Shown piece by piece: positions 1 to 64,000 of a DNA stretch of 64,000 bases (the first letter of the stretch is position 1; every line of letters begins with the position of its first letter). Location: the NCBI GenBank assembly GCA_003134765.1, contig PLCM01000018.1, forward strand, positions 99,465 to 163,464, written 5' to 3'. This DNA comes from Spartobacteria bacterium (GTDB taxonomy: Bacteria; Verrucomicrobiota; Verrucomicrobiia; Chthoniobacterales; UBA10450). Both the position numbers and the translations under genes were made by a program. A model generated the notes under the pieces. The model did not search any database. It was not told the origin of the DNA and saw nothing but the letters and a program-made list of their open reading frames with translations.

Positions 1-19
1 GCGCCAGCCTCGGGATGAC
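1..19. repeat. Right end of a type B palindromic repeat (truncated by the window edge)
   Basis: These bases match the right terminus (GCGCCAGCCTCGGGATGAC) of the ~160-180 bp type B elements at 32047, 35968 and 56664. The rest of the element lies upstream of the window. The following 55 bases before the uvrA start hold no gene and no convincing Shine-Dalgarno. Confidence 0.75.
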
Positions 20-74
20 AGCAATTTTCGTCCCTAAAATTTGCGAACGCGGCCGCGCAATCGGATAGTCTCCG

Positions 75-3000
75 GTGGGTTCAACGACCGCCAAAAAACC
101 TTCCCTGACTGCACCGCCCGATCGCGGTTGCGTGGAAATTCGCGGGGCGCGCCAGAATAATCTCAAGGGGATCGATCTCGATCTCCCGCTCGGAAAACTA
201 TCCGTCATTACGGGCCCGAGCGGCAGCGGCAAATCGAGCCTGGCTTTCGACACGATCTACGCCGAGGGCCAGCGGCGCTACGTTGAAACCTTCAGCCCGT
301 ACATGCGGCAATTCCTCGACCGCATGGACAAACCGCGCGTGGACGAAATTCGCGGCATCCCGCCGGCGATTGCGATCGAGCAGGCAAATCCGGTGAAAAG
401 TTCGCGTTCTACCGTCGGCACGATGACGGAAATTAACGATTACCTGAAGCTCCTCATGCCGCGGATCGCCCGCGCCTTTTGCCCAAGCTGCGGCCGCGAG
501 ATTCGCCCCGAGACCGCGCAATCGATCGCGGACCAGATCATCGGCCAATTCAGTCATCCCGAGCGAACTGAAGCGAAGCGGAATGCAGTCGAGGGACCCC
601 GTGGCAAAAAGCGACAGGTAGCAACACGGGATTCCTCCACTGCGCTTCGCTCCGGTCGGAATGACGGCGCAACGGTCTTAATCACTTTCTGGGTGGCCGT
701 TCCGCCGAAAACAGAGCCGCGCGCGTTTTTCGAATTCATCCAGCAGCAAGGTTATTTGCGCGTCTGGATCGACAACGAAATCGTCCGGGTTGATTCGGAC
801 AAAAAAATCAAGCGGCTCGGTGCGCGCGTCCAGGTCATCCAGGATCGGATCACGATCTCAGAAGCGAACCGTCCTCGACTGATCGAAGCGATTGAGACCG
901 CGCTCCGTTTCGGCAAGGACCGGATCAACGTCATCCCGATTTCGGATACCGGAAACCGGAAACCGGAAAGAGGAGATTCCGTTTCCGCAACCCGCAATCC
1001 GACATCCGAAATGCCTTTCTCCACCGGCTGGCACTGCGCGCATTGCGATCTCGATATCCGCCCGCCCACGCCGGGCCTTTTCAGTTTCAACAATCCGCTC
1101 GGCGCCTGCCCGGAATGCCGTGGCTTCGGAAGAACCATCGCGATCGACCTGAACAAGGCGATCCCGGACCATTCTCTCTCCATCGCGGAGGGGGCGGTGC
1201 GCGTTTTCCGCGGGGAAGAGATGGGTAATTTGCAGCGCGATTTAATGCGGGCCTGCGCGCGGGAAGAGATCGATGTCCGAGTCCCGTTCGAGGATTTACC
1301 GAAAGCCGATCAGGAATTCGTCATTAACGGCGAAGCGCGGGATGAGGACACGGATGTGGAGGAGCTGGCGGAAAACGATCGCTGGTACGGCGTGCGCGGG
1401 TTTTTCAAATGGCTCGAGAGCAAGACCTACAAAATGCATGTCCGGGTGTTGCTCAGCCGGTATCGCGCTTACACTACGTGCCCATCCTGCAACGGCGGGC
1501 GCTTTCAGCCGGCGACGCTGAATTACCGGATCGTCTCACCCGCTTCTGTAGCGGCGGTCTATGACCGCCGAAACGGTGGACCGGCCAGCGCTGGAATCGG
1601 CGGTCATAGACCGCCGCTACAGGAGACCGCACGGACCCTGCCGGAAGTGGCGCTGCTTTCCATCAGCGACGCGCGCAGCCTCTTCACTGAGCTGGTTTTG
1701 GCTCCGGGCGATTCGACGGCCGAGATGTTGCGGAACGAAGTGGGGGCGCGCCTGCGTTATCTTTGCGAAGTCGGCCTTGGTTATCTCACCCTCGATCGGT
1801 CCACCCGCACCCTCAGCGGCGGCGAGGTCCAGCGCGTGAATCTCACGACGTGTCTCGGCGCGTCGCTCGTGAACACTCTCTTCGTCATGGACGAGCCGAG
1901 CGTCGGACTGCACCCGCGCGACGTGGGACGTCTCGTGCGCGTGATGCACGATCTGCGGGACAAAGGGAACACCCTTTTGGTCGTCGAGCATGAGGAAGCG
2001 ATCATTCGGTCATCCGACCACGTCATCGACATTGGCCCCGGCCGCGGGGAGTACGGCGGCGAGCTTGTTTTCAGCGGCGCGTTGGAAGATTTTGTAGGGC
2101 AGGCGCATCGCCTGCCGAATTCGCGGGCGGCAAGCGGCGCGCTTGCCCTACAAAAAGCGGCGTCTCTGACAGCTGACTACTTCACCGGTCGCAAATCGAT
2201 TCCGGTTCCGAAATCGCGGCGGAAATCCACGGGTTCGATTCGTATCGCCGGCGCCCGCGAGCACAATCTCAAGAATCTCGACGTCGAGATTCCGCTCGGC
2301 GTTTTTACCTGCGTTACCGGAGTGTCCGGGTCCGGGAAGTCCACCCTGATTCACGAAGTCCTTTACCGGCATCTCCTCCAGGCGAAGGGGCAATCGAGCG
2401 AGCAGGAAGCCGGCGCGTGCAAATCAGTCACGGGCGCCCATCGCATCGGCGAAGTGGTGATGGTGGACCAGTCTCAGCTCGCCCGTACGCCACGGTCGAC
2501 GCCGATTCTCTACCTCGGGCTTTACGATCGCGTCCGGGAATTGTTCGCCGCGCAATCAGAAGCAATGGCGCAGGGTCTCACCGCCAGCTCCTTCTCGTTC
2601 AACTCCGGCAGCGGCCGTTGCGAGCGCTGTTGCGGAACCGGCTTCGAAAAGATCGAGATGCAATTTCTGAGCGACCTCTACGTGCGTTGCGCCGAGTGCG
2701 AAGGCCGCCGCTTCCAGCCCCACGTCCTGCGGGTAAAAGTTTACGGCAAATCGATCCACGACATCCTGGAGATGACCGTCACCGAAGCGATCCAGTTCTT
2801 CGCCCAGATCGGAGAATCCGAAAAAATCGGCAACAAGCTCGACGTCCTCGATGAAGTCGGTCTCGGATATCTGCGTCTCGGCCAGCCGCTCAACACTTTA
2901 TCCGGCGGCGAATCCCAGCGGCTAAAACTCGTCCGGCATCTCTCCGGCGAAAACAGCGAGAGTGGGAACGGATCCTCACGCGGGAATCTTTTCATCTTCG

Positions 3001-6000
3001 ACGAACCGACGACTGGATTGCATTTCGATGACGTCGCGATCCTGATGCGGCTCTTTCAGCGGCTCGTTGCCGGCGGCAATACCCTGGTCGTGATCGAGCA
3101 CAATCTCGAGGTCATCAAATGCGCCGACTGGATCATCGATCTCGGACCGGAAGCCGGCGATGAAGGTGGACGCCTCGTCGCGGCCGGAACCCCGGAAGCC
3201 CTCGCGAAGGAAGAGGCGTCGCATACCGGAAGATATTTAAGAAACGTCATCCCGAGCGCAGCGCAGCGAAGTCGAGGGATCCCGTGGCGAGAGCGTAAAG
3301 CTTACAACTCGGGATCCCTCGACTTCGCTCTGGATGACGAAAATGAGTTGGCGCACGCAGCGGAAGAGCCTCCAACCTATCGCGTGAGTGGAAGTGGTTA
3401 CGGCAACAACGCCATCCGCATCCACGGAGCGCGAGAACACAATCTCAAGAACATCTCGCTCGATATTCCGCGTGATCAGATGGTGGTCATCACCGGCCTG
3501 AGCGGCTCGGGGAAATCGACGGTCGCGTTCGATATTCTTTTCGCGGAAGGCCAGCGTCGTTTTCTCGACAGCATGTCGCCCTATGCGCGCCAGTTCGTGG
3601 AGCAGCTGGAGAAGCCGGACGTCGATCTGGTCGAAGGCGTCCCGCCCAGTGTAGCGATCGAGCAGCGGGTCACGCGCGGCGGCGGCAAATCAACCGTCGC
3701 CACTGTCACGGAAGTCTATCACTTTCTTCGGCTCCTCTTCGCCAAAACCGGGACCCAGTTTTGCCCCGATTGCGATCTGCCCGTCGAAAAGCAGAGCGTC
3801 GCCGCGATCGTCCGCCAGCTCGAGACCGCGGTGAAACGGGGCCCGCTCAAGGTACTTGCGCCGCTGGTGAAAGCGCGGAAGGGATTTCATACCGACGTGG
3901 CGCGTTGGGCCGAGCGCCAGGGGTTCGATACGCTGTTCGTCGATGGCCAGCTCCTGCCGATCGCGCAATTCCGGAAACTCGAGCGGTTCAAAGAACATAC
4001 GATCGACGTTGTCGTCGGCGCGATCGACGCGAAGCGAATCCTGAAAGCGCGCAATCTCGTTCAGCGCGCCCTCGATATCGGTCGCGGCACCGCGCACCTC
4101 CTCGATTCGAAGCATCGTCTCACCGTCATGAGCACGGAGATGAGTTGCCCCGGCTGCGGCCGCGCCTTCGAAGAACTCGATCCGCGACTCTTCTCCTTCA
4201 ACTCCCCGCACGGCGCTTGCCAAGAGTGCGGCGGTTTCGGTGAGATTTGGAATCGTGCCAAGCAAACGGGAACGGAGGACACGGGCGATTCGGTCCTGGA
4301 AAACGAACTCGCGGCGGAGCGGGAATCCGAATGGATTGATGAAGAGGAAGCAGTGCCGTGCCCGGCGTGCCATGGATCGCGTCTGAATCCGGTGGCGCGG
4401 CATGTCCGTCTGCAAAATCAGACAATCGATAATTTTACGGCGCTGTCCGCGGGCGAAGCGTTGCAGTTGATCGGCAAACTTCGGTTCCGCGGCAATCAAA
4501 AGACCGTGGCCGATGATCTGGTGCCGGAGATTTCGCAACGGCTTCGCTTCATGGAAAATGTTGGCCTCAGTTATCTGGCCCTGGGCCGTTCGGCGAAGAC
4601 CTTGAGCGGTGGGGAATCGCAGCGGATTCGCCTGGCGGCGCAGTTGGGTTCGAATCTGCGGGGCGTCCTTTACGTTCTTGACGAACCGACCATTGGCCTG
4701 CACCCGCGCGACAACGTCCGTCTGCTCGAGACGCTGACCGCGTTGCGCGAGAAAGGAAATTCGCTCGTCATCGTCGAGCACGACGAAGAAACGATGCGCC
4801 GGGCCGATTACATCATCGATCTCGGGCCGGGGGCGGGAATGCACGGCGGCGAAGTCGTCGCGCAGGGAACGCTGAGCGAGATCGAGAAAAATAGGAGCTC
4901 CGAGACGGGGCGATGCCTGAAGAATCCGCTCTCTCATCCCACCCGGGCCGAGCGGCGTTCGTTGGAGGAGGTCGAGCAATGGATCGAGATTCGCGGGGCG
5001 CGCGTCCACAATTTGAAGGACGTCGACGTTCGCTTTCCGGTCGGGCGTCTTTCGGTCATCACCGGAATTTCCGGATCAGGAAAATCCACTTTGATGCGGT
5101 CCGTCCTGCTGCCGGCGGTGAAGGAGACCTTGAAAAACAAGCGGAGCGCGCAACGGGAAATCGGGTCGACCATCACCGGCGCGGAAGCCTTCGAAACGGT
5201 TTACGAAGTGGACCAGTCGCCGATCGGAAAGACGTCGCGCTCGACGCCGGCGACCTACATCAAGGTCTTCGATGAGATCCGGAAATTGTACGGGCAACTG
5301 CCGGTTTCACGCGTGCGGGGATATTCGCCGAGCCGCTTTTCGTTTAATACCGAAGGCGGGCGTTGCGAGACCTGCGCCGGCCAGGGTGCGATCAAGCTGG
5401 AGATGAGTTTTCTGCCGAGCAGTTATGTGCCCTGCGAGGATTGCGGCGGGCGGCGTTACAACGCGCAGACACTTGAGGTCCTCTACAACGAAAAAAGCAT
5501 TGGCGACGTCATGGAGATGACGATCGAGCAGGCGGCGGCGTTCTTCGCCACCAATCAAAAAATTGCGCGCCCGCTTTCGCTCCTGGTCGATACCGGGCTC
5601 GGATACCTGAAGCTCGGTCAGCCAAGTCCGACCCTGAGTGGCGGCGAGGCCCAAAGATTAAAACTGGCGACGCAGCTTACGCGCGGAATCGGCCGCGCCC
5701 AGAACGAGCGGATCCGAAAAATGCGGAAGCCGAAATCCACGCTTTATCTTTTGGAAGAACCGACGATCGGGCTGCACATGGCCGACGTGGAACTATTGCT
5801 CAAGGTGCTGCATCGGCTGGTGGATGAAGGCAACACCGTGATCGTGATTGAGCACAACGTCAGCATCATGGGCGAGGCCGATTACATCGTCGATATGGGA
5901 CCTGAAGCCGGGGCCGAGGGCGGCGAAGTCGTCGCGACCGGCACGCCGGAGGAAATCGCGACGAGCCGCGTGAGCCGCACCGCGCCGTTTTTGCGCGAAG

Positions 6001-6050
6001 TGTTAAAGACGAAGCCGCGCAAGGAAAAGCCGTCATCCCGAGCCGCGTAG
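75..6050 (+). CDS. uvrA: Double-length excinuclease ABC subunit A (tandem UvrA, four ABC modules)
   Basis: DNA-damage recognition ATPase of nucleotide excision repair, which loads UvrB on lesions. The 1991-residue product is two complete UvrA units in one chain; a single UvrA is about 940 residues. Four Walker A motifs are visible (GPSGSGKSS at 47-55, GVSGSGKST, GLSGSGKST, GISGSGKST), four LSGGE signatures (LSGGEVQR, LSGGESQR twice, LSGGEAQR), and Cys4 zinc modules (CPSC/CAHC, CERC/CAEC, CPDC/CPGC, CETC/CEDC). The last Walker B reads LLEEP rather than the usual LDEP. Five palindromic repeats are translated in frame, all in the first unit or the linker (about residues 160-197, 289-313, 491-516, 673-694, 1058-1088). 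Removing these ~140 residues leaves about 1850, close to two normal UvrA lengths. The C-terminal residues SSRAA come from the edge of another repeat. The start is GTG; the family core begins near residue 20, so a slightly later start cannot be excluded. Confidence 0.95.
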   Translation: MGSTTAKKPSLTAPPDRGCVEIRGARQNNLKGIDLDLPLGKLSVITGPSGSGKSSLAFDTIYAEGQRRYVETFSPYMRQFLDRMDKPRVDEIRGIPPAIAIEQANPVKSSRSTVGTMTEINDYLKLLMPRIARAFCPSCGREIRPETAQSIADQIIGQFSHPERTEAKRNAVEGPRGKKRQVATRDSSTALRSGRNDGATVLITFWVAVPPKTEPRAFFEFIQQQGYLRVWIDNEIVRVDSDKKIKRLGARVQVIQDRITISEANRPRLIEAIETALRFGKDRINVIPISDTGNRKPERGDSVSATRNPTSEMPFSTGWHCAHCDLDIRPPTPGLFSFNNPLGACPECRGFGRTIAIDLNKAIPDHSLSIAEGAVRVFRGEEMGNLQRDLMRACAREEIDVRVPFEDLPKADQEFVINGEARDEDTDVEELAENDRWYGVRGFFKWLESKTYKMHVRVLLSRYRAYTTCPSCNGGRFQPATLNYRIVSPASVAAVYDRRNGGPASAGIGGHRPPLQETARTLPEVALLSISDARSLFTELVLAPGDSTAEMLRNEVGARLRYLCEVGLGYLTLDRSTRTLSGGEVQRVNLTTCLGASLVNTLFVMDEPSVGLHPRDVGRLVRVMHDLRDKGNTLLVVEHEEAIIRSSDHVIDIGPGRGEYGGELVFSGALEDFVGQAHRLPNSRAASGALALQKAASLTADYFTGRKSIPVPKSRRKSTGSIRIAGAREHNLKNLDVEIPLGVFTCVTGVSGSGKSTLIHEVLYRHLLQAKGQSSEQEAGACKSVTGAHRIGEVVMVDQSQLARTPRSTPILYLGLYDRVRELFAAQSEAMAQGLTASSFSFNSGSGRCERCCGTGFEKIEMQFLSDLYVRCAECEGRRFQPHVLRVKVYGKSIHDILEMTVTEAIQFFAQIGESEKIGNKLDVLDEVGLGYLRLGQPLNTLSGGESQRLKLVRHLSGENSESGNGSSRGNLFIFDEPTTGLHFDDVAILMRLFQRLVAGGNTLVVIEHNLEVIKCADWIIDLGPEAGDEGGRLVAAGTPEALAKEEASHTGRYLRNVIPSAAQRSRGIPWRERKAYNSGSLDFALDDENELAHAAEEPPTYRVSGSGYGNNAIRIHGAREHNLKNISLDIPRDQMVVITGLSGSGKSTVAFDILFAEGQRRFLDSMSPYARQFVEQLEKPDVDLVEGVPPSVAIEQRVTRGGGKSTVATVTEVYHFLRLLFAKTGTQFCPDCDLPVEKQSVAAIVRQLETAVKRGPLKVLAPLVKARKGFHTDVARWAERQGFDTLFVDGQLLPIAQFRKLERFKEHTIDVVVGAIDAKRILKARNLVQRALDIGRGTAHLLDSKHRLTVMSTEMSCPGCGRAFEELDPRLFSFNSPHGACQECGGFGEIWNRAKQTGTEDTGDSVLENELAAERESEWIDEEEAVPCPACHGSRLNPVARHVRLQNQTIDNFTALSAGEALQLIGKLRFRGNQKTVADDLVPEISQRLRFMENVGLSYLALGRSAKTLSGGESQRIRLAAQLGSNLRGVLYVLDEPTIGLHPRDNVRLLETLTALREKGNSLVIVEHDEETMRRADYIIDLGPGAGMHGGEVVAQGTLSEIEKNRSSETGRCLKNPLSHPTRAERRSLEEVEQWIEIRGARVHNLKDVDVRFPVGRLSVITGISGSGKSTLMRSVLLPAVKETLKNKRSAQREIGSTITGAEAFETVYEVDQSPIGKTSRSTPATYIKVFDEIRKLYGQLPVSRVRGYSPSRFSFNTEGGRCETCAGQGAIKLEMSFLPSSYVPCEDCGGRRYNAQTLEVLYNEKSIGDVMEMTIEQAAAFFATNQKIARPLSLLVDTGLGYLKLGQPSPTLSGGEAQRLKLATQLTRGIGRAQNERIRKMRKPKSTLYLLEEPTIGLHMADVELLLKVLHRLVDEGNTVIVIEHNVSIMGEADYIVDMGPEAGAEGGEVVATGTPEEIATSRVSRTAPFLREVLKTKPRKEKPSSRAA
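553..665. repeat. Type A palindromic repeat inserted in frame in uvrA (copy 1)
   Basis: It begins GTCATCCCGAGCGAA and ends CGGAATGAC, with internal complementary stretches (GAGGGACCCCGTGG and a degenerate CACGGGATTCC). It matches the intergenic type A copies at 6059, 8179, 13104, 13908, 41321 and 61705. It keeps the reading frame and encodes about 38 residues rich in R, S, E and K that have no counterpart in normal UvrA, inside the region between the first ABC half and its zinc module. Confidence 0.85.
939..1012. repeat. Palindromic insert in frame in uvrA (ATTTCGGAT-type)
   Basis: Terminal inverted repeats ATTTCGGAT (939-947) and ATCCGAAAT (1004-1012) enclose GGAAACC-rich sequence. The stretch encodes about 25 low-complexity residues just before the zinc module WHCAHC, where other UvrA proteins have no insert. 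This family has only one copy in the window. Confidence 0.65.
1547..1621. repeat. Type C palindromic repeat in frame in uvrA (24-bp perfect inverted arms)
   Basis: The arms at 1547-1570 and 1598-1621 are perfect reverse complements over 24 bp. They start TGTAGCGGCGGTC and end GACCGCCGCTACA. Translation gives about 25 extra residues (VAAVYDRRNGG...) inserted between the strand LNYRI and the helix LPEVALLSI of the first UvrA unit. Outer TGTAG/CTACA ends are shared with the elements at 7199, 11951 and 39800. Confidence 0.85.
2091..2156. repeat. Palindromic repeat in frame in uvrA (TTTGTAGGGCAGGCG type)
   Basis: The ends TTTGTAGGGCAGGCG and CGCTTGCCCTACAAA are near-perfect inverted repeats. The stretch encodes about 22 residues (VGQAHRLPNSRAASGALALQ is the core) inserted after the GELVFSGALEDF loop of the first UvrA unit, a loop that normally continues directly into the SLTADYF-like segment. 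Confidence 0.8.
3246..3338. repeat. Type A palindromic repeat in frame in the linker between the two UvrA units
   Basis: It starts GTCATCCCGAGCGCAGCG and ends CTGGATGAC, with the inner complementary arms GTCGAGGGATCCCG and CGGGATCCCTCGAC. It encodes about 31 residues (around 1058-1088) and lies exactly between the first and second UvrA copies, where an unstructured insert should be tolerated. Confidence 0.85.
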
Positions 6051-6058
6051 ACGGATTT

Positions 6059-6156
6059 GTCATTCCGAGCGAAGCGCAGCGGAGTCGAGATCCCGTGGAA
6101 TATCGATAGACCTTCAACGGGGTCCTTCGACTCCGCTTCGCTCCGCTCAGGATGAC
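6059..6156. repeat. Type A palindromic repeat between uvrA and lgt
   Basis: Starts GTCATTCCGAGCGAAGCG, ends CGCTCAGGATGAC, with ATCCCGTGG / CAACGGGGTCC inner arms. A half-site of type B (GTCATCCCGAGCCGCG, 6032-6047) directly precedes it and provides the last residues of UvrA. The ATGAC at its right end creates a false in-frame start upstream of lgt. Confidence 0.85.
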
Positions 6157-6232
6157 AAACTGGTTTGAGCCGACTAACTGTTCGCCGTTTGTATTGCCGC
6201 GTGCCCAAACATCGCTGAATATCGCTCCCTCA

Positions 6233-7177
6233 ATGCTCGCCTACTACCTACACAATCTCGACCCGTTCATCTTCCGAATCTCGGGAAACATCGGGCCGCG
6301 GTGGTACGGGATGGCGTATGTCCTGGCGTTCGTTTTTGCGTTTCTGCTCCTGCGCGTCCTTTCGAAACGTGGCTATCTCGATTTACCGCAGGCCGTGCTC
6401 GGCGATTTCGTTACCTGGGTCGCGCTCTTCGGCGTGATGATCGGCGGTCGGCTCGGGTATGTCCTTTTTTACCGGCCCGAGATGATGCGCGATCCGCTCT
6501 CGATTCTGCGCGTCTGGGAAGGCGGCATGTCGAGCCACGGGGGAATCATTGGCGTCGTGGTCTTCACTCTCATCTATTCCCGCCGGCATAAACTGCCCTG
6601 GACGAATCCCGGCGATAACCTCTGTGTCGTCGCGCCCATCGGGTTGTTTCTCGGACGCTGCGCCAATTTCATCAACGGCGAACTTTATGGCCGCGTCACC
6701 AATGTTTCCTGGGCCATGCAGTTCCCGAAGGAATTGCTTGATGCGAGCAATGCCGCGGAAGCCGACCGGGCCCTCGCGGCCTGCCAGCAGGTCGATCCGT
6801 CGCTTAAATCCGTCGATTCCATCATCGAGGCGGTCCGCACCAATCCAAGAATTGCTGACGTCCTGCGCGATATCATTACCCCGCGCCATCCCTCCCAACT
6901 TTACGAAGCAGCGCTGGAGGGCGTCGCGCTGTTTGCGATTCTCTGGTTCGTCCGGACGCGCTTTCGGACACCGAATGGTTTTCTCACCGGTTTGTTCCTG
7001 ATCGTTTACTCGATCTTTCGGATCATCGTCGAAAACTTCCGCGAGCCGGACGCGCCCCTTGTCGGGATGTTCACGCGCGGACAGTTTTTTTCCTTTTTCA
7101 CCGTCGCGATCGGGATCGGTTTCATCATCGTCGCGAAAAAATACCCGACGTATCCGCGCAGACTGAAACCGCTGTAG
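6233..7177 (+). CDS. lgt: Prolipoprotein diacylglyceryl transferase
   Basis: Transfers a diacylglyceryl group from phosphatidylglycerol to the lipobox cysteine of prolipoproteins in the inner membrane, the first step of lipoprotein maturation. The 314-residue product is a normal length and polytopic. It shows the Lgt signature GRCANFINGE (canonical GRxGNFINGE, with Ala for the second Gly) and HPSQLYEA near residue 220. The ATG at 6233 (MLAYYLHNLDPFIF) was chosen because the open frame back to 6152 begins inside a palindromic repeat and adds a peptide unlike Lgt. A run of about 80 residues before the HPSQLY motif is longer than in E. coli. Confidence 0.93.
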   Translation: MLAYYLHNLDPFIFRISGNIGPRWYGMAYVLAFVFAFLLLRVLSKRGYLDLPQAVLGDFVTWVALFGVMIGGRLGYVLFYRPEMMRDPLSILRVWEGGMSSHGGIIGVVVFTLIYSRRHKLPWTNPGDNLCVVAPIGLFLGRCANFINGELYGRVTNVSWAMQFPKELLDASNAAEADRALAACQQVDPSLKSVDSIIEAVRTNPRIADVLRDIITPRHPSQLYEAALEGVALFAILWFVRTRFRTPNGFLTGLFLIVYSIFRIIVENFREPDAPLVGMFTRGQFFSFFTVAIGIGFIIVAKKYPTYPRRLKPL

Positions 7178-7330
7178 CAACGGCGCACTGTCGCCGTTTC
7201 TTCTGTAGCCGCTTCGCTGTGCGAAGCGTTGCCGTTCGCCGCGACTGGGTCTCTCTCGCTCCGCCCACCCCGCCTTCGCTGAGCTGCGGCTGGGGTCCGT
7301 CGCGTGATCGTCTTCTGTAGCCGCCGCCCT
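7178..7330. repeat. Intergenic cluster of hairpins and TGTAGCC-type repeat pieces
   Basis: This gap between lgt and exbB holds a hairpin (AACGGCG / CGCCGTT at about 7179-7198). It then has CTTCTGTAGCCGCTTCGC (7200-7217), which is the reverse complement of sequence at 12013-12031, and another CTTCTGTAGCCGCC near 7312. No open frame here looks coding. The hairpin could act as a weak terminator for lgt. Confidence 0.6.
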
Positions 7331-7395
7331 GCCTGCGCACGATCCACCTTTTCCTTTCGGCGAAAATCTCGTATTAATTCCGGGAGTTGGCGCAC

Positions 7396-8151
7396 ATGCT
7401 ACTTCCCACAATCCTGGCGACCGGCGGACTTCCCTTCGCGTTCGAGCATTCGACCATCGCCGGAAAGATTGTCCTCGCGCTGCTCGCGATTGTCTCAATT
7501 TTCAGCTGGTCGATCATGATCACGAAGCTGCGCGTGATCCAGTTTGCGCGAAAACAGACAGCGCGGTTTCGCGCGGCCTTCCGAAAAGACCGGCAGCCGC
7601 TTCGGCTGTTTGAGAATCACGCGAAGTTTCCCGGCGCCCCGCTTTTCAACGTCTATCGCGCCGGTTGCGAAGAGATGACATTTCAATTGCTCGGATCGGC
7701 GGAAGTCGACGAGACTTTTCGCGCGCGGCTGGGGATCGCGGAAAAGATCACGCCGGCCCAAATGCACGCGGTCAACGCCGCCATGGAGCGCGCCGTGGGT
7801 GAAACGGCGCTCGGCCTCGAGTCGCAAATGATCCTGCTGGCCACGGCGGTGAGCGGTTCGCCTTTTCTTGGATTGCTCGGCACGGTCTGGGGCGTCATGG
7901 ACACGTTCACCGACGTGGCCGTGGCGGGCTCGCCGAACCTGACAACCATGGCGCCCGGCATTTCCGGCGCCCTGATCACGACGGTCACGGCGCTCTGCGT
8001 CGCGATCCCGGCGATGTTCGGATACAATTTCTTAGTCACGAGCATCCGCGGCATGATCGTGGAGATGGATAACTTCGCGGCGGAACTGGCGTCGGAGTTC
8101 GAACATAAATACGTGGATCACAGCGTGCGGGATCCGGAGTTTCGGCGATGA
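7396..8151 (+). CDS. exbB: MotA/TolQ/ExbB proton channel family protein
   Basis: Inner-membrane subunit of a proton-motive-force-driven complex that energises TonB or TolA. The 251-residue product has a first membrane segment near residues 20-40 (IVLALLAIVSIFSWSIMIT), then a cytoplasmic domain. Two closely spaced membrane helices follow, around GSPFLGLLGTVWGVMDTF and PGISGALITTVTALCVAIPA, the hallmark of ExbB/TolQ. The ATG at 7396 is preceded by GGGAG at 7382-7386; an in-frame TTG lies three codons upstream. exbD and tonB follow on the same strand, so the unit is a TonB- or Tol-type energy module. TolQ cannot be distinguished from ExbB by sequence reading alone. Confidence 0.88.
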   Translation: MLLPTILATGGLPFAFEHSTIAGKIVLALLAIVSIFSWSIMITKLRVIQFARKQTARFRAAFRKDRQPLRLFENHAKFPGAPLFNVYRAGCEEMTFQLLGSAEVDETFRARLGIAEKITPAQMHAVNAAMERAVGETALGLESQMILLATAVSGSPFLGLLGTVWGVMDTFTDVAVAGSPNLTTMAPGISGALITTVTALCVAIPAMFGYNFLVTSIRGMIVEMDNFAAELASEFEHKYVDHSVRDPEFRR

Positions 8152-8178
8152 AGTTAGAGAAGGGCAGACCAGAGGCGT

Positions 8179-8268
8179 GTCATCCCGAGCGAAGTCGAGG
8201 GACCCCGTGGCAAGTCGATCGACGCTCCACGGGGTTCTTCGACTCCGCTGCGCTCTGCTCAGAATGAC
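8179..8268. repeat. Type A palindromic repeat between exbB and exbD
   Basis: Starts GTCATCCCGAGCGAAGTCG and ends CTCAGAATGAC, with inner arms GGGACCCCGTGG and CCACGGGGTTC. It interrupts the spacing of an otherwise tight exbB-exbD-tonB operon. It also opens a false reading frame (from 8177) in front of exbD. Confidence 0.85.
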
Positions 8269-8272
8269 ACGT

Positions 8273-8692
8273 ATGCGACGTTACTCCCAACGGCAGAATC
8301 TCTCGACTCTGTCCGAGATCAATATCACGCCATTGCTCGATCTTGCTTTTGTGTTGCTCATCATTTTCATGATCACGACGCCGCTGCTCGAGAACAGCGT
8401 GAACCTGATCATTCCTTCGAGCGGCGCGTCGAACGCGCCCGTAAAGGCGGGACAGGTGCAGACGATTTCGATCGATCGGCGCGAAACGATCAAGATCAAC
8501 GACAAGACAGTGGCGGCATCCGATCTTGTTGTGCGGTTGGCGGAACTCAAGCGGGCGAATCCCGACGTAGCCATCGTGATTCGCCCGGATCGTGATCTTC
8601 CCGTCCAGAAACTGATTTCGCTCATGGACGGGTTGCAGCGCGCCGGAATCAGCAAAGTCGGGATCGCGACGAAAGCGGAAACGAGCAAGTGA
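8273..8692 (+). CDS. exbD: Biopolymer transport protein ExbD/TolR
   Basis: Partner of ExbB in the proton-driven energiser. The 139-residue product has a short cytoplasmic N-terminus and one membrane segment, with the conserved Asp in the motif INITPLLDLAFVLLIIF (family D-L-x-F pattern). A periplasmic domain ending in IRPDRDLPVQKLISLMDGL follows. The ATG at 8273 (MRRYSQRQNL) was preferred because the upstream codons belong to the type A repeat. The stop overlaps the tonB start (TGATG). Confidence 0.88.
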   Translation: MRRYSQRQNLSTLSEINITPLLDLAFVLLIIFMITTPLLENSVNLIIPSSGASNAPVKAGQVQTISIDRRETIKINDKTVAASDLVVRLAELKRANPDVAIVIRPDRDLPVQKLISLMDGLQRAGISKVGIATKAETSK

Positions 8693-9525
8693 TGTCACGA
8701 GACGCGCGTTTTTGGCGGAACGTCGCGTTTATCACGGTCGCGCATCTTGCCGTTTTTCTGGCGTTGGCGCGTGGCAGCCGGGAGGAGGCCCCGCCTAATT
8801 TGCAAGCCGTCGTTTGGATGAACAGCGAAGCGGCCGCGGCGGCAACGAAGGACACGCCAGCTCCTTTGCCCGTCGCGACCCCGGCACCGATCGAGACACT
8901 GGACGAGCCAGCAAGCCCGGTCGCCACCAAGAGCGAAATCCAGATGCCGTCGCCGACTTCCACGCCGACGATCGTCCCCAAGCCGAGTCCAACCCCCAGC
9001 CCCACGCCCAGGATTTCCCCGAAGCCAACACCAAAACCGACTCCGAAAGCGACACCAAAAAAGAGCCCTGAGGCCAAGGCGACCCCGAAAGCGTTACCGA
9101 AAAAAGAGAAGGATGATTCGGAAAAGAAATCCGCCACTCCGAAGAAGGAATCGAGCCCGTCATCGAATCAAAGTCCCGACAAGTCGGACAGTCCCGGCAA
9201 AGGATCGGGAAACGGAACGACGCAGCCTTCCGAATTTGCCTGGTACGGGACGATGCTGCACGATCGTTTCCACAAAGCCTGGGAACAGCCGACGAGCATC
9301 GTCGCCACTGGCGTGAAGATGTCGACGATCGTGAAACTTCGGATCGAAAAAGATGGTCGCGTCTCGAAGTTCACGATCGTGAAGCCGTCCGGAAACGTGG
9401 TCATGGATGAGTCCGTCGCCGCGATCGCGCGACGCGTGACGCAGGTCGATCCTCTCCCCAATGGATTGGCCAAAGGCGCCTCCTACGAGGTAAAGATCGA
9501 TTTCGAATTGAACGCGGAACAATGA
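8692..9525 (+). CDS. tonB: TonB/TolA-like energy transducer with proline-rich periplasmic linker
   Basis: Links the ExbBD motor to the outer membrane. The 277-residue product has an N-terminal membrane anchor (VAFITVAHLAVFLALA, about 7-23). A long Pro/Lys/Ser/Thr-rich spacer (about 60-165) follows, with PTPKPTPK-type repeats. The C-terminal TonB-like fold is about 185-277 (STIVKLRIEKDGRVSKFTIV, then ESVAAIARRV). The ATG overlaps the exbD stop; GTG one codon earlier is an alternative. A decayed copy of its last 20 codons lies at 11890-11950 after the next gene. Confidence 0.85.
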   Translation: MSRDARFWRNVAFITVAHLAVFLALARGSREEAPPNLQAVVWMNSEAAAAATKDTPAPLPVATPAPIETLDEPASPVATKSEIQMPSPTSTPTIVPKPSPTPSPTPRISPKPTPKPTPKATPKKSPEAKATPKALPKKEKDDSEKKSATPKKESSPSSNQSPDKSDSPGKGSGNGTTQPSEFAWYGTMLHDRFHKAWEQPTSIVATGVKMSTIVKLRIEKDGRVSKFTIVKPSGNVVMDESVAAIARRVTQVDPLPNGLAKGASYEVKIDFELNAEQ

Positions 9526-11834
9526 GGCCAGTCGGTCCCGGCTTCGTCGCGACGTTGATTTCCTGGCTCGGCCTCGGGCTGGTGGCATTTCTTACGATTT
9601 GGTTTCAGCGTCCACCGCTCCTCGTCCCAGCCTCGGCGGCGGCGACCGAGTTTTCCGCCGGGCGCGCGATTCATCACGTGGAGGCGATTGCCCGATCGCC
9701 CCGGCCCATCGGGTCGGCGAATCACGCCGCGGCGCGCGATTACATTTTTCAACAGCTTCGTGCGCTCGGCCTTGAGTCCGAAATTCAAAAAACGACAGCG
9801 GTGAACTCGACCTTGGCGCCGTTTTATGTTGCGGGAAGAATCGAGAACATCGTCGCGCGCCGGAAAGGCGCCGGCGAAGGACGCGCCGTGCTGCTGGTGG
9901 CGCATTACGATTCGGTGCCGACCGGCCCGGGCGCGAATGACGACGGCGTCGCGGTCGCTACTCTGCTGGAAACCGCGCGGGCCCTTTCCGTGAGCGATCA
10001 GCAGCTCAGAAACGACGTCATATTCCTGTTCACCGACGCGGAAGAGACCGGGCTCCTGGGCGCGCGCGCGTTTGTGGCCGAACATCCCTGGGCGAAAGAG
10101 GTGGAGGTCGCGCTGAATTTCGAAGCGCGTGGAAGCGGCGGCCCGGCGATCATGTTTGAGACGAGCCCCAACAATGGGGCTTTGATCCGGGCGCTGACGA
10201 AAGCCACGCCATATCCGCTGGCCAATTCGCTCTCGTACGAAATTTACAAGCGCCTGCCGAACGACAGCGACTTGACCGTTTTCAAGGAGGCGGGCTGGCA
10301 GGGGATGAACTTTGCCTACATCAACGGCCTGACGCATTATCACACTCAGCTCGACAATCTGGAAAACGTCGACGCGCGGAGCCTGCAACATCACGGCTCC
10401 TATGCGCTCGCGCTGAGCCGTTACTTTGGCTCGGCCGTTCCAGGAGTGAAACCAGAAGGGGACGCGATCTACTTCGACGCACTTGGATTTCTGCTCGTGC
10501 GCTACCCTACGTGGCTCGCGTGGCCGTTGTCGATTGGAGTGCTCCTGTTATTTGCCGGTATTATGTGGCTTGGGTTCCGGCGGAAGGCCTTAACGAGGCG
10601 GGGGGTCGCTCTCGGCGGGTTTATTTTTTTTCTTTGTTATGTCGCGGCTGCGGCGGCGGTTGGCAGCGCCTGGTGGCTCGCGCGTCGACTCCATCCGCAA
10701 TTCAGCTTGATTCCGCAGGGCGATAGCTACAACCACGGGCTCTATGTAATCGCATTTGCGACGCTGACTCTCGCGACCACCACGGCGATTGTCGCCTCGC
10801 TCGGAAGAAGAATCAGCGGATCAGATCTTTTCGTCGGTGCGCTCCTTTGGTGGGCCGCGTTAATGATCTTGGCGACGATCTGGATCGTTGGCGGCAGTTA
10901 CTTTCTGACCTGGCCTTTGTTCTTTGCCCTGCCTGGGCTCGGTTACGCGTTCATCAGGCAGGATGAAAACGCTCGCCCCGCCCTAAAACTCGCCGCCGCT
11001 TCCCTCGGCGCGCTTCCGGGCATCCTGCTCGTCGTTCCGTTCGTCCACCTTGTCTTCATTGCAATGCCATTCGCTTTGGCGCCCGCGCTGGCTCTCGCCC
11101 TCGTGTTGTTGTCGGCGCTGCTCGTTCCACTTCTCCGCAGTTCGACGGCAGGGAACCGATGGGCATTTCCTGGAACTATCGCGGCGATCGCCCTCCTTTT
11201 CTTCATCCTGGCCGGCACGAGCCCTGGCTTCGACAAGGAGCACCGCCAATCGAACCACATTCTTTATATCTTAAACGCCGCAACGCAGCGCGCTCTCTGG
11301 ATTAGTTCGGACGCGCGACCCGACGAATGGACAGAGCAGTTCCTCGGCAAACAGCCGGAGCGCGGTCCGCTCGTGGATCCAATCCCGCTGGGCCGGAAAA
11401 CCTATCTGCAAGCGCCAGCTCCGGTTGCGTCGTTCAGACCTCCCGAAGCGCAGGTGCTGGAAGATGTGACGGCGAACGGCATCCGGCATTTGCGCCTTCG
11501 TCTCGCCTCTCCGCGGGGTGCCGAACGCATCAGCGTTCAAATTCGCGCGGAAGTCCTTGGCGCGGCGCTCGATGGTAAGCCTCTGTCGTCAAACACGGCC
11601 GCAAGGGAGCTGGAAAAGACCTGGAGTTTGCTTTATCTCGCGCTGCCGAAAGAGGGGATCGAGCTGGTCATCGAGACGAGATCGACTCCGCCGTTGACCA
11701 TGCGAGTGGTGGACGAAAGCTACGGGCTGCCGCCGCTCGGCGGCGCGCCCCCGAGGGACAGACCTTCGCACATGATGCCCGCGCCGTTCTTCCGCAGTGA
11801 CTTCAGTCTCGTCAGCCAGGATTATTCGTTTTAA
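9522..11834 (+). CDS. M28-family zinc metallopeptidase with polytopic membrane C-terminal region
   Basis: Predicted membrane-bound aminopeptidase-like enzyme. After an N-terminal membrane helix (WLGLGLVAFLTIWF), the M28 domain (about 45-305) shows the di-zinc ligands: HYDSVPTGPGANDDG (His and Asp), TDAEETGLLGA (Glu-Glu), NFEARGSGG, and a late His in GLTHYHTQLDN. Residues about 320-580 contain eight or so hydrophobic helices. A final soluble domain of about 190 residues follows. This layout resembles vacuolar-type M28 membrane proteases such as Pff1. The ATG overlaps the tonB stop by four bases, so it is co-translated with exbBD-tonB; the physiological substrate is unknown. Confidence 0.85.
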   Translation: MRPVGPGFVATLISWLGLGLVAFLTIWFQRPPLLVPASAAATEFSAGRAIHHVEAIARSPRPIGSANHAAARDYIFQQLRALGLESEIQKTTAVNSTLAPFYVAGRIENIVARRKGAGEGRAVLLVAHYDSVPTGPGANDDGVAVATLLETARALSVSDQQLRNDVIFLFTDAEETGLLGARAFVAEHPWAKEVEVALNFEARGSGGPAIMFETSPNNGALIRALTKATPYPLANSLSYEIYKRLPNDSDLTVFKEAGWQGMNFAYINGLTHYHTQLDNLENVDARSLQHHGSYALALSRYFGSAVPGVKPEGDAIYFDALGFLLVRYPTWLAWPLSIGVLLLFAGIMWLGFRRKALTRRGVALGGFIFFLCYVAAAAAVGSAWWLARRLHPQFSLIPQGDSYNHGLYVIAFATLTLATTTAIVASLGRRISGSDLFVGALLWWAALMILATIWIVGGSYFLTWPLFFALPGLGYAFIRQDENARPALKLAAASLGALPGILLVVPFVHLVFIAMPFALAPALALALVLLSALLVPLLRSSTAGNRWAFPGTIAAIALLFFILAGTSPGFDKEHRQSNHILYILNAATQRALWISSDARPDEWTEQFLGKQPERGPLVDPIPLGRKTYLQAPAPVASFRPPEAQVLEDVTANGIRHLRLRLASPRGAERISVQIRAEVLGAALDGKPLSSNTAARELEKTWSLLYLALPKEGIELVIETRSTPPLTMRVVDESYGLPPLGGAPPRDRPSHMMPAPFFRSDFSLVSQDYSF

Positions 11835-11889
11835 TGGACGCTTTGCGCGGTAGCGATGCGAACTAAAGTCCGTTAGAGCTTACTGCAGC

Positions 11890-11950
11890 GCTTGGCCAAA
11901 GGCGGCTATTACGAAGTGAAGTCGATCTCGAAGTGAACGCCGAGAAATAA
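11890..11950 (+). pseudogene. Remnant of a tonB-type C-terminus, frameshifted
   Basis: The stretch TTGGCCAAAGGCGGCTATTA and what follows align with the last 20 codons of the intact tonB at 9465-9525 (LAKGASYEVKIDFELNAEQ). Here the reading is LAKGGYYEVK, then after one missing base VDLEVNAEK and a TAA stop. Nothing TonB-like is legible upstream. This suggests a second tonB once lay after the M28 gene and was deleted except for its tail. Confidence 0.75.
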
Positions 11951-12033
11951 TCTTCTGTAGCCCCGCCCTGTGGGCGGCGTGGGAGCCCACGTGCCAACTC
12001 TCGCGCTTCGCACAGCGAAGCGGCTACAGAAGA
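11951..12033. repeat. TGTAGCC-type palindromic repeat
   Basis: Terminal inverted repeats TCTTCTGTAGCC (11951-11962) and GGCTACAGAAGA (12022-12033) enclose two internal hairpins (CCGCCCTGTGGGCGG and CTTCGCACAGCGAAG). Its right half is the reverse complement of sequence in the lgt-exbB gap near 7200. Confidence 0.8.
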
Positions 12034-12056
12034 GCAAGCGAAGCGCGACAGGAGAG

Positions 12057-13088
12057 TTAGAGCAGCGCGAGTGATTTGCCTTCGCGATGCTCCACTTGGT
12101 CCATCGTGCATTGCCGGGGCGATTTGTCGGGCCGGTAGCGGATGATTTTCGTGCCGTGCCGAAAGCGCTCCCCGGTGAAGTGATCGTAGGTGACCTCGAC
12201 GACAGTCTTGGGATCAACCGGTTCCCATTCGCCGGTTCGTTCGGTGCTCCAGCGGCTCGGACCACCGGGCGCATTGCCGGTAAACCCCGGTTTCTTTTTC
12301 AAGGCTTCAAATTTCTTCGTCAGCTCGCTGCGTTCATTCACTTTGAACGCTGAGGTGAAACCGACGTGATTAAGCAAACCGTCTTCGTCGTACAAACCGA
12401 GGAGGAGCGAACCCACCAGGCGCGACCCAGTCGCATACCGGAAACCGCCCACCACGCAATCGGCGGTCCGGATTTGTTTCACTTTCACCACCGCGGTCCG
12501 TTCGCCGGAGGCGTAGGGCGCGTCCAGCTGCTTGGCGATCACGCCATCCAGGTTGCCGCCAACCTTGTCGAACCATTTCTTTGCTTTCCTGAGATCGGTC
12601 GTCGCGGGCGACAAGCGGAGTCGCCCTTTCGCCTTCAAATTCTTGCGGGCGAAGGCTTCGAGTTCTTGGCGTCGTTCGCGCAAGGGCAAACCAAGCAGCG
12701 ATTTGCCGGTTATGTCCGCGAGCAGATCGAAAACGATCAGCAAGGCCGGATGCGCCACGGCCAGTTTTTGCACGCGACTCGCGGCCGGATGCAGACGCAG
12801 CTGCAACTCGTCGAACGAAAGCACGCCGCCCACCGGAATGGCGAGCTCGCCATCGACCACAAAACGTTTCGTCGTGGTCCGCCGAAGCTGATCGACGACG
12901 TCGGGAAAGTAACGTGCCAGGGGCTGGCCGGCTTTCGATTGCAGGAAGACCTTCTCTCCATCGCGAAAAGCGATGCAACGGAAGCCATCCCATTTCGGCT
13001 CGTACTGCCAGGCATCGCCAATGGGAATTTCGTCGACGGCACGGGCCTCCATCGGCGGCAGCGGTGGTTTGAGTTGGAGCGGCATCAT
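12057..13088 (-). CDS. Stand-alone ATP-dependent DNA ligase (LigC/LigD ligase-domain type)
   Basis: Seals DNA nicks using ATP. The 343-residue product has the nucleotidyltransferase domain at about 1-195, with motif I EPKWDGFR (AMP-accepting Lys at about 32), motif III-like LLIVFDLLADITG, and motif IV DGVIAKQLDAPYASG. The motif V/VI region is VVKVKQIRTADCVVGGF, followed by a C-terminal OB domain ending FRHGTKIIRYRPDK. It is the size of LigC-type ligases and lacks the primase and phosphoesterase domains of full LigD. No ku gene is present in the window. An unknown gene on the same strand lies just upstream, so the two may be co-transcribed across a repeat. ATG codons at 13088 and 13085 are both possible starts. 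Confidence 0.87.
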   Translation of the reverse strand: MMPLQLKPPLPPMEARAVDEIPIGDAWQYEPKWDGFRCIAFRDGEKVFLQSKAGQPLARYFPDVVDQLRRTTTKRFVVDGELAIPVGGVLSFDELQLRLHPAASRVQKLAVAHPALLIVFDLLADITGKSLLGLPLRERRQELEAFARKNLKAKGRLRLSPATTDLRKAKKWFDKVGGNLDGVIAKQLDAPYASGERTAVVKVKQIRTADCVVGGFRYATGSRLVGSLLLGLYDEDGLLNHVGFTSAFKVNERSELTKKFEALKKKPGFTGNAPGGPSRWSTERTGEWEPVDPKTVVEVTYDHFTGERFRHGTKIIRYRPDKSPRQCTMDQVEHREGKSLALL

Positions 13089-13103
13089 CAAATCAATAGC
13101 TCA

Positions 13104-13213
13104 GTCATCCCGAGCGGAGCGAAGCGCAGTCGAGGGACCCCGTGGAATGTCGTGCCGGGCCCATGGCGCGTCGAGATGGGGTCGCGGGGTCCTTCGACTC
13201 CGCTCAGGATGAC
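13104..13213. repeat. Type A palindromic repeat upstream of the ligase gene
   Basis: Starts GTCATCCCGAGCGGAGCG, ends CGCTCAGGATGAC, with inner arms GGGACCCCGTGG and GCGGGGTCCTTCG. It lies between the ligase and the unknown gene 13240-13860. A second type A copy sits on the other side of that gene. Confidence 0.85.
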
Positions 13214-13239
13214 AAGCAATTTGCAGTAGTACCACAAAA

Positions 13240-13860
13240 TCATTTCGTGTATCTCCGCGGCTCGAGCTTTGGTGGGCGCTTTCCTTTTCGCACTGCGCCC
13301 GCCACGGAGATGTAGGTGAGTTCGCACCGATCGACCGCAGAGCGGAGCAATAATCCGCCGCGGCTCATGTCCCCGCGACCCACGAAGTCAGCCGGGAAAC
13401 AGAGCCGTTGTCCGAAATGCTCGAGAAGCACGTCGACGTATTTTGGGGTTGCGATGCTGCCGAGCAAAACGACTTCACTTTCCGCCGGCAATTGTTTCGC
13501 GAGCCGCTGGACGTCGCGCTCGAGCGGAGCGCGATAACGCGGGTTCGTTTCGTCGATGTCCACTCCGGCGAATTCCTGCAGGTCAGCCAGCTTGATCGGC
13601 GTTGCGGCCGGAACCAATCCACGCGTCGGGGTGATGACGAGGACGTCGGAACGCTTCCGCCGCGGCGCCGCGAAGGCGTTGGCATAAGCGAGCTTGCCGC
13701 GGAAGTAGAGACCGCTGAGAAACGCGAACACTTCGCCGAGAGCCGGCGGTTTCTCGCTCCTTAACCGGCGGGCCAGATCGAATTGAGCGCGTTCACTCAT
13801 TATAAGCCGGGCGCGCTGGCCGCCGGCATAAGCGGGTGAAAGAAGAAAAATGCGATTCAT
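13240..13860 (-). CDS. Conserved hypothetical protein next to a DNA ligase
   Basis: I do not recognise a named family. The 206-residue product starts MNRIFLLSPAYAGGQRARLI and is soluble, with no signal peptide. It contains a predicted alpha/beta core with LVITPTRGLVPA and SEVVLLGSIATPKYVDVL. Two short motifs, GGQRARLI and SGLYFRGKLAYA, look conserved-type. The start at 13860 was chosen over 13899 because the family-like sequence begins there. Position and strand suggest expression with the ligase, so a nucleic-acid-related role is possible but unproven. Confidence 0.7.
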   Translation of the reverse strand: MNRIFLLSPAYAGGQRARLIMSERAQFDLARRLRSEKPPALGEVFAFLSGLYFRGKLAYANAFAAPRRKRSDVLVITPTRGLVPAATPIKLADLQEFAGVDIDETNPRYRAPLERDVQRLAKQLPAESEVVLLGSIATPKYVDVLLEHFGQRLCFPADFVGRGDMSRGGLLLRSAVDRCELTYISVAGAVRKGKRPPKLEPRRYTK

Positions 13861-13907
13861 CGGGCTCAGGAAGCAACCGTCATTTGCGCGCCGGATCAAC
13901 TTGCGCC

Positions 13908-13997
13908 GTCATCCTGAGCGAAGCGAAGCGGAGCCGAAGGACCCCGTTGAACGACTCTCGACCTGCCGCGGCATCCCTCGACTTCGCTCGGGATGAC
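13908..13997. repeat. Type A palindromic repeat upstream of purD
   Basis: Starts GTCATCCTGAGCGAAGCG, ends CGCTCGGGATGAC. The ATGAC at its right end opens an artificial frame (from 13993) in front of purD. Confidence 0.85.
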
Positions 13998-14061
13998 TGC
14001 GCAAGAGTCTCGCCCTACCAAAACTTGCTTTGAACTGCTTTCCCGAGGACGCTTCGTTCCC

Positions 14062-15345
14062 GTGAAAATTCTCGTCGTCGGCAGCGGTGGCCGCGAACAC
14101 GCGCTCGCCTGGAAACTGAAGCAATCCGCCGCAGTCGATCGAATCTTTTGCGCGCCCGGAAATGCCGGGACGGCGGAGATCGGCGAGAATGTCGATATCA
14201 AGGCGACCGATTTTTCCGCCCTGACCCGCTTCACCAGGGAGAACCGCATCGGCCTCACGGTCATTGGCCCGGACGATCCGCTCGCTGCCGGCATCGTGGA
14301 TATTTTTCAGGAGGAAGGCCTTAGAGTTTTCGGACCGACGAAGTCAGCGGCGCGCCTCGAGTCATCGAAGATTTTTGCCAAGGAGCTGATGCGCGCGAAA
14401 CGGATTCCAACCGCGCGCGCGGCGATCTTCGAGAAACAGGAGGCCGCTTTTGCGTTTCTGAAAGAGTCGCATTTTCCGATCGTGATCAAAGCGGACGGGC
14501 TCGCGCTGGGGAAGGGCGTGATTGTGGCGAGGAACATTCAGGAAGGGCAGGTCGCAGTCGAGGCGATGATGAGCGAACGGCGGTTCGGCGAAGCGGGCCG
14601 GCGCCTTTTGATCGAAGAATGCCTGGCCGGCTCGGAGTGCTCGCTCCACGCGCTCGTGGACGGGAAACATTTTCGCATGCTCGCGAGCGCACGGGATCAC
14701 AAGCGCGCGTTTGATGGCGACACCGGTCCCAACACGGGCGGCATGGGCGCGTTCAGCCCGGCAAATAACTTTGGGGACGAATTGAGCGGACAGTTCGATC
14801 GCGAAGTCATGCAGCCGTTACTCGACGGGTTGCGCGAGGGCGGCGTCACGTATCGGGGGCTTCTTTTCCCAGGCCTGATGATCACGGCGGACGGCCCGCG
14901 CGTGCTCGAATTCAACTGCCGCTTTGGCGATCCGGAGACGCAGGCGATCCTGCCGCGTTTGAAATCCGATTTACTGCCGCTCCTCGAAGCTGCGATCGAC
15001 GGCACCCTGGATGGCGTCACAATCGAATGGGACGCGCAGCCTGCGGTGACGGTGGTGATGGCTTCCGGCGGATATCCCGAAAAATACGAGGTGGGCAAGC
15101 CGATTTCAGGCCTGGAGACTGCTGCCTCGGAAGAGGTGCAGATTTTTCACGCGGGCACGCGCCGGGAAAACGGCGCGATAGTCACCAGTGGTGGACGCGT
15201 TCTCGCAGTGACGGCGCTCGGCGAAACCGTGGCGGCTGCCCGCACTTGCGCCTACGAAGCGGTTTCGAAGATCCATTTCGAGGGTTGTCATTATCGGCGG
15301 GACATTGCTCAGAGCGCTTTGAGCGTTAACCTCGGGGGCCACTGA
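14062..15345 (+). CDS. purD: Phosphoribosylamine-glycine ligase (GAR synthetase)
   Basis: Second step of purine synthesis: joins glycine to phosphoribosylamine with ATP. The 427-residue product has the usual length. It starts with the nucleotide-binding loop VKILVVGSGGREHALAWKL, continues with the ATP-grasp region (HFPIVIKADGLALGKGV, near 140-160), and has GDTGPNTGGMGAFSP and EFNCRFGDPETQ. The GTG at 14062 was chosen because the longer frame from 13993 starts in a palindromic repeat. The TGA overlaps the ATG of the next gene, so the two are translationally coupled. purC is 21 kb away, so purine genes are scattered. Confidence 0.94.
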   Translation: MKILVVGSGGREHALAWKLKQSAAVDRIFCAPGNAGTAEIGENVDIKATDFSALTRFTRENRIGLTVIGPDDPLAAGIVDIFQEEGLRVFGPTKSAARLESSKIFAKELMRAKRIPTARAAIFEKQEAAFAFLKESHFPIVIKADGLALGKGVIVARNIQEGQVAVEAMMSERRFGEAGRRLLIEECLAGSECSLHALVDGKHFRMLASARDHKRAFDGDTGPNTGGMGAFSPANNFGDELSGQFDREVMQPLLDGLREGGVTYRGLLFPGLMITADGPRVLEFNCRFGDPETQAILPRLKSDLLPLLEAAIDGTLDGVTIEWDAQPAVTVVMASGGYPEKYEVGKPISGLETAASEEVQIFHAGTRRENGAIVTSGGRVLAVTALGETVAAARTCAYEAVSKIHFEGCHYRRDIAQSALSVNLGGH

Positions 15346-16460
15346 TGTCGCCGCGCCTTTCACTGTTGCTTATCGCGCTCTTCGGCTGGAGCGCCGCGCT
15401 GAATTTGTCCGCGCAATCACCGGCAAAGGCGTCGCCTTCGCCGGCGTCAGCGTCCTCCGCCACTCCCGGGCCTTCGGCGACGCCTTCAACCCGCGCTTTG
15501 ATCGATTCGATGGATTCCGCAGAGCTGAAGGAAGCGATTCAGTTGTTAAGAAACAATTACATTAAGCCGGAAACATTAAGCGAAACGGAACTGAGCCGGG
15601 CGGCGTTCGAAGGGATCCTGGCGCGGCTGGGACGCGGCGTGATCCTTCTCTCGAATTCCGCCACCGAAACTTCTGAGCCGGCGGCGCCCTTTTACAGCGA
15701 AGTCCTGGAAGGGCATGTCGCCTATCTCCGGCTGGGGGCGTTGAATCGCCCGAACCTCGAGGCGCTCGATGCAAATCTGCAGACCTTGGCGGCGAAGAAA
15801 GTCGATGCCGTTGTGCTCGATTTCCGCGCCAGCCCGGCCACGAACGATTTCCCGCTCGCATCCGAGTTTGCCAAGCGATTTTGTCCGAAAGACAAACCGA
15901 TCTTTACGTTGCGCAAAACGACGGCGCGTCAGGAACGCACCTTCACTTCCGAGCGCGATCCCTCCTTTCAGGGCCTCACTCTCATTCTCGCCGATGGCGA
16001 CACGGCGGGCGCCGCGGAAGCGGTGGCAGGCGTGATTCGCATTTACGATAAGGCGCTCATCATCGGCCAGCAGACCGCCGGGCAGGCTGTGGAGTATTCG
16101 GACCTGAAACTGCCAAGCGGCAAGGTGCTGCGGGTCGCGGTCGGCGAGGCGATTTTGCCCGAGGGTCATCCGCTTTTTCCGGGCGGTCTCCAGCCGGACG
16201 TGCCCGTGGAAATGGTGGCCGTCGAAAAGCGGGAAATTTTTCAAACCAGCCGCGAGAAAGGGATGACGCCGTTTGTGGTGGAGAATTCGCGGCCGCACTT
16301 GAACGAAGCCGCGCTCATCTCCGGGAGGAACCCGGAACTGGAGGCGATGGAAGCGGCCCAACGGCGGAATCGGAGCCCGGAAAAGAGCGGAGTCCATGAC
16401 GCGGTTTTGCAGCGCGCGCTCGATCTGGTGACCTCGATCGGGATTTTCCAGAAGAGGTAG
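15345..16460 (+). CDS. Secreted S41 (C-terminal processing protease)-like protein lacking catalytic residues
   Basis: The 371-residue product has a signal peptide (about 1-24, LSLLLIALFGWSAALNLSAQ), an Ala/Ser/Pro-rich spacer, and a domain resembling the S41 protease core: GHVAYLRLGALNR, VDAVVLDFRASP, then LILADGDTAGAAEAVAGVI and ALIIGQQTAGQAVEY. In active S41 enzymes these last two carry the nucleophile Ser (S-A-S-A-S-E pattern) and the Lys (G-x-x-T-x-G-K). Here both are replaced (TAGAAEA, TAGQ). It has no PDZ domain. It probably acts as a binding or scaffold protein in the periplasm. It is coupled to purD by a one-base overlap; whether that link is functional is unknown. Confidence 0.72.
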   Translation: MSPRLSLLLIALFGWSAALNLSAQSPAKASPSPASASSATPGPSATPSTRALIDSMDSAELKEAIQLLRNNYIKPETLSETELSRAAFEGILARLGRGVILLSNSATETSEPAAPFYSEVLEGHVAYLRLGALNRPNLEALDANLQTLAAKKVDAVVLDFRASPATNDFPLASEFAKRFCPKDKPIFTLRKTTARQERTFTSERDPSFQGLTLILADGDTAGAAEAVAGVIRIYDKALIIGQQTAGQAVEYSDLKLPSGKVLRVAVGEAILPEGHPLFPGGLQPDVPVEMVAVEKREIFQTSREKGMTPFVVENSRPHLNEAALISGRNPELEAMEAAQRRNRSPEKSGVHDAVLQRALDLVTSIGIFQKR

Positions 16461-16469
16461 GGACATTTA

Positions 16470-16550
16470 TGGTAGGGACGCCGCGCTGCGGCGTCCGCCG
16501 GTTTGGCGGCACAGTCCTCAGGCGGACGCCGCAGCGCGGCGTCCCTACCA
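16470..16550. repeat. Palindromic repeat with perfect 30-bp inverted arms upstream of rnc
   Basis: The arms 16470-16499 and 16521-16550 are exact reverse complements (outer ends TGGTAGGGACGCCGCG and CGCGGCGTCCCTACCA). It is one of the strongest potential cruciforms in the window. It extends the open frame of rnc upstream to a false ATG at 16469. Confidence 0.9.
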
Positions 16551-16588
16551 ATTGGAAAACTTGCGGCGCGGGTTTAGCATTCGCTCGG

Positions 16589-17308
16589 GTGAATCCGTTG
16601 GAAGAACGCATCGGCTACAAGTTTCGGAATTCGCTGCTCCTGGCGGAGGCGCTTACTCATCCGAGTCTTCGCCACGAAACGCATCGCGGCCATTTCGACA
16701 ACCAGCGGCTCGAGTTCCTGGGCGATGCCGTTCTTCAACTCGTCGTGACGGAACATCTTTACGGATATTTCAGCGCCGAAGCGGAAGGGAAACTGACCAA
16801 ACTGCGAGCGCGTCTCGTTTCGCGCGAAGCGCTTGCGATTCACGCGGCTGAGATTGAGCTCGGAAAATATCTGATGATGGGCAGGGGCGAGGAGGCCAGT
16901 GGCGGACGGTTGCGGAACTCGACGCTGGCCGATGCGTTTGAAGCGCTGGTCGGCGCGATCTACCTGGACAGCGATCTGGCAGCTGCGCGGCGCTTCATTC
17001 TGGAACAGGCCGCGGCCGAACTGGCGCAACTGGTAGAAGAGCCGATCGATATCAATCCCAAAGGGCAGCTGCAGGAGTTGCTCCAGGCGATTTCGCCCCG
17101 CAGCCCAGTTTACGAAGTCATGTCGCAGACCGGGCCTGAGCACCAAAAGACATTCGTGGTGCGCGCAGTTTGGGAAGGCGTCGAACTCGGCCAGGGGACG
17201 GGACGGAGTAAGAAACAGGCGGAAACCGCCGCGGCGATCGAAGCGATGACGGAAAAACGCTGGGAAAAGAATTCCGCCATGGTCGGGCGAAACTCTGTCG
17301 AGCCGTAG
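16589..17308 (+). CDS. rnc: Ribonuclease III
   Basis: Cleaves double-stranded RNA in rRNA and mRNA processing. The 239-residue product has the catalytic domain (about 1-155) with the signature NQRLEFLGDAVLQLV near residue 35 and a second acidic cluster LADAFEALVGAIYLD. A double-stranded-RNA-binding domain follows (PKGQLQELLQAISPRSPVYE to KKQAETAAAIEAM). The GTG at 16589 gives the family length; upstream codons belong to a palindromic repeat. The last nine residues (MVGRNSVEP) are encoded by a half-copy of the GGTAGGGCGA repeat whose full version lies at 52631-52694. Confidence 0.93.
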   Translation: MNPLEERIGYKFRNSLLLAEALTHPSLRHETHRGHFDNQRLEFLGDAVLQLVVTEHLYGYFSAEAEGKLTKLRARLVSREALAIHAAEIELGKYLMMGRGEEASGGRLRNSTLADAFEALVGAIYLDSDLAAARRFILEQAAAELAQLVEEPIDINPKGQLQELLQAISPRSPVYEVMSQTGPEHQKTFVVRAVWEGVELGQGTGRSKKQAETAAAIEAMTEKRWEKNSAMVGRNSVEP

Positions 17309-17363
17309 GATGGGGAGGGGTTTTGTGCCCCGATCGCGCAAGAGTCGCGGCACAAAGGCCGCT
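17280..17363. repeat. Half repeat in the rnc 3' end followed by an imperfect palindrome
   Basis: Bases 17280-17307 (GGTCGGGCGAAACTCTGTCG...) match the left half of the element at 52631 at nearly every position and form the end of rnc including its stop. Immediately after, 17310-17363 is an imperfect palindrome (GGGGAGGGGTTTTGTGCC / GGCACAAAGGCCGCTCCC). That hairpin may also separate the convergent rnc and thiD transcripts. Confidence 0.7.
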
Positions 17364-17370
17364 CCCACAT

Positions 17371-18171
17371 TCAGGATCCCTGCGGCGAGTGATTGAGCGC
17401 TTGGATTGCGTCCCATGCGTGATGTTGCGCAATCGTCGCGGTGACGAATTTCTTTCCGCTTCGGACAGCTTCTTCGAGCGGCAGGCCGTTCGCGAGGCCG
17501 GCGACAATTGCGGCTGAATAGGTGCACCCTGTTCCATGCGTCGCGATTCCCCGGGAAAATGGCGCTGAGAATTCGATTACCCTGCTCCCCAGGAACAGCA
17601 GATCGATGGCGTGATCGCCCGCCAGATGACCGCCCTTCAAGAGTACGGGGACGCCATATTTTTCCGTCAAGGTTTCGCCCCCCCAGCGCATTCCAGGGAG
17701 ATCATTGATCGATTCGCCCAGGAGGCGGCCGGCTTCTCCAAGGTTCGGCGTCAGCAACGCCGCCAGCGGGAATAAGTCGCGCTCGTAACTCTTGATCGCG
17801 TCGTCGCGCAAGAGCGGATCACCGCTCGTCGCGACCATGACGGGATCGATCACGAGCGGTATCGGCGTTTTGATCTTCGATCGGTGTTCTCGAAGAAGCT
17901 GAGCGACCTCGACGACGATCTCGCGCGAGAAAAGCAGCCCGGTCTTGACTGCTGCCACCGGGAAACTGCGAAGAAGAACTTCGATTTGTTCGCGGACCAG
18001 TTCCGGGCTGACCGGCTCGATCTTGGAGACGAGCCCGGGCGTTTCCGCGACCACGCAGGTGACGGCGGTCAATCCGTAGACGCCAAGGGCGCCGAATGTT
18101 TTAAGATCGGCTTGAATGCCGGCGCCGGCGCTGCTGTCGGAACCGGCGATGGTGAGCGCGACCGGTATCAT
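17371..18171 (-). CDS. thiD: Hydroxymethylpyrimidine/phosphomethylpyrimidine kinase
   Basis: Phosphorylates HMP and HMP-P in thiamine pyrophosphate synthesis. The 266-residue product is the usual length and a ribokinase-fold protein: TIAGSDSSAGAGIQADLKTF at the N-terminus, DPVMVATSGDPLL near 110, TPNLGEAGRLLG, and the anion-hole motif GTGCTYSAAIVAGLANG near 215 with the catalytic-region Cys. The start is ATG at 18171. No TPP riboswitch pattern is visible in the short upstream region. It is convergent with rnc. Confidence 0.92.
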   Translation of the reverse strand: MIPVALTIAGSDSSAGAGIQADLKTFGALGVYGLTAVTCVVAETPGLVSKIEPVSPELVREQIEVLLRSFPVAAVKTGLLFSREIVVEVAQLLREHRSKIKTPIPLVIDPVMVATSGDPLLRDDAIKSYERDLFPLAALLTPNLGEAGRLLGESINDLPGMRWGGETLTEKYGVPVLLKGGHLAGDHAIDLLFLGSRVIEFSAPFSRGIATHGTGCTYSAAIVAGLANGLPLEEAVRSGKKFVTATIAQHHAWDAIQALNHSPQGS

Positions 18172-18184
18172 TGTGCACTGTAGT

Positions 18185-18210
18185 CACGGCGCTCCGTCGC
18201 CGTGTTTTTT
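18185..18210 (+). other. Hairpin followed by six T
   Basis: CACGGCG (18185-18191) pairs with CGCCGTG (18198-18204) around a six-base loop and is followed by TTTTTT on the plus strand. It has terminator geometry, but both neighbours (thiD and the ferredoxin gene) are on the minus strand. It may be part of another repeat rather than a functional terminator. Confidence 0.35.
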
Positions 18211-18248
18211 GCCCGCGATTGCTCCTCGGGAGAGCGAGGCGACGGCAG

Positions 18249-18482
18249 TTAACCCCCGTCGGCGCCGATCGCTTCGACCGGGCAGCCTTCCATCGCTTCC
18301 TTGCAAAGCGCTTCTTCCTCTGGGCTTTCTGGCTGCTTGTAAACGAAGGAGTGGCCGCCGTCGTCGTTCCGCTTGTAATTAGCAGGGGCGGTTTCCCGGC
18401 AAAGATCGCAGTCGATGCATTGATCGTCGACGTAGTAAGGACCCGCGACGTTTTCCGGATATTTATTTGTGGCATCAGCCAT
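18249..18482 (-). CDS. Small single-cluster ferredoxin
   Basis: Electron-transfer protein of 77 residues. The pattern CIDCDLC (Cys 22, 25, 28) with a distal CPVEAI forms one [4Fe-4S] site. The second half-site is replaced by ordinary residues, as in Fer4_13/Fer4_15-type ferredoxins. The ATG at 18482 (MADATNKYPENVAG) is preceded by GCGGGAAA. The longer frame to 18536 adds a peptide unlike any ferredoxin. The redox partner is not evident from neighbours. Confidence 0.88.
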   Translation of the reverse strand: MADATNKYPENVAGPYYVDDQCIDCDLCRETAPANYKRNDDGGHSFVYKQPESPEEEALCKEAMEGCPVEAIGADGG

Positions 18483-18602
18483 AATTTTCCCGCTAAAAGC
18501 GAATTGGAAGGTAGAAAGAAACCCCCCCGCGCGCAAATGGAAATCTGGCCAGGAACGCAGGGAGGCGCGGCCAAGCGCCCGAGCAACAGCGAAGTGTGAG
18601 AG

Positions 18603-18866
18603 ATGGCCGCCGCATCGCGCACGAAGAAGGACGCTGCCAGCACGTTAGGGGCGTTCCTGATCGAGCTGGCCCTCTACGCCGTTTTCGTGACCGGATATTT
18701 TTTCCTGGTCCTCCATTATCTTTCGGGCTGGCTCCAGGATCTCCACCTCCATCACGTCAAACTCTACGCGCTCACGACCATCGTTCTCATCATCGGACAG
18801 GCCGTGCTTCTCGAGAGCATCACCACGTGGCTGCTGCGCCTTCTCCGCGGCGGTCGATCGGAATAA
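18603..18866 (+). CDS. Small membrane protein of unknown function
   Basis: 87 residues with two hydrophobic segments (LGAFLIELALYAVFVTGYFF at about 15-36 and LYALTTIVLIIGQAVLLESI at about 54-74). A His-rich short loop (LHLHHVK) lies between them and the tail is basic. It lies three bases before the TSUP transporter gene on the same strand, so an accessory role to that transporter is plausible. No family was recognised. Confidence 0.75.
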   Translation: MAAASRTKKDAASTLGAFLIELALYAVFVTGYFFLVLHYLSGWLQDLHLHHVKLYALTTIVLIIGQAVLLESITTWLLRLLRGGRSE

Positions 18867-18869
18867 GCG

Positions 18870-19790
18870 ATGTTCTTCCCGATCTCCAACTCCCACATCA
18901 GCCCGATCTATCTGGCCGTGATCGGATTTTTGATCGGGGTGCTGGGCGGATTCTTCGGCGTGGGCGGCAGCTTCATTGCGGGGCCGGCCCTGCGCGCGGT
19001 CGGTCTTGATTGGAATTTTGCGGTCGGAACGGACCTCGCCCACATCGTAGGAAAATCGGTCGTGGCGGCGAAGCGGCATCGCGCCCTGGGCAACGTCGAT
19101 CTGAAGCTGGGCTTGATCATGGCGATCGGGACCATGGGCGGCGCGGAAGTTGGCGCCCAGCTCATCCAAATGCTGAAGCGTGCCGGCAACGTGAACTCTG
19201 TGGTCAGCGTCGTTTCGATCGCCATCTACGTCAGCATTTCAAGCTTCATGATCTGGGAGGCTTGGCGAACGCTCCAATATCAAAAGAAACGCCGCGGAAA
19301 AGGAGGAGGCGTCGTGCCGAAAGGAGATGAATCGTCCTTCAGCCACCGCACCCGGGCGATCCAGGGCCTGAAACTGTGGCCGATGATTTCGCTGCCGGCG
19401 TCCGGCGTGAAAGGGATCTCGCTCTGGGTGATCATTGCGGTTTCGTTCATCGGCGGTCTGTTCAGCGGATTTCTCGGCGGGGGCGCCGGTTATATCCGCA
19501 TGCCGATGCTGGTGTATGTGCTGGGAATTCCGACGCATCTCGCCGTTGGCACCGACCTTTTCGAGATCATCATCTCGGCCAGCTACGGAACGTTCAGCCA
19601 CGCGATCAAAGGCAACGTTGATATTCTGATTGCGTTGGTCATGCACACCGGCGCCGCGATTGGGGCGCAGATCGGCGCGATCTCCACCCAATATTTTACG
19701 GGGCCGAAAATCCGGCTGGCCTTCGTGCCCTTGCCGCTAATCGGCGCGGCCATTGTCATTTACACGCTGATGACCGGGCACAAACTCTAG
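18870..19790 (+). CDS. TSUP (TauE/SafE) family sulfite/anion exporter-like permease
   Basis: A 306-residue polytopic protein with the internal two-fold repeat of the TSUP family. The first half has GFLIGVLGGFFGVGGSFIAGPAL and VGTDLAHIV; the second has GGLFSGFLGGGAGYIRMPML and VGTDLFEII. The family exports sulfite, sulfoacetate or other organosulfur anions; the substrate here is unknown. A cytoplasmic loop (about 130-170) separates the halves. It is bracketed by a small membrane gene and a universal stress protein gene, spaced 3 and 4 bases apart, so the three form an operon. Confidence 0.9.
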   Translation: MFFPISNSHISPIYLAVIGFLIGVLGGFFGVGGSFIAGPALRAVGLDWNFAVGTDLAHIVGKSVVAAKRHRALGNVDLKLGLIMAIGTMGGAEVGAQLIQMLKRAGNVNSVVSVVSIAIYVSISSFMIWEAWRTLQYQKKRRGKGGGVVPKGDESSFSHRTRAIQGLKLWPMISLPASGVKGISLWVIIAVSFIGGLFSGFLGGGAGYIRMPMLVYVLGIPTHLAVGTDLFEIIISASYGTFSHAIKGNVDILIALVMHTGAAIGAQIGAISTQYFTGPKIRLAFVPLPLIGAAIVIYTLMTGHKL

Positions 19791-19794
19791 GCTT

Positions 19795-20694
19795 ATGCGG
19801 ATCCTGATTTGCAGCGACGGTACCGACCCGGGGGACAAACCCGTCCTGGTCGCCGGTCTTGTGGCAGCACCCTGCCGGGCCGAAACCACGCTGCTTGGAA
19901 TTGCCGAGAAGCCGGCGGATGAAAAATCGCTCCGCGACGCGCTCGAAAGCGAAGCCGTTAAGCTGAGAAAATTTGGCGTCTCCCCGGAAATTGTCGTGCG
20001 CGCCGGCGAACCGATCCGTGAAATCCTGAAACAAACGACAACGACCGCGTACGACATCACGATTATCGGCGCCCGGCGAAAAAGCAGCACGGGACCGTAT
20101 TGGCGCGCCGGAAAAACCTACGAAGTCATCAAAGCAATCCCGACGCCCGTGCTCCTCGCGACCGGTGTTTGCGAGACACTGAAAAGCTTCATCGTCTGCA
20201 CGGGCGGCAAAAAATATATCGACGCGGCCGTGGAATTGACCGGCAAGCTGGCGGCCGCTGTCGGCGCCTCCGTTACCCTGCTCCACGTCATGGCGGAGCC
20301 GCCAGCTATCTACGCGGACCTTGTTCAGCTTGAGGAAGACGTCGAGCGGCTGTTGCGATCGGGCTCAGAACTCGGCCGGAATTTGCTGGCCCAGAAACAA
20401 AGCCTGGAAAAAATGGGCATCGTTGTCGAAGTGCGCGTGCGTCACGGCTTTGTCCTCGATCAGATCTTCGCCGACGTGAGCGAGCGTGGCCACGACCTCA
20501 TCGTGACCGGCTCGTCCCCCACCCGCGGCCCGCTCGGCCATTACATCATGGGCGATCTGACGCGCGGTATTGTGAATCGCGCGAATGTACCCGTGCTCGT
20601 CGCGAGATCGGCCCGGGCGACTGGCGCGGCCCCCGTTGGATTTTGGAATACGTGCAAACAGCTCTTCGCCGCGAGCTGGGGCAAGCCCTCTTGA
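19795..20694 (+). CDS. Universal stress protein, two tandem Usp domains
   Basis: The 299-residue protein has two UspA folds. The second keeps the ATP-binding motif as GSSPTRGPLGHYIMGDLTRG (G-2x-G-9x-G type, about 239-258). The first half ends IIGARRKSSTGPYWRAGKTYEVI and has a weaker version. It is likely a cytoplasmic nucleotide-binding stress modulator. It is co-directional with the TSUP permease four bases upstream, a common arrangement in which Usp proteins accompany transporters. Confidence 0.88.
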   Translation: MRILICSDGTDPGDKPVLVAGLVAAPCRAETTLLGIAEKPADEKSLRDALESEAVKLRKFGVSPEIVVRAGEPIREILKQTTTTAYDITIIGARRKSSTGPYWRAGKTYEVIKAIPTPVLLATGVCETLKSFIVCTGGKKYIDAAVELTGKLAAAVGASVTLLHVMAEPPAIYADLVQLEEDVERLLRSGSELGRNLLAQKQSLEKMGIVVEVRVRHGFVLDQIFADVSERGHDLIVTGSSPTRGPLGHYIMGDLTRGIVNRANVPVLVARSARATGAAPVGFWNTCKQLFAASWGKPS

Positions 20695-20714
20695 TTTGCC
20701 TGCAGGCTTTGCGC

Positions 20715-21488
20715 CTATTTTTCTCCATTTCGCTTGTCGAGCAGCCCACTCTGTCCGCGCATTAATGCCTCGCCAATCAGGACCGCATCCACTCCGCAGG
20801 CTTTGATGCGCGCCAGATCTTCTGCCGTCCTGATCCCGCTTTCGCTCACCAGGACGACCTCCGGCGGAACTTCTTCGCTCAGTTTTTCCGTCACGCTCAG
20901 ATCGACATCAAAGGTGGTGAGATTGCGGTTGTTGATTCCGATAATTCGCGCTTCGGTGTCCAAAGCGCGTTCGAGCTCCGGGAGCGTGTGCACTTCGACG
21001 AGCGCGTCGAGCTGATAGAGCGCCGCGGTTTCGAGCAAAGCCACCAGATGGTCTTGGCTCAAGGCTGCCACGATGAGCAGGATTGCGTCGGCACCGGCCG
21101 CGGCCGCTTCCATGATCTGGAGGGGATCGAGAATGAAATCCTTGCGCAAAAGCGGGCTCGGCACCGCGTCGCGAACCAGTTTGAGAAAATTGAGGTGGCC
21201 TTGAAAAAATTGCTCGTCAGTCAGGACGGAGATCCCTTCCACACCGGCGCGCGCATAATTGCGGGCAATCGCGACCGGATCGAACGACTCGACAATGACG
21301 CCGGCAGACGGGGATGCCTTCTTAATCTCAGCAATCAGCGCCAGCTTTCCTTCGCCCTGGCGGAGCGCAGCGGCAAAGCCGCGAAAGTCATTCCGCAACA
21401 AAGCCGCCTTGTGCAGCTCCTCGCGACGCGGACGCAACGCTTCGATCTCGTTTCGTTTTACGCGTAGAAATTTCTCGAGGCGATCCAT
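20715..21488 (-). CDS. trpC: Indole-3-glycerol phosphate synthase
   Basis: Ring-closure step of tryptophan synthesis. The 257-residue TIM barrel shows the family blocks IAEIKKASPSAGVI (catalytic Lys), GISVLTDEQFFQG, PLLRKDFILDPLQI (catalytic Lys), EVHTLPELERAL and GINNRNLTTFDVDLS, ending with VSESGIRTAEDL and VLIGEALMR. The ATG at 21488 (MDRLEKFLRVKRNEIEAL) fits the family start; the frame upstream to 21548 is not conserved. It is a lone trp gene here. It is divergent from tRNA-Thr. Confidence 0.93.
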   Translation of the reverse strand: MDRLEKFLRVKRNEIEALRPRREELHKAALLRNDFRGFAAALRQGEGKLALIAEIKKASPSAGVIVESFDPVAIARNYARAGVEGISVLTDEQFFQGHLNFLKLVRDAVPSPLLRKDFILDPLQIMEAAAAGADAILLIVAALSQDHLVALLETAALYQLDALVEVHTLPELERALDTEARIIGINNRNLTTFDVDLSVTEKLSEEVPPEVVLVSESGIRTAEDLARIKACGVDAVLIGEALMRGQSGLLDKRNGEK

Positions 21489-21571
21489 TGGTTTGTTCTT
21501 CCTGTAGCGCCGAATCATGCCGGTTGCACGCTTCCGCGCGGATGGCATGTTCCCGCCGCCCTTTTTCCCGC

Positions 21572-21647
<76 letters not shown>

Positions 21648-21896
21648 TTTTCCTGGCGGAGCAAGCAAATTTTTTCCTGCGATCCGCTCCGCTTGTTTCG
21701 GATTTATTTCAGCGCGGGCCGCAAAAAGATTTCTCGCTGGGTTTGTTGCGCTGAGGTGGAAAACCGGATGAGACCCGCCGGCTCCATTGCGGGTCGCCGG
21801 GTGTACATTACAAAAATGTAAAGCATCCGAACGGTCCGCCGTTCCGAATACAGCTTCATCTGTCCAATCCCAATTCAGGAAAGGATCCCGCACCCT

Positions 21897-22211
21897 ATGC
21901 GAATTAATTCCATTTTTTGGATCAGGCCTTTTCAACCGGCGCTTTGCTCTGATCGGCGCGTCCCTGGCGATGTTCAGCTCCTGGCCGATCCGATCCTGGA
22001 GCTGCATGATTCCAACGGAGCCACCATGGCGATGAATGATAACTGGCAGGACACTCAAAAAACCCAGATCGAACAGACTGGGATTCCACCGGCCAATCCA
22101 AAGGAATCAGCGATCGTGAGTTCGCTGCCGCCAGGGGCTTACACCGCCATCGTCCGCGGTGTGAATAACGACGTTGGGAACGCCGTGGTGGAAGTTTACA
22201 ATTTGCCCTGA
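21897..22211 (+). pseudogene. Remnant of a verrucomicrobial secreted-protein C-terminal domain
   Basis: The reading LADPILELHDSNGAT, then NDNWQDTQ, TGIPPANPKESAIV, LPPGAYTAIVRGVNN and VVEVYNLP is the end of a domain that recurs at C-termini of large secreted proteins in Verrucomicrobiota (recognition from memory). The usual preceding block (RAIGPSL...) appears only in another frame (ALIGASLAMFSS near 21950), so there is a frameshift, and nothing recognisable lies further upstream. An intact small gene from 21897 is unlikely because the first 30 residues are out of frame with the domain. The gap 21648-21896 holds only small hairpins, such as GACCCGC / GCGGGTC. Confidence 0.7.
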
Positions 22212-22251
22212 CGTCGTTCTTCCGGACGCCAGGGGCTGACATCTTGTGGAA

Positions 22252-22281
22252 TGCGTCCGCGGCCATGGGGCCGCGGGCGCA
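22252..22281. terminator. Strong GC hairpin, possible terminator
   Basis: A 13-bp stem (TGCGTCCGCGGCC pairing with GGCCGCGGGCGCA, one G-T pair) closes a four-base loop after the domain remnant. There is no T-run, so rho-independent function is uncertain. Confidence 0.4.
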
Positions 22282-22344
22282 TTGCAGTCTTTGGCGGAAA
22301 TCATTGACCGTCCGGAGTGAAATCTTAGGGTCGCATCCAGCCCT

Positions 22345-24207
22345 ATGACTCACGCGGAGAGGATTTCACTTCTGGCTTTCTTGCTCGCCGCCATCGGGGT
22401 GGTGGTGACTCCGCGCCGGTTTTTGCGAAAAGGGTGGGACAAAATGACGTCCGTCATCCGGCCCGCCCGCAACGCGACGATCCTTATCTGGCTCGTCGCC
22501 CTTATTCCCATGCTGCATCTGACTTATCTGGTGCGGCATTACTCAGTAGAAGTGCCGACTCTCGATGATTGGGAAATGGCCCCGCTCATCGTCCACGCCC
22601 ACACCGGACAGTTGAATTTCGCGGAGATCTTTGCGCAACAGCAAGAGGCGCGGACCGTTTTGCCAAAACTGATTTTCATGCTTTCCTCGGCGGATGGGCA
22701 CTTGGACGTACGCGACCAGATGATGCTTTCGGTGCTGTGCTGCTGGCTCACCGCTGCCGGTATTTTTGTCCTAATGCGGCGAGCCGATCTCGGCCCCGGG
22801 GCCCTGGCCGTTTGTTTCTGGCTCGCCGTGATCACGATTTTTACTCCGGCGCAGTTTGAGCTCTGGATCTTCGCCTCGGGACTTCCCTCCTTTCTCCCCG
22901 CGTTTTTTCTCGTCGCCGGGTTGGTCGTTGTCGGGACCAATCTTCCGACTGGCTGGAAATTCGTTTGGTGCGGACTCTTGGCCACCGCGAGCAGTTTCAC
23001 TTTGTCCCATGGGTTGCTCTTGTGGGGTCTCACGTTCCCGGCCTTGCTTCTTGTGCGCCAGGTTCCACGCTGGCGACGCTGGCTTCTCGCCTGGCTCGGT
23101 CTCGGAGGGATTTGTGCGGTCGCCTATTTTTGGGGATATGAAAAACCGGCCCACCTGCCGGCGTTCGCGCCGGCCGCTTCTGCCGGCGATTACATTCGCT
23201 TCATCGTGGAATTCCTCGGCGGCGCTCTCGCTTACGCTTGGAACGCCCGCCCGGGTTTGTCGGCTGGCCTCTTCGGGATCGGGCAATGCGTGCTCTTTTT
23301 CGCGGCGCTGGTTTGCTGCGCGTGGCGAATCCGCGACCGCGCATTTGTCGCGAAGGCCGCGCCGTGGTTCGCGCTCGCCTCGTATTCGTTGGGCAGCGCA
23401 TTTCTTGCCGCTCTGGGGCGCGTCGGCTATGGCGCTCACTACGCCCTCGCCTCACGCTATGTGACTTTTTCGATTTACCTTGTGATTGCCTTGATCGGAC
23501 TCATTGCGATTATCATTCAGGAGGCTCTCCGCCGGACATCTCCGGTGCGTTGGCGCGTGTGGGCCTATGCGATCTGCGTCCTGCTCGTCACCGCCTACCT
23601 GGTGCCCTCCAAAGCGTGCGCATCGAACACCACGTTTTTTCTGCGCTCGCTTTCCGCCAAGGACCGGCTTGCTCGCGCCGCGGTCCTTTTTAGTCCCGCG
23701 ATCGATACCTCGGAACTCATCAAAAAGACAGCATATCCCAATGACGCCGGGCTCGTGATTAAGGCGGCGGATTCGCTCGATCAATTGAAATTCCTGCGCC
23801 CGCCTCTGGTCCGGACGAGTCGGCTTGAGGCGATTCCGCATGAGGATGCTGAAGGTATTCACGCGTCGGGAGCATGCGAAGCAGTCAAACCAGACGACGG
23901 GCAGCGGTTGCGAGCGAGTGGCTGGGCTGTTTTGAATGCCAAGGGCCGCCCGGCCGATTGCGTGGCGGTGGCTTATCAGGCCGGGCCCGACCAGGAATGG
24001 ACCATCTGCGCGATTTCCGATTCGTTTGAGATGCGGCCGGAAATCGTCAAACGCTTCCACAATCTGGACCAACTTTGGTCGGGCTGGAGCGCGACCTTTT
24101 CGCAGAGTGCGTTTCCGGCGGGCGCGAAGCTGTCGTTTTGGGCGCTCGATGCAGACGAGCCGAAGTTGTATCGATTGAAGGACGACACCGCGGCGATCGC
24201 TCGTTAG
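22345..24207 (+). CDS. Polytopic membrane protein of a glycan locus (unknown family)
   Basis: 620 residues with about ten hydrophobic helices between residues 45 and 420 and a C-terminal soluble domain of about 190 residues. An early extracytoplasmic loop contains PTLDDWEMAPL, similar in position to the acidic loop of GT-C glycosyltransferases, but I cannot assign a family. It is the first of four co-directional genes with a methyltransferase and two GT2 transferases, so a role in building or exporting a surface glycan is likely. Either ATG (22345 or 22444) could be the start. Confidence 0.72.
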   Translation: MTHAERISLLAFLLAAIGVVVTPRRFLRKGWDKMTSVIRPARNATILIWLVALIPMLHLTYLVRHYSVEVPTLDDWEMAPLIVHAHTGQLNFAEIFAQQQEARTVLPKLIFMLSSADGHLDVRDQMMLSVLCCWLTAAGIFVLMRRADLGPGALAVCFWLAVITIFTPAQFELWIFASGLPSFLPAFFLVAGLVVVGTNLPTGWKFVWCGLLATASSFTLSHGLLLWGLTFPALLLVRQVPRWRRWLLAWLGLGGICAVAYFWGYEKPAHLPAFAPAASAGDYIRFIVEFLGGALAYAWNARPGLSAGLFGIGQCVLFFAALVCCAWRIRDRAFVAKAAPWFALASYSLGSAFLAALGRVGYGAHYALASRYVTFSIYLVIALIGLIAIIIQEALRRTSPVRWRVWAYAICVLLVTAYLVPSKACASNTTFFLRSLSAKDRLARAAVLFSPAIDTSELIKKTAYPNDAGLVIKAADSLDQLKFLRPPLVRTSRLEAIPHEDAEGIHASGACEAVKPDDGQRLRASGWAVLNAKGRPADCVAVAYQAGPDQEWTICAISDSFEMRPEIVKRFHNLDQLWSGWSATFSQSAFPAGAKLSFWALDADEPKLYRLKDDTAAIAR

Positions 24208-24219
24208 GCCAATGACCGA

Positions 24220-24969
24220 ATGAAATCGCACGAACACGACATCATGCGTTCCGTCGAGGACCACTATTGGTGGTACCAGGCCCTGCGCCGGCACGTCGCC
24301 GATTCCATTCAACCTGTCAGGCCGCAATTTTCCCTGCTCGACGCCGGCTGCGGGACCGGCGGAATGCTGGCGGCTTTACGGAAACGATTTCCGGAGGCCG
24401 ATCTCACGGGTATCGATGCCAGCGAGCATGGTGTCGAGCTGACGGAGGGCCGGGAACTGGGAGCGCGGCTGGCGGTGGCGAGCGTCAACGAGCTGCATTT
24501 TCCAGCCGACTCATTCGATTTCGTCCTGTCGCTGGACGTCTGGAGCGCGGCGGGGATCGACGACGCTCTGGCCGCGCACGAAAGCCAGCGCGTCCTTCGC
24601 CCCGGCGGCCGGTTGCTCCTGAATCTGGCTGCGTTCGAATTCCTCAAGGGCGCGCACGATTACGCGACCGATGTCGATCGCCGCTACACCCGGCAGCAGG
24701 TGCGGACGCTCCTCGAAGGGGCCGGGCTTCAAATCGAACGCCTGACCCATTGGAATGCCACTCTGATGCCACCAATTGCGCTGGTCCGATGGCTCAGCCG
24801 GATGCGCCTAACCCGCGCACCGGAAAAGGCGCGTTCCGATTTCCGGCCGCTCCCGTCGTTCGCGAACGAGATCCTGAAGCACGTCGCCACACTTGAACTC
24901 ACTGCCAGCCGTCACCTATCGTTGCCTTTTGGCACTTCGCTCTTTGCCATCGCCCGAAAACATGGATGA
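24220..24969 (+). CDS. Class I SAM-dependent methyltransferase
   Basis: 249-residue methyltransferase: motif I LLDAGCGTGGML near residue 40, motif II acid in LTGIDASEHG, motif IV-like FDFVLSLDVWSA, and LRPGGRLLLNLAAFEF after it. The N-terminus MKSHEHDIMRSVEDHYWWY is typical of methyltransferases in glycan clusters. Its 3' end overlaps the next GT2 gene by eight bases, indicating coupling. The substrate is unknown, probably a sugar or polyprenyl-linked intermediate. Confidence 0.85.
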   Translation: MKSHEHDIMRSVEDHYWWYQALRRHVADSIQPVRPQFSLLDAGCGTGGMLAALRKRFPEADLTGIDASEHGVELTEGRELGARLAVASVNELHFPADSFDFVLSLDVWSAAGIDDALAAHESQRVLRPGGRLLLNLAAFEFLKGAHDYATDVDRRYTRQQVRTLLEGAGLQIERLTHWNATLMPPIALVRWLSRMRLTRAPEKARSDFRPLPSFANEILKHVATLELTASRHLSLPFGTSLFAIARKHG

Positions 24970-25918
24970 TTTCACGCCGCACCTCAGCATCGTCGTTCCG
25001 CTTTACAACGCGGCTGCGAACCTGCCCGCCCTTCATCGGGAAATTTCCGCGCTCAACATCGAAGGCGGCCATGAACTGATCATCGTCAATGACGGCAGCC
25101 GCGATGAGACCGAGGCTGTCGCGCTGAAGCTGACGCGCGAGAGCGAGTTGCCGATGACGTTCCTGAGCCTCTCGCGCAACTTCGGCGAACACAACGCTGT
25201 CCTGGCGGGATTGCGCGTAGTCTCCGGCCGCTACGTCGTCACCATGGACGACGACTTGCAAAATCCACCTTCGGAAGCGCTCAAGTTGCTGGCCGTCGCC
25301 GAAGCGGAAAAACGAGACGTTGTTTTCGGGGTTTACGACCAGAAAGAACACTCGTGGTGGCGCAATGCCGGCAGTCGGCTCACCAATCTCATCGCCGATT
25401 TTGTCGTGGAAAAGCCGCGCGGGCTTTACCTGTGCAGTTTCCGCTGCCTGAGCCGTTTTGTGGTCGACGAGGTGGCGAAAGCCCGCACGCCCCATCCCTA
25501 CATCGACGGTCTTATTTTTCAGGTGACACAGAATGTTGGCACGGTCCGGGTCCAGCATGTCGGGCGTGTCCAGGGGAGCAGTGGCTACAATTTTCGCAAA
25601 CTAATGCGGCTCTGGATCAGCATGCTCGTAAACGTGTCCATTCTGCCGCTGCGCCTGATGACGATCGCGGGGATGATCACGAGCGCCCTCGGTTTTCTCG
25701 CCGTGATCGAAGTGTTGTTCGAACACCTGCTGCAGAAGACGCCCACCGGCTGGAGCTCGCTCATGGCCGCCATGTTGTTGCTCTCCGGCACCCAGTTGCT
25801 CTTGCTTGGCATCCTCGGAGAGTACGTGGGGCGAATCTACCTTGGGATCAGCGAGAAACCGCAGAGCGTCGTCCGGGAACAGATTCGCTCCGCGCACTCC
25901 ACCTTCCTGCCATTGTGA
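24962..25918 (+). CDS. GT2 polyprenyl-phosphate glycosyltransferase with C-terminal membrane helices
   Basis: Transfers a sugar from a nucleotide donor to polyprenyl phosphate at the inner membrane, by family (DPM1/GtrB-like). The 318-residue product has the GT-A start LSIVVPLYNAAANLPALHRE, the acid motif VNDGSRDET, and the DxD-like VTMDDDLQNPP at about 90-100. Two C-terminal hydrophobic helices (about 230-310) follow. The ATG at 24962 overlaps the methyltransferase stop and was preferred over the frame starting at 24893. Confidence 0.9.
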   Translation: MDDFTPHLSIVVPLYNAAANLPALHREISALNIEGGHELIIVNDGSRDETEAVALKLTRESELPMTFLSLSRNFGEHNAVLAGLRVVSGRYVVTMDDDLQNPPSEALKLLAVAEAEKRDVVFGVYDQKEHSWWRNAGSRLTNLIADFVVEKPRGLYLCSFRCLSRFVVDEVAKARTPHPYIDGLIFQVTQNVGTVRVQHVGRVQGSSGYNFRKLMRLWISMLVNVSILPLRLMTIAGMITSALGFLAVIEVLFEHLLQKTPTGWSSLMAAMLLLSGTQLLLLGILGEYVGRIYLGISEKPQSVVREQIRSAHSTFLPL

Positions 25919-26706
25919 TTTCACTCGTCATACCGACCTTGAACGAGGTCGAGAACATTCCTTTGCTGCTTGCCCGGATCGCGCGGTGCCAGCCGGCGCC
26001 CGATCAGATCATCTTCGTCGATGATGGGTCGACCGACGGGACGCGCGAATGCATCCGTTCGCTCGCGGGTTCGGCGCCGATTCAGTTGCTCGAGCGCGAT
26101 GCCCCGTCCCTCGGTCTCGCCGGGGCGGTGATCGCGGGCGCCCATGAGGCCATCGGCCAGTGGCTGGTTGTCATGGACGCGGACCTCAGCCATCCGCCGG
26201 AAAAAATAGCGGAGTTGTTGAGGCCCTTGTTCGAAGGGAAAGCCGACATGGTGATGGGGAGCCGATACGTCCGGGGTAGCTCAACGCCCGGCTGGCCGAT
26301 CTGGCGCAAAATGTTCTCGCGGGCCGCGGCGGCGCTCGCTTATCCACTCACCGGGGTGCACGATTCGATGGGCGGATTCTTCGCAATGCCGACAAGACTC
26401 CTGCTTGAATCGACGCCGGCCGCGACCGGATTTAAGATCGCCTTCGAGGCGATCGTGCATGGGGGAAGAAATCTGCGCGTGATGGAGATTCCCATCGCCT
26501 TTCGTGACCGCGCTCGCGGTGTTTCCAAGATGAGCCTGGGCGTGGCGCTGTTGTTTGGCTGTCGCTGGCTCGCGGCCATGGCGAAGACGCCTTTCCAACG
26601 TCAAGAGACTGCGGTTGCCAAATTGGCGCCCGCGCGCTTTGCCCTTCCCAGCTCGACCGCCAATCCCGCGAAGAGCAGCAAGGTTGCGAGTAACGCATTC
26701 CCGTAG
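25915..26706 (+). CDS. GT2 dolichol-phosphate-mannose-synthase-like glycosyltransferase
   Basis: 263 residues: VISLVIPTLNEVENIPLLLA at the N-terminus, FVDDGSTDGT near 40, and VVMDADLSHPPEK near 85 (DxD), then the family block GSRYVRGSSTPGWPIWRK and IPIAFRDRARGVSKM. Unlike its neighbour it lacks two strong membrane helices. The GTG at 25915 overlaps the stop of the preceding gene. Its last ~35 residues (from FQRQETAVAK) lie over the 3' end of the opposing GT87 gene and look unlike the family, so the original stop may have been lost. Confidence 0.87.
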   Translation: MISLVIPTLNEVENIPLLLARIARCQPAPDQIIFVDDGSTDGTRECIRSLAGSAPIQLLERDAPSLGLAGAVIAGAHEAIGQWLVVMDADLSHPPEKIAELLRPLFEGKADMVMGSRYVRGSSTPGWPIWRKMFSRAAAALAYPLTGVHDSMGGFFAMPTRLLLESTPAATGFKIAFEAIVHGGRNLRVMEIPIAFRDRARGVSKMSLGVALLFGCRWLAAMAKTPFQRQETAVAKLAPARFALPSSTANPAKSSKVASNAFP

Positions 26707-27881
26707 GTCTGCGCCATCACCTGGAATGGAATCGAAAGCGCCAGGAGCGCGATGGCGCCGCCCGCGCTTCCGAGCAACAGGGCGCGCGAGTTCGCGCCCG
26801 CGAGGAGCCGTTGGGTGATGACCGTCAACGGATAAAGAAGCCACGCGAACAGGTAGCCGAACGAGAGCGGCGTGAAGATCAGCATTAACAACAGCAGAAG
26901 CGCGAACTCAATCGCGTCGGTCTCCGGAGTGCGGAGCCCGGCGCGCGGCATGACGGAGATAAACGCGAGGCCAAGGACCAGGGCGCAGGCCAGGATAATC
27001 TGGTTGACCCTGTTGAAATCGAGGTCCGCGAAGTTGGCGTAAACCGGCTCGTGCGGTTCGTACTTGGGATCGTACTCCACGCGGCGCAGTAGCCGGTTCG
27101 CCACGCCCCAGATCGATTGATTCTTCCATGAGGTGCTTCGCCCCAGTCGCTGGCCCACCCCCGTCTCGTCATATTTGAACAGCATGCCGCTCGACCAGCG
27201 TTGCAGGTCTTGTTTTGCCTGGGTGTATCCCCGGAATGGGATTGGCAGGACGATAAGAAGAAACGTCAGCGTAAGCACGAGCGACACGACCGCTCGCCAG
27301 GACCGGCGGTAGACCAGATAAATGATTGCGAGAACCGGAAACGCTTTGATCGCCGCCGCGACGGCGATCAATGCGCCGGCGGGCCATTGGGAATTGCGCT
27401 GGATCAAAATGAAGGCGCCCAACATGAGGGCGAGGAGAACCAGGCTCGGTTGACCCAGCAAAAAATTGCCCCAGACATGAGCTCCCATCACCAGGCTCGG
27501 GATCAAATAGACGAGCACGTGGGCGCGATGCTTTTCTCCCGTGGCCAGTCGAACCGAGAAGATGATGCAGCAAAACCAGGCCGCCCCGTTGATCAGGGAG
27601 AGCACGATAACCAGGCCCGTCTGCCCGAGCGCGCTTACCGGCGCCAGGACCAGCGCACACGGCGGCGGATACATGAACGGAAATTTGTGCCACCGATCGG
27701 GATAAATTTCCCCGCCCTGCAACACCGTCTGCCCGGTCTGGTACCAGACCCAGTAATCCTTCGTGCTATGTCCGCGCAGACAATGCCACACCGGAACCAG
27801 CGTGAGCACCACTAGGACGAACCCAAAAACCCAGAGTAATATTCGCCACGCCCGCTCTCGGGTCTGTGTTTGAGCGTTCAA
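26601..27881 (-). CDS. GT87 (DUF2029) polyprenyl-phosphate-sugar-dependent mannosyltransferase-like membrane protein
   Basis: 426 residues with about ten membrane helices. The N-terminal part has the extracytoplasmic loop STKDYWVWYQTGQTVLQGG and YPDRWHKFPFMYPPPCALVL, characteristic of the GT87/DUF2029 family (PimE-like), where an early Asp is catalytic. It probably uses polyprenyl-phosphate sugar made by the adjacent GT2 enzymes. The TTG start overlaps the gatA stop by four bases, and its 3' end overlaps the GT2 gene on the other strand by 106 bases. Confidence 0.87.
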   Translation of the reverse strand: MNAQTQTRERAWRILLWVFGFVLVVLTLVPVWHCLRGHSTKDYWVWYQTGQTVLQGGEIYPDRWHKFPFMYPPPCALVLAPVSALGQTGLVIVLSLINGAAWFCCIIFSVRLATGEKHRAHVLVYLIPSLVMGAHVWGNFLLGQPSLVLLALMLGAFILIQRNSQWPAGALIAVAAAIKAFPVLAIIYLVYRRSWRAVVSLVLTLTFLLIVLPIPFRGYTQAKQDLQRWSSGMLFKYDETGVGQRLGRSTSWKNQSIWGVANRLLRRVEYDPKYEPHEPVYANFADLDFNRVNQIILACALVLGLAFISVMPRAGLRTPETDAIEFALLLLLMLIFTPLSFGYLFAWLLYPLTVITQRLLAGANSRALLLGSAGGAIALLALSIPFQVMAQTYGNALLATLLLFAGLAVELGRAKRAGANLATAVS

Positions 27882-29377
27882 GTTTGGATCTTGGAGCTTG
27901 GAACTTGGAGCTTCGGCGCCAGCCGTGGCTTCCTTTTGTGCCAGTCCGTGCCCTGCTCGTAGCCGTGAGCAATGCTCAGAATGCGCGCTTCATCGAGTGG
28001 CTTCCCAAGCAATTGCAACCCAATCGGCAGCTCTGTTCCTTCTTCCGTTCTTGCGAAACCGCACGGCACGCTGATTCCGCAAATCCCGGCGAGGCTTGCC
28101 GGAATCGTGAAGACATCCGCCAGATACATTCGCAAGGGGTCGGCGCTCCGCTCCCCAAGGCGAAACGCGCTCTCCGGAGTCGTGGGCGAAATGAGCGCGT
28201 CGACTTTCGAGAAAACTTCCGCAAAATCCTGCCGGATAAGTCTTCGGACTTTTTGGGCGCGATTGTAATACTCGTCGTAATACCCGGCACTCAGGACGTA
28301 GGTGCCCAGGATAACGCGCCGCTTCACCTCCGCGCCGAACCCTTCTTCGCGCGTCCGCCCGTAAAGATCGAGAAGATCGCGCGGGCCCTCGGCCCGATGT
28401 CCGTAACGCACGCCGTCGAAACGGGCCAGGTTCGCCGACGCCTCGGCGCTGGCGATCATGTAATAGGTCGCGACGGCATATTCCGTGTGCGGCAACGACA
28501 CCTCCACGATCTCCACGCCTGACGACTCGAAATGCGCAATCGCTGCGTTTATCGCCGCTCGCACCTGCGAATCGATTCCGTCGGTCATGTATTCCTTCGG
28601 CAGCCCGAGTCGCAATCCGCGCAGTTCGCGATCAAGATTCTCCGCGTAGTCAGGGACACTGTTGGCAAGGCAGGTCGAATCGCGTGCGTCCGGCCCGGCG
28701 ATCGCATTCAAGAGCAATGCCGCGTCGCGGACCGTTTTGGTCAACGTTCCGGCCTGGTCGAGAGACGATGCAAAAGCCACCAGGCCGAAGCGCGAGACGC
28801 GTCCGTAGCTCGGCTTCAACCCAACCACGCCGGAGAACGCCGCCGGCTGCCGAACCGAGCCTCCTGTATCGGTCCCGAGCGCGGCGAACGCCTGGTCCGC
28901 GGAAACCGCCGCCGCCGATCCACCGCTTGAGCCGCCTGGCACGCGGGTGATGTCCCACGGATTGTGCGTCGGCCCCGCGCTCGAGTTCTCGGTCGACGAT
29001 CCCATCGCGAACTCGTCCAGGTTTGTCTTTCCGAACGTGATCGCGCCCGCTTTCTTCAATCTCTCCACCACCGTCGCGTCGTAGGTCGCGCGATAATTGC
29101 GCAGAATGTTCGACGCGCAGGTGCACGGTTGGCCGGCCATGCTGATGATGTCCTTGAAGGCAATCGGAACGCCACCGAGAGGCAAATCCAGGTCGACGTT
29201 TTCAGCCTGTTTGAGCGCTTCCTCCAGATCGAGCGACAAATACGCGTGAATCGCCGGGTCGATTTCCGCGATGCGCTCCCGCAACGCTTCGACCACTTCG
29301 CGCGCGGAGACCTCGCGGGCGCGGAGCAATTCTCGCAGCTCGGCGACATTGAGCGCCGGCAGGTCGGACAACTTCAT
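27878..29377 (-). CDS. gatA: Aspartyl/glutamyl-tRNA amidotransferase subunit A
   Basis: Releases ammonia from glutamine for amidation of Glu-tRNA(Gln) or Asp-tRNA(Asn). The 499-residue product carries the amidase signature: catalytic Lys in FKDIISMAGQPCTCAS (about 76), the glycine/serine-rich block GGSSGGSAAAVSAD (about 150-165), and the second Ser in TDTGGSVRQPA. The last residues (LQVPSSKIQT) are unusual and may derive from intergenic sequence. gatC lies immediately upstream, overlapping by four bases; gatB is not in this window. Confidence 0.95.
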   Translation of the reverse strand: MKLSDLPALNVAELRELLRAREVSAREVVEALRERIAEIDPAIHAYLSLDLEEALKQAENVDLDLPLGGVPIAFKDIISMAGQPCTCASNILRNYRATYDATVVERLKKAGAITFGKTNLDEFAMGSSTENSSAGPTHNPWDITRVPGGSSGGSAAAVSADQAFAALGTDTGGSVRQPAAFSGVVGLKPSYGRVSRFGLVAFASSLDQAGTLTKTVRDAALLLNAIAGPDARDSTCLANSVPDYAENLDRELRGLRLGLPKEYMTDGIDSQVRAAINAAIAHFESSGVEIVEVSLPHTEYAVATYYMIASAEASANLARFDGVRYGHRAEGPRDLLDLYGRTREEGFGAEVKRRVILGTYVLSAGYYDEYYNRAQKVRRLIRQDFAEVFSKVDALISPTTPESAFRLGERSADPLRMYLADVFTIPASLAGICGISVPCGFARTEEGTELPIGLQLLGKPLDEARILSIAHGYEQGTDWHKRKPRLAPKLQVPSSKIQT

Positions 29378-29667
29378 TCCACGACCTTCGGGACAACGAA
29401 AAGATCGTTGGCCTGCCGCGGCGCGTTGCTCAATGCTTCTTCCGCCGTGAACCAGGGCCGCGGCTCGTCCTCGCGCAGCACGTCGAGCGTGTCGCCTTCG
29501 ACGGCGCTATCCATACCGCTCGTATCCGGCGCGCGGAGTTTCTCCGCGTATTCGAGCACGCGCGCGAGCTGCTCTTGAAAAAGTGCGGCCTCGTCCGTCG
29601 TCAGATCGAGCCGTGCCAACCTGGCGACGTGGGCCACGTCGATCTTATGGATATCTGAGGCACGCAT
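29374..29667 (-). CDS. gatC: Aspartyl/glutamyl-tRNA amidotransferase subunit C
   Basis: Small belt subunit that stabilises GatA on GatB. The 97-residue product has the family opening IDVAHVARLARLDLTTDEAALF and the typical C-terminus LREDEPRPWFTAEEALSNAP. The start is ATG at 29667. The gene order gatC-gatA with the GT87 gene appended is an unusual pairing of translation with envelope glycan genes. Confidence 0.94.
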   Translation of the reverse strand: MRASDIHKIDVAHVARLARLDLTTDEAALFQEQLARVLEYAEKLRAPDTSGMDSAVEGDTLDVLREDEPRPWFTAEEALSNAPRQANDLFVVPKVVE

Positions 29668-29710
29668 GTCTTACACGGAATGAAAATGGGAAGCGCCGCG
29701 GCAAAGAGTC

Positions 29711-29835
29711 TGGGGAGCGCACGCGCCTCGCGTGCTGATGCCGGCGCCCTCGCCGGCATGAATTTTGGTCGGGAGCTGTAAAGAATGTTTTGGCGAGAGC
29801 GCCAAAACGAGCACGCGAGGCGCGTGCGCTCCCCA
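29711..29835. repeat. Long palindromic repeat with perfect 26-bp arms
   Basis: The arms 29711-29736 and 29810-29835 are exact reverse complements (outer ends TGGGGAGCGCACGCG and CGCGTGCGCTCCCCA). Two smaller hairpins lie between them (GATGCCGGCG...CGCCGGCAT and GTTTTGGCG...CGCCAAAAC), giving a three-hairpin structure. It fills the gap before gatC. Confidence 0.9.
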
Positions 29836-29874
29836 ATCCAGAATGCACGAATGTTCTCCCAAAAATGACGAAAT

Positions 29875-30240
29875 CTAGAAATGGAGATGGCTCAGCAGCC
29901 AGATGACGGCGAGTCCGAGCGCGATGACCAGCACGAGGAAGATGATTCGGCCTTCGCGCCTTTCCTTCCGCAGGGATTTCCGGCGGCCGACTTTACGTCC
30001 ATCGTTTCCCCACCGGGTGTCTTGCAGCGCGATCGAAACATCGAGTCGGCTGCGGCCCTCGCTTGCCCGGGCCAGCAGCTCTTCGCGCTGCCGGCGCGTC
30101 GTCTCCTCCGCCACCCGCGGCGCTTCCGCGATCATGCGCTCGAGTTTTTCCATCTCGCCGCGCAACTGCGATTCGCGTTGCGCGAGTTCTTCCTGTTTTT
30201 GGTTGAGCGGCGTCCCGGGCTGAGGAGGTCGGCGGCGCAT
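29875..30240 (-). CDS. Coiled-coil protein with C-terminal membrane anchor, unknown function
   Basis: 121 residues. Residues about 13-65 are a charged coiled-coil candidate (QKQEELAQRESQLRGEMEKL). A basic stretch RRKSLRKERREGR then leads into a single membrane helix (IIFLVLVIALGLAVIWLLSH) at the extreme C-terminus, a tail-anchored layout. It is six bases downstream of another coiled-coil/tail-anchor gene; the two may interact. Confidence 0.72.
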   Translation of the reverse strand: MRRRPPQPGTPLNQKQEELAQRESQLRGEMEKLERMIAEAPRVAEETTRRQREELLARASEGRSRLDVSIALQDTRWGNDGRKVGRRKSLRKERREGRIIFLVLVIALGLAVIWLLSHLHF

Positions 30241-30246
30241 GCGGAA

Positions 30247-30867
30247 TTACTGGACCTTCGCCGCGATCCAAAAGAAAATGAGCAGCGCCAGGATCCCGAA
30301 AATGATCAGGGGTATCGTCACGGCGAAACCGATTTGCATCCATTGCACGAAGGATTTGCCACCCAGGCCCGCCGTGCCGGAAGCGACCGAGGGCAACTCC
30401 ATCTCGCTTGATTCGCCGCTCGCATCGAGGCGGCTCCGCTGCTGGCTGAATTCGGTGCGGGCATCGTCGACCGTGCTGAGCGCGCGGCTTAATTCTTTCG
30501 GCAGGTCGGCCGAGTTCCAGCTCTTGGGCTCGATCGACTCCAGCAACTGGAGGTGTTGGGTGAAACTTTCGTGAGTGGCGCGGATCTGCTCGAGTTTCTT
30601 TTGCGAGTCGTAACCTTCCCGTTCCAGGATCACGAGCGATCGCGAAAGCTTGTCTGTCATCTCCGCCCGTCCGCGCTCCAGTTCTTCCTGGCGCCGGCTC
30701 AGTTCCTCCAGCTCGCGTTTTTGTTTCTCAATCTGTTCCGACTGCCGCTTTAGTTGCAGGAGTTGTTCCTGCGCCTTTTGAACTTGTGAATCGAGGTGCT
30801 CGGGCGACATCGCCTCTTCTTCGCTTAGTTCCAGCATTTGTTCGATCGGTCGAATTCGTTCGGGCAT
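30247..30867 (-). CDS. Coiled-coil protein with C-terminal membrane segment, unknown function
   Basis: 206 residues from the ATG at 30867 (MPERIRPIEQML). Residues about 25-115 form a long Glu/Gln/Lys-rich coiled coil (SQVQKAQEQLLQLKRQSEQI). The C-terminus has a hydrophobic helix (GFAVTIPLIIFGILALLIFF). ATG at 30903 is an equally possible start. It pairs with the smaller tail-anchored gene downstream. No known family was recognised. Confidence 0.72.
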   Translation of the reverse strand: MPERIRPIEQMLELSEEEAMSPEHLDSQVQKAQEQLLQLKRQSEQIEKQKRELEELSRRQEELERGRAEMTDKLSRSLVILEREGYDSQKKLEQIRATHESFTQHLQLLESIEPKSWNSADLPKELSRALSTVDDARTEFSQQRSRLDASGESSEMELPSVASGTAGLGGKSFVQWMQIGFAVTIPLIIFGILALLIFFWIAAKVQ

Positions 30868-31013
30868 GGCATTCCGGTTTGTCCGCGCGATTTCGGCGTC
30901 CATCCATCGCCGCGGACTCTCGTCGAGGGATATTAGCGGTCGCACTTGAGAATTCCACAAGTTTTCCCCGCACCGTTTCGAAATATTGCTCTCGATTGAT
31001 CGAATGGAAAAAT

Positions 31014-32033
31014 GTGAGATCGGACGCCGTGCCGTCCGTCCCGCCAGCCGTTATCGAGTCGCCCGCTTCCGGGCAGAGCGTTTACGACGCAGCGCTCTTC
31101 ATTTCCGGCTGGGTTAATGCCGCGCAACGTGATCCTGCGTCCGGTTGCGTGCGTGCCTACGTGGACGATCACTGCTGCGGCGAAACGCGAATTCTGTTTC
31201 CGCGGGCCGACGTAGTGGAAAAATTTGGAATGCCGGGGGACCTGCGTTTTGGGTTCCGAATGCTTGGAAAAATTTCGTCGGACAACGCGGAGCCGCGCGA
31301 TATTACGCTGCGCATCGTCGTTTCATGGGCTGGAGGAATTCCGGAAACACTCGCGGAGCAAAACGTCAGGCTCATTCCGGCGCGGCTGCGCGAACGCCCC
31401 TACGGCGAGGTCGTCTCGCCGGAAAACGAAACGCTCTTGCATCGAGAAAACATTTACGGCTCCGGACCGCCCATCGAGGAGCCGGGGATGGAGGTTTCGA
31501 ATCTGCTGCACGCCTATTTGCCGGAAGGCACATCCGTCGTCGATGTCGGGTGCGGCGCGGGCGCTTATGGCCCGCCCTTGCTGGCGACGGGCCATGATTG
31601 GCTGGGGCTGGAGGCGAATGGGCATTGTTGCGAAATTCTTGAGCGGCGTCGCCTGCCGTTTCGCAGAGTCGATCTTGCAGCCGCTAACCTGCCGTGCACC
31701 GACGGCGAATACGATTGCGCCGTTTGCATCGAGGTCCTCGAACACACAAAAGATCCGGTGACCTTCGTGGCCGAGATTGCGCGGATCATTCGACGGCGCG
31801 CGCTTTTTTCAGTGCCAAACATGGAACTGCTTCCCTATCTCCACGATTGGCGCGTTGTCCCCTGGCACTTGCTCGAGGGCGACCACAAGAATTTTTTCAC
31901 GCGGGCAAGCCTGCACAGCTTGCTCAGTCGCTTCTTTCGCTGCGTGGAAATCTTTCCCTACGGCGAACACCCGCTAAAGACGCGTGACGATGTGCCGTTA
32001 CACGTCCACCTGTTTGCTGTGGCGGATAAGTGA
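31014..32033 (+). CDS. Class I SAM-dependent methyltransferase with N-terminal extension
   Basis: 339 residues. An N-terminal domain of about 140 residues (FISGWVNAAQRDPASG; beta-rich in appearance) precedes a methyltransferase with motif I VVDVGCGAGAYGPPL, acidic motif II in WLGLEAN, and YDCAVCIEVLEHTKDP. The GTG at 31014 was chosen; upstream in-frame codons run antisense over the coiled-coil gene. It could modify sugars, given the glycosyltransferase that follows on the other strand. Confidence 0.8.
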   Translation: MRSDAVPSVPPAVIESPASGQSVYDAALFISGWVNAAQRDPASGCVRAYVDDHCCGETRILFPRADVVEKFGMPGDLRFGFRMLGKISSDNAEPRDITLRIVVSWAGGIPETLAEQNVRLIPARLRERPYGEVVSPENETLLHRENIYGSGPPIEEPGMEVSNLLHAYLPEGTSVVDVGCGAGAYGPPLLATGHDWLGLEANGHCCEILERRRLPFRRVDLAAANLPCTDGEYDCAVCIEVLEHTKDPVTFVAEIARIIRRRALFSVPNMELLPYLHDWRVVPWHLLEGDHKNFFTRASLHSLLSRFFRCVEIFPYGEHPLKTRDDVPLHVHLFAVADK

Positions 32034-32046
32034 AGGATAACAGGCT

Positions 32047-32207
32047 GTCATCCTGAGCCGCGCAGACGGCGAGGGACCTCACAGTTGCAAATCGCGTCAC
32101 ACAAAGAAGCATTACGCGTCATCCGACGGAGTTTGCATGTCGTAGCGCGGAAGCGATTGAGCGCGCTTGTGAGGTCCCTCGGCGCGCTTCGCCAGCCTCG
32201 GGATGAC
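32047..32207. repeat. Type B palindromic repeat
   Basis: Starts GTCATCCTGAGCCGCGCAGA, ends CAGCCTCGGGATGAC, with inner arms GGCGAGGGACCTCACA and TGTGAGGTCCCTCGGCG around a ~90-base variable centre. The copy at 35968 is a close relative, including the centre. Confidence 0.88.
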
Positions 32208-32214
32208 GGTCCCG

Positions 32215-33006
32215 CTAGCGTGCTTCCTCGAGCAGCGCGGCCCAACGCTCCACCTGCGCCAGGTACGCGCCCCCGGTCAACGGTTTCAATTCCGGCCAAT
32301 GCGAGTCGATATGGTCACGCTGAAATGGCTTCGGCCCATGAAAGTGAATGATCTTCGCCTGCGTGGATTCGCCCCAGTAAGGCTTCCAATTCAGCTCCGG
32401 GCGCAGTCGGTCCCAGAGCGGTCCGGTTTCATCGCGATAAAACCAGCGATAGGCCGCTTCATCCCACGATTCCGCCTCGAGCGCCGCCAGATTTTTGGAA
32501 ACGTAATCGCGAAATTCCGGCAGACTTTCGCGCAGCTGCTCCGTGTTCATCAGCATCACGCCCGTGTTCATGTTCACGTAATCATCAACCACTGATTCCG
32601 GAGCGACCGCAAAATAACGACAGGCGTTCGCCTGCAATTCCGGCACCACCTCATCGACAAACATCAAGTCGCAGTCCGTGTAGAGAACGCGCGCATCGCC
32701 GCCGACCTCTCCTACGATCGCGGGCAATTCAATTCGGGAGAACGCGCCCGAGAGCGCCGCCGCCAGGTGCGGATTCTGTTTTCGCCGGCCGAGTTCCTCG
32801 AGAGCTTCGCGGACAAAGCTCCGATGGCGAATTATTCGCACATCGCGCTTCGCCAGCCACGCCGTGAAGTCATTCTCCTTCCCCTCGTAAAGACAGTGCG
32901 GCTCGAGCGAGGTGAGTTTTCGCGCCGTGTGCACCGCCACCATGATCATCTCGGCGTATTGAGGAAACGCCGTCGAATCTTCGGTGAGAGCGAAAAACCA
33001 TTTCAT
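32215..33006 (-). CDS. GT8-like glycosyltransferase
   Basis: 263 residues. The central motif VLYTDCDLMFVDEVV has the DxD metal-binding pattern of GT8/GT-A transferases, and a later KIIHFHGPKPF supplies the conserved HxxGxxKP-type block. N-terminal MKWFFALTEDSTAFPQYAEM has no signal. It probably adds a hexose to an envelope or capsular glycan. The methyltransferase gene directly upstream on the same strand starts nine bases away. Confidence 0.83.
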   Translation of the reverse strand: MKWFFALTEDSTAFPQYAEMIMVAVHTARKLTSLEPHCLYEGKENDFTAWLAKRDVRIIRHRSFVREALEELGRRKQNPHLAAALSGAFSRIELPAIVGEVGGDARVLYTDCDLMFVDEVVPELQANACRYFAVAPESVVDDYVNMNTGVMLMNTEQLRESLPEFRDYVSKNLAALEAESWDEAAYRWFYRDETGPLWDRLRPELNWKPYWGESTQAKIIHFHGPKPFQRDHIDSHWPELKPLTGGAYLAQVERWAALLEEAR

Positions 33007-33015
33007 CGCGTCGAA

Positions 33016-33705
33016 TCATTCGCGGAGAGCCGCGCCGATGGTGACCGCGGGGCCGTTCGCATGAGAGGGGTCGTCGTGAATGATCTCGATTTTCGCGTAG
33101 CCGCTGGCCGCCAGCACAGCGCGCAGGGAATCCAACGTCAGCCAGGTCGCGGTCGCCGACATTCCGCTGAGCGGTTCGTTGGGCCCGCCTTCACCGTGAA
33201 TTTTCCCGCGCAAACCGCGCCCGACGTCCTGCGCCTCGTTTTCCGCCGCGTATTGCGTCCAGATAAATAAGAGGGGCGCAACGCCCGGCAGCTTTTTCAC
33301 CAATGTCCACGGTTCCGGCAGGTGGTAGAGGAGACCGGAACAGAAGACGGCATCAAATTTTCCGAGCCTGTTCAAATCCGCCTGCTCCAGATTGGCCTGG
33401 GCAAACTCCACGTTCCGGACATCCAGGAGTTTCTGGACGAATCGCGCTTTGCGGAGATTCGCTTCGCGGCCTTCCAGGGCGACGACTCGTTTGGCGCCGG
33501 GGTGCTGCGCCAGGAGAAAAGTATGCGCGCCTTCCAGTGAGCCGAGCTCGAGGATCGTTTCCGCATGTGGCGCGTAACGAAAGAATTGCTCCAACCGAGC
33601 ATCGCCGACCGCACTGATTCCGCCTCCGTAATCGTGCCCGTCGATCCGGAACTGAAAGATCCAGGGAGCAAGCTCGGCGAACTGTTCTTGTAGTGGGATG
33701 GTCAT
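33016..33705 (-). CDS. SAM-dependent methyltransferase
   Basis: 229 residues. ILELGSLEGAHTFLLA is motif I, KRVVALEGREANL motif II, and FDAVFCSGLLYHLPEPW motif IV, followed by an extended insertion (WTQYAAENEAQDVG). The overall pattern is DUF1698/CmoB-like. The ATG at 33705 was preferred since the upstream codons lie in a palindromic repeat. It forms a pair with the GT8-like gene. Confidence 0.82.
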   Translation of the reverse strand: MTIPLQEQFAELAPWIFQFRIDGHDYGGGISAVGDARLEQFFRYAPHAETILELGSLEGAHTFLLAQHPGAKRVVALEGREANLRKARFVQKLLDVRNVEFAQANLEQADLNRLGKFDAVFCSGLLYHLPEPWTLVKKLPGVAPLLFIWTQYAAENEAQDVGRGLRGKIHGEGGPNEPLSGMSATATWLTLDSLRAVLAASGYAKIEIIHDDPSHANGPAVTIGAALRE

Positions 33706-33706
33706 A

Positions 33707-33797
33707 GGTGGATCGAGCGCTCTGTCGCTCGATGCCAATTCAACGCGGCTTCGCCGCCATTATTATTAGCATCGCGCGACGGAGCGCGCGATCCACC
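33707..33797. repeat. Palindromic repeat (GGTGGATCG type)
   Basis: Outer inverted arms GGTGGATCGAGCGCTCTGTC and its near complement ending GCGCGCGATCCACC enclose a ~30-base centre containing CGGCTTCGCCG. It separates the two methyltransferase genes. Confidence 0.8.
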
Positions 33798-33815
33798 ATC
33801 GAAACCCGTCTCTCT

Positions 33816-35000
33816 TCATCTTCCCGGCATCATCTCTAGAAGAACGCCTTTGAAATATTCGGTCTCCGGCAGCGTGGGAAGAACTGGATGATCCAGCGCC
33901 TGCTCGAAGCGGCGCAATCGTCGTGCCGATCGGCGCGCGTCCACCAGGGCGTCGGCGATGGTTTGGTTGAAAATCGTTTCGCTGACGTGATGCGAACACG
34001 AAAACGTGGCCAGTAATCCATCGTGCGAAAGAAGTTTGAACGCGCGCACGTGCAATTCGCGGTAGCCGCGCAACGCGTCCCGCAGCCCGCCTTTGGTTTT
34101 CGTGAAGGAAGGAGGATCGAGAATGATGAGGTCGTATTCAGCTTCGTTTTTTTCCGCCGTGCGCAGGAAGGCAAAGACATCCTGTTCGCTCCACTCCACC
34201 TGGAGGCCATTACGCTCCGCGTTCCGGCGCGCTTGCGTGAGGGCATCAGCGCTCGCTTCCACGCCGGTCACATGCGCGGCTCCGGCTTTCGCGCAAGCCA
34301 GCCCAAACGCTCCCTGGCTGGTGAAACAATCGAGCACCCGGCGTCCTTTGGCCGACTGCGCGACTGCTTCGTAGTGGGGGAGCTGGTCGAGATAAAGTCC
34401 GGTCTTCTGCGCCCGCATCAGGTCGACGGTCACTCGCAATCCCGCCAGGTCGATTTCGATCTCACCCGGCGGTTCGCCGAACCGGGTCCCTATTTGCAGC
34501 TCCATTCCTTCGGCTCGCCGAACCGCCGCATCGTTCCGTTCGACGATGGAATGAATCGACGATCCCATGGCGCTCTTGAGCGCCTCGACGATCAGCGTTT
34601 TTCGCTGGTCCATCCCCAGCGTCAGCGTTTGCAAAACGAGATTGCCGCCATACCGGTCCACGATCACGCCGGGGAGGCCGTCGCTTTCGCTCCAAACGAC
34701 ACGGCACAAGTGCGGATTCACGCCGCGACGTGAACGATACTCCACGGCCTGCGCAATTCGACGTTGGAAGAAATCGAGATCGAGGTCCTGACGCCGCCGG
34801 GAAAAACGTCGCGCCACGATTTGCGATTTGCTGTTGTAAATCGCGCTCCCGATCAGGTGATCCCTCCCGTCCTTGAGCGAAATCACGTCGCCATCCGCCG
34901 GGCTGCCGAAGACCTTCTGCACTTCGCCCGAGAACACCCAGTCGTGCCCGTGCAAAATCCGCGCCCGCGGCTTGATAACTAATCCCGCCATAACTCGCAT
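33816..35000 (-). CDS. RlmI-like 23S rRNA (cytosine-5-)-methyltransferase
   Basis: 394 residues of the RlmI/RlmK family. The N-terminal PUA domain (about 5-75, [20 protein letters not shown]) precedes a Rossmann methyltransferase with [19 protein letters not shown] (motif I), [15 protein letters not shown] (motif IV) and [10 protein letters not shown] (motif VI with the catalytic Cys context). E. coli RlmI has 396 residues and makes m5C1962. ATG at 35000 or 34991 are both feasible starts. Confidence 0.88.
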
Positions 35001-35050
35001 GAACGTGGAACCTCCGCTGCCGCGCGTCCAACAACCTCTTCAATTCGGCG

Positions 35051-35078
35051 TTGGACGTTGGACGTTGGACGTTGGACG
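35051..35078. repeat. Four tandem TTGGACG heptamers upstream of purC
   Basis: TTGGACG repeats four times and continues into TTTTCTTCC just before the purC ATG. The reverse complement of the same array, with the same flank, occurs at 61655-61689. Confidence 0.9.
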
Positions 35079-35087
35079 TTTTCTTCC

Positions 35088-35963
35088 ATGAGGTCGCTCG
35101 AACTCCCTGGCGTTATGAAACTCCGTTCCGGCAAAGTCCGTGAGGTCTTCGACCTCGGCGATACCCTCCTCTTTGTTGCCACCGATCGCCTCTCTGCCTT
35201 CGACGTCATTCTCCCCGATCCGATTCCGGAGAAGGGCGCAGTTTTGAATCAGCTTTCCGCCTTCTGGTTTCGGAAATTCGATTTCGTCCAAAACCACCTG
35301 ATCACCGACGACATCGCGAAATTTCCTGCCAAGCTTTCGCCGTTTCGCGACCAACTGAGCGGCCGCTCGATGATTGTCCGCAAAACGCGGCCGCTCCCGG
35401 TCGAGTGCGTCGTGCGCGGATATCTCGCCGGTTCCGGTTGGAAAGAATATCAGCAAAGCGGAAGCATTTCGGGCGTCGCCTTGCCGAAGGGGCTGCAGCT
35501 CGCGTCGCAACTCCCGGGACCGATCTTCACTCCGTCGACCAAGAGCGAAGCGGGCCATGATGAAAACATCGACTGGGAAAAATGCTGCGCCGCGATCGGC
35601 CGCGATGTCGCCGAGCGCGTCAGGGATCTGAGTCTGAAAATCTACGAAGCCGGTCGCGTGCATGCCGCGAAATGTGGAATCATCGTGGCCGACACGAAGT
35701 TCGAATTCGGCCTGCTGGGCGACGATCTGCTCTTGATCGACGAGTGTCTTACTCCCGATTCGTCGCGCTTCTGGCCGGCCGATCGTTACGTCGTCGGCCA
35801 GAGTCCGCCCAGCTTCGATAAACAATTCGTCCGCGATTATCTCGAGACCCTCGATTGGAACAAGACGCCGCCTGGTCCTTCGCTGCCCACGGAAATCATC
35901 GAGAAGACCGCCGCGAAATATCGCGAAGCGTTTGAGCGGCTGACCGGCGCGGAGTTGGCCTAG
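35088..35963 (+). CDS. purC: Phosphoribosylaminoimidazole-succinocarboxamide synthase
   Basis: Joins aspartate to CAIR in purine synthesis. The 291-residue product begins [20 protein letters not shown] and shows [21 protein letters not shown] (about 40-58), [18 protein letters not shown] near 120 and [12 protein letters not shown] near 200. The ATG at 35088 follows a heptamer array; the ten codons before it are array sequence. It is close to the type of longer SAICAR synthetases. There is no operon partner. Confidence 0.94.
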
Positions 35964-35967
35964 TGCC

Positions 35968-36125
35968 GTCATCCCGAGCCGCGCAGACGGCGAGGGACCT
36001 CACAGTTGCAAATTGGGTCACCGGAAAAGCAATACGCGTAATCCAACGGAGTGCGCGTGTTGTAACGCGAAAGCGATTGAGCGCTTGAGAGGTCCCTCGG
36101 CGCGCTGCGCCAGCCTCGGGATGAC
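35968..36125. repeat. Type B palindromic repeat between purC and mdh
   Basis: Near-identical in ends and centre to the 32047 copy: GTCATCCCGAGCCGCGCAGA...CAGCCTCGGGATGAC. It lies between convergent genes and could act as a bidirectional transcription barrier. Confidence 0.88.
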
Positions 36126-36131
36126 CGCGCT

Positions 36132-37118
36132 TCACCCGCCGATCAACTCACTCACCATCGACTTCTCTTCCTTCAGCTCCGCGATCGAGGCATCGAACTT
36201 CGTTCTGCTGAATTCATTCAACGGCACGTCCTTCACAATCTCCCATTTTCCCCCACGCGATCGCACCGGAAACGAACAGATCAATCCTTCCTCCACGCTG
36301 TAGCTTCCGTCGGAACAAACCGCGACGCTGTGCCAGTCGCCGTCTGCCGCATCCGACGTAAGCGACCGCACCGTGTCCACGATTGCGTTCGCCGCCGATC
36401 CGGCTGACGACGATCCCCGCGCCTTAATGATTGCGGCTCCGCGTTGTTGGACCGCGGGAATAAACGTCTCCTTCAACCACTTCTCATCCCCGATAACCTC
36501 GGCCGCTGAGCGCCCTTTGATCTTCGCGTTGTAAGAATCCGGATACTGCGTCGCGGAATGATTTCCCCAAATGGTCATGTTGCTCACATCGGAAATATCC
36601 GCTCCGGCTTTCTGCGCGAGTTGTGCCTTCGCCCGATTTTCATCCAGCCGCGTCATGGCAAACCAGCGATCGCGCGGGATGGAATTCGCATTGTTCATCG
36701 CGATCAGGCAATTCGTGTTACACGGATTTCCGATCACGAGAATGCGCACGTCTTTCGCCGCGTTCTTCGCGATCGCCTGGCCCTGACCGGTGAAAATCTT
36801 TCCGTTGATCCCGAGTAAATCTTTCCGCTCCATCCCAGCCTTGCGCGGAACGCTGCCCACCAGCAGCGCCCAGTTCACATCACGAAATCCTTCATCGAGA
36901 TCGGTAGTGGCGACGATATTTTTCAGCAACGGGAACGCGCAGTCGTCCAGTTCCATGACGACGCCTTTGAGCGCCTCGAAGCCTGCTGGAATTTCGATCA
37001 AGTGCAGTGCGACCGGATGGTCCGGGCCGAACATTGCGCCCGAAGCGACGCGGAAAACGAGGGCGTAGCCAATTTGTCCGGCCGCGCCGGTGATCGCGAC
37101 TTTGATAGGTGATTTCAT
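36132..37118 (-). CDS. mdh: Malate dehydrogenase
   Basis: Interconverts malate and oxaloacetate with NAD. The 328-residue product is of the cytosolic-type MDH class: [56 protein letters not shown] (substrate-binding Arg), [26 protein letters not shown] (second Arg), and the catalytic His in [11 protein letters not shown]. Start ATG at 37118. Single-gene unit. Confidence 0.95.
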
Positions 37119-37147
37119 AATTTATTTAGCCACAGATACAGATGCAT

Positions 37148-37315
37148 GTCATCCCGGGTCGCGCAGACGGCGAGGGACCTCACAGTCGTAGCTTACGCCA
37201 CCGAATCATCGCTGGCGCGAAACGCGCACCGCCGGCTTTCGAACACGCGTGCGCTGATTTGCGTGATCTGCGGGCGACGGTGAGGTCCTGCGCCATCTGC
37301 GCGGCTCAGGATGAC
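37148..37315. repeat. Type B palindromic repeat upstream of mdh, overlapping the malQ 3' end
   Basis: Starts GTCATCCCGGGTCGCGCAGA and ends GCGGCTCAGGATGAC, with inner arms GGCGAGGGACCTCACAG and CGGTGAGGTCCTGCG. The centre differs from the other type B copies. Its right terminus encodes the last residues and the stop codon of malQ on the minus strand. Confidence 0.82.
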
Positions 37316-39009
37316 GCGCGTCCGGTCTTCTCCAAAAGTTCGCGAATAAACCGCATGCGTTTCCGCACGCTTCGACTTTGCTGCAAACCGTTCACGGTTT
37401 TGCCCATTCGGCGGCTCCAGTTCGAGCTGGTGGTCGTGCCGGGGACATTGAACCGGTCTTTGCGCGCGAGAAGATCGGTGATCATCACGAGCGCGATCCA
37501 CGATTCGCAGCGGAACAGCGCCTCCATGATTGGGGGGTAAAAGTCGCGATCGAAATCGCGGGTTCCATTCGGCGCCGCCACACCAGCGAAACTGGCGATT
37601 TTTGCCAGGTCGTGTCGGGCCTGCTCGCTGTCGGAAGTCGATTGCTCGAAAGCGTCCTCCCAAAGCGCGCGCACCGGTTTGTGATCATGCGTGGCGTACG
37701 TCGCCACCGAAACGCGCTGGTAATCGTGGCCCGGAATCGAGCGACCGTCCGGATAGTTCTCCCATTGTGGAATCTTGAACCCGGCCACGCCCAACGACCG
37801 CAAGCTGGGGCGCACATAATCCGGCACGCTTCCGAGGTCTTCGCCGGCCACGCGGTTCGCGCGCGATTCCTCCAGGACCACGCGCAGATATTCCTCTCCC
37901 TCGCGTCGATTCGCCTCGCAGTTTTCCCACGTTGAATCGTCGCGCGGGTAGAATTGGGGGAAGGCGCCGCCCGTCTTTGCGCGCATCTCGTCCCAGGAAA
38001 GGGAAAGGAATTCCGGATTGCGCGCCGGGCGCCAGGGAAAAGCATAGATCCGGTAGAATCCCATCACGTGGTCGATGCGGAACACGTGAAAGATTCTTCG
38101 CACGCCTCGCACCCGGCGGCGCCACCAATCGAGATTGCGTCCCCGCATCACATCCCAGCGGTAGAGCGGAATTCCCCAGTTTTGTCCCCATTTTTGCGTG
38201 AACTCGTCATCCTTAAAGTAAGGTTCGGCCGGTGCGCCCCCGGACCAATCCACCGCGAACTGGTCGGGCTGCGAATAGACATCGACACTGTAAAGGTTCA
38301 CGCCGAACGGAATGTCACCCATCAAGGCGACGCCGCGCTCCTCCGCGTACGCTCTCGCTGCGGTCCATTGGTCGAATGCGACCCATTGGATATATTTGAA
38401 AAACGACTCGCGTTTATGAAAGCGTCGCTGCACCCCCTCGTGCTGCGCTCTCAGCCAGTCTCGCGCATTATCGGCGCGGCGATGTTCTTCCCGCCATTGG
38501 TCCCACGTTTCCCGGCCGCCGTTCTCTTCCATGAGCACGCGGAAAAATGCATAATCGTCGAGCCATTCGGCCTCCCTCTCGGAGAAAATAGAGAAATCTG
38601 CCGTGCGGTCGTCATCTCTTCGCATGAAGCGTTCGAAAGCCTTTTCGAACAGCGCCATCTTTAACCGGCGGACACGATCGTGTTTCACCGCGCCTTTGCG
38701 CAGTTTCGCGAGATCGATCCCGCGGAGCACGTCGTCGAAATCGTCCTGCGTAAGGTCGGGCGGCGAGCCGGGTGCGAGATGCAGCGTGGTTGGCTCGAGA
38801 GCGACCGCGCTGATCGCGTTATACGGGCTGTGGTCGCCGCCGACTTCATTGATGGGAAGCAACTGCACCAGCTTGAACCCAATCTGCGCCGCCCAATCGA
38901 TAAATTGCCGCAACCCTTCCAAATCGCCGATTCCCAGATCGTTCTCCGTTCGCAACGCAAACAGCGGCGCGAGCACACCCGCGATTTTTTGTTCGGGCGA
39001 GAGATTCAC
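37306..39009 (-). CDS. malQ: 4-alpha-glucanotransferase (amylomaltase)
   Basis: GH77 enzyme that transfers glucan chains in maltodextrin/glycogen metabolism. About 567 residues: an ALRTENDLGIGDLEGLRQFI opening, FQLVQLLPINEVGG-like block, GDIPFGVNLYSVD, FRIDHVMGFYRIYAFPW (nucleophile Asp), VAGEDLGSVPDYVRPSL (acid Glu) and YATHDHKPVRALWED. The family-like sequence starts at VNLSPEQKIAG, so a GTG at 39009 is proposed. The ATG at 39069 would add a peptide encoded by a palindromic repeat. The stop codon (TCA in the plus strand at 37306) is provided by a type B repeat. Confidence 0.9.
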   Translation of the reverse strand: MNLSPEQKIAGVLAPLFALRTENDLGIGDLEGLRQFIDWAAQIGFKLVQLLPINEVGGDHSPYNAISAVALEPTTLHLAPGSPPDLTQDDFDDVLRGIDLAKLRKGAVKHDRVRRLKMALFEKAFERFMRRDDDRTADFSIFSEREAEWLDDYAFFRVLMEENGGRETWDQWREEHRRADNARDWLRAQHEGVQRRFHKRESFFKYIQWVAFDQWTAARAYAEERGVALMGDIPFGVNLYSVDVYSQPDQFAVDWSGGAPAEPYFKDDEFTQKWGQNWGIPLYRWDVMRGRNLDWWRRRVRGVRRIFHVFRIDHVMGFYRIYAFPWRPARNPEFLSLSWDEMRAKTGGAFPQFYPRDDSTWENCEANRREGEEYLRVVLEESRANRVAGEDLGSVPDYVRPSLRSLGVAGFKIPQWENYPDGRSIPGHDYQRVSVATYATHDHKPVRALWEDAFEQSTSDSEQARHDLAKIASFAGVAAPNGTRDFDRDFYPPIMEALFRCESWIALVMITDLLARKDRFNVPGTTTSSNWSRRMGKTVNGLQQSRSVRKRMRFIRELLEKTGRASS

Positions 39010-39010
39010 C

Positions 39011-39172
39011 GGAAAATGACGAATGACGAATGACGAATTACGAAACAATGTCGAAATCCGAATGACCAAAGAAACCGCCGAGCGTGTCCGTCCATTTTAG
39101 CTATTCGGCCTCATTTGACCTTCGTCATTCGAGCTTCCTTCGACATTCGTCATTCGTGCTTCGTCATTTTCC
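39011..39172. repeat. Palindromic region rich in ATTCGTC / GACGAAT repeats
   Basis: GGAAAATGACGAA (39011-39023) and TTCGTCATTTTCC (39160-39172) are inverted ends. Inside lie tandem GACGAAT units on the left and ATTCGTC units on the right. It fills the gap between malQ and the helicase gene. Confidence 0.8.
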
Positions 39173-39182
39173 ATGTGCTTTG

Positions 39183-41270
39183 TCATTGCCTTCTGATCTG
39201 CCAATCCTCGACGAGGTTCGTCGGAATCTCCTTCAGGAACCGGGACGGTCGCTGAAAGACGTCACCGAACCCGCCGCTCAAACGCATGTGCGGGAAGGTG
39301 AGGTAGAGCTCGTCTCGGGCGCGGGTGATCGCGACGTAGAACAGGCGACGTTCTTCTTCAATCGCGTCGCGGGTTTCCAGGGACCGCGTGCTCGGAAACA
39401 TCCCGTCGGTGAGCCAGATCACAAACACCGTGTGATACTCGAGCCCCTTGGCCTGGTGGACCGATGAGAGATTCACCGCCTCCGTGTCCGTGCTTTGGTC
39501 CAAGGCCGGCTCCGTATCGATGTTGCTGATGAGCGCAAGCTGGGAAAGGAATTCGGGCACGTCCTTGAACTGGCGCGCGAACGCCGCGAGCTGGTTCAGA
39601 TCTTCCCGTCGCAGCTCATAGTTCGTGAAGTTCGCCTTCGCATAATCGTCGTAGATCGCTTCCACGATCGACGTGATCATTTCCGACGGCGGATTAGCCT
39701 GCCCGCCCGGCGCGATTTCATCGAGCGTATGGGCAAGCTGCTCCCATGATTTTTTCGACTTCGCACCCACGGGAATGGCGCGCAAGAGCTCACCGAAGTT
39801 GTAGCCGGGATCGGTGATCCCGGCCGGGTTTTTCGGGTTTTCGGCGGCGTCGGTTGCTCCGTCGTTTTGGCCGGGGTCACCGACCCCGGCTACAGCAGAG
39901 CTGTTGCCGAGCGAAGCTTCCCACGCGCGCCAATGATTGTCCGCGCTCTTGTTCCCGATGCCGGGCAGCAATTTCACCATTCGCTTGAACGCAACCTCAT
40001 CGCGCGGATTCGCGACGAAGCGAACGAACGACGTCACGTCTTTCACGTGCGCTTGTTCGAAGAACCGGACGCCGCTCGTGATCACGTAGGGAATGCCGCG
40101 TCGCGAAAGCTCGAGTTGTAATTCGATCGCGTGATAATGCGCGCGGTAGAGGATCGCGATTTCGTCCAGGGCGATGCCTTCGTCGCGAAGCTCCAGAATG
40201 CGCTGGGCCACGAACCGCGCCTGTTCGCTGCCGTCGTTCAATCCCACCACCGCCGGACGCATCGCGTTGCTTGGCCGGGTTGCGGCGAGTTCTTTCCGGA
40301 ACTGTTTCACGTTTGCCGTGATGGCGGCGTTCGCCACCCGCAAAATCTCCGGCACGCTCCGATAGTTCAGCTCGATCTTGAAGACCTGCGCATCCGGGTA
40401 GCGCTCGGGGAACGCCAGGATGTTTTTGAAGTTCGCGCCGCGCCACGAATAGATCGACTGCGCGTCATCGCCGACCACCATGACGTTGCGGTGCTCCGAG
40501 GCGAGCGTGTCGATGAAGTCAGCCTGGATCTTGTTCGTGTCCTGGTATTCGTCGACGAGGATGAACTGGAATTGGCGCCGGTAAAAATCAGCGATGTGCT
40601 CGTGCTCCTTCAGCATCCGGAGCGTCTTTTCGAGGAGATCGTCGAAGTCCATCGAGTTCGTGTTCTTCTTTTTCTTCTCATAGCGCGCGTGGACGTCGGT
40701 GATCTGCTCGAGCAGCGGCAGGAAATAGGGAAACTTTTCCGCGAGCAGCGCATCGATTGGCGTTTCGGTGTTAATGACGAAACTGAAGATCTCAGCCAGG
40801 ACGTCGCCTTTCGGAAAACGGATTTCCTTCGGGTTGATCCCGGCCGCGGCCACCACAGTATCGATCAAGTCCTTCTGGTCCTCGCGGTCCATGATCGTGA
40901 ACCCGCTCGAATAACCGAGTGCGCTGCCGTGCCGGCGCAACATCCGATTCCCGATGGAGTGGAACGTTCCGCCCCATAATCCGCTCGCATCCACCGGCAA
41001 GAGGTTTGCCACCCGCTCGAGCATCTGGCGCGCGGCTTTGTTCGTGAAGGTGAGCAACAGGATGTTGCGAGGGTCGATCCCGTTCTCGAGCAAATACGCC
41101 ACCCGATAGGTCAGGGTCCGCGTTTTGCCGCTGCCGGCGCCGGCGATGACGAGCAACGGTCCGGGCGAAGCCGTTACCGCCGCGAACTGCTGCTCATTCA
41201 GCTCCGCCGCGTAATCGATGTTGATCGACGACGCTCGGGGCGCGGGTTGAAGCGTGTACTCGCGGGACAT
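39183..41270 (-). CDS. UvrD/PcrA-type superfamily 1 DNA helicase
   Basis: ATP-driven 3'-5' helicase for repair and replication. 695 residues with SF1A motifs: LLVIAGAGSGKTRTLTYR (Walker A, about 40-57), LLTFTNKAA, FILVDEYQDTNKIQ (motif II), VVGDDAQSIYSWRGA (motif III), NYRSVPEIL, SSVHQAKGLEYHTVFVIWL (motif V) and RRLFYVAITRARDELYL (motif VI). It is close in length to PcrA/Rep. About 32 residues (around 459-491, AVAGVGDPGQNDG...) are encoded by a palindromic repeat inserted in frame in domain 2. UvrD, PcrA and Rep cannot be separated by reading alone. It has no co-directional partner nearby. Confidence 0.93.
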   Translation of the reverse strand: MSREYTLQPAPRASSINIDYAAELNEQQFAAVTASPGPLLVIAGAGSGKTRTLTYRVAYLLENGIDPRNILLLTFTNKAARQMLERVANLLPVDASGLWGGTFHSIGNRMLRRHGSALGYSSGFTIMDREDQKDLIDTVVAAAGINPKEIRFPKGDVLAEIFSFVINTETPIDALLAEKFPYFLPLLEQITDVHARYEKKKKNTNSMDFDDLLEKTLRMLKEHEHIADFYRRQFQFILVDEYQDTNKIQADFIDTLASEHRNVMVVGDDAQSIYSWRGANFKNILAFPERYPDAQVFKIELNYRSVPEILRVANAAITANVKQFRKELAATRPSNAMRPAVVGLNDGSEQARFVAQRILELRDEGIALDEIAILYRAHYHAIELQLELSRRGIPYVITSGVRFFEQAHVKDVTSFVRFVANPRDEVAFKRMVKLLPGIGNKSADNHWRAWEASLGNSSAVAGVGDPGQNDGATDAAENPKNPAGITDPGYNFGELLRAIPVGAKSKKSWEQLAHTLDEIAPGGQANPPSEMITSIVEAIYDDYAKANFTNYELRREDLNQLAAFARQFKDVPEFLSQLALISNIDTEPALDQSTDTEAVNLSSVHQAKGLEYHTVFVIWLTDGMFPSTRSLETRDAIEEERRLFYVAITRARDELYLTFPHMRLSGGFGDVFQRPSRFLKEIPTNLVEDWQIRRQ
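39800..39894. repeat. Palindromic repeat inserted in frame in the SF1 helicase gene
   Basis: The outer arms TGTAGCCGGGATCGGTGATC (39800-39819) and its near complement ending CACCGACCCCGGCTACA (39878-39894) are inverted repeats with a few differences. The TGTAG/CTACA ends match the uvrA insert at 1547. The frame is kept through the whole element. Confidence 0.88.
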
Positions 41271-41320
41271 GGGGCGTAACGCTCCCGTGTCGCCGCGCGC
41301 TCTTCAATGGAAATCGTAGC

Positions 41321-41411
41321 GTCATCCCGAGCGAAGTCGAGGGATCCCGTGGCACCATCGAGCAGGGCTCCACGGGGTCCTTTGACTCCGCTTCGCTCCG
41401 CTCAGGATGAC
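41321..41411. repeat. Type A palindromic repeat
   Basis: Starts GTCATCCCGAGCGAAGTCG, ends CGCTCAGGATGAC; inner arms GATCCCGTGG and CCACGGGGTC. It adjoins a decayed DUF1003 tail, whose stop codon it supplies. Confidence 0.87.
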
Positions 41412-41613
41412 GACGTCGGTGGAGTTGGCCCGCTGGTCGCACCGCGGCGTTTTTGTCCCAACTCTTCGAGCAGCTCGATTTGAATTTGCTGGATCTCGAA
41501 GAGGCGGTTGTACTGGCGGCGCAAAAGATGATCGAGTTTTTTTGCAGGTGCCGGATCTCGAGCTCGGCCTTGAGATTGATTTTGTAATCGATACGGAAAT
41601 TCGCTGCCGCTGT
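41402..41613 (-). pseudogene. DUF1003 C-terminal remnant, frameshifted
   Basis: The minus strand reads NFRIDYKINLKAELEIRHLQ, then after one missing A in an A7 run (41537-41543) continues LDHLLRRQYNRLFEIQQIQ and IELLEELGQKRRG. This is the C-terminal block of DUF1003 proteins (recognised from memory). A stop (TAG, 41614-41616) precedes it, and the two membrane helices that define the family are absent. It is therefore a decayed fragment. Confidence 0.7.
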
Positions 41614-41629
41614 CTATTCCCGAGCGGAG

Positions 41630-43996
41630 CTAACGCAGAATCACCGAGCGCGAGGAGGAGCGGCCGTGATCGTCGAGCGCGATGAGTTGATAGACGCCGG
41701 GGGCCGGTTTCCAGCACAGGACCTGGTGGGCGTCGCAGGCGCCCAGAAACGTTTTGTCGGCGAACCAGTAAAGTTTACGCACGCCGGTTTCCGTTTCGGC
41801 CCGCAGCAGTATTCCGGCGGTGCTTGCTGAAACCTGCGAAACAGTCATCTCATTCGCGGGCAAATTGATCTTCGGTGCGTGACCGCCACGCGAAAGGAGT
41901 TCGTTGTCGACTGTTGGCAAAAAGGGTGGCGGCAATTTTCTCGGAACGCCGGCCCGTTCGAAAAGCGCGAGCAAATCGGAGGGCCAGAATTCGTAGACTT
42001 CGCGCTTCAACGTCCGCGTTCCGTCGTCCTGGGCCGCGCGCAAGCCGGTCGACGCATCCACCAGGACTTCGCGATGCACGTCGCAGGTGGCGATGGGCGA
42101 AATGCCCGGGATGAACCAGCTCTCCGTGCGATGGGGACAGAACGAAGTCGGGAGTTGACCGGAGACGGAACAGAACTCAACGCGTTTGAGGTTCAGCTCC
42201 GGTGGCGGCAAATGAGGCTCGACGCGCGAAGGCTCTCTGGCGCGCAATCCATCAATCATTTGAAACAGGAGCGGAGCTGCCGCGGTGCGCCCGATGAACG
42301 AGGCGTTTCGTTTTCCATCGAAATTCCCGATCCAGACCGCGAGCACGTAGTGATCGAAAACCGCGACCGACCACGCATCCCGGAATCCATGCGACGTTCC
42401 GGTTTTCCAAAAGACGGGCGCGGAGCGGGACACATCGGAATTGGTCAGGCCCGGACGCGGAATCTGTCCGAGCATGTCGAGGGTAAGAAAGGCTGCTTCG
42501 GGACTGACCAGGCGCACACTGTTTTTGCTGATCGGTTCGTTAAGAACGCGTCTGAGTGGCTGGAGTCGGCCGCCGTTGGCCAGCGCCGCGTAAAGGCGCG
42601 CCAAATCTTCCATCGTCACTTCCGCTCCGCCGAGCGGCAACGACAGACCGTAGAATGATGCCGGTTTCGGCAGGGCGACATCGGCGCTCCGCAGAAATTC
42701 GTAAAAGGTCGGATGCGACAGTTCCGAGGCCAGCGTTACCGCCGGCACATTGCGGCTGCGGGCGAGTGCATCCGACGCGCGGATGGGGCCGAGAAAATCG
42801 CGATCGAAATTCTCCGGGTTGTAATCGCCAAAGGTGTGAGGCGCGTCCTTCAGGAGGGTGAGCGGATGGATCCTGCCCTGGTCGAGCGCCAGGGCGTAAA
42901 CGAAAGGTTTGAGAGTTGAGCCCGGCGATCGCGGTCGGCGCGTGCCATCGACCTGCCCGTGGATTTCCGCGTTCGAAAAATCCGACGAACCGATTTTCGC
43001 CAGCACCTCCATGGTCTTGAAGTCGATCAACAACGCGGCAGCATTCTCGATTCCCCGCTCGCGGTTCTGGGCGATGTAATCGGTCACGCGTTTCTCGAGG
43101 ATTTCCTGCAGCGCTGGATCGAGCGTCGTCAAAACCTCTGTTCCCGCGGCTTTCGATTCGAGGATTTGTTGGACGAAATGCGCTGCCGTCAGCTGGCGTC
43201 GCGTTCGTGCTTCCGCGCGAAAGGTGAGCGCGGGAGTTTCCCTGGCGTTGGTCCGCGAATACCAGTGCTGTTGGGCGTTCGTGACCCGTTCGTTTTCGCC
43301 GCCCGCGATCAGAGCGCGACGCGTCGGACTCTGCGGTATCACGCTCAGGGCAACGGCTTCGGCGCCGGTTACGCGGGCAGCACTTTTCGAGAAATAGATT
43401 TCACTGGCCGCGCCCACCCCTTCGATGTTTCGGCCATAAGGCGCGAGGTTCAGATAGGCCTCGAGAATTTGCGCCTTCGAATAATGACGTTCGAGTTCGA
43501 TCGCGTAAACGATCTGCCGCAGCTTGCCCGCGACCGTCCGCGTGCGCAGATGATATCTGAGCCGAGCCAGCTGCATCGTGATCGTGGAAGCGCCGGCCCG
43601 CGTCCGTCCGGAAAAAGCAAGGTTCCAGGTGGCCCGCAGCAGGGAGACTGGGTTAACGCCCGGATGTTTGTCGTAGTATTTGTCCTCGAACCGCAAGGTG
43701 GCGTCGATCAGCGCCGGCGAAATATCTTTGAGCGGAGTCCAGACCCGATATTTCTGGTCCGCCGTCAGCGTCACCCGAAGAATTTTTCCGTTCCGATCCA
43801 GGACTCGCGTCGAAAAGTCGATGCCCTCAAGCAAAGGCGGTTTTGGGAGCGCTAACCACACCGCCGCCAGGGTCATCGCGGCAAAAATGCCGCGCCGTAA
43901 CCATCCAAGGAGCGGCGGCCTCCAGACCGCCGATTTAGGTGGGCCGGCGATTTGGAAATCGCCGCTCCTTGATTTTGCTGGCGCGCGCGTTTTCAC
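41630..43996 (-). CDS. pbpC: Penicillin-binding protein 1C (bifunctional-type glycosyltransferase/transpeptidase)
   Basis: Class A PBP of peptidoglycan assembly. The 788-residue product has an N-terminal membrane helix (GIFAAMTLAAVWLALP). The GT51 domain contains LRFEDKYYDKHPGVNPVSLL (catalytic Glu), STITMQLARL and KILEAYLNLAPYGRNIEGV-like motifs. The transpeptidase has SPGSTLKPFVYAL (SxxK), SRNVPAVTLA (SxN) and FWKTGTSHGFRD (KTG). A BiPBP-type C-terminal domain ends the chain. Residues about 9-30 are encoded by a palindromic repeat. The alpha-2-macroglobulin gene lies 30 bases upstream on the same strand, the same pairing as E. coli yfhM-pbpC. Confidence 0.94.
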   Translation of the reverse strand: MKTRAPAKSRSGDFQIAGPPKSAVWRPPLLGWLRRGIFAAMTLAAVWLALPKPPLLEGIDFSTRVLDRNGKILRVTLTADQKYRVWTPLKDISPALIDATLRFEDKYYDKHPGVNPVSLLRATWNLAFSGRTRAGASTITMQLARLRYHLRTRTVAGKLRQIVYAIELERHYSKAQILEAYLNLAPYGRNIEGVGAASEIYFSKSAARVTGAEAVALSVIPQSPTRRALIAGGENERVTNAQQHWYSRTNARETPALTFRAEARTRRQLTAAHFVQQILESKAAGTEVLTTLDPALQEILEKRVTDYIAQNRERGIENAAALLIDFKTMEVLAKIGSSDFSNAEIHGQVDGTRRPRSPGSTLKPFVYALALDQGRIHPLTLLKDAPHTFGDYNPENFDRDFLGPIRASDALARSRNVPAVTLASELSHPTFYEFLRSADVALPKPASFYGLSLPLGGAEVTMEDLARLYAALANGGRLQPLRRVLNEPISKNSVRLVSPEAAFLTLDMLGQIPRPGLTNSDVSRSAPVFWKTGTSHGFRDAWSVAVFDHYVLAVWIGNFDGKRNASFIGRTAAAPLLFQMIDGLRAREPSRVEPHLPPPELNLKRVEFCSVSGQLPTSFCPHRTESWFIPGISPIATCDVHREVLVDASTGLRAAQDDGTRTLKREVYEFWPSDLLALFERAGVPRKLPPPFLPTVDNELLSRGGHAPKINLPANEMTVSQVSASTAGILLRAETETGVRKLYWFADKTFLGACDAHQVLCWKPAPGVYQLIALDDHGRSSSRSVILR
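43907..43970. repeat. Palindromic repeat in frame in the N-terminal tail of pbpC
   Basis: AAGGAGCGGC (43907-43916) and GCCGCTCCTT (43961-43970) are perfect inverted ends, with two inner hairpins (GGCGGCCTCCAGACCGCC and GGCGATTTGGAAATCGCC). The translated peptide RSGDFQIAGPPKSAVWRPPL sits in the cytoplasmic tail before the membrane helix, where an insert should be harmless. Confidence 0.85.
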
Positions 43997-44026
43997 TCTC
44001 CGAAATCGGGTTTCCGCGATCCGAAA

Positions 44027-47000
44027 TTATTTCGTGACACTGATCTTTCCGCCCAGACCGCGTCCTTTCACGTTCCGGTCGTACATCGATTCCGCGAACA
44101 CCGGCGGAACCACGAAGGTCCCCCGATTGCACGACTTGATCTGGTAGGTGATTTCGAGCGTCTCAGCCGGGACCGTGGCGTAAAAGATGGCTCGATCTTC
44201 CCGGACCTCGACGTAATCGACGCCCTTGATCGACGAGATCCCGGGCGAGAGCGATGAGCTCACAACTTCAAACCCACCGGGCAAGAGATCGATCAACGCG
44301 ACGTTCGTGATTGGATCCGGTCGCAGGCCGCGAATGTGGAGCCGGACCGTGACAACGTCGCCCAACTGCGTGGTGGTCACCGGCTTGTTGGATTTGTCCA
44401 ACAACTCGCGGTAAACCTCCAGGCCGTCGGTGATTGCCTTGTCCGAAAGTCGACGATCGAATCCCGCCTCGATGACCTGATAATAGGCGCCGGGTGGGTT
44501 GAGGGCTGTGGCCGTGCGAAAGCGAAGCGCCGCGGCGTCGCCGGAGAAGTTCGCGCGTTGCAGGAGTTTGGCGCCGGTCGCCAGGACCTTCTCTTTTTTC
44601 GCCTTATCGAGTTCCGCGATGGTCAGCTCGGGCGGATGTTGTGCCACGACGCGGGCGTAGGATTTCAACGCGAGCACGGCATAAGCGGCCGAGAGCGTAT
44701 TGAAGGTTCCTTCGCCGATCGGCTTCAGGATTTTTTCAAACTCAGTCGCGGGAAGCTTCTTCAGGCGATCGGGGAATTCGCGCGCGAGGATGGCCACGTA
44801 TTGCGAATCGGCGCCGAGCGGCTGGTAGAAATCCGTGATTCGCTCCTTGTCGAGTTGTCCGACGCGGTAGGCGCTGATCAACTTCACGGCCTCGTCTTCC
44901 TTGCGCAGGATGTGAAGCGCGCCGGCCAGATAAACGCCGGTCAGGTCCGCCTTCCATTCCTTCGCGAAGTTTTTGTCCAGGTATTCGCGCAGGTTGATGA
45001 TGTAATTCGTTGTGACCACGCCTTCACGGCTCAGCAGGTAGATGGCGTAGGCGATCGTGCGCGCGTCATCGAGACTCGATGGTTCCTTCGCCACCATCGC
45101 CTGCAAATTTCGCTGTCCGCTCGCGAACATTTCCGCCGGCGGCGCGAAGCCGGCGGCTTTCGCTTCGATGAGAAAATTCATCGCGTAGACCGACATGAAA
45201 CTGATTTCCTGCCCTTTCTCCGGCGCCCAATAACCGAAGTCGCCCTGATCGTTTTGGCGCCGGCGCAGGACCGAGAAAACGTTCTCGAGCTGCGTGTTTA
45301 CTTCCGCCCTGGATAATCCGAAGTCGGCTTCATCGGCGAGAACAAGCCGGCAAAAAGCCGCGCTCGTGACCTGCTCGCTGCAACCGTGCGGAAAATCCTT
45401 CAGGTAGGCATCGAGGCCATGCGCAAGGCCGAGCGGCAGAGCGGAGACCGCGGCGCTCAGCTTCCGAAATTCCGGATACATTTCGCGTGTGATCGGGACC
45501 TCGGCACTGTTTTTGGTGAAACTGCTGCTGCGCACCTGGGTCAGGTAGGTGGCCGGCGGACGGACGCTGATCGTTGAGCGGAGCCGCGTTTCCTTGCCGC
45601 CCGTGCTCGCGATGAAGGTCATCGTTCCAGAGCCAAGTTTGTCATTTACCCGCACGGAAAAAGTAGTGGTCTGCTCGCGCCCTTCGGCGATGCGCAGGGT
45701 TTGCGCCGGGGATTTCACGATTTGCAGGTGCTCCGAACTTTCGGCGCGAATCTGCACGTCCGCGTTTTCCCCCGAGCCTTCCACGTTGTTCGCGACGGTC
45801 ACGCCTACTTCAAACTCGTCACCCGGCGCGGCCAGCACGGGCACGCTCGGTGTAATCACAAACGGGCCGCGAACGAGCGGGTTCTTTTCCGCCGCCCCGG
45901 TCGCGTCGTCGGCCACTGCGACCGCCATCACGGTGAGCGTGCCGCTGAAATAATCCGGCACGTCGTAAACGACTTCGCGTTGCGTCGGATCGGCATCAAT
46001 GATTCCAGACCAGAAAACGACCGGCTTTTCCGTCACCCGCTTGAACGGATTGAGTTGTTTCGGGTTGTCGCCATCGCCGCCGAACGCGGAGAGCGAGCGC
46101 AGTATTGAAAACTCAGGCATGATCAAGTCCACAATCTGGGCGGTCTCAACCACAAGGGCGCATTTGCGGAAGAAAAATCCGAGCGGATCCGGCAGCTTGT
46201 AATCGCTCACCTGGAGGATGCCCTGGTCGACCGCGAAAACGGCGATTTTCGAGGGCCGATCGGTTTTGTATTTGATATGCAGTTGTTCCCCGGGCTTCGC
46301 GATCGCCGGCGTATCCAGATCCACCTTTAGCCGTCGCCGCTCGATGTTCGCCGTGAACGGCACCACGCCATAACTGAGCGGGCTCGTGAAGATCTCTTTC
46401 GAATCGAGCGAACGAATCAAGGCAACATTGATGTAGCCGCTGCCTTCAAATCCGTCCGGCACCTTGATCTTCTGCACACTGCTGGCGGCGTCGGTCTTGA
46501 ACCAAACCTGGGCGTAAACCCTGTCGCGCTCGATCGTGATCAAGCCGCTGCCGGCATACGGCGCGGTAATACTGATCTCGATTTCCTCACCGGTGTTGTA
46601 TTGCGTCCGCGAAAGCTTCACCTGCAGTTCTGAGTTCTTATCCAGCGCGCGCTTGACGATGCCGCGCCCGACCACGGAAAAGCGGACGCGGCTGATCTTG
46701 CGATCATCCTTGTCCCGCAGCTCGACGGTGTAATCACCCGGCTCCTCCGTTGGAAGCTGGTAATGCAATCCGTCGGCGCTGATCGCGATCTTCTCCGTTT
46801 TCGCGACGCGCTCTTTCAAGACCGACTCGTAGGCGTAGCTGCCGTTGTCTTTCTTGGTGACGACCGAGACGTATTCCTGCGCGATGACGTTGAGGGTGAC
46901 GTTGTCGAGCGCGATCTTGTTGAGCTTCGAATCGACGGCGACCAAATCGACAACGCGCGGGGTGGTGGCGCTGATATATTTCAGGTCGCCGTCACTCTTA

Positions 47001-49927
47001 TATCCGACCACGTAGGGCAGCGCTGAGACCAGGGCGGATGCCTGGCCGGTGATGCTGCGGCCGCCCTCGCCTTCGAACGCTTCGGCAAAGAAACGCATCG
47101 AGTAAGTCGCATCCGCGAAGCGGTCGAGTTGCAGTTCAAGCTCGGTCTTGCCATCCGCGTCCGTGTTTTGCTCGCCGAGGTCGACGGTCTCCGATTGCCG
47201 TTCCTTCTTCTCATCGAGCTGCGGATCGTAAAAACTGTAGTCCTTGAATTCTGGGAAGGAAAACGCCGCCGGTGAAAGTTCGACCCGGCTCTTGATCCGC
47301 CGATCGCTCGCCGGCGTGCCGTAAAGATTCGCCAGCGCGATCGACGCCTTCATTTCCCGCGGATCGACCCAGCCGCGCGGCGAAGTCTTTGACAGCCGGG
47401 TTTCGATCTTCATCCGGTCGGGGAGGAATTCCTTCACGTTGACCGTGGTCGAGCCGAGCAGGGTCGAACGTTTGTCGCCCTTCACCAGGTAGACGTTGAT
47501 TGCGTATTCGCCGGTCGGCGATTCGTAGGCGGTCTTGTAAGTCACTTCCGCAAAGCCACCGGGAGGCAGGGCCAGTTTTTTCGTCTGCACCTTGAGATCG
47601 CGCGCGTCGATCACTTCCGTCTCGATCGGCAACCCGGCGAGCTTGCCGAGCCAGTTGCGCTGCTTCACGACGAGCGCGATATGCATCTCGTCGCCGGGTC
47701 GGTAAACGCCGCGGTCCGTGAAAACGAACGCATCAAGGTCTTCCGCCAGGACCTTGTTCACGCCCTCGATATCGAAGCGCGAGAAATTCAGCATCCGATC
47801 GTCGCGCGAATAGGGAATGAAACTCACGTCGTCCCCGAGCCGCGCGACGTAAACAACCGCCTTGCGTTCGTGCTCGTTCTTCTCGACCGACGTAAACGTC
47901 ACCCGCCCGTCCGGAGAGGTCTTCGCGCTTTGGACTGCGATGCCGTTCCGGCCGAGAATCTCAACCGTCACACCGGCCAGCGGCTGCCCGGTCTTGACCG
48001 AGACGACGAAAACGTCGCTGGTCTGGTCGGCGTTCTTTTTCACCAGCAGTCCCAGATCGCTCACGAGAATGAACCGGGTGGTCGTGACGCTCTTGATAAA
48101 TTTCTTCGAGACCGGGTCCCACGCGCGGGCCTTCAGGAAAAAGAGGCCGCGCTCGCTGCCGCCATCCGCAGGTTTTTGCAGATACTTCGAAAAATCGAAG
48201 GCGGAATAATTCGCCTTCCACTTGTTTTGGAGCGCGATCGTCTGGTCCTCGCGCGCGATCCGCGAAATGTTGTCCTGATCGAACGAAGCGTTCTTGAATT
48301 CCGGCGCCTGGAATTCGCCTTCCGTCTGGCTGACCAGGTGATTGATCTGCGTGGAAAGAACGCGATCGATCTCGAACTTGATCACCGAGACGCCGCGAGA
48401 CCGGATGGAGAGTTTGCGCTCGCCGCCGAGGGCGAGAAGCCCGCCATCGCCCTGGATCTCGACTTCCTGCGGAAGCTCGGCGGGGACGATGATGTTCGCG
48501 TGGTTTTCCGCCAGTTCGTAACCGCTCCGCGCCTTCAGCCCTTTGTCCACGCGGACATAAAGCTGCCCATCGCCTTCGAGCCGAAATTTGAAATGATGGT
48601 CGCGTGAATGTTCTTTCTCCGTTGGAATCGCGGTGAATTTGACGATCGTAGCCTGCGCCAGGATCTCCTCGGTAATTTCATCAGCGTTCGCCCATTTTGC
48701 TTCGGTCGAAGTGTCTTCTGTCGTATTCTCGTCTTCGTCGCTGCCGCTTTCTTCCTCGTTGGATTTAGCTGTCTCTTGCGATGTGCTTTCCTCGCTGGAC
48801 TCGGTCGTGTTGTCCGAGTTCGATTCTTCCTCGGATGGCTCCGTTTTTTTCACATCGCGCTTTGGCAGGAGATAAAGGTGCAGCGCCTTCGCCAGTTCCG
48901 GGGTGGCGATGTCGCTGCTGGTTTCGATGTTAAGAATTTGTTCCGGCTCGCCTTCCTTGTTGCGGACGATGCTGCTGTCGATCGACCTGATCTGAAACGC
49001 CGTCGCTCTCGACGGGATCTGGGTCTTTTGCTCCACAGGGTCGTGCAACTCTCCCTCGCCCTGGCCAGGGCGAAGCCCGCTGGCGAGCGTCAGTTTCATC
49101 CAATCTTCCTCTGCGGGAAGAACGATCGGAGAGCTGCGAACGAAGGCCTGCCGGTTGTGCAGGCCGAACGTGATCGAGAAGTGAGGCGTGGGATCGTTAG
49201 GGGGAAAAACGTTCGAGCCGCCCAGCATGTTGAGGGTGAGGAACTTTTCGAGCTGCCCGGGCTCGACCGCGTGCGTCACCTGGATCGTCGCCAGCACGCG
49301 TTGCACGCCCGGTTCCTTGGCGTCCTCGGAAAGGGTTACGTCTTTCAATTCCGCTCCGAAGGGCGGCGTACTGGCGTCGTATTCCAGCTTGTCCATGCGG
49401 ACGTGCGCCGGGAAGAAATCCGGGTCGAAAATGACGCGGAATTTTTTGTCTGCCGGCCAGTCCTGCGCGGGAGCGAAGGAGAGCTTGCGATCGTCGATCC
49501 ATCTCCACGCGCCGGCCGTCGGTGGATCGAGGCGAACATGTTGGAGTGTCGGATTCTTCAGGTCCTCGAGTCGGGCGGCGGACTCGCTGAACTCGATCAG
49601 GAGGGGTGGGAATTTCAATTCCTTATCGTTTGGCGTTACCGGGATCGGTGCCACCTGCGCGGAGACCAGGTGCGGCTTGGGCCGGCTTTGACTTTGATAC
49701 CAACGCCAGCCCCGGACCGAGCCACCCGCGATGACGAAGGCCAGAAGAACAAGGACTGGCGCGAGGATGGGGTGGCCGCGCCGGAAGAGAACCACGCGCG
49801 CGAAACCGCGTTGCAGCCAAAATGGGGGCTTCCAGGAGAGTTGTCCCAAGGCCGTGCGAAAAATCTTCCTGAGCCATCGCGCCAGCCACGCGAAGGGGCG
49901 AATCAACAGCCACAAGAAATTGAGCAT
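44027..49927 (-). CDS. Bacterial alpha-2-macroglobulin (YfhM/ECAM-like) with thioester motif
   Basis: Large periplasmic, membrane-anchored protease trap that is thought to protect the cell envelope and works with PBP1C. 1966 residues: N-terminal basic segment and membrane helix (PILAPVLVLLAFVIAGGSV, about 55-73), a series of macroglobulin (MG) domains, and the A2M core with the thioester signature PHGCSEQVTSA (C-x-E-Q, about residue 1515). The alpha/alpha-toroid region (GDFGYWAPEKGQEISFMSVY) and a final domain follow. A Glu/Ser/Thr-rich low-complexity loop lies near 365-420. No lipobox is obvious, so the anchor is a membrane helix. pbpC follows 30 bases downstream. Confidence 0.93.
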   Translation of the reverse strand: MLNFLWLLIRPFAWLARWLRKIFRTALGQLSWKPPFWLQRGFARVVLFRRGHPILAPVLVLLAFVIAGGSVRGWRWYQSQSRPKPHLVSAQVAPIPVTPNDKELKFPPLLIEFSESAARLEDLKNPTLQHVRLDPPTAGAWRWIDDRKLSFAPAQDWPADKKFRVIFDPDFFPAHVRMDKLEYDASTPPFGAELKDVTLSEDAKEPGVQRVLATIQVTHAVEPGQLEKFLTLNMLGGSNVFPPNDPTPHFSITFGLHNRQAFVRSSPIVLPAEEDWMKLTLASGLRPGQGEGELHDPVEQKTQIPSRATAFQIRSIDSSIVRNKEGEPEQILNIETSSDIATPELAKALHLYLLPKRDVKKTEPSEEESNSDNTTESSEESTSQETAKSNEEESGSDEDENTTEDTSTEAKWANADEITEEILAQATIVKFTAIPTEKEHSRDHHFKFRLEGDGQLYVRVDKGLKARSGYELAENHANIIVPAELPQEVEIQGDGGLLALGGERKLSIRSRGVSVIKFEIDRVLSTQINHLVSQTEGEFQAPEFKNASFDQDNISRIAREDQTIALQNKWKANYSAFDFSKYLQKPADGGSERGLFFLKARAWDPVSKKFIKSVTTTRFILVSDLGLLVKKNADQTSDVFVVSVKTGQPLAGVTVEILGRNGIAVQSAKTSPDGRVTFTSVEKNEHERKAVVYVARLGDDVSFIPYSRDDRMLNFSRFDIEGVNKVLAEDLDAFVFTDRGVYRPGDEMHIALVVKQRNWLGKLAGLPIETEVIDARDLKVQTKKLALPPGGFAEVTYKTAYESPTGEYAINVYLVKGDKRSTLLGSTTVNVKEFLPDRMKIETRLSKTSPRGWVDPREMKASIALANLYGTPASDRRIKSRVELSPAAFSFPEFKDYSFYDPQLDEKKERQSETVDLGEQNTDADGKTELELQLDRFADATYSMRFFAEAFEGEGGRSITGQASALVSALPYVVGYKSDGDLKYISATTPRVVDLVAVDSKLNKIALDNVTLNVIAQEYVSVVTKKDNGSYAYESVLKERVAKTEKIAISADGLHYQLPTEEPGDYTVELRDKDDRKISRVRFSVVGRGIVKRALDKNSELQVKLSRTQYNTGEEIEISITAPYAGSGLITIERDRVYAQVWFKTDAASSVQKIKVPDGFEGSGYINVALIRSLDSKEIFTSPLSYGVVPFTANIERRRLKVDLDTPAIAKPGEQLHIKYKTDRPSKIAVFAVDQGILQVSDYKLPDPLGFFFRKCALVVETAQIVDLIMPEFSILRSLSAFGGDGDNPKQLNPFKRVTEKPVVFWSGIIDADPTQREVVYDVPDYFSGTLTVMAVAVADDATGAAEKNPLVRGPFVITPSVPVLAAPGDEFEVGVTVANNVEGSGENADVQIRAESSEHLQIVKSPAQTLRIAEGREQTTTFSVRVNDKLGSGTMTFIASTGGKETRLRSTISVRPPATYLTQVRSSSFTKNSAEVPITREMYPEFRKLSAAVSALPLGLAHGLDAYLKDFPHGCSEQVTSAAFCRLVLADEADFGLSRAEVNTQLENVFSVLRRRQNDQGDFGYWAPEKGQEISFMSVYAMNFLIEAKAAGFAPPAEMFASGQRNLQAMVAKEPSSLDDARTIAYAIYLLSREGVVTTNYIINLREYLDKNFAKEWKADLTGVYLAGALHILRKEDEAVKLISAYRVGQLDKERITDFYQPLGADSQYVAILAREFPDRLKKLPATEFEKILKPIGEGTFNTLSAAYAVLALKSYARVVAQHPPELTIAELDKAKKEKVLATGAKLLQRANFSGDAAALRFRTATALNPPGAYYQVIEAGFDRRLSDKAITDGLEVYRELLDKSNKPVTTTQLGDVVTVRLHIRGLRPDPITNVALIDLLPGGFEVVSSSLSPGISSIKGVDYVEVREDRAIFYATVPAETLEITYQIKSCNRGTFVVPPVFAESMYDRNVKGRGLGGKISVTK

Positions 49928-50110
49928 ATAGGGTGCGTCCTTTTCGGCGCTGACTGAGAGACGTTCAGTCGCAGAGCTCTTGCACGCGTGCTTGAAACGC
50001 TAGCGAACGGCCGGAAAAGAGGGAAGATCCAAATACTTTTTCGCCTCGCAAAGTGAACGTTTTGATCAGCTTGGGCTTGAATGGCGGACGCCGAATCCTA
50101 ACCTAGGCCC
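49928..50110. other. Divergent intergenic region, no gene
   Basis: 183 bases between the macroglobulin (minus) and DUF4337 (plus) genes. It has one hairpin, GACTGA/TCAGTC at about 49951-49969, and no clear promoter motif by eye. It presumably carries both promoters. Confidence 0.4.
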
Positions 50111-50638
50111 ATGGAAGAAGCCGAAGTGCCGCTCGAAAATTTGCAGGAGGAGATTCATCATCATGCCGAACTCGGCGGCGAGAGGTGGCTTTCCCAGGTT
50201 GCCTTGAGCACAGCGATCCTGGCCGTGCTCGCGGCTATTGCGGGACTGCTCTCCGGAGCGCACGCCAATGAAGCGATGATGAGCCAAATCCAGGCGTCGG
50301 ATCAATGGGGCTATTACCAGGCCAAGAGCATCAAAGCTTCCGTCCTGGACGCAAAGATGACGTTGACCACCGTTGCGACGGAGAAGGACAAGGAGAAAGC
50401 CGCGCAATACCAGGAGGAGCAGGCCGAAATCAAACGGGAGGCGGAGCACAAGCAGGCCGAAGCCAAATCGAATTTTCGCAAGCACGAAATTTTTGCGCGG
50501 GGCGTCACCATGTTTCAGATCGCAATTGCGATCGCTGCGATTTCCGCTTTGACCCGGCGCCGGCGGTTCTGGGTCGTGAGCCTCGTTTTTGGTCTGGCTG
50601 GAAGTGTCTTTCTCGTCCTCGGTTGGATGGCGCATTGA
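50111..50638 (+). CDS. DUF4337 membrane protein
   Basis: 175 residues. It has a short acidic N-terminus with EEIHHHAE, a first membrane helix (VALSTAILAVLAAIAGLLSG, about 30-49), then a coiled-coil loop rich in K, E and Q (EKDKEKAAQYQEEQAEIKRE). Two C-terminal membrane helices follow. This order is characteristic of DUF4337, whose function is unknown. It is four bases upstream of ruvC and heads the ruvC-lipB operon. Confidence 0.85.
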   Translation: MEEAEVPLENLQEEIHHHAELGGERWLSQVALSTAILAVLAAIAGLLSGAHANEAMMSQIQASDQWGYYQAKSIKASVLDAKMTLTTVATEKDKEKAAQYQEEQAEIKREAEHKQAEAKSNFRKHEIFARGVTMFQIAIAIAAISALTRRRRFWVVSLVFGLAGSVFLVLGWMAH

Positions 50639-50641
50639 ACC

Positions 50642-51145
50642 ATGCGCGTCCTTTCGATCGACGCGTCGCTGCGAAATACCGGCGTGGCTGTCATCGACGC
50701 TGATCACGGCAAGGCGCGCGCTCTTTATTTCGGTGTCATTCATAACGCCCCCAAGCTGCGTTCTTCTTCCTGCCTGGTCGCGATCCGGGACCGTCTCGCC
50801 GAATTGATCCAGGCGCACGAGCCCGATTGCTGCGCGCTGGAATCGGTAATCTACGTGCAGAGCTACAAGACCGCGATCGTGCTCGGGGCCGCGCGGGGCG
50901 CGGCCATTCTCGCGGCGGCCGAGCGCGGCTTGCCGGTTTTCGAGTACGCGCCGACCCGAATCAAACAGGCGACCGTCGGTCGCGGCACCGCGGACAAAAA
51001 TCAGGTCGCGTTCATGATCCGGGCGTTGCTCGGTTTGACTGAGACACCAGGGCCGGATGAAGCCGACGCGCTGGCGATTGGACTTACCCATATTCGCGCG
51101 CAGGAGGCGGCACGGCTCGGCGTGCCGGCAGGTTCGCGCATATGA
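50642..51145 (+). CDS. ruvC: Holliday junction resolvase RuvC
   Basis: Cleaves four-way junctions in recombination. 167 residues with the RNase H fold acidic residues: Asp7 in VLSIDASLRNTG, Glu in CCALESVIYVQSYKTAI, and the C-terminal pair in GPDEADALAIGLTH. GRGTADKNQVAFMI is the usual DNA-binding block. ruvA and ruvB are not adjacent. Its stop overlaps the lipB ATG. Confidence 0.95.
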   Translation: MRVLSIDASLRNTGVAVIDADHGKARALYFGVIHNAPKLRSSSCLVAIRDRLAELIQAHEPDCCALESVIYVQSYKTAIVLGAARGAAILAAAERGLPVFEYAPTRIKQATVGRGTADKNQVAFMIRALLGLTETPGPDEADALAIGLTHIRAQEAARLGVPAGSRI

Positions 51146-51810
51146 GCGCTCGTCCTTTGACCGTTCGCTGGCTCGGACGGATGACATTCACCGAGGCGCT
51201 TGTTTTCCAGGAAAAGCTCGTCGCCGAAAAATGGACGGACCGTTCGTTAGGCGACGAACTGCTGTTGTTGGAACACGAGCCGGTATACACCATCGGTCGC
51301 ACCTCCGACCAGGCGAGTCTGCGGGGAGCGCAACACCTGCCGCACCCGCTCTTTCCCATCAATCGTGGAGGCCAGGCGACTTATCACGGGCCTGGTCAGC
51401 TGGTCGGTTATCCGATCATCGACCTGCGACGCTGCGGCCAGGATCTCCATCGTTATCTGAGGTGGCTCGAAGATCTGCTCGTGGAAACGCTCGCCGCCGT
51501 CGGCATCGCGGCCACGACCCGCGCCGGACTGACGGGCGTCTGGGTGGAAAATCGAAAGATCGCTTCGATCGGGGTCGGCGTTCGTCATTGGATCACGATG
51601 CACGGGTTTGCGCTCAACGTTGGCGGCGACCTGTCGCCCTTCGATCAAATCGTGCCCTGCGGCATCGCGAATGTCGTGATGACATCGATCGAAAAGGAAA
51701 CCGGGCGCGAGAGCTCGGTGGAGAAAATAGCGTCGTTGGTTGAGAAAATTGCGTTGAGACGCATCGCTGACCTCCGGAATGTAGAGGCGTTCGCCGCGGC
51801 GAACGCCTGA
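51142..51810 (+). CDS. lipB: Lipoyl(octanoyl) transferase
   Basis: Moves octanoyl from ACP to lipoyl domains, first step of lipoate assembly. 222 residues: LLLLEHEPVYTIGRTSDQ, INRGGQATYHGPGQLVGYPI (about 72-91), WVENRKIASIGVGVRHWIT with the catalytic Lys, GFALNVGGDLSPFDQIVPCGI with the acyl-accepting Cys near 173. Start ATG at 51142 overlaps ruvC. The lipA partner is not in this window. Confidence 0.95.
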   Translation: MSARPLTVRWLGRMTFTEALVFQEKLVAEKWTDRSLGDELLLLEHEPVYTIGRTSDQASLRGAQHLPHPLFPINRGGQATYHGPGQLVGYPIIDLRRCGQDLHRYLRWLEDLLVETLAAVGIAATTRAGLTGVWVENRKIASIGVGVRHWITMHGFALNVGGDLSPFDQIVPCGIANVVMTSIEKETGRESSVEKIASLVEKIALRRIADLRNVEAFAAANA

Positions 51811-51816
51811 GATCTC

Positions 51817-52635
51817 ATGCCCATCCCACTCGAAGACAACGTTTCAGACATCATCGGAAAAGCGCAGCGCGGACTGGGGATTTCCGACAGCCAGCTCGCC
51901 GAGCGCGCGGGAGTCACGGCTGATCGAGTCCGAAGCCTGCGCTCTGGAGAATCCGACGATGATGCGATCGAGCGCGTCGCGCCTGTTTTGAAGTTGAGCG
52001 CCGCCGCTCTCAGAAAACTTGCTTCTGGAAATTGGAATCCGGAAGCAATTGGCGAAATCGACGGGCTGACGCAGTTCAACACGGCCTATCACGGCATCAC
52101 GGTGAACGCTTACCTCGTGTGGGATCCGGCAACGCGTGATGCCGTGGCCTTCGATACGGGAGCCGATTGTGGCGGAATGCTCCAACAAATCGATGAGAAG
52201 AAACTAGGCGTGAGATTGATTTTGCTCACGCACGCGCACCCGGATCACGTTGCAGATTTGCGGCGATTAAAGAAGGCGACGGGCGCGCCGGTTTACATCT
52301 CCGAACTCGAACCGGAAGAGAGCGCGCAGACGATTGTAGAAGGCAAACATTTTCGGGCCGGGTCCCTCAAAATCGAAGCACGACAGACCTCGGGTCATTC
52401 TCCAGGTGGACTGACCTTTGTCGTGACGGGACTTGCTCGACCGATCGCCATCGTCGGCGATTCACTCTTCGCCGGTTCAATGGGCGGGGGCAACGTTTCC
52501 TACGAAGACGCGCTCCGGAATAACCGTGAAAAGATTCTAACTCTTCCGGACGAGACGATTGTTTGCCCCGGGCACGGGCCGTTCACCACGGTCGGGAAAG
52601 AGAAAAAGGACAATCCGTTTTTTGCGGAACGGTAG
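51817..52635 (+). CDS. HTH-metallo-beta-lactamase-fold hydrolase fusion
   Basis: 272 residues. The first ~65 resemble a helix-turn-helix of the XRE type (QLAERAGVTADRVRSLRSGE). The rest is an MBL-fold hydrolase with LILLTHAHPDHVADL (H-x-H-x-D-H metal motif, about 130-140), a His in QTSGHSPGG, the bridging Asp in IVGDSLFAG and a final His in CPGHGPFT. Glyoxalase II-like. The fusion suggests DNA or regulatory targeting of a thioesterase-like activity, but the HTH lacks long flanking sequence and may only be structural. It follows lipB by six bases. Confidence 0.83.
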   Translation: MPIPLEDNVSDIIGKAQRGLGISDSQLAERAGVTADRVRSLRSGESDDDAIERVAPVLKLSAAALRKLASGNWNPEAIGEIDGLTQFNTAYHGITVNAYLVWDPATRDAVAFDTGADCGGMLQQIDEKKLGVRLILLTHAHPDHVADLRRLKKATGAPVYISELEPEESAQTIVEGKHFRAGSLKIEARQTSGHSPGGLTFVVTGLARPIAIVGDSLFAGSMGGGNVSYEDALRNNREKILTLPDETIVCPGHGPFTTVGKEKKDNPFFAER

Positions 52636-52694
52636 GGCGAGACTCTGTCGAGCCGTGCGCGAGCGATCTCGGCTCCGCGGAGCGTCGCCCTACC
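52631..52694. repeat. Palindromic repeat (GGTAGGGCGA type) overlapping the MBL gene stop
   Basis: GGTAGGGCGA (52631-52640) and TCGCCCTACC (52685-52694) are perfect inverted ends. The TAG stop of the preceding gene is part of the left arm. A half copy of the same element ends the rnc gene at 17280-17307. Confidence 0.85.
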
Positions 52695-52710
52695 AAGAAT
52701 GAGGAACAAC

Positions 52711-53601
52711 ATGAACATTGGATTTGTCGGTGTCGGACGAATGGGCGCGAACATGGCGCGGCGGTTGAAGGATCGGGGTTTCCATGTCACGACGGTTTTC
52801 GACGTGAATCGCGCGGCGGCGACTTCGCTCGCCCAGGAACTGGGCTGCGCCGCCAGCCCAACGCTCGGGGATGTCAGCGCCGGAGCCGACGTCATTTTCA
52901 CAATCGTGACGGATGATGCGGCGATGCGCGAAATCTTCAGCGGCGCGGACAATCTGCTCGTGAACGCGCGGGGCAAACTGTTCATCAACTGCGCCACCGT
53001 TTCGCCGAGGACGCACGTGGAGGTCGAACGGTTGGCGGAAGCGGCGGGCGCGGCTTCGCTGGAAGCTTGCATGGCTTCGAGCATCACCCAGGCGCGGGAA
53101 GGGTCGCTCTATCTGATGTGCGGCGGACGGGAAGAAGTGTTTCAGCGGGCCGAGCCCATTCTGAAGGAGCTGAGCGTGTCGCTTCGTTATATCGGCACGG
53201 CGGGCGAGGCCGCGAAAGTGAAAGCGCTCGTGAACATGGTGATGAACATCAACACCGCCGGGCTCGCCGAAGGGCTTGGTCTGGGCGAAACCCTTGGCCT
53301 CGATCTGTCGATGTTACGCGAGGTTTTTTCGCAGACCGGTGCGGCGTCGCGGGTTCTGCAAACGGACGGCGAAGACATGCAGAACCGCGAGCATTCCTGT
53401 TTCTTCTCCGCCGCGCACGCGGCGAAAGATAGTGGGATCGCCCTGGAACTCGCGGACGAAAACGGCCTTGATCTTCCGCTCGCGCGCGCGACCAAGGCGC
53501 AGTTCGACCGGATGGTTGCGTCCGGGTTGGGCGAGCTGGATAAGTCCGGGATTGCGGAGCTGACCTTCAAAGGCCGTCTGACCGAGCAGACCGGGCCCTA
53601 G
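52711..53601 (+). CDS. 3-hydroxyisobutyrate dehydrogenase-like NAD(P)-dependent oxidoreductase
   Basis: Beta-hydroxyacid dehydrogenase family, 296 residues. The Rossmann loop GFVGVGRMGANMARRL is at the start, DVIFTIVTDDAAMRE and FINCATVSP follow, and the catalytic Lys lies in AAKVKALVNMVMNIN (about 170). It could be 3-hydroxyisobutyrate, tartronate semialdehyde or succinic semialdehyde reductase (GLYR-like). The ATG at 52711 is preceded by GAGGAAC, so it was preferred over 52699. Confidence 0.88.
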   Translation: MNIGFVGVGRMGANMARRLKDRGFHVTTVFDVNRAAATSLAQELGCAASPTLGDVSAGADVIFTIVTDDAAMREIFSGADNLLVNARGKLFINCATVSPRTHVEVERLAEAAGAASLEACMASSITQAREGSLYLMCGGREEVFQRAEPILKELSVSLRYIGTAGEAAKVKALVNMVMNINTAGLAEGLGLGETLGLDLSMLREVFSQTGAASRVLQTDGEDMQNREHSCFFSAAHAAKDSGIALELADENGLDLPLARATKAQFDRMVASGLGELDKSGIAELTFKGRLTEQTGP

Positions 53602-54095
53602 CTTTCGATCAGGCGCGGCGCCGCGAGGACGAGCTGCGCATCGCCGACGGTGATCGTTCCATCGGAGAGAATTTGCGCCCGCAATCCTCCCCGGCCTTCG
53701 AGGAACTTTTCAGTGCCGGGAACCACCGCCTGATCGAGCCAGTAGCAGGGACTACAATGCGCCGTGCCGCGCAGCCGAACGCCCTGGATGGAAAATTCCT
53801 TGCCAATCAACTCATTCAGATCGATGCCGGAAACGATGACATTTCGGCGGAGCGCGCCGGGTGAGGCCTTGGTCAGGCGAAAATGCCGGGTTAATTCCTC
53901 GAAAACTTCGAAAGAAAAAAACGTGATCTGTCCCTTGTAGTCGTCCCGGTAATCGTAAAAACGATCGCCGCGAATTCCGTGGCCGGCGACACATTCGATC
54001 GCCGGCACCTCGACCGGGGGGTGATCGCCCGGCGCCTGACCGTGGTGGCCAAAGTAATTGTGGCCGGAAGAAACAAAGATTTGGCGGATCAGCAT
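53598..54095 (-). CDS. MOSC-domain protein
   Basis: 165 residues with the MOSC fold pattern: VSSGHNYFG at the N-terminus, VAGHGIRGDRFYDYRDDYKG, LRRNVIVSGIDLNELIGKEF and GTAHCSPCYWLDQAV containing the Cys expected to bind a sulfur or molybdenum-cofactor ligand. It may handle molybdopterin or sulfur-carrier chemistry. It is convergent with, and overlaps by four bases, the dehydrogenase gene. DUF721 and rpoN lie upstream on the same strand. Confidence 0.85.
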   Translation of the reverse strand: MLIRQIFVSSGHNYFGHHGQAPGDHPPVEVPAIECVAGHGIRGDRFYDYRDDYKGQITFFSFEVFEELTRHFRLTKASPGALRRNVIVSGIDLNELIGKEFSIQGVRLRGTAHCSPCYWLDQAVVPGTEKFLEGRGGLRAQILSDGTITVGDAQLVLAAPRLIES

Positions 54096-54110
54096 CGCGA
54101 CAGCGAGAAA

Positions 54111-54470
54111 CTAACCGACGCGGAAACGAATTTCGCGGATGATTTTCGTCCCGAAGCGCTGCTTCAACTTGCGGAGGATGTCGGCTTTCGAAATCTGCTC
54201 GAACTGGTAATGGAGCGCCGGTTGCAGCACCCGCACCGAAAGAATCCCGGCCCGCAAGCTCACGGGTGCGGAGTGGGCCGCGATGAAATCGCCGACGATC
54301 TGCTTCCATGCATCAATCACCTCACCCTCGCGCAACCGCTCGCTCAGGCCGAGTTGTTGCATCAACTTCGGTAGCAAATCGCCCGGCGCCTGCCAGCGGT
54401 CCGGGCGCATCTTATTCGCCGGAAGTCCGCGCCATTCGGCGACGACGGCAGCGCGCAGCGATGCGTTCAT
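54111..54470 (-). CDS. DUF721 (DciA-like) protein
   Basis: 119 residues. The family pattern is seen in LPKLMQQLGLSERLREGEVIDAWKQIVG and the C-terminal block RAGILSVRVLQPALHYQFEQ. Some DUF721 proteins (DciA) load the replicative helicase DnaB; others are uncharacterised, and this assignment is by family only. Start ATG at 54470, lying just downstream of a tandem-repeat leader; rpoN is the next gene upstream. Confidence 0.83.
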   Translation of the reverse strand: MNASLRAAVVAEWRGLPANKMRPDRWQAPGDLLPKLMQQLGLSERLREGEVIDAWKQIVGDFIAAHSAPVSLRAGILSVRVLQPALHYQFEQISKADILRKLKQRFGTKIIREIRFRVG

Positions 54471-54472
54471 TG

Positions 54473-54509
54473 GAGGAGTTGAGGAGTTGTAGCGTTGTAG
54501 CGTTGTAGC
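54473..54509. repeat. Short tandem repeats in the leader of DUF721
   Basis: GGAGGAGTTGAGGAGTT (54473-54489) is followed by three exact GTTGTAGC octamers (54486-54509). They lie between rpoN and DUF721; copy number would be expected to vary. Confidence 0.85.
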
Positions 54510-54551
54510 GGAAGACCGATGTAACGTTTCAACGCTTCACGCTGGAACGTC

Positions 54552-55976
54552 TCAATACTTCCGCCGCATGTTGCTCGGCAGAATGTTCAGTTCGGTGCGG
54601 TATTTCGCGACGGTGCGGCGCGCGATCGGAATTCCGCGCTCGCTCAGGATCTCGACGATCTCCTTGTCGCTCAAGGGGGAAGCGCCATTTTCGTTCTTCA
54701 CCAGGTCCATGATCGCTTCTTTCACGCTGGTGTTGCTCATCGATTCGCCGCTCGAGGTTTGATAGCCCGGCGTGAAGAAATATTTCATTTCGAACACACC
54801 CTGCGGGGTCGACATGTATTTGCCGGAGATGGCGCGGCTGACGGTGGTCTCGTGGACTCCGACGATGTCGGCGATCTGCACCATCGTCATCGGTTTCAGA
54901 TGCGCGGTGCCGTGATCGAGGAATTCGCGCTGCCGCTTCACGATCTCGTGCGCAATGTTCGAAATGGTCTGCTGCCGTTGGTGGATCGATTTGATCAGGA
55001 ATTTTCCGCTCCGGATTTTGTCGCGGATATAGTCCTTCACTTCGCTGCCGTTGCCATCCTGCGACATGATGTCCTTGTAGGTGTTGCTGATGCGCAGGTG
55101 CGGGATTTGTTCGCCGTTGAGAATGACCTGATATTCGCCATCGATCTTCTCGACCGTGACATCGGGGAGGACGTAGTTCTGGGGCGCGGCGGCGAAAATC
55201 TGGCCCGGCCGCGGATCGAGCTGGGCGATGTTGTTCGCGCATTTTTGGACCTGCTCGACGCCGATGCCCATCCGGCGCGCGATTTCCGGAAAGCGCCGTT
55301 TCCCCAGGTCGGCCATGTGATCCTGGATGATTTTATATTCCAGGCTGCTTCCTTTTCCTTCGCGCTTGAGTTGAATCAGGAGGCACTCCCGTAGATCGCG
55401 GGCGCCGACGCCCGGCGGATAAAAGCTTTGGACCAGCAACAGCATTGTCTCGAAATCTTCCTGGGCGATGCCGGTGTTGAGCGCCATGTCCTCGGGAGTG
55501 ACCTGGAGGAAGCCGTTGTCGTCGATGTTGCCGATGATGAGCTCGGCTGTTTTGCGATCGTCGGCGTCGAGCGGAGCCTGGTTGAGCTGGCCCATCAGGT
55601 GTTGCTGCAACGTTTCCTGGGTCGCGATCGAATCGAAGAAGAACTGGCGTTTTTCTTCGTCGTCCTGCGACCGGGCGCTGTAACTGCCGGACTGCGCCAT
55701 ATAATCTCGCCATTCGTCATCCAGCTTGGCGAGCTGATCGAATTCCGCCTTGAATTCTTCGTCGGCGGCCGCCGGGGTGGGAGGTTCCTCCGTGCCGTCT
55801 GCGTTCGGTTCGGTCGCGAGTTCTTCCAGCACCGGATTGGTTTCCATCTCCTGCTGGACGAGATTGCGCAGCTCGAGGAGGGGCGCCTGAAGGATCAGCA
55901 GGCTCTGTTGAAGCTGGGGCGCAAGAACCTGCTGGAGCGAGAGGTTTTGCGATTGATGCATCCCGGGGCCGGCCAT
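54552..55976 (-). CDS. rpoN: RNA polymerase sigma-54 factor
   Basis: Alternative sigma factor needing an AAA+ activator. 474 residues: Gln-rich region I (LSLQQVLAPQLQQSLLILQA), acidic region II, the core-binding domain, and the DNA-binding C-terminus with MTMVQIADIVGVHETTVSRA and the RpoN box ARRTVAKYRTELNILPS near 455. Start ATG at 55976. Its partner activator is encoded at 56872-58242. Targets are likely elsewhere, apart from a possible site at 56060. Confidence 0.96.
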   Translation of the reverse strand: MAGPGMHQSQNLSLQQVLAPQLQQSLLILQAPLLELRNLVQQEMETNPVLEELATEPNADGTEEPPTPAAADEEFKAEFDQLAKLDDEWRDYMAQSGSYSARSQDDEEKRQFFFDSIATQETLQQHLMGQLNQAPLDADDRKTAELIIGNIDDNGFLQVTPEDMALNTGIAQEDFETMLLLVQSFYPPGVGARDLRECLLIQLKREGKGSSLEYKIIQDHMADLGKRRFPEIARRMGIGVEQVQKCANNIAQLDPRPGQIFAAAPQNYVLPDVTVEKIDGEYQVILNGEQIPHLRISNTYKDIMSQDGNGSEVKDYIRDKIRSGKFLIKSIHQRQQTISNIAHEIVKRQREFLDHGTAHLKPMTMVQIADIVGVHETTVSRAISGKYMSTPQGVFEMKYFFTPGYQTSSGESMSNTSVKEAIMDLVKNENGASPLSDKEIVEILSERGIPIARRTVAKYRTELNILPSNMRRKY

Positions 55977-56059
55977 GATCTCCGACGGTAGGCGTTGTTA
56001 GGGCCGAAAAGCAAGCAATTACCGCGCCCGTTCCCCTCGTGAAATGCCCGCTGCGGCCA

Positions 56060-56075
56060 GGGAATACGACTTGCT
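56060..56075 (+). promoter_or_regulatory. Possible sigma-54 promoter for the two small secreted proteins
   Basis: GGGAATA-N4-TTGCT at 56060-56075 has GG and GC elements spaced by exactly ten bases and the TTGCW -12 box, but the -24 box (consensus TGGCAC) matches weakly. The first small gene starts 27 bases downstream. It is suggestive only because rpoN and a sigma-54 activator flank the genes. Confidence 0.25.
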
Positions 56076-56101
56076 TTGAGAGGCGGTGTCGATTTGCTCC
56101 C

Positions 56102-56338
56102 ATGAAACGTTTATCAACTCTCAGCGCCGCTTTCCTGCTGGGCGCCATCCTGATCGCTCCGGCCGCGGAGCCTTCGAAGGAAACCGAGCGTGACCAGCAA
56201 CAGCTCGTCGCGCTCGCCAAGGAAGTTCAAGGTCAACAGACCGCCATTGCGGACAACCAGACAAAGATCGACGCCAAGATGACCGCGATCGCCGAAGCCC
56301 TGCGCCAGGCGAGAATTTTTACCAGTCGAGGGAGGTAA
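56102..56338 (+). CDS. Small secreted protein, unknown function
   Basis: 78 residues with a signal peptide (MKRLSTLSAAFLLGAILIAP, cleavage after about residue 22). The mature part is a 50-residue coiled-coil-like helix (QQQLVALAKEVQGQQTAIAD). The ATG at 56102 is chosen because the frame to 56039 is not signal-like. It is the first of a pair with the next gene; a possible sigma-54 box lies upstream. Confidence 0.7.
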   Translation: MKRLSTLSAAFLLGAILIAPAAEPSKETERDQQQLVALAKEVQGQQTAIADNQTKIDAKMTAIAEALRQARIFTSRGR

Positions 56339-56339
56339 T

Positions 56340-56627
56340 ATGCGCGCCTTAATTCTTTCCATTCTGGCGTCCGCGATTTTAGTGCAGAGCAGCGACGCGC
56401 AATCGCCCATGCCGGTGGTTGTTCCCGCGATGACTCCCGCGACAGCCGCCGTCAGCCCGGTGACGGCAGCCGTTACCACAACTTCAATCCAGACGACGAT
56501 CAAGGTTTTGCAGGCCGTGAAGGCTGCCAACGAGGAGATCCTCAAGCAGCAAGAGGCGACGTTGCAAAGGCTGGACGAAATGGAGAAAACGGCGGCGGAA
56601 ATCCGGATCTACAGCAAGCGAGGCTAA
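56340..56627 (+). CDS. Small secreted Ala/Thr-rich protein with C-terminal coiled coil
   Basis: 95 residues: signal peptide (MRALILSILASAILVQSSDA), a Pro/Ala/Val/Thr-rich stretch, then a helix with IKVLQAVKAANEEILKQQEA. The start is firmly set by GGAGG at 56331-56335. It begins one base after the previous gene's stop. Both C-termini end in similar basic segments (IFTSRGR, IRIYSKRG), which suggests that the pair are paralogues or partners. Confidence 0.78.
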   Translation: MRALILSILASAILVQSSDAQSPMPVVVPAMTPATAAVSPVTAAVTTTSIQTTIKVLQAVKAANEEILKQQEATLQRLDEMEKTAAEIRIYSKRG

Positions 56628-56663
56628 GCGCCATCGCCGCTCAGACCGGATAACGAACTCACT

Positions 56664-56842
56664 GTCATCCCGAGCCGCGCAGACGGCGAGGGACTCGCAA
56701 GCGGTCAATTTCTTCTCCGAAAGGAACCGCGTCCTCCGTGATCGCACGCGCGATCCTTGGCGACAGCCAGAGTTGCAATTGAGAGGTCCCTCCCTTCGGC
56801 TTCGCTCAGGGCAGGCTCGCGCTGCGCCAGCCTCGGGATGAC
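56664..56842. repeat. Type B palindromic repeat, largest copy
   Basis: Starts GTCATCCCGAGCCGCGCAGA and ends CAGCCTCGGGATGAC. The right half has an extra GGCTTCGCTCAGGGCAGG stretch compared with the 32047 copy. It lies between convergent genes. Confidence 0.85.
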
Positions 56843-56871
56843 AACGCCGGGCGTCGCCAAAACTTTGCGCC

Positions 56872-58242
<1,371 letters not shown>

Positions 58243-58298
58243 ACTCGCAGTGCGGAGAATATTTCAGAATTGAGAAAAGGAAAGCGAAATTGAGAAAC

Positions 58299-58490
58299 TC
58301 AACCACCATGTGCCTTCAAGAGGGTTTCCGCCGCATAGAGCAAGTCTTCATAACTCTTCGTTGAAGGACGATAGGCACCCAGGACTTTGCGAGCGCCTTC
58401 GACGACGCGTTCCGCCTGGACCTTGGCCTCGGCGAATTGATTTCGGCGAAAGAGGCTTGAGGCGAGGGCACCGTGCGAGTCGATCCGGCA
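58299..58490 (-). pseudogene. C-terminal remnant of a TPR-type protein
   Basis: On the minus strand one frame reads GALASSLFRRNQFAEAKVQA, then ERVVEGARKVLGAYRPSTKS and YEDLLYAAETLLKAHGG before a TGA (58299-58301), a helix-turn-helix pattern typical of the final tetratricopeptide repeat. No start codon or upstream TPR units exist in that frame before it enters the amidohydrolase gene. It is therefore probably a decayed tail. Confidence 0.6.
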
Positions 58491-58503
58491 ATGGCGAACT
58501 GAG

Positions 58504-59706
58504 TCAGGCCGCGCTCAGGATCTCGCCGTTCACCATCATCCAGGAAACGGTTTTCTCGAATCCGACGATATTCTCGAAAACGCCGGTGCCGGGCGAGATC
58601 GGCAGAGCGATGAGATCGGCGTAAGCACCGGGGCGAATACGTCCGAGCAAATTCCGCTGTCCAAACGCGTCCGCTCCATTCACCGTTGCGATCTCCACGG
58701 CCTGCTCTGGCGAAACGCCGGGTTCCTTGCGCAACAACTCCCGCATCTCCGCGAACAGGCTCAGGTTCGAGTTGCTCGCCAGACTGTCGGTGCCGAGACA
58801 GATATTGAAGCCCAGCGCGCGCAATCGCTCGAGAGCGAAAGGCGCGTGAGCGAAGAACCCGTGGCTGCGTGGACAGTGGGCGACGTGAAACTTTGGCGCG
58901 GTGGAGAGCAATTCAAAATCGCCGGCATCGATCTCATTCAGGTGCGCGATGATCCAGCGCGGGCCGATTGTTCGGGTTCGAATGAAAAGCGAAAGCGGTG
59001 TCTCCGCGCCGCAGTCATCCATCGGTCGACCGATTTCCTTGAGAAAAGAGAAGGCCGCGCCGTTCGCGTCCCGAAACATTTGCATTTCCTCGCGTGACTC
59101 CGCGAGATGCGTGGTCAACAGCACATTTTTCTGGCGCGATATCTCCTCGCACCGCGCATACAACCGCGCCGAGGCCGTGAAGGGTGCATGTGGCGCCAAC
59201 CCCCAGCGGGTCACAGACTTTAGGGATTCGACGGCGGCATCGGCGATTCGATCAGCCTGTTCGGGATTTCGCACATCTATCAGCTCGCCGAACCACCATG
59301 TTCTCAACGGCTCTTCGATGGTCTGAATGAGATCAGGGAATGCAGTGAGGTTGGCGATTGTCGTTGTTCCGAAACGCTGCGCCTCGGCGAATCCGGCGTT
59401 GATCGAATCGATGTAATCCTCCGCCGTGAGTTTCGCCTTCTCGGTGTTGATCGATCGGATCCAGTCGGCGAAAGAACGGAGCGGGGGAATTTTTCCGCGC
59501 AGCATTGTGTAGTCGAGATGGCAATGCGCGTTTATCAGGCCGGGCATCAGGATCTGATCGCCCAGGTCGAGGGTTTCACCGGATTGGTGTAATTTGATTT
59601 CGTCGAATCGGCCGACAGCCGTGATCTTGTCCCTGGAAATCGCCACGGCGCCGTTATCGATGGGCTCACCCTCCATCGGCACGACGATGCGCGACCGGAT
59701 GATCAT
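58504..59706 (-). CDS. Amidohydrolase (nucleoside deaminase/chlorohydrolase type)
   Basis: 400 residues, metal-dependent hydrolase of the MtaD/TrzA group. It has the N-terminal LMPGLINAHCHLDYTMLRG (H-x-H, about 62-80), GLAPHAPFTAS, a metal His in LLTTHLAESREE, HVAHCPRSHGFF, and the catalytic Asp in ICLGTDSLASNSNL. Relatives deaminate S-adenosylhomocysteine, methylthioadenosine or aminofutalosine (MqnX). The choice is not possible from sequence reading alone. The ATG at 59706 overlaps the upstream gene's stop. The longer ORF to 59910 is overlap. Confidence 0.85.
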   Translation of the reverse strand: MIIRSRIVVPMEGEPIDNGAVAISRDKITAVGRFDEIKLHQSGETLDLGDQILMPGLINAHCHLDYTMLRGKIPPLRSFADWIRSINTEKAKLTAEDYIDSINAGFAEAQRFGTTTIANLTAFPDLIQTIEEPLRTWWFGELIDVRNPEQADRIADAAVESLKSVTRWGLAPHAPFTASARLYARCEEISRQKNVLLTTHLAESREEMQMFRDANGAAFSFLKEIGRPMDDCGAETPLSLFIRTRTIGPRWIIAHLNEIDAGDFELLSTAPKFHVAHCPRSHGFFAHAPFALERLRALGFNICLGTDSLASNSNLSLFAEMRELLRKEPGVSPEQAVEIATVNGADAFGQRNLLGRIRPGAYADLIALPISPGTGVFENIVGFEKTVSWMMVNGEILSAA

Positions 59707-60353
59707 CGGCCGGCCTGGACGACGCGACGCGCTTCCGCGACGAGCAGATTGCACGCTTCCTGACAAAGCAACGGAATCACCGGCCCGCCCGCGCCGGCCT
59801 GATCGTGTCCTGGATCGAACTTTTCGGGCGGCAATTTCGTCGAGGGCAGGGTTCCGATTCTGTCTCGACGCCATAAGATTGCGCGAAGGCACCCACCGTC
59901 CGACCGGCAAAAATTGCCGATCAGTTCGTCGGATTCTTCCTCACTGATTTGGGCCGCGATCCGATACATCCCGGATTGCCGCTCGAGTGTTTCGCGAAAC
60001 GGTGTCGTGACAAGATCGCCGTTTTCGAAGGCAAAAAATGCCGCCAGCCGGCCGGGATAAAAATGATCCAGCGCCAGCCGGAGCTCTTCCAGGTCGGACA
60101 GACTCATTTTCCAGCCGTGCCGCAAATTCGGGGCCGTCTTCAGCGGGCGATAATTCTCGGCGTCGTCGAATCGTGCCAGCCTGTCGGCGTGCTCCGCTCC
60201 GGAGTGGATTGTAAGATCGGCGCGCCCGGCGTCGTCACGGTGCGACAGCAGAAATGTTCCATCGTCGAGGGATTCGATCGCGATCTGTCCGATGCAGCCC
60301 AGCCCCTTGACGGCCCAATCTCCGAGCGCGCGTTCCTGCGCGAGAGCTCTCAC
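59703..60353 (-). CDS. DR2241-like protein with four-cysteine motif
   Basis: 216 residues. The C-terminal part contains NFCRSDGGCLRAILWR and LLCQEACNLLVAEARR, a C-x6-C...C-x3-C pattern suited to one Fe-S cluster. The DR2241 protein of Deinococcus combines CbiX chelatase domains with a stabilising domain and a 4Fe-4S domain, and the operon here has the CbiX part as a separate gene. The GTG start overlaps the GAF gene stop (GTGA). The assignment is moderate and rests on recall of the family. Confidence 0.6.
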   Translation of the reverse strand: MRALAQERALGDWAVKGLGCIGQIAIESLDDGTFLLSHRDDAGRADLTIHSGAEHADRLARFDDAENYRPLKTAPNLRHGWKMSLSDLEELRLALDHFYPGRLAAFFAFENGDLVTTPFRETLERQSGMYRIAAQISEEESDELIGNFCRSDGGCLRAILWRRDRIGTLPSTKLPPEKFDPGHDQAGAGGPVIPLLCQEACNLLVAEARRVVQAGR

Positions 60354-60814
60354 TTCAAGGCGTGGGCAATCAGAAACGCTGTGTGCTCGAGGAAATCCCG
60401 ATCGTTCTCGGTAAACGCATTGATCTTCTCACTTTCGACGTCGATGAGTCCGACCACCTTGCTGGCTTCCGTAATCACCGGCACCACGATCTCCGATTGC
60501 GTGCTGCCAAACGTCGGTAGATAGCGCGGATCCTTGTGGACGTCCGCCACGATAACGGCCTGCTTCGATTCCAGGGCCGTGGCGGCCAGGCCCTGCGTGA
60601 TCGGGAACCGCGGATAGGCCGGCGGACATTTGCCGGTCTTGGCGACGATGACAAAATCGCCGCGGATGATTTTGTAAATGCCGACCCAGCGATAGTCGCA
60701 GGCGGCCCGAATCATCTCGGCCATGGTGCACAGGTGGTCGGGCTTCTTAGCCCCTGCCAGGACGAATGCGCCAAGTTCCTGCAGTCTTTTCCCGATCTCG
60801 CCCGTTGCTTCCAT
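60350..60814 (-). CDS. GAF-domain protein
   Basis: 154 residues of one GAF domain: RWVGIYKIIRGDFVIVAKTG, FPITQGLAATALESKQAVIV, VADVHKDPRYLP and SEIVVPVITEASKVVGLIDV. It is the size of free methionine-R-sulfoxide reductase but lacks the three catalytic cysteines at the expected positions, so a redox reductase role is unlikely. It may sense a small ligand for its operon. It starts 27 bases downstream of cbiX. Confidence 0.82.
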   Translation of the reverse strand: MEATGEIGKRLQELGAFVLAGAKKPDHLCTMAEMIRAACDYRWVGIYKIIRGDFVIVAKTGKCPPAYPRFPITQGLAATALESKQAVIVADVHKDPRYLPTFGSTQSEIVVPVITEASKVVGLIDVESEKINAFTENDRDFLEHTAFLIAHALK

Positions 60815-60841
60815 TTTTAACCGTAACTGCGTGGAGACGAT

Positions 60842-61648
60842 TTACGAAACTGATTGCGACACCTGCTTTCGCTGCGCCATGGCCTGTTCGATGATCACGT
60901 CAGCAAATCTGGAGTCGGTTCCTATCGCTGTCGAATAGAAGAGTGAGCGGCCTTGAATCTCCTGGGCTCCAGACTCCGCCCGCGCCTGGGCCGTCTCGAG
61001 GCCGAGCAAAACCGGAATGTCTTCGTAACTATGTAATCCGTCGGAAATGAAAAACGGGACGACCACGACATTGCGCGTTTCCGTCAGGTTCAACCAATCC
61101 GAGATCAGCGGCGGTTCTTCCATGTAGAGGTTGAGCACCGCGGCATAGAGGCCGCGCTGCCGGATCTTTTCGGCCTGCAATTTCGCAGCGATCGCGCTGT
61201 TGTCATTCAAGCTCGTCCCGTGCGCGACGATGAGGAGAGTCGCCTCACGTTCGGGGACGCCGGGTGCGACTTCCCGGGCGCGCTCCAGCAAGTATCCGGT
61301 CATGCTTTCGTGATTGCCGACTGGTTCGCAATATTTCCAGACCTGTCCGTTGGCCCGTCCGGTCTCCGGCCCACTCAGCTCGAGTTCGCGCGGAATCACC
61401 GTCCGGGTGAAATAACCTTCGCTGATGAAATTCGGCACCACGCAAACCTCGCGGATCGCGGGGTCGCGAAAGAAAAAGAGCGCGTCGCGCAGGCTGGGCT
61501 CTTCTTTCCAGAAACAGCAGGCGACGTCCGCGAAAATATGCCGCTGTCTGATTGTGGTCGCGTGCATGAGCGTCGGCATGCTGGAGAAGGGATTCACCGT
61601 CGAGCCGTGGCCCACGATGAGGAGTGCGGTGTCCAAGCTGTTTTCCAT
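60842..61648 (-). CDS. Sirohydrochlorin chelatase-like CbiX protein (double domain)
   Basis: 268 residues with two CbiX/SirB half-domains. The first begins TALLIVGHGSTVNPFSS (metal-binding His in GHGS), the second TLLIVAHGTSLNDNSAIAA. VVPNFISEGYFTRTVIPREL and VVPFFISDGLHSYEDIPVLL repeat the second family motif. The enzyme inserts Co or Fe into sirohydrochlorin for siroheme or B12, or the family member has another metal-chelating role. The ATG at 61648 (MENSLDTALL) excludes nine codons from a TTGGACG array. Confidence 0.85.
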   Translation of the reverse strand: MENSLDTALLIVGHGSTVNPFSSMPTLMHATTIRQRHIFADVACCFWKEEPSLRDALFFFRDPAIREVCVVPNFISEGYFTRTVIPRELELSGPETGRANGQVWKYCEPVGNHESMTGYLLERAREVAPGVPEREATLLIVAHGTSLNDNSAIAAKLQAEKIRQRGLYAAVLNLYMEEPPLISDWLNLTETRNVVVVPFFISDGLHSYEDIPVLLGLETAQARAESGAQEIQGRSLFYSTAIGTDSRFADVIIEQAMAQRKQVSQSVS

Positions 61649-61654
61649 GCCTGA

Positions 61655-61822
61655 AAGAAAACGTCCAACGTCCAACGTCCAACGTCCAACGCCGAATTAG
61701 GAGGGTCATCCTGAGCGGAACGCAGCGGAGTCGAAGGACCCCGCAGAGCGTCGTTCGTCATGCCACGGGATCCCTCGACTTCGCTCGGGATGACAGACCG
61801 GGTTGGCGTTGGACGTTTTCTT
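61655..61822. repeat. Composite element: inverted TTGGACG arrays flanking a nested type A repeat
   Basis: AAGAAAACGTCCAACG (61655-61670) and CGTTGGACGTTTTCTT (61807-61822) are perfect 16-bp inverted ends. The left side carries four CGTCCAA heptamers (61662-61689). A type A element (61705-61794, GTCATCCTGAGCGG...CGGGATGAC) lies between. The same heptamer array, in reverse, precedes purC at 35051. Confidence 0.85.
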
Positions 61823-61844
61823 CGGAATTCGCTAGACTAAGACC

Positions 61845-62891
61845 ATGCGCTTCCGCACTTACAAAAGCACCGGCCTTCTTGTCAGCGAGGTTGGCTTTGG
61901 TCTCTGGACGATCTCGACCGGGTGGTGGGGCCAGTTCACGGAAGGCGAAGCAATCGCGCTCATGCACAAGGCTTTCGATCTGGGCATCACCCTTTTCGAC
62001 GCGGCCGATACCTACGGCAACGGCCTCAGTGAAGAATTAATTGCGAAAGCGTTCCCGAAGCAACGCGATGAAATCGTTGTCGCAACTAAGATCGGGTACG
62101 ATTTTGTTGCCCACGGTGAATCCAGGGGGCGCGGTCAGCGGGAGATACCGCAGGATTTTTCGCCGGAGGCGATCGTCCGCGCCACGGAAGCGGCGCTCAA
62201 GCGACTGAAAACCGACCGGATCGATCTACTCCAGCTCCATAATATTCGGATGGAGCAGGTCTACGACGACGCAATCTGGACGACGCTCGAACGATTGAAA
62301 GCAGACGGCAAAATCCGCTATTACGGCATCGCGCTCGGCCCGGCCGTAGGCTGGCTTTATGAAGGGGTGAACTGCATCCGGGAGCGCAACGTGACCAGCG
62401 TTCAGCATATCTACAATCTGCTCGAACAACATCCCGGGCGCGCCATGCAGGACGCGGCAACCGAAGCGGGGAAAGACACGATGTTCCTGATTCGAGTGAC
62501 GCATTCCTCCGGCATGCTCGAAGGGAAATACACCGCTGAAACCGTTTTCCCGCCGAATGATCATCGGAATCATCGGCCGCGGAGTTGGTTGTTGAACGGT
62601 GTGAAGAAAATCGATCGACTCCGTTTTCTGGAAAATTCCGAGCGAACCCTGGGCCAGGCCGCGTTGCAGTGGTTACTCGCGGATCCTCGGGTGGCGTCGA
62701 CGTTGCCTAACATCTACGAAGAAGCGCAGCTCATCGAGTTTGCGAAAGCTCCCGAGTGTCCTCCGCTCACGAGCGACGAGATGGAGAAGATAGCCGAGCT
62801 TTACGACGAAAATTTCGGCGTCGAACGGGAGGAGCCGAAGTTCAAGGGGACGATGGAATTAGCGGAAGCCGCGCCAGCGGCCGCGATCTAG
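61845..62891 (+). CDS. Aldo/keto reductase
   Basis: NADPH-dependent oxidoreductase of 348 residues. The catalytic tetrad is visible: Asp and Tyr in LFDAADTYGNGLSEELI (about 45-60), Lys in IVVATKIGYD, His in LLQLHNIRMEQ. The cofactor block AALQWLLADPRVASTLPNI lies near 280. This resembles the YajO/YakC subfamily. The substrate is unknown. Start ATG at 61845; the preceding palindrome separates it from cbiX. Confidence 0.9.
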   Translation: MRFRTYKSTGLLVSEVGFGLWTISTGWWGQFTEGEAIALMHKAFDLGITLFDAADTYGNGLSEELIAKAFPKQRDEIVVATKIGYDFVAHGESRGRGQREIPQDFSPEAIVRATEAALKRLKTDRIDLLQLHNIRMEQVYDDAIWTTLERLKADGKIRYYGIALGPAVGWLYEGVNCIRERNVTSVQHIYNLLEQHPGRAMQDAATEAGKDTMFLIRVTHSSGMLEGKYTAETVFPPNDHRNHRPRSWLLNGVKKIDRLRFLENSERTLGQAALQWLLADPRVASTLPNIYEEAQLIEFAKAPECPPLTSDEMEKIAELYDENFGVEREEPKFKGTMELAEAAPAAAI

Positions 62892-62927
62892 AGCCACCGG
62901 CACGGGGGCGTGCCGGCTCCATTTTTT
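62891..62927. terminator. Rho-independent terminator after the aldo/keto reductase
   Basis: CCGGCACG and CGTGCCGG form an eight-base stem around a GGGG loop, flanked by GAGC/CTCC, and ATTTTTT follows on the plus strand. It terminates the plus-strand gene and lies in the convergent gap with the PBP2 gene. Confidence 0.8.
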
Positions 62928-62995
62928 CGCGCGCCAGCTCTCCCTGTGGAGATGGCCTGCCCTCAGGCCGTCAAGCTGACGCAGCATGGTGCTCC

Positions 62996-64000
62996 TCAAT
63001 CCCCCTCATCCTCTTCCACCGGCTCCGCCTTTCGGACGCGGATATCACCAGGATCGGTCCGCTTCTTTTTGTTTCCGTTCTCTTTGTAAACGTCCTTCAA
63101 AATCATCGCGATCATCGGCGCCGCCGCGCTGCCGCCATGCGCTGTGCTGCCGACATCGCCTTCATAGAGTGCGGCGAATGCATATTGTGGTTTCTCGGCC
63201 GGCACGAACCCGGCGAACCACGCCGCGGTCCGCTCCTTGTTCTTCGGGCCCCACTGCGCCGTCCCGGTTTTTCCGGCGACTGAGACCCCGTCGAGACTGG
63301 CCTGATGCGCCGTCCCGCCCGGTCCGTTCACGACGTTAATCATCGCGGTCCGCAGCTGCGACATCGTGTCGGCCGACGCGCCGAGCGTCTTTTTCTCCCG
63401 GACCTGAAATGCCGTCACGATTTCGTTATCTACTGTCTGCACCTGCTCCACCAGCCGGGTCTGATAAAATGTTCCGCCGTTGCCGATAATTCCCATCGCC
63501 TGCGCCATTTGCAGGGGCGTCGTCTGCATGTCGCCCTGGCCGATGGAAAGATTGGCGATATCGCCGTTCAGTAATTTCCGGCCGTGAGTCGCTTTCATGT
63601 ATTGGTCGTTAGGCACGCGCCCTTCCACTTCACCCCGCAACGGGATTCCGCATTTTGCGCCGAACCCGAGCCGCTGGGCCCATTCCAGAATCGGCTCCGA
63701 CCCGGTCTTGATCCCGACCTGGTAAAACCAGGTGTCGCAGGATTCCGTCATCGCTTCCACGAAGTTCAGTGGGCCGCGGTCGGTCTTCTTCCAGTTGTGA
63801 AACAACACGTTGCCGATCTGAATTGAAGGAACGCAGTTGAATTCTTCGTCAGAGCGCACCGTTCCGCTCTCGAGCGCGGCAATGCCGACGGCAACCTTGA
63901 AGGTTGACCCAGGCGGATAGGATGAGCGGAAAGCGCGCGGCAGGAGCGGAATGTCGGGATCGTCCTGGAGGGCCTTGAATTTTTCGGCCGAGATGTTGGG
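62996..64000 (-). CDS. Penicillin-binding protein 2, C-terminal part (5' end outside the window)
   Basis: Class B PBP needed for elongation and cell shape (MrdA/PbpA-like). The visible 334 residues are the transpeptidase domain: YPPGSTFKVA (SxxK nucleophile) near the window edge, TESCDTWFYQVG (SxD, second motif) and VAGKTGTAQWGP (KTG). The C-terminus ends in a charged RTDPGDIRVRKAEPVEEDEGD-like tail. The protein continues upstream beyond 64000. The tail overlaps nothing; convergent with the aldo/keto reductase. Confidence 0.9.
   Translation of the reverse strand, partial: PNISAEKFKALQDDPDIPLLPRAFRSSYPPGSTFKVAVGIAALESGTVRSDEEFNCVPSIQIGNVLFHNWKKTDRGPLNFVEAMTESCDTWFYQVGIKTGSEPILEWAQRLGFGAKCGIPLRGEVEGRVPNDQYMKATHGRKLLNGDIANLSIGQGDMQTTPLQMAQAMGIIGNGGTFYQTRLVEQVQTVDNEIVTAFQVREKKTLGASADTMSQLRTAMINVVNGPGGTAHQASLDGVSVAGKTGTAQWGPKNKERTAAWFAGFVPAEKPQYAFAALYEGDVGSTAHGGSAAAPMIAMILKDVYKENGNKKKRTDPGDIRVRKAEPVEEDEGD

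Follow-up and report, generated by a model that had tools for sequence, protein, structure and literature searches.

Palindromic repeats that are read in frame within repair genes have a precedent among the Verrucomicrobiota. Di Nocera et al. (2013) describe how the two uvrA genes of the verrucomicrobium Opitutus terrae each contain REP pairs in frame (PMC3733652), and with those in print the finding reported here is not unprecedented. In that account, intragenic GTAG and CGTC REPs are hosted by genes for UvrABC, UvrD, DNA polymerases, DnaE2 and tRNA synthetases, with several inserts per gene, and the authors speculated that lowered repair might lead to a mutator state. The CGTC class, which holds some RPEs, is described there as a CGTC tag before a stem that starts with AT (stem 8–9 bp, loop 4–5 nt, CCA-like tail), and the palindromic elements of R. 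conorii are likewise located in frame within genes. REPINs are described as mainly extragenic (PMC3116915, PMC8266576).

The window (the whole 64,000-nt stretch analysed, from the source genome, G000, of a soil member of the Verrucomicrobiota) begins with a double-length uvrA of 1,991 aa in which five palindromic inserts are read in frame. They fall into four kinds: two of GTCATyCCGAG type (inserts 1 and 5), one inverted 7-nt array (insert 2) and two GTAG-tagged REP pairs (inserts 3 and 4). The features are as follows, with strand given for genes.

75–6050, plus strand: uvrA, double-length, 1,991 aa, four ATPase modules (open ORF, UvrA models, motifs)
553–665: insert 1, an imperfect palindrome belonging to the GTCATyCCGAG...TCGAGG family, between the positions of UvrA residues QF and TVLITF
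939–1012: insert 2, degenerate 7-nt units (CGGAAAC-like) in an inverted array
1546–1622: insert 3, GTAG-tagged REP pair (CTGTAGCGGCGGTC... inverted)
2090–2155: insert 4, GTAG-tagged REP pair (TTGTAGGGCAGGCG... inverted)
3246–3338: insert 5, palindrome of the insert 1 family, in the linker joining the two UvrA units, in a frame different from that of insert 1
6056–6159: intergenic copy of the insert 1/5 family, directly after the uvrA stop codon and untranslated in uvrA
39183–41270, minus strand: UvrD/PcrA-like helicase gene, with an in-frame GTAG-tagged palindrome at 39800–39894

The product of ORF 75–6050 surpasses the cut-offs of UvrA models PRK00349 and TIGR00630, and its Walker A, LSGGE and Walker B motifs each occur four times. 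It resembles the Chlamydia-type double-length UvrA (PRK00635) in having two UvrA units per protein, but its score of 1,144 bits lies below the 3,054-bit cut-off of that model. The observation made in the initial annotation, of five in-frame palindromic inserts from four families in an otherwise full-length, four-module uvrA, is confirmed by the arms, the families and the open frame. Its description of this uvrA as an essential repair gene is not supported, as the same genome encodes a second, single-length UvrA (G000:C27:88735-91680), which is also palindrome-bearing.

An inverted-repeat search places the arms at 567–588/635–656 for insert 1 (22 nt, 77%), 939–969/982–1012 for insert 2 (31 nt, 71%), 1543–1571/1597–1625 for insert 3 (29 nt, 97%), 2090–2117/2128–2155 for insert 4 (28 nt, 86%) and 3265–3284/3310–3329 for insert 5 (20 nt, 100%). 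A hairpin scan at a score of at least 14 misses inserts 1 and 2, whose pairing is too imperfect, and these were recognised by other means: 56 own-genome matches (both strands counted) and a 7-nt array with a TRF score of 47, respectively. GTAG stands at the hairpin foot of inserts 3 and 4 and is absent from 1, 2 and 5; in both tagged inserts two REPs are inverted around a spacer, and inserts 1 and 5 likewise form inverted pairs. The CGTC tag is present in insert 5, with AGTC instead in insert 1, and a C precedes GTCATyCyGAG at 49 of 151 sites in 800 kb of the genome. The frame remains open through all five inserts; in inserts 1 and 3 it is the only open one of the three forward frames. Inserts 1 and 2 as drawn measure 113 and 74 nt, neither divisible by three; the net gain over empty relatives is in frame: site 1 has 56 aa where they have 19, a net 37 aa more than in most of the same-genus sequences, and site 3 has 40 aa where they have 19. 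All three codon phases are represented among the occurrences of TCGAGG, a motif of the insert 1/5 family (19 matches across uvrA and uvrC, two of them ordinary UvrA sequence).

Chance palindromes can be rejected, with 75 hairpins scoring at least 14 in 400 kb of genome versus none in Markov sequence. In the repeat search of the source genome that the initial annotation proposed, related places in 800 kb number 46 for insert 1 and 59 for insert 5, insert 3 has 29 own-genome matches (both strands) and 6–84 in seven other same-genus genomes searched, and insert 4 finds only itself within the 800 kb sampled. The 145 hairpins scoring at least 13 in 800 kb comprise 105 intergenic, 19 across gene ends and 21 inside genes, a strong depletion from genes given that coding DNA makes up 86%. 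The insert families fit REP/REPIN-type miniature elements, in a genome rich in such families, mostly between genes. These turn over: flanking sequence locates the sites of 57 palindromes in a sister species (G007), where 33 have 32 nt or fewer (14 have none) and 22 have more than 50 nt. Seven Y1_Tnp matches occur in the genome, one at a locus with GTAG repeats (CTTCTGTAGCCGCT-type) on both sides and another flanked by CTGGGGAGCGCAGGCTG repeats; no such flanks of the insert 3 or 4 family were seen, and no cognate transposase of these two inserts was identified.

Alignment with related uvrA genes, the other check proposed, reveals empty and filled sites and recurrence across 24 genes (all genomes compared are draft assemblies; G006, whose frame is broken, and partial contigs were dropped from this set). 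Several of the five inserts are missing in same-genus genomes. Insert 3 is common to G006 at an identical site (75 of 77 nt identical), an insert of the GTCATyCCGAG...TCGAGG family is likewise present at site 1 in G007, in G003, G004, G006 and G007 the insert 2 loop is filled by 7-nt arrays built of other units, and the insert 4 place is occupied by other families in G001, G003, G006 and G007. Inserts of at least 8 aa over the median length fall into 12 zones in 1,875 core positions, counts that are too low at sites 4 and 5 because most rows are longer there and the median is already long. The statement that no insert lies in the second UvrA unit is right for G000 and wrong for relatives, where 5 of the 24 aligned family genes have one. 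By alignment to solved UvrA chains, the sole basis for placing them, the inserts lie at stretches that are short and variable in relatives and solved chains alike, in keeping with the initial annotation on this point. Nine of 11 inserts in uvrC and 9 of 10 in mutS also share one place.

We consider it highly probable that these inserts are REP/REPIN-type mobile palindromes (an inverted 7-nt array in the case of insert 2) that landed independently and are tolerated in the protein. They would have arrived in uvrA at different times, mobilised presumably by RAYT/TnpA-REP (Y1 HUH) transposases, several of which the genome contains. Most gene-hitting copies would be lost, the survivors being frame-keeping copies within surface loops or linkers; these would be translated into tolerated extra segments of 14–40 residues. 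Recurrence at the same places and depletion from genes point to survivorship; positive selection, put forward by the initial annotation as repeated selection for insertion, is not supported by them. That interpretation as a whole is partly supported.

A uvrA-only reading is rejected by the presence of 15 host genes in 800 kb, a count that leaves out one non-repeat-like in-gene hairpin (gene at G000:C27:393785, 1,330 aa). The insert of the UvrD/PcrA-like gene is missing in G007, and recG of G000 contains in frame a complete REP-flanked RAYT-like transposase that is missing in the one relative compared. Two in-gene hairpins on G003:C25 are not REP-like, one in an annotated host (carboxylate-amine ligase) and one in an unannotated host. 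Nor are the hosts relaxed or decaying genes, since the seven compared lie at or above median conservation (49th–94th percentile; uvrA is at the 72nd among 196 ortholog pairs and uvrC at the 94th).

Palindromes are in excess in uvrA (29 hairpins in 24 genes, 135 kb) and uvrC (8 in 28 genes, 43 kb) over four control genes: gyrA, clpB and ppdk have none in 71 genes and secA has two in 26, neither REP-like, giving 2 hairpins in 267 kb for the pooled controls. Among the 29 in uvrA, at least 2, both from G017, look like chance hairpins, and a Markov control gave one. Short fragments were dropped, keeping 23 of 30 rows for mutS, 24 of 30 for gyrA, 26 of 30 for secA, 28 of 30 for uvrC, 20 of 25 for clpB and 27 of 30 for ppdk. 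Inserts of at least 8 aa without hairpins do occur in controls (secA 11, clpB 2, ppdk 8), and mutS alone has no excess over the genome-wide hairpin rate (p 0.26). Across 800 kb, repair genes make up 7 of 15 hosts versus 1 of 30 random genes drawn with length weighting (p 9e-4), of which 12 had no NCBIfam match at 1e-25; with unclassified genes removed the comparison is 7 of 14 versus 1 of 18 (p 0.006). These p-values are generous because related genomes are not independent samples. Six of the seven repair hosts come from the stretch that prompted the repair-gene idea, and the second stretch gives 1 of 4 (DnaE2); in the G007 stretch all four in-gene hairpins lie in uvrA and uvrC, but this stretch is syntenic with the first and so not independent. 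Loop tolerance is the most likely cause of the excess, by which uvrA and the excision-repair genes of this bacterial family would retain more copies than other long genes; target preference or selection may contribute.

The elements might instead target these genes, drawn by loop sequence, structure or replication context independently of tolerance, a reading we consider distinctly unlikely. In its favour, a single loop is struck repeatedly even by one class, with 7-nt arrays filling site 2 in five or more genomes, and nine uvrC genes have extra length at one place. Tolerance explains such re-use equally well, and the wide intergenic spread speaks against strict targeting. We regard as more doubtful still that the inserts are functional, a hairpin (in DNA or mRNA) or peptide tuning repair, for instance towards a mutator state. 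The repair-gene share of hosts favours function, as does the tiny silent-site change in two shared inserts: 1 of 18 fourfold sites differs in insert 3 (G000/G006) and 1 of 24 in the site-4 insert (G003/G007), against 39% in the surrounding piece in each case. Such strong conservation is not expected of neutral debris and counts against the preferred reading. Yet insert 1 shows the opposite trend (77% versus 86% in its flanks), the same places are filled by different families, frames and peptides, many relatives have no insert there, and most of the repair hosts come from the stretch that generated the idea; when shared palindromes as a whole were tested for slow evolution, the outcome was mixed.

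That an assembler misjoined palindromes into the gene is scarcely credible. The genomes are drafts, and in G006 the uvrA gene breaks off next to the site-4 insert, but inserts of the same kinds recur, in frame and at matching places, across many genomes that were assembled independently, and the ORF is open across 1,991 aa. A further reading, which we rate as unlikely, is that RAYT-REP lands or is retained preferentially in repair genes and that some intragenic palindromes are kept at the nucleic-acid level, the two being coupled rather than repair genes being merely tolerant. Observations in its favour are the whole REP-RAYT-REP unit in frame in recG, miniature elements related to it that share its CTGGGGAGCGCA ends and lie in the uvrA of related genomes, and silent-site change in shared inserts about tenfold below the surrounding gene. 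If the excess and the odd conservation hold, DNA repair and miniature mobile DNA may be coupled, in place of a random scatter of the elements. Judging by the recG case, a RAYT with flanking REPs may itself be able to move as a unit and be captured within a protein gene.

Tolerated landing of mobile palindromes, our preferred reading, provides a dense natural record of the positions in UvrA, UvrC and MutS that tolerate foreign peptide segments. With REPIN/RAYT systems the inserts share inverted REP pairs with a spacer, the GTAG tag (inserts 3 and 4) and Y1 transposase genes. The likeness to Rickettsia palindromic elements noted in the initial annotation stands, as in-frame insertion in a conserved protein gene, drawn from the description of R. 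conorii in PMC3733652; here several unrelated families share one gene. The REPs of Di Nocera et al. are closest, as in-frame palindromic pairs in verrucomicrobial uvrA, several per gene, with repair hosts. To that account we add a single gene with five inserts from four families, place re-use in 24 genomes, empty sites and control genes, by which the 2013 remark on REPs favouring repair genes becomes testable. The phenomenon is already known; what is new is the re-use of the same places across related species and the controlled repair-gene excess.

The double-length UvrA is encoded as follows:

Window 75–6050, + strand: uvrA, 1,991-residue open reading frame matched by UvrA models

Four each of the Walker A, LSGGE and Walker B motifs are present, in agreement with the four ATPase modules of the initial annotation, and an inverted-repeat search recovered all five palindromic segments that it had described (inserts 1–5: 553–665, 939–1012, 1546–1622, 2090–2155 and 3246–3338), confirming that observation. 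Hairpins of such strength are not chance products in such DNA (75 in genome DNA versus none in Markov sequence). Alignment to solved UvrA chains puts the inserts between well-aligned blocks.

The inserts belong to several families, as searches of the source genome (G000; 4.05 Mb in 41 contigs) reveal. Inserts 1 and 5 form one family, GTCATyCCGAG...TCGAGG, and have 46 and 59 related loci, respectively, in 800 kb. Inserts 3 and 4 are GTAG-tagged REPs (short palindromic repeats) in inverted pairs; insert 3 has 29 matches in its own genome (both strands counted) and far more in some sister genomes, and the 800 kb searched held no second copy of insert 4. Insert 2 is built of degenerate 7-nt units in an inverted array. 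Such arrays occur at many places in G000 and its same-genus relatives G003 and G007, the unit varying with locus (AACGTCC, AATGACG, AAGGATG, AATGCGG, AAATCCG), and period-7 arrays number 43 in 400 kb versus 11 in Markov sequence (TRF); they may resemble the heptanucleotide repeats of cyanobacteria.

Among the same-genus genomes (G000–G007), the uvrA sites occur both with and without inserts. Site 1 has an insert in G000 and G007 but not in G001–G006; at site 3, G000, G005 and G006 carry one, G001, G002, G003 and G007 are empty, and G004 has a different, shorter stretch; site 2 also carries 7-nt arrays in G003, G004, G006 and G007, built from other units. Among 57 G000 palindromes placeable by their flanks in G007, 33 are represented there by no more than 32 nt, and 14 of these by none at all. 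Insertion recurs at the same places: inserts in 24 family uvrA genes (own included) fall in 12 zones, and single places hold 9 of 11 uvrC inserts and 9 of 10 mutS inserts. One zone lies in the second UvrA unit and is occupied in 5 of the 24 genes, so the claim that this unit is spared does not extend to the family. The repeat of the insert 1/5 family is read in all three codon phases among different genes; thus no particular peptide is retained. In G006, uvrA (L056) is broken at about 3523–3783 into 677- and 1,222-residue reading frames beside the site-4 palindrome, either a real break or an assembly error.

Candidate mobilizing genes are present. Seven matches to the Pfam model Y1_Tnp, of the transposase type to which RAYTs (presumed REP transposases) belong, were found in the genome, one of them in frame within RecG:

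G000:C41, L044:283–2985: RecG, 900 aa, with embedded REP-flanked RAYT-like Y1 transposase
G000:C34:70216–70479 (L043): RAYT-like gene, CTTCTGTAGCCGCT-type GTAG repeats on both flanks

The recG segment (about L044:1378–2002) starts with CTGGGGAGCGCAGGCTGCCAGCCTGC, ends with its inverted near-copy, and retains a PDHAH motif and tyrosine region. RecG of G005, the sole relative compared directly, has 704 residues and lacks the segment (85% identity over 693 aligned residues). In the fused protein the Pfam model scores 21 bits, just under its cut-off of 23 (24.2 bits when the whole genome was searched), hence the cautious term RAYT-like. The site-4 insert of G006 uvrA has CTGGGGAGCGCACGCG at both ends, whose first 12 nt are common to the recG unit. 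We infer that the recG segment may be an autonomous unit, with the uvrA palindromes of its family as its miniature relatives. The best 8 of 26 literature hits on RecG with RAYTs or in-frame insertions included no such case.

Palindromes are strongly excluded from genes: of 145 hairpins (score at least 13) in 800 kb of the source genome, 105 are intergenic, 19 cross gene ends and only 21 lie within genes, in DNA that is ~86% coding. Contig stretch C27:1–400000 has 11 genes with repeat-like hairpins, six for repair or translesion synthesis (double UvrA, single UvrA, UvrD/PcrA-like, UvrC, B-family DNA polymerase, MutS) and five others (LeuRS, CtaA-like, a sulfotransferase–aminotransferase fusion, an FAD/Fe-S oxidase, one unknown); C1:1–400000 has four (FadJ-like, error-prone DnaE2, IleRS, IspG). 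The single-length gene has its own in-frame palindrome, absent from the G007 ortholog:

G000:C27:88735–91680 (L068:8735–11680), − strand: second, single-length UvrA, ~8 kb upstream of the double UvrA

Repair or translesion genes make up 7 of 15 hosts versus 1 of 30 random genes drawn with weighting by length (p = 9e-4). Family-wide, at the same threshold, hairpins number 29 in 24 uvrA, 8 in 28 uvrC and 3 in 23 mutS genes; controls gave none in 24 gyrA, 20 clpB or 27 ppdk genes, and two, short and not REP-like, in 26 secA genes. Since uvrA and uvrC lie well above both the controls and the genome-wide in-gene rate, and mutS taken alone does not, the excess can be regarded as solid for those first two genes and, for repair genes as a whole, as suggestive. 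In several family genomes, the two matched UvrB blocks lie ~150–200 nt apart at model position 401–404, which suggests a variable extra segment.

The initial annotation had proposed repeated selection for insertion in tolerated loops. Its interpretation is supported in part, though not as to selection: the mechanism is most likely survivorship, whereby mobile palindromes would persist in tolerant loops; the concentration in excision-repair genes is unexplained. Also unexplained is the conservation of two shared inserts well beyond that of the surrounding coding DNA, at silent sites too. Insert 3, at the same site in G000 and G006 (L056), is identical at 75 of 77 nt between them, versus 86% and 82% for its 300-nt flanks, and differs at 1 of 18 fourfold sites versus 126 of 324 in the whole compared piece. 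A recent second copy would not be an easy explanation for this likeness, since the closest other copy among the matches listed in either genome is only ~82% identical. The site-4 insert of G003 and G007 matches at 110 of 116 nt (fourfold differences 1 of 24 versus 365 of 946), whereas insert 1 is less conserved between G000 and G007 (87 of 113 nt) than its flanks (about 86%), and the remaining shared palindromes give a mixed picture.

The only relevant paper among literature hits on palindromic repeats with uvrA, PMC3733652, describes REPs read in frame in the two uvrA genes of Opitutus terrae, in Thioalkalivibrio uvrA, and in tRNA synthetases and further repair genes, and discusses tolerance and mutator hypotheses for them. 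As in-frame REPs in uvrA were thus already reported, the present case is a further, unusually dense example of a known phenomenon.
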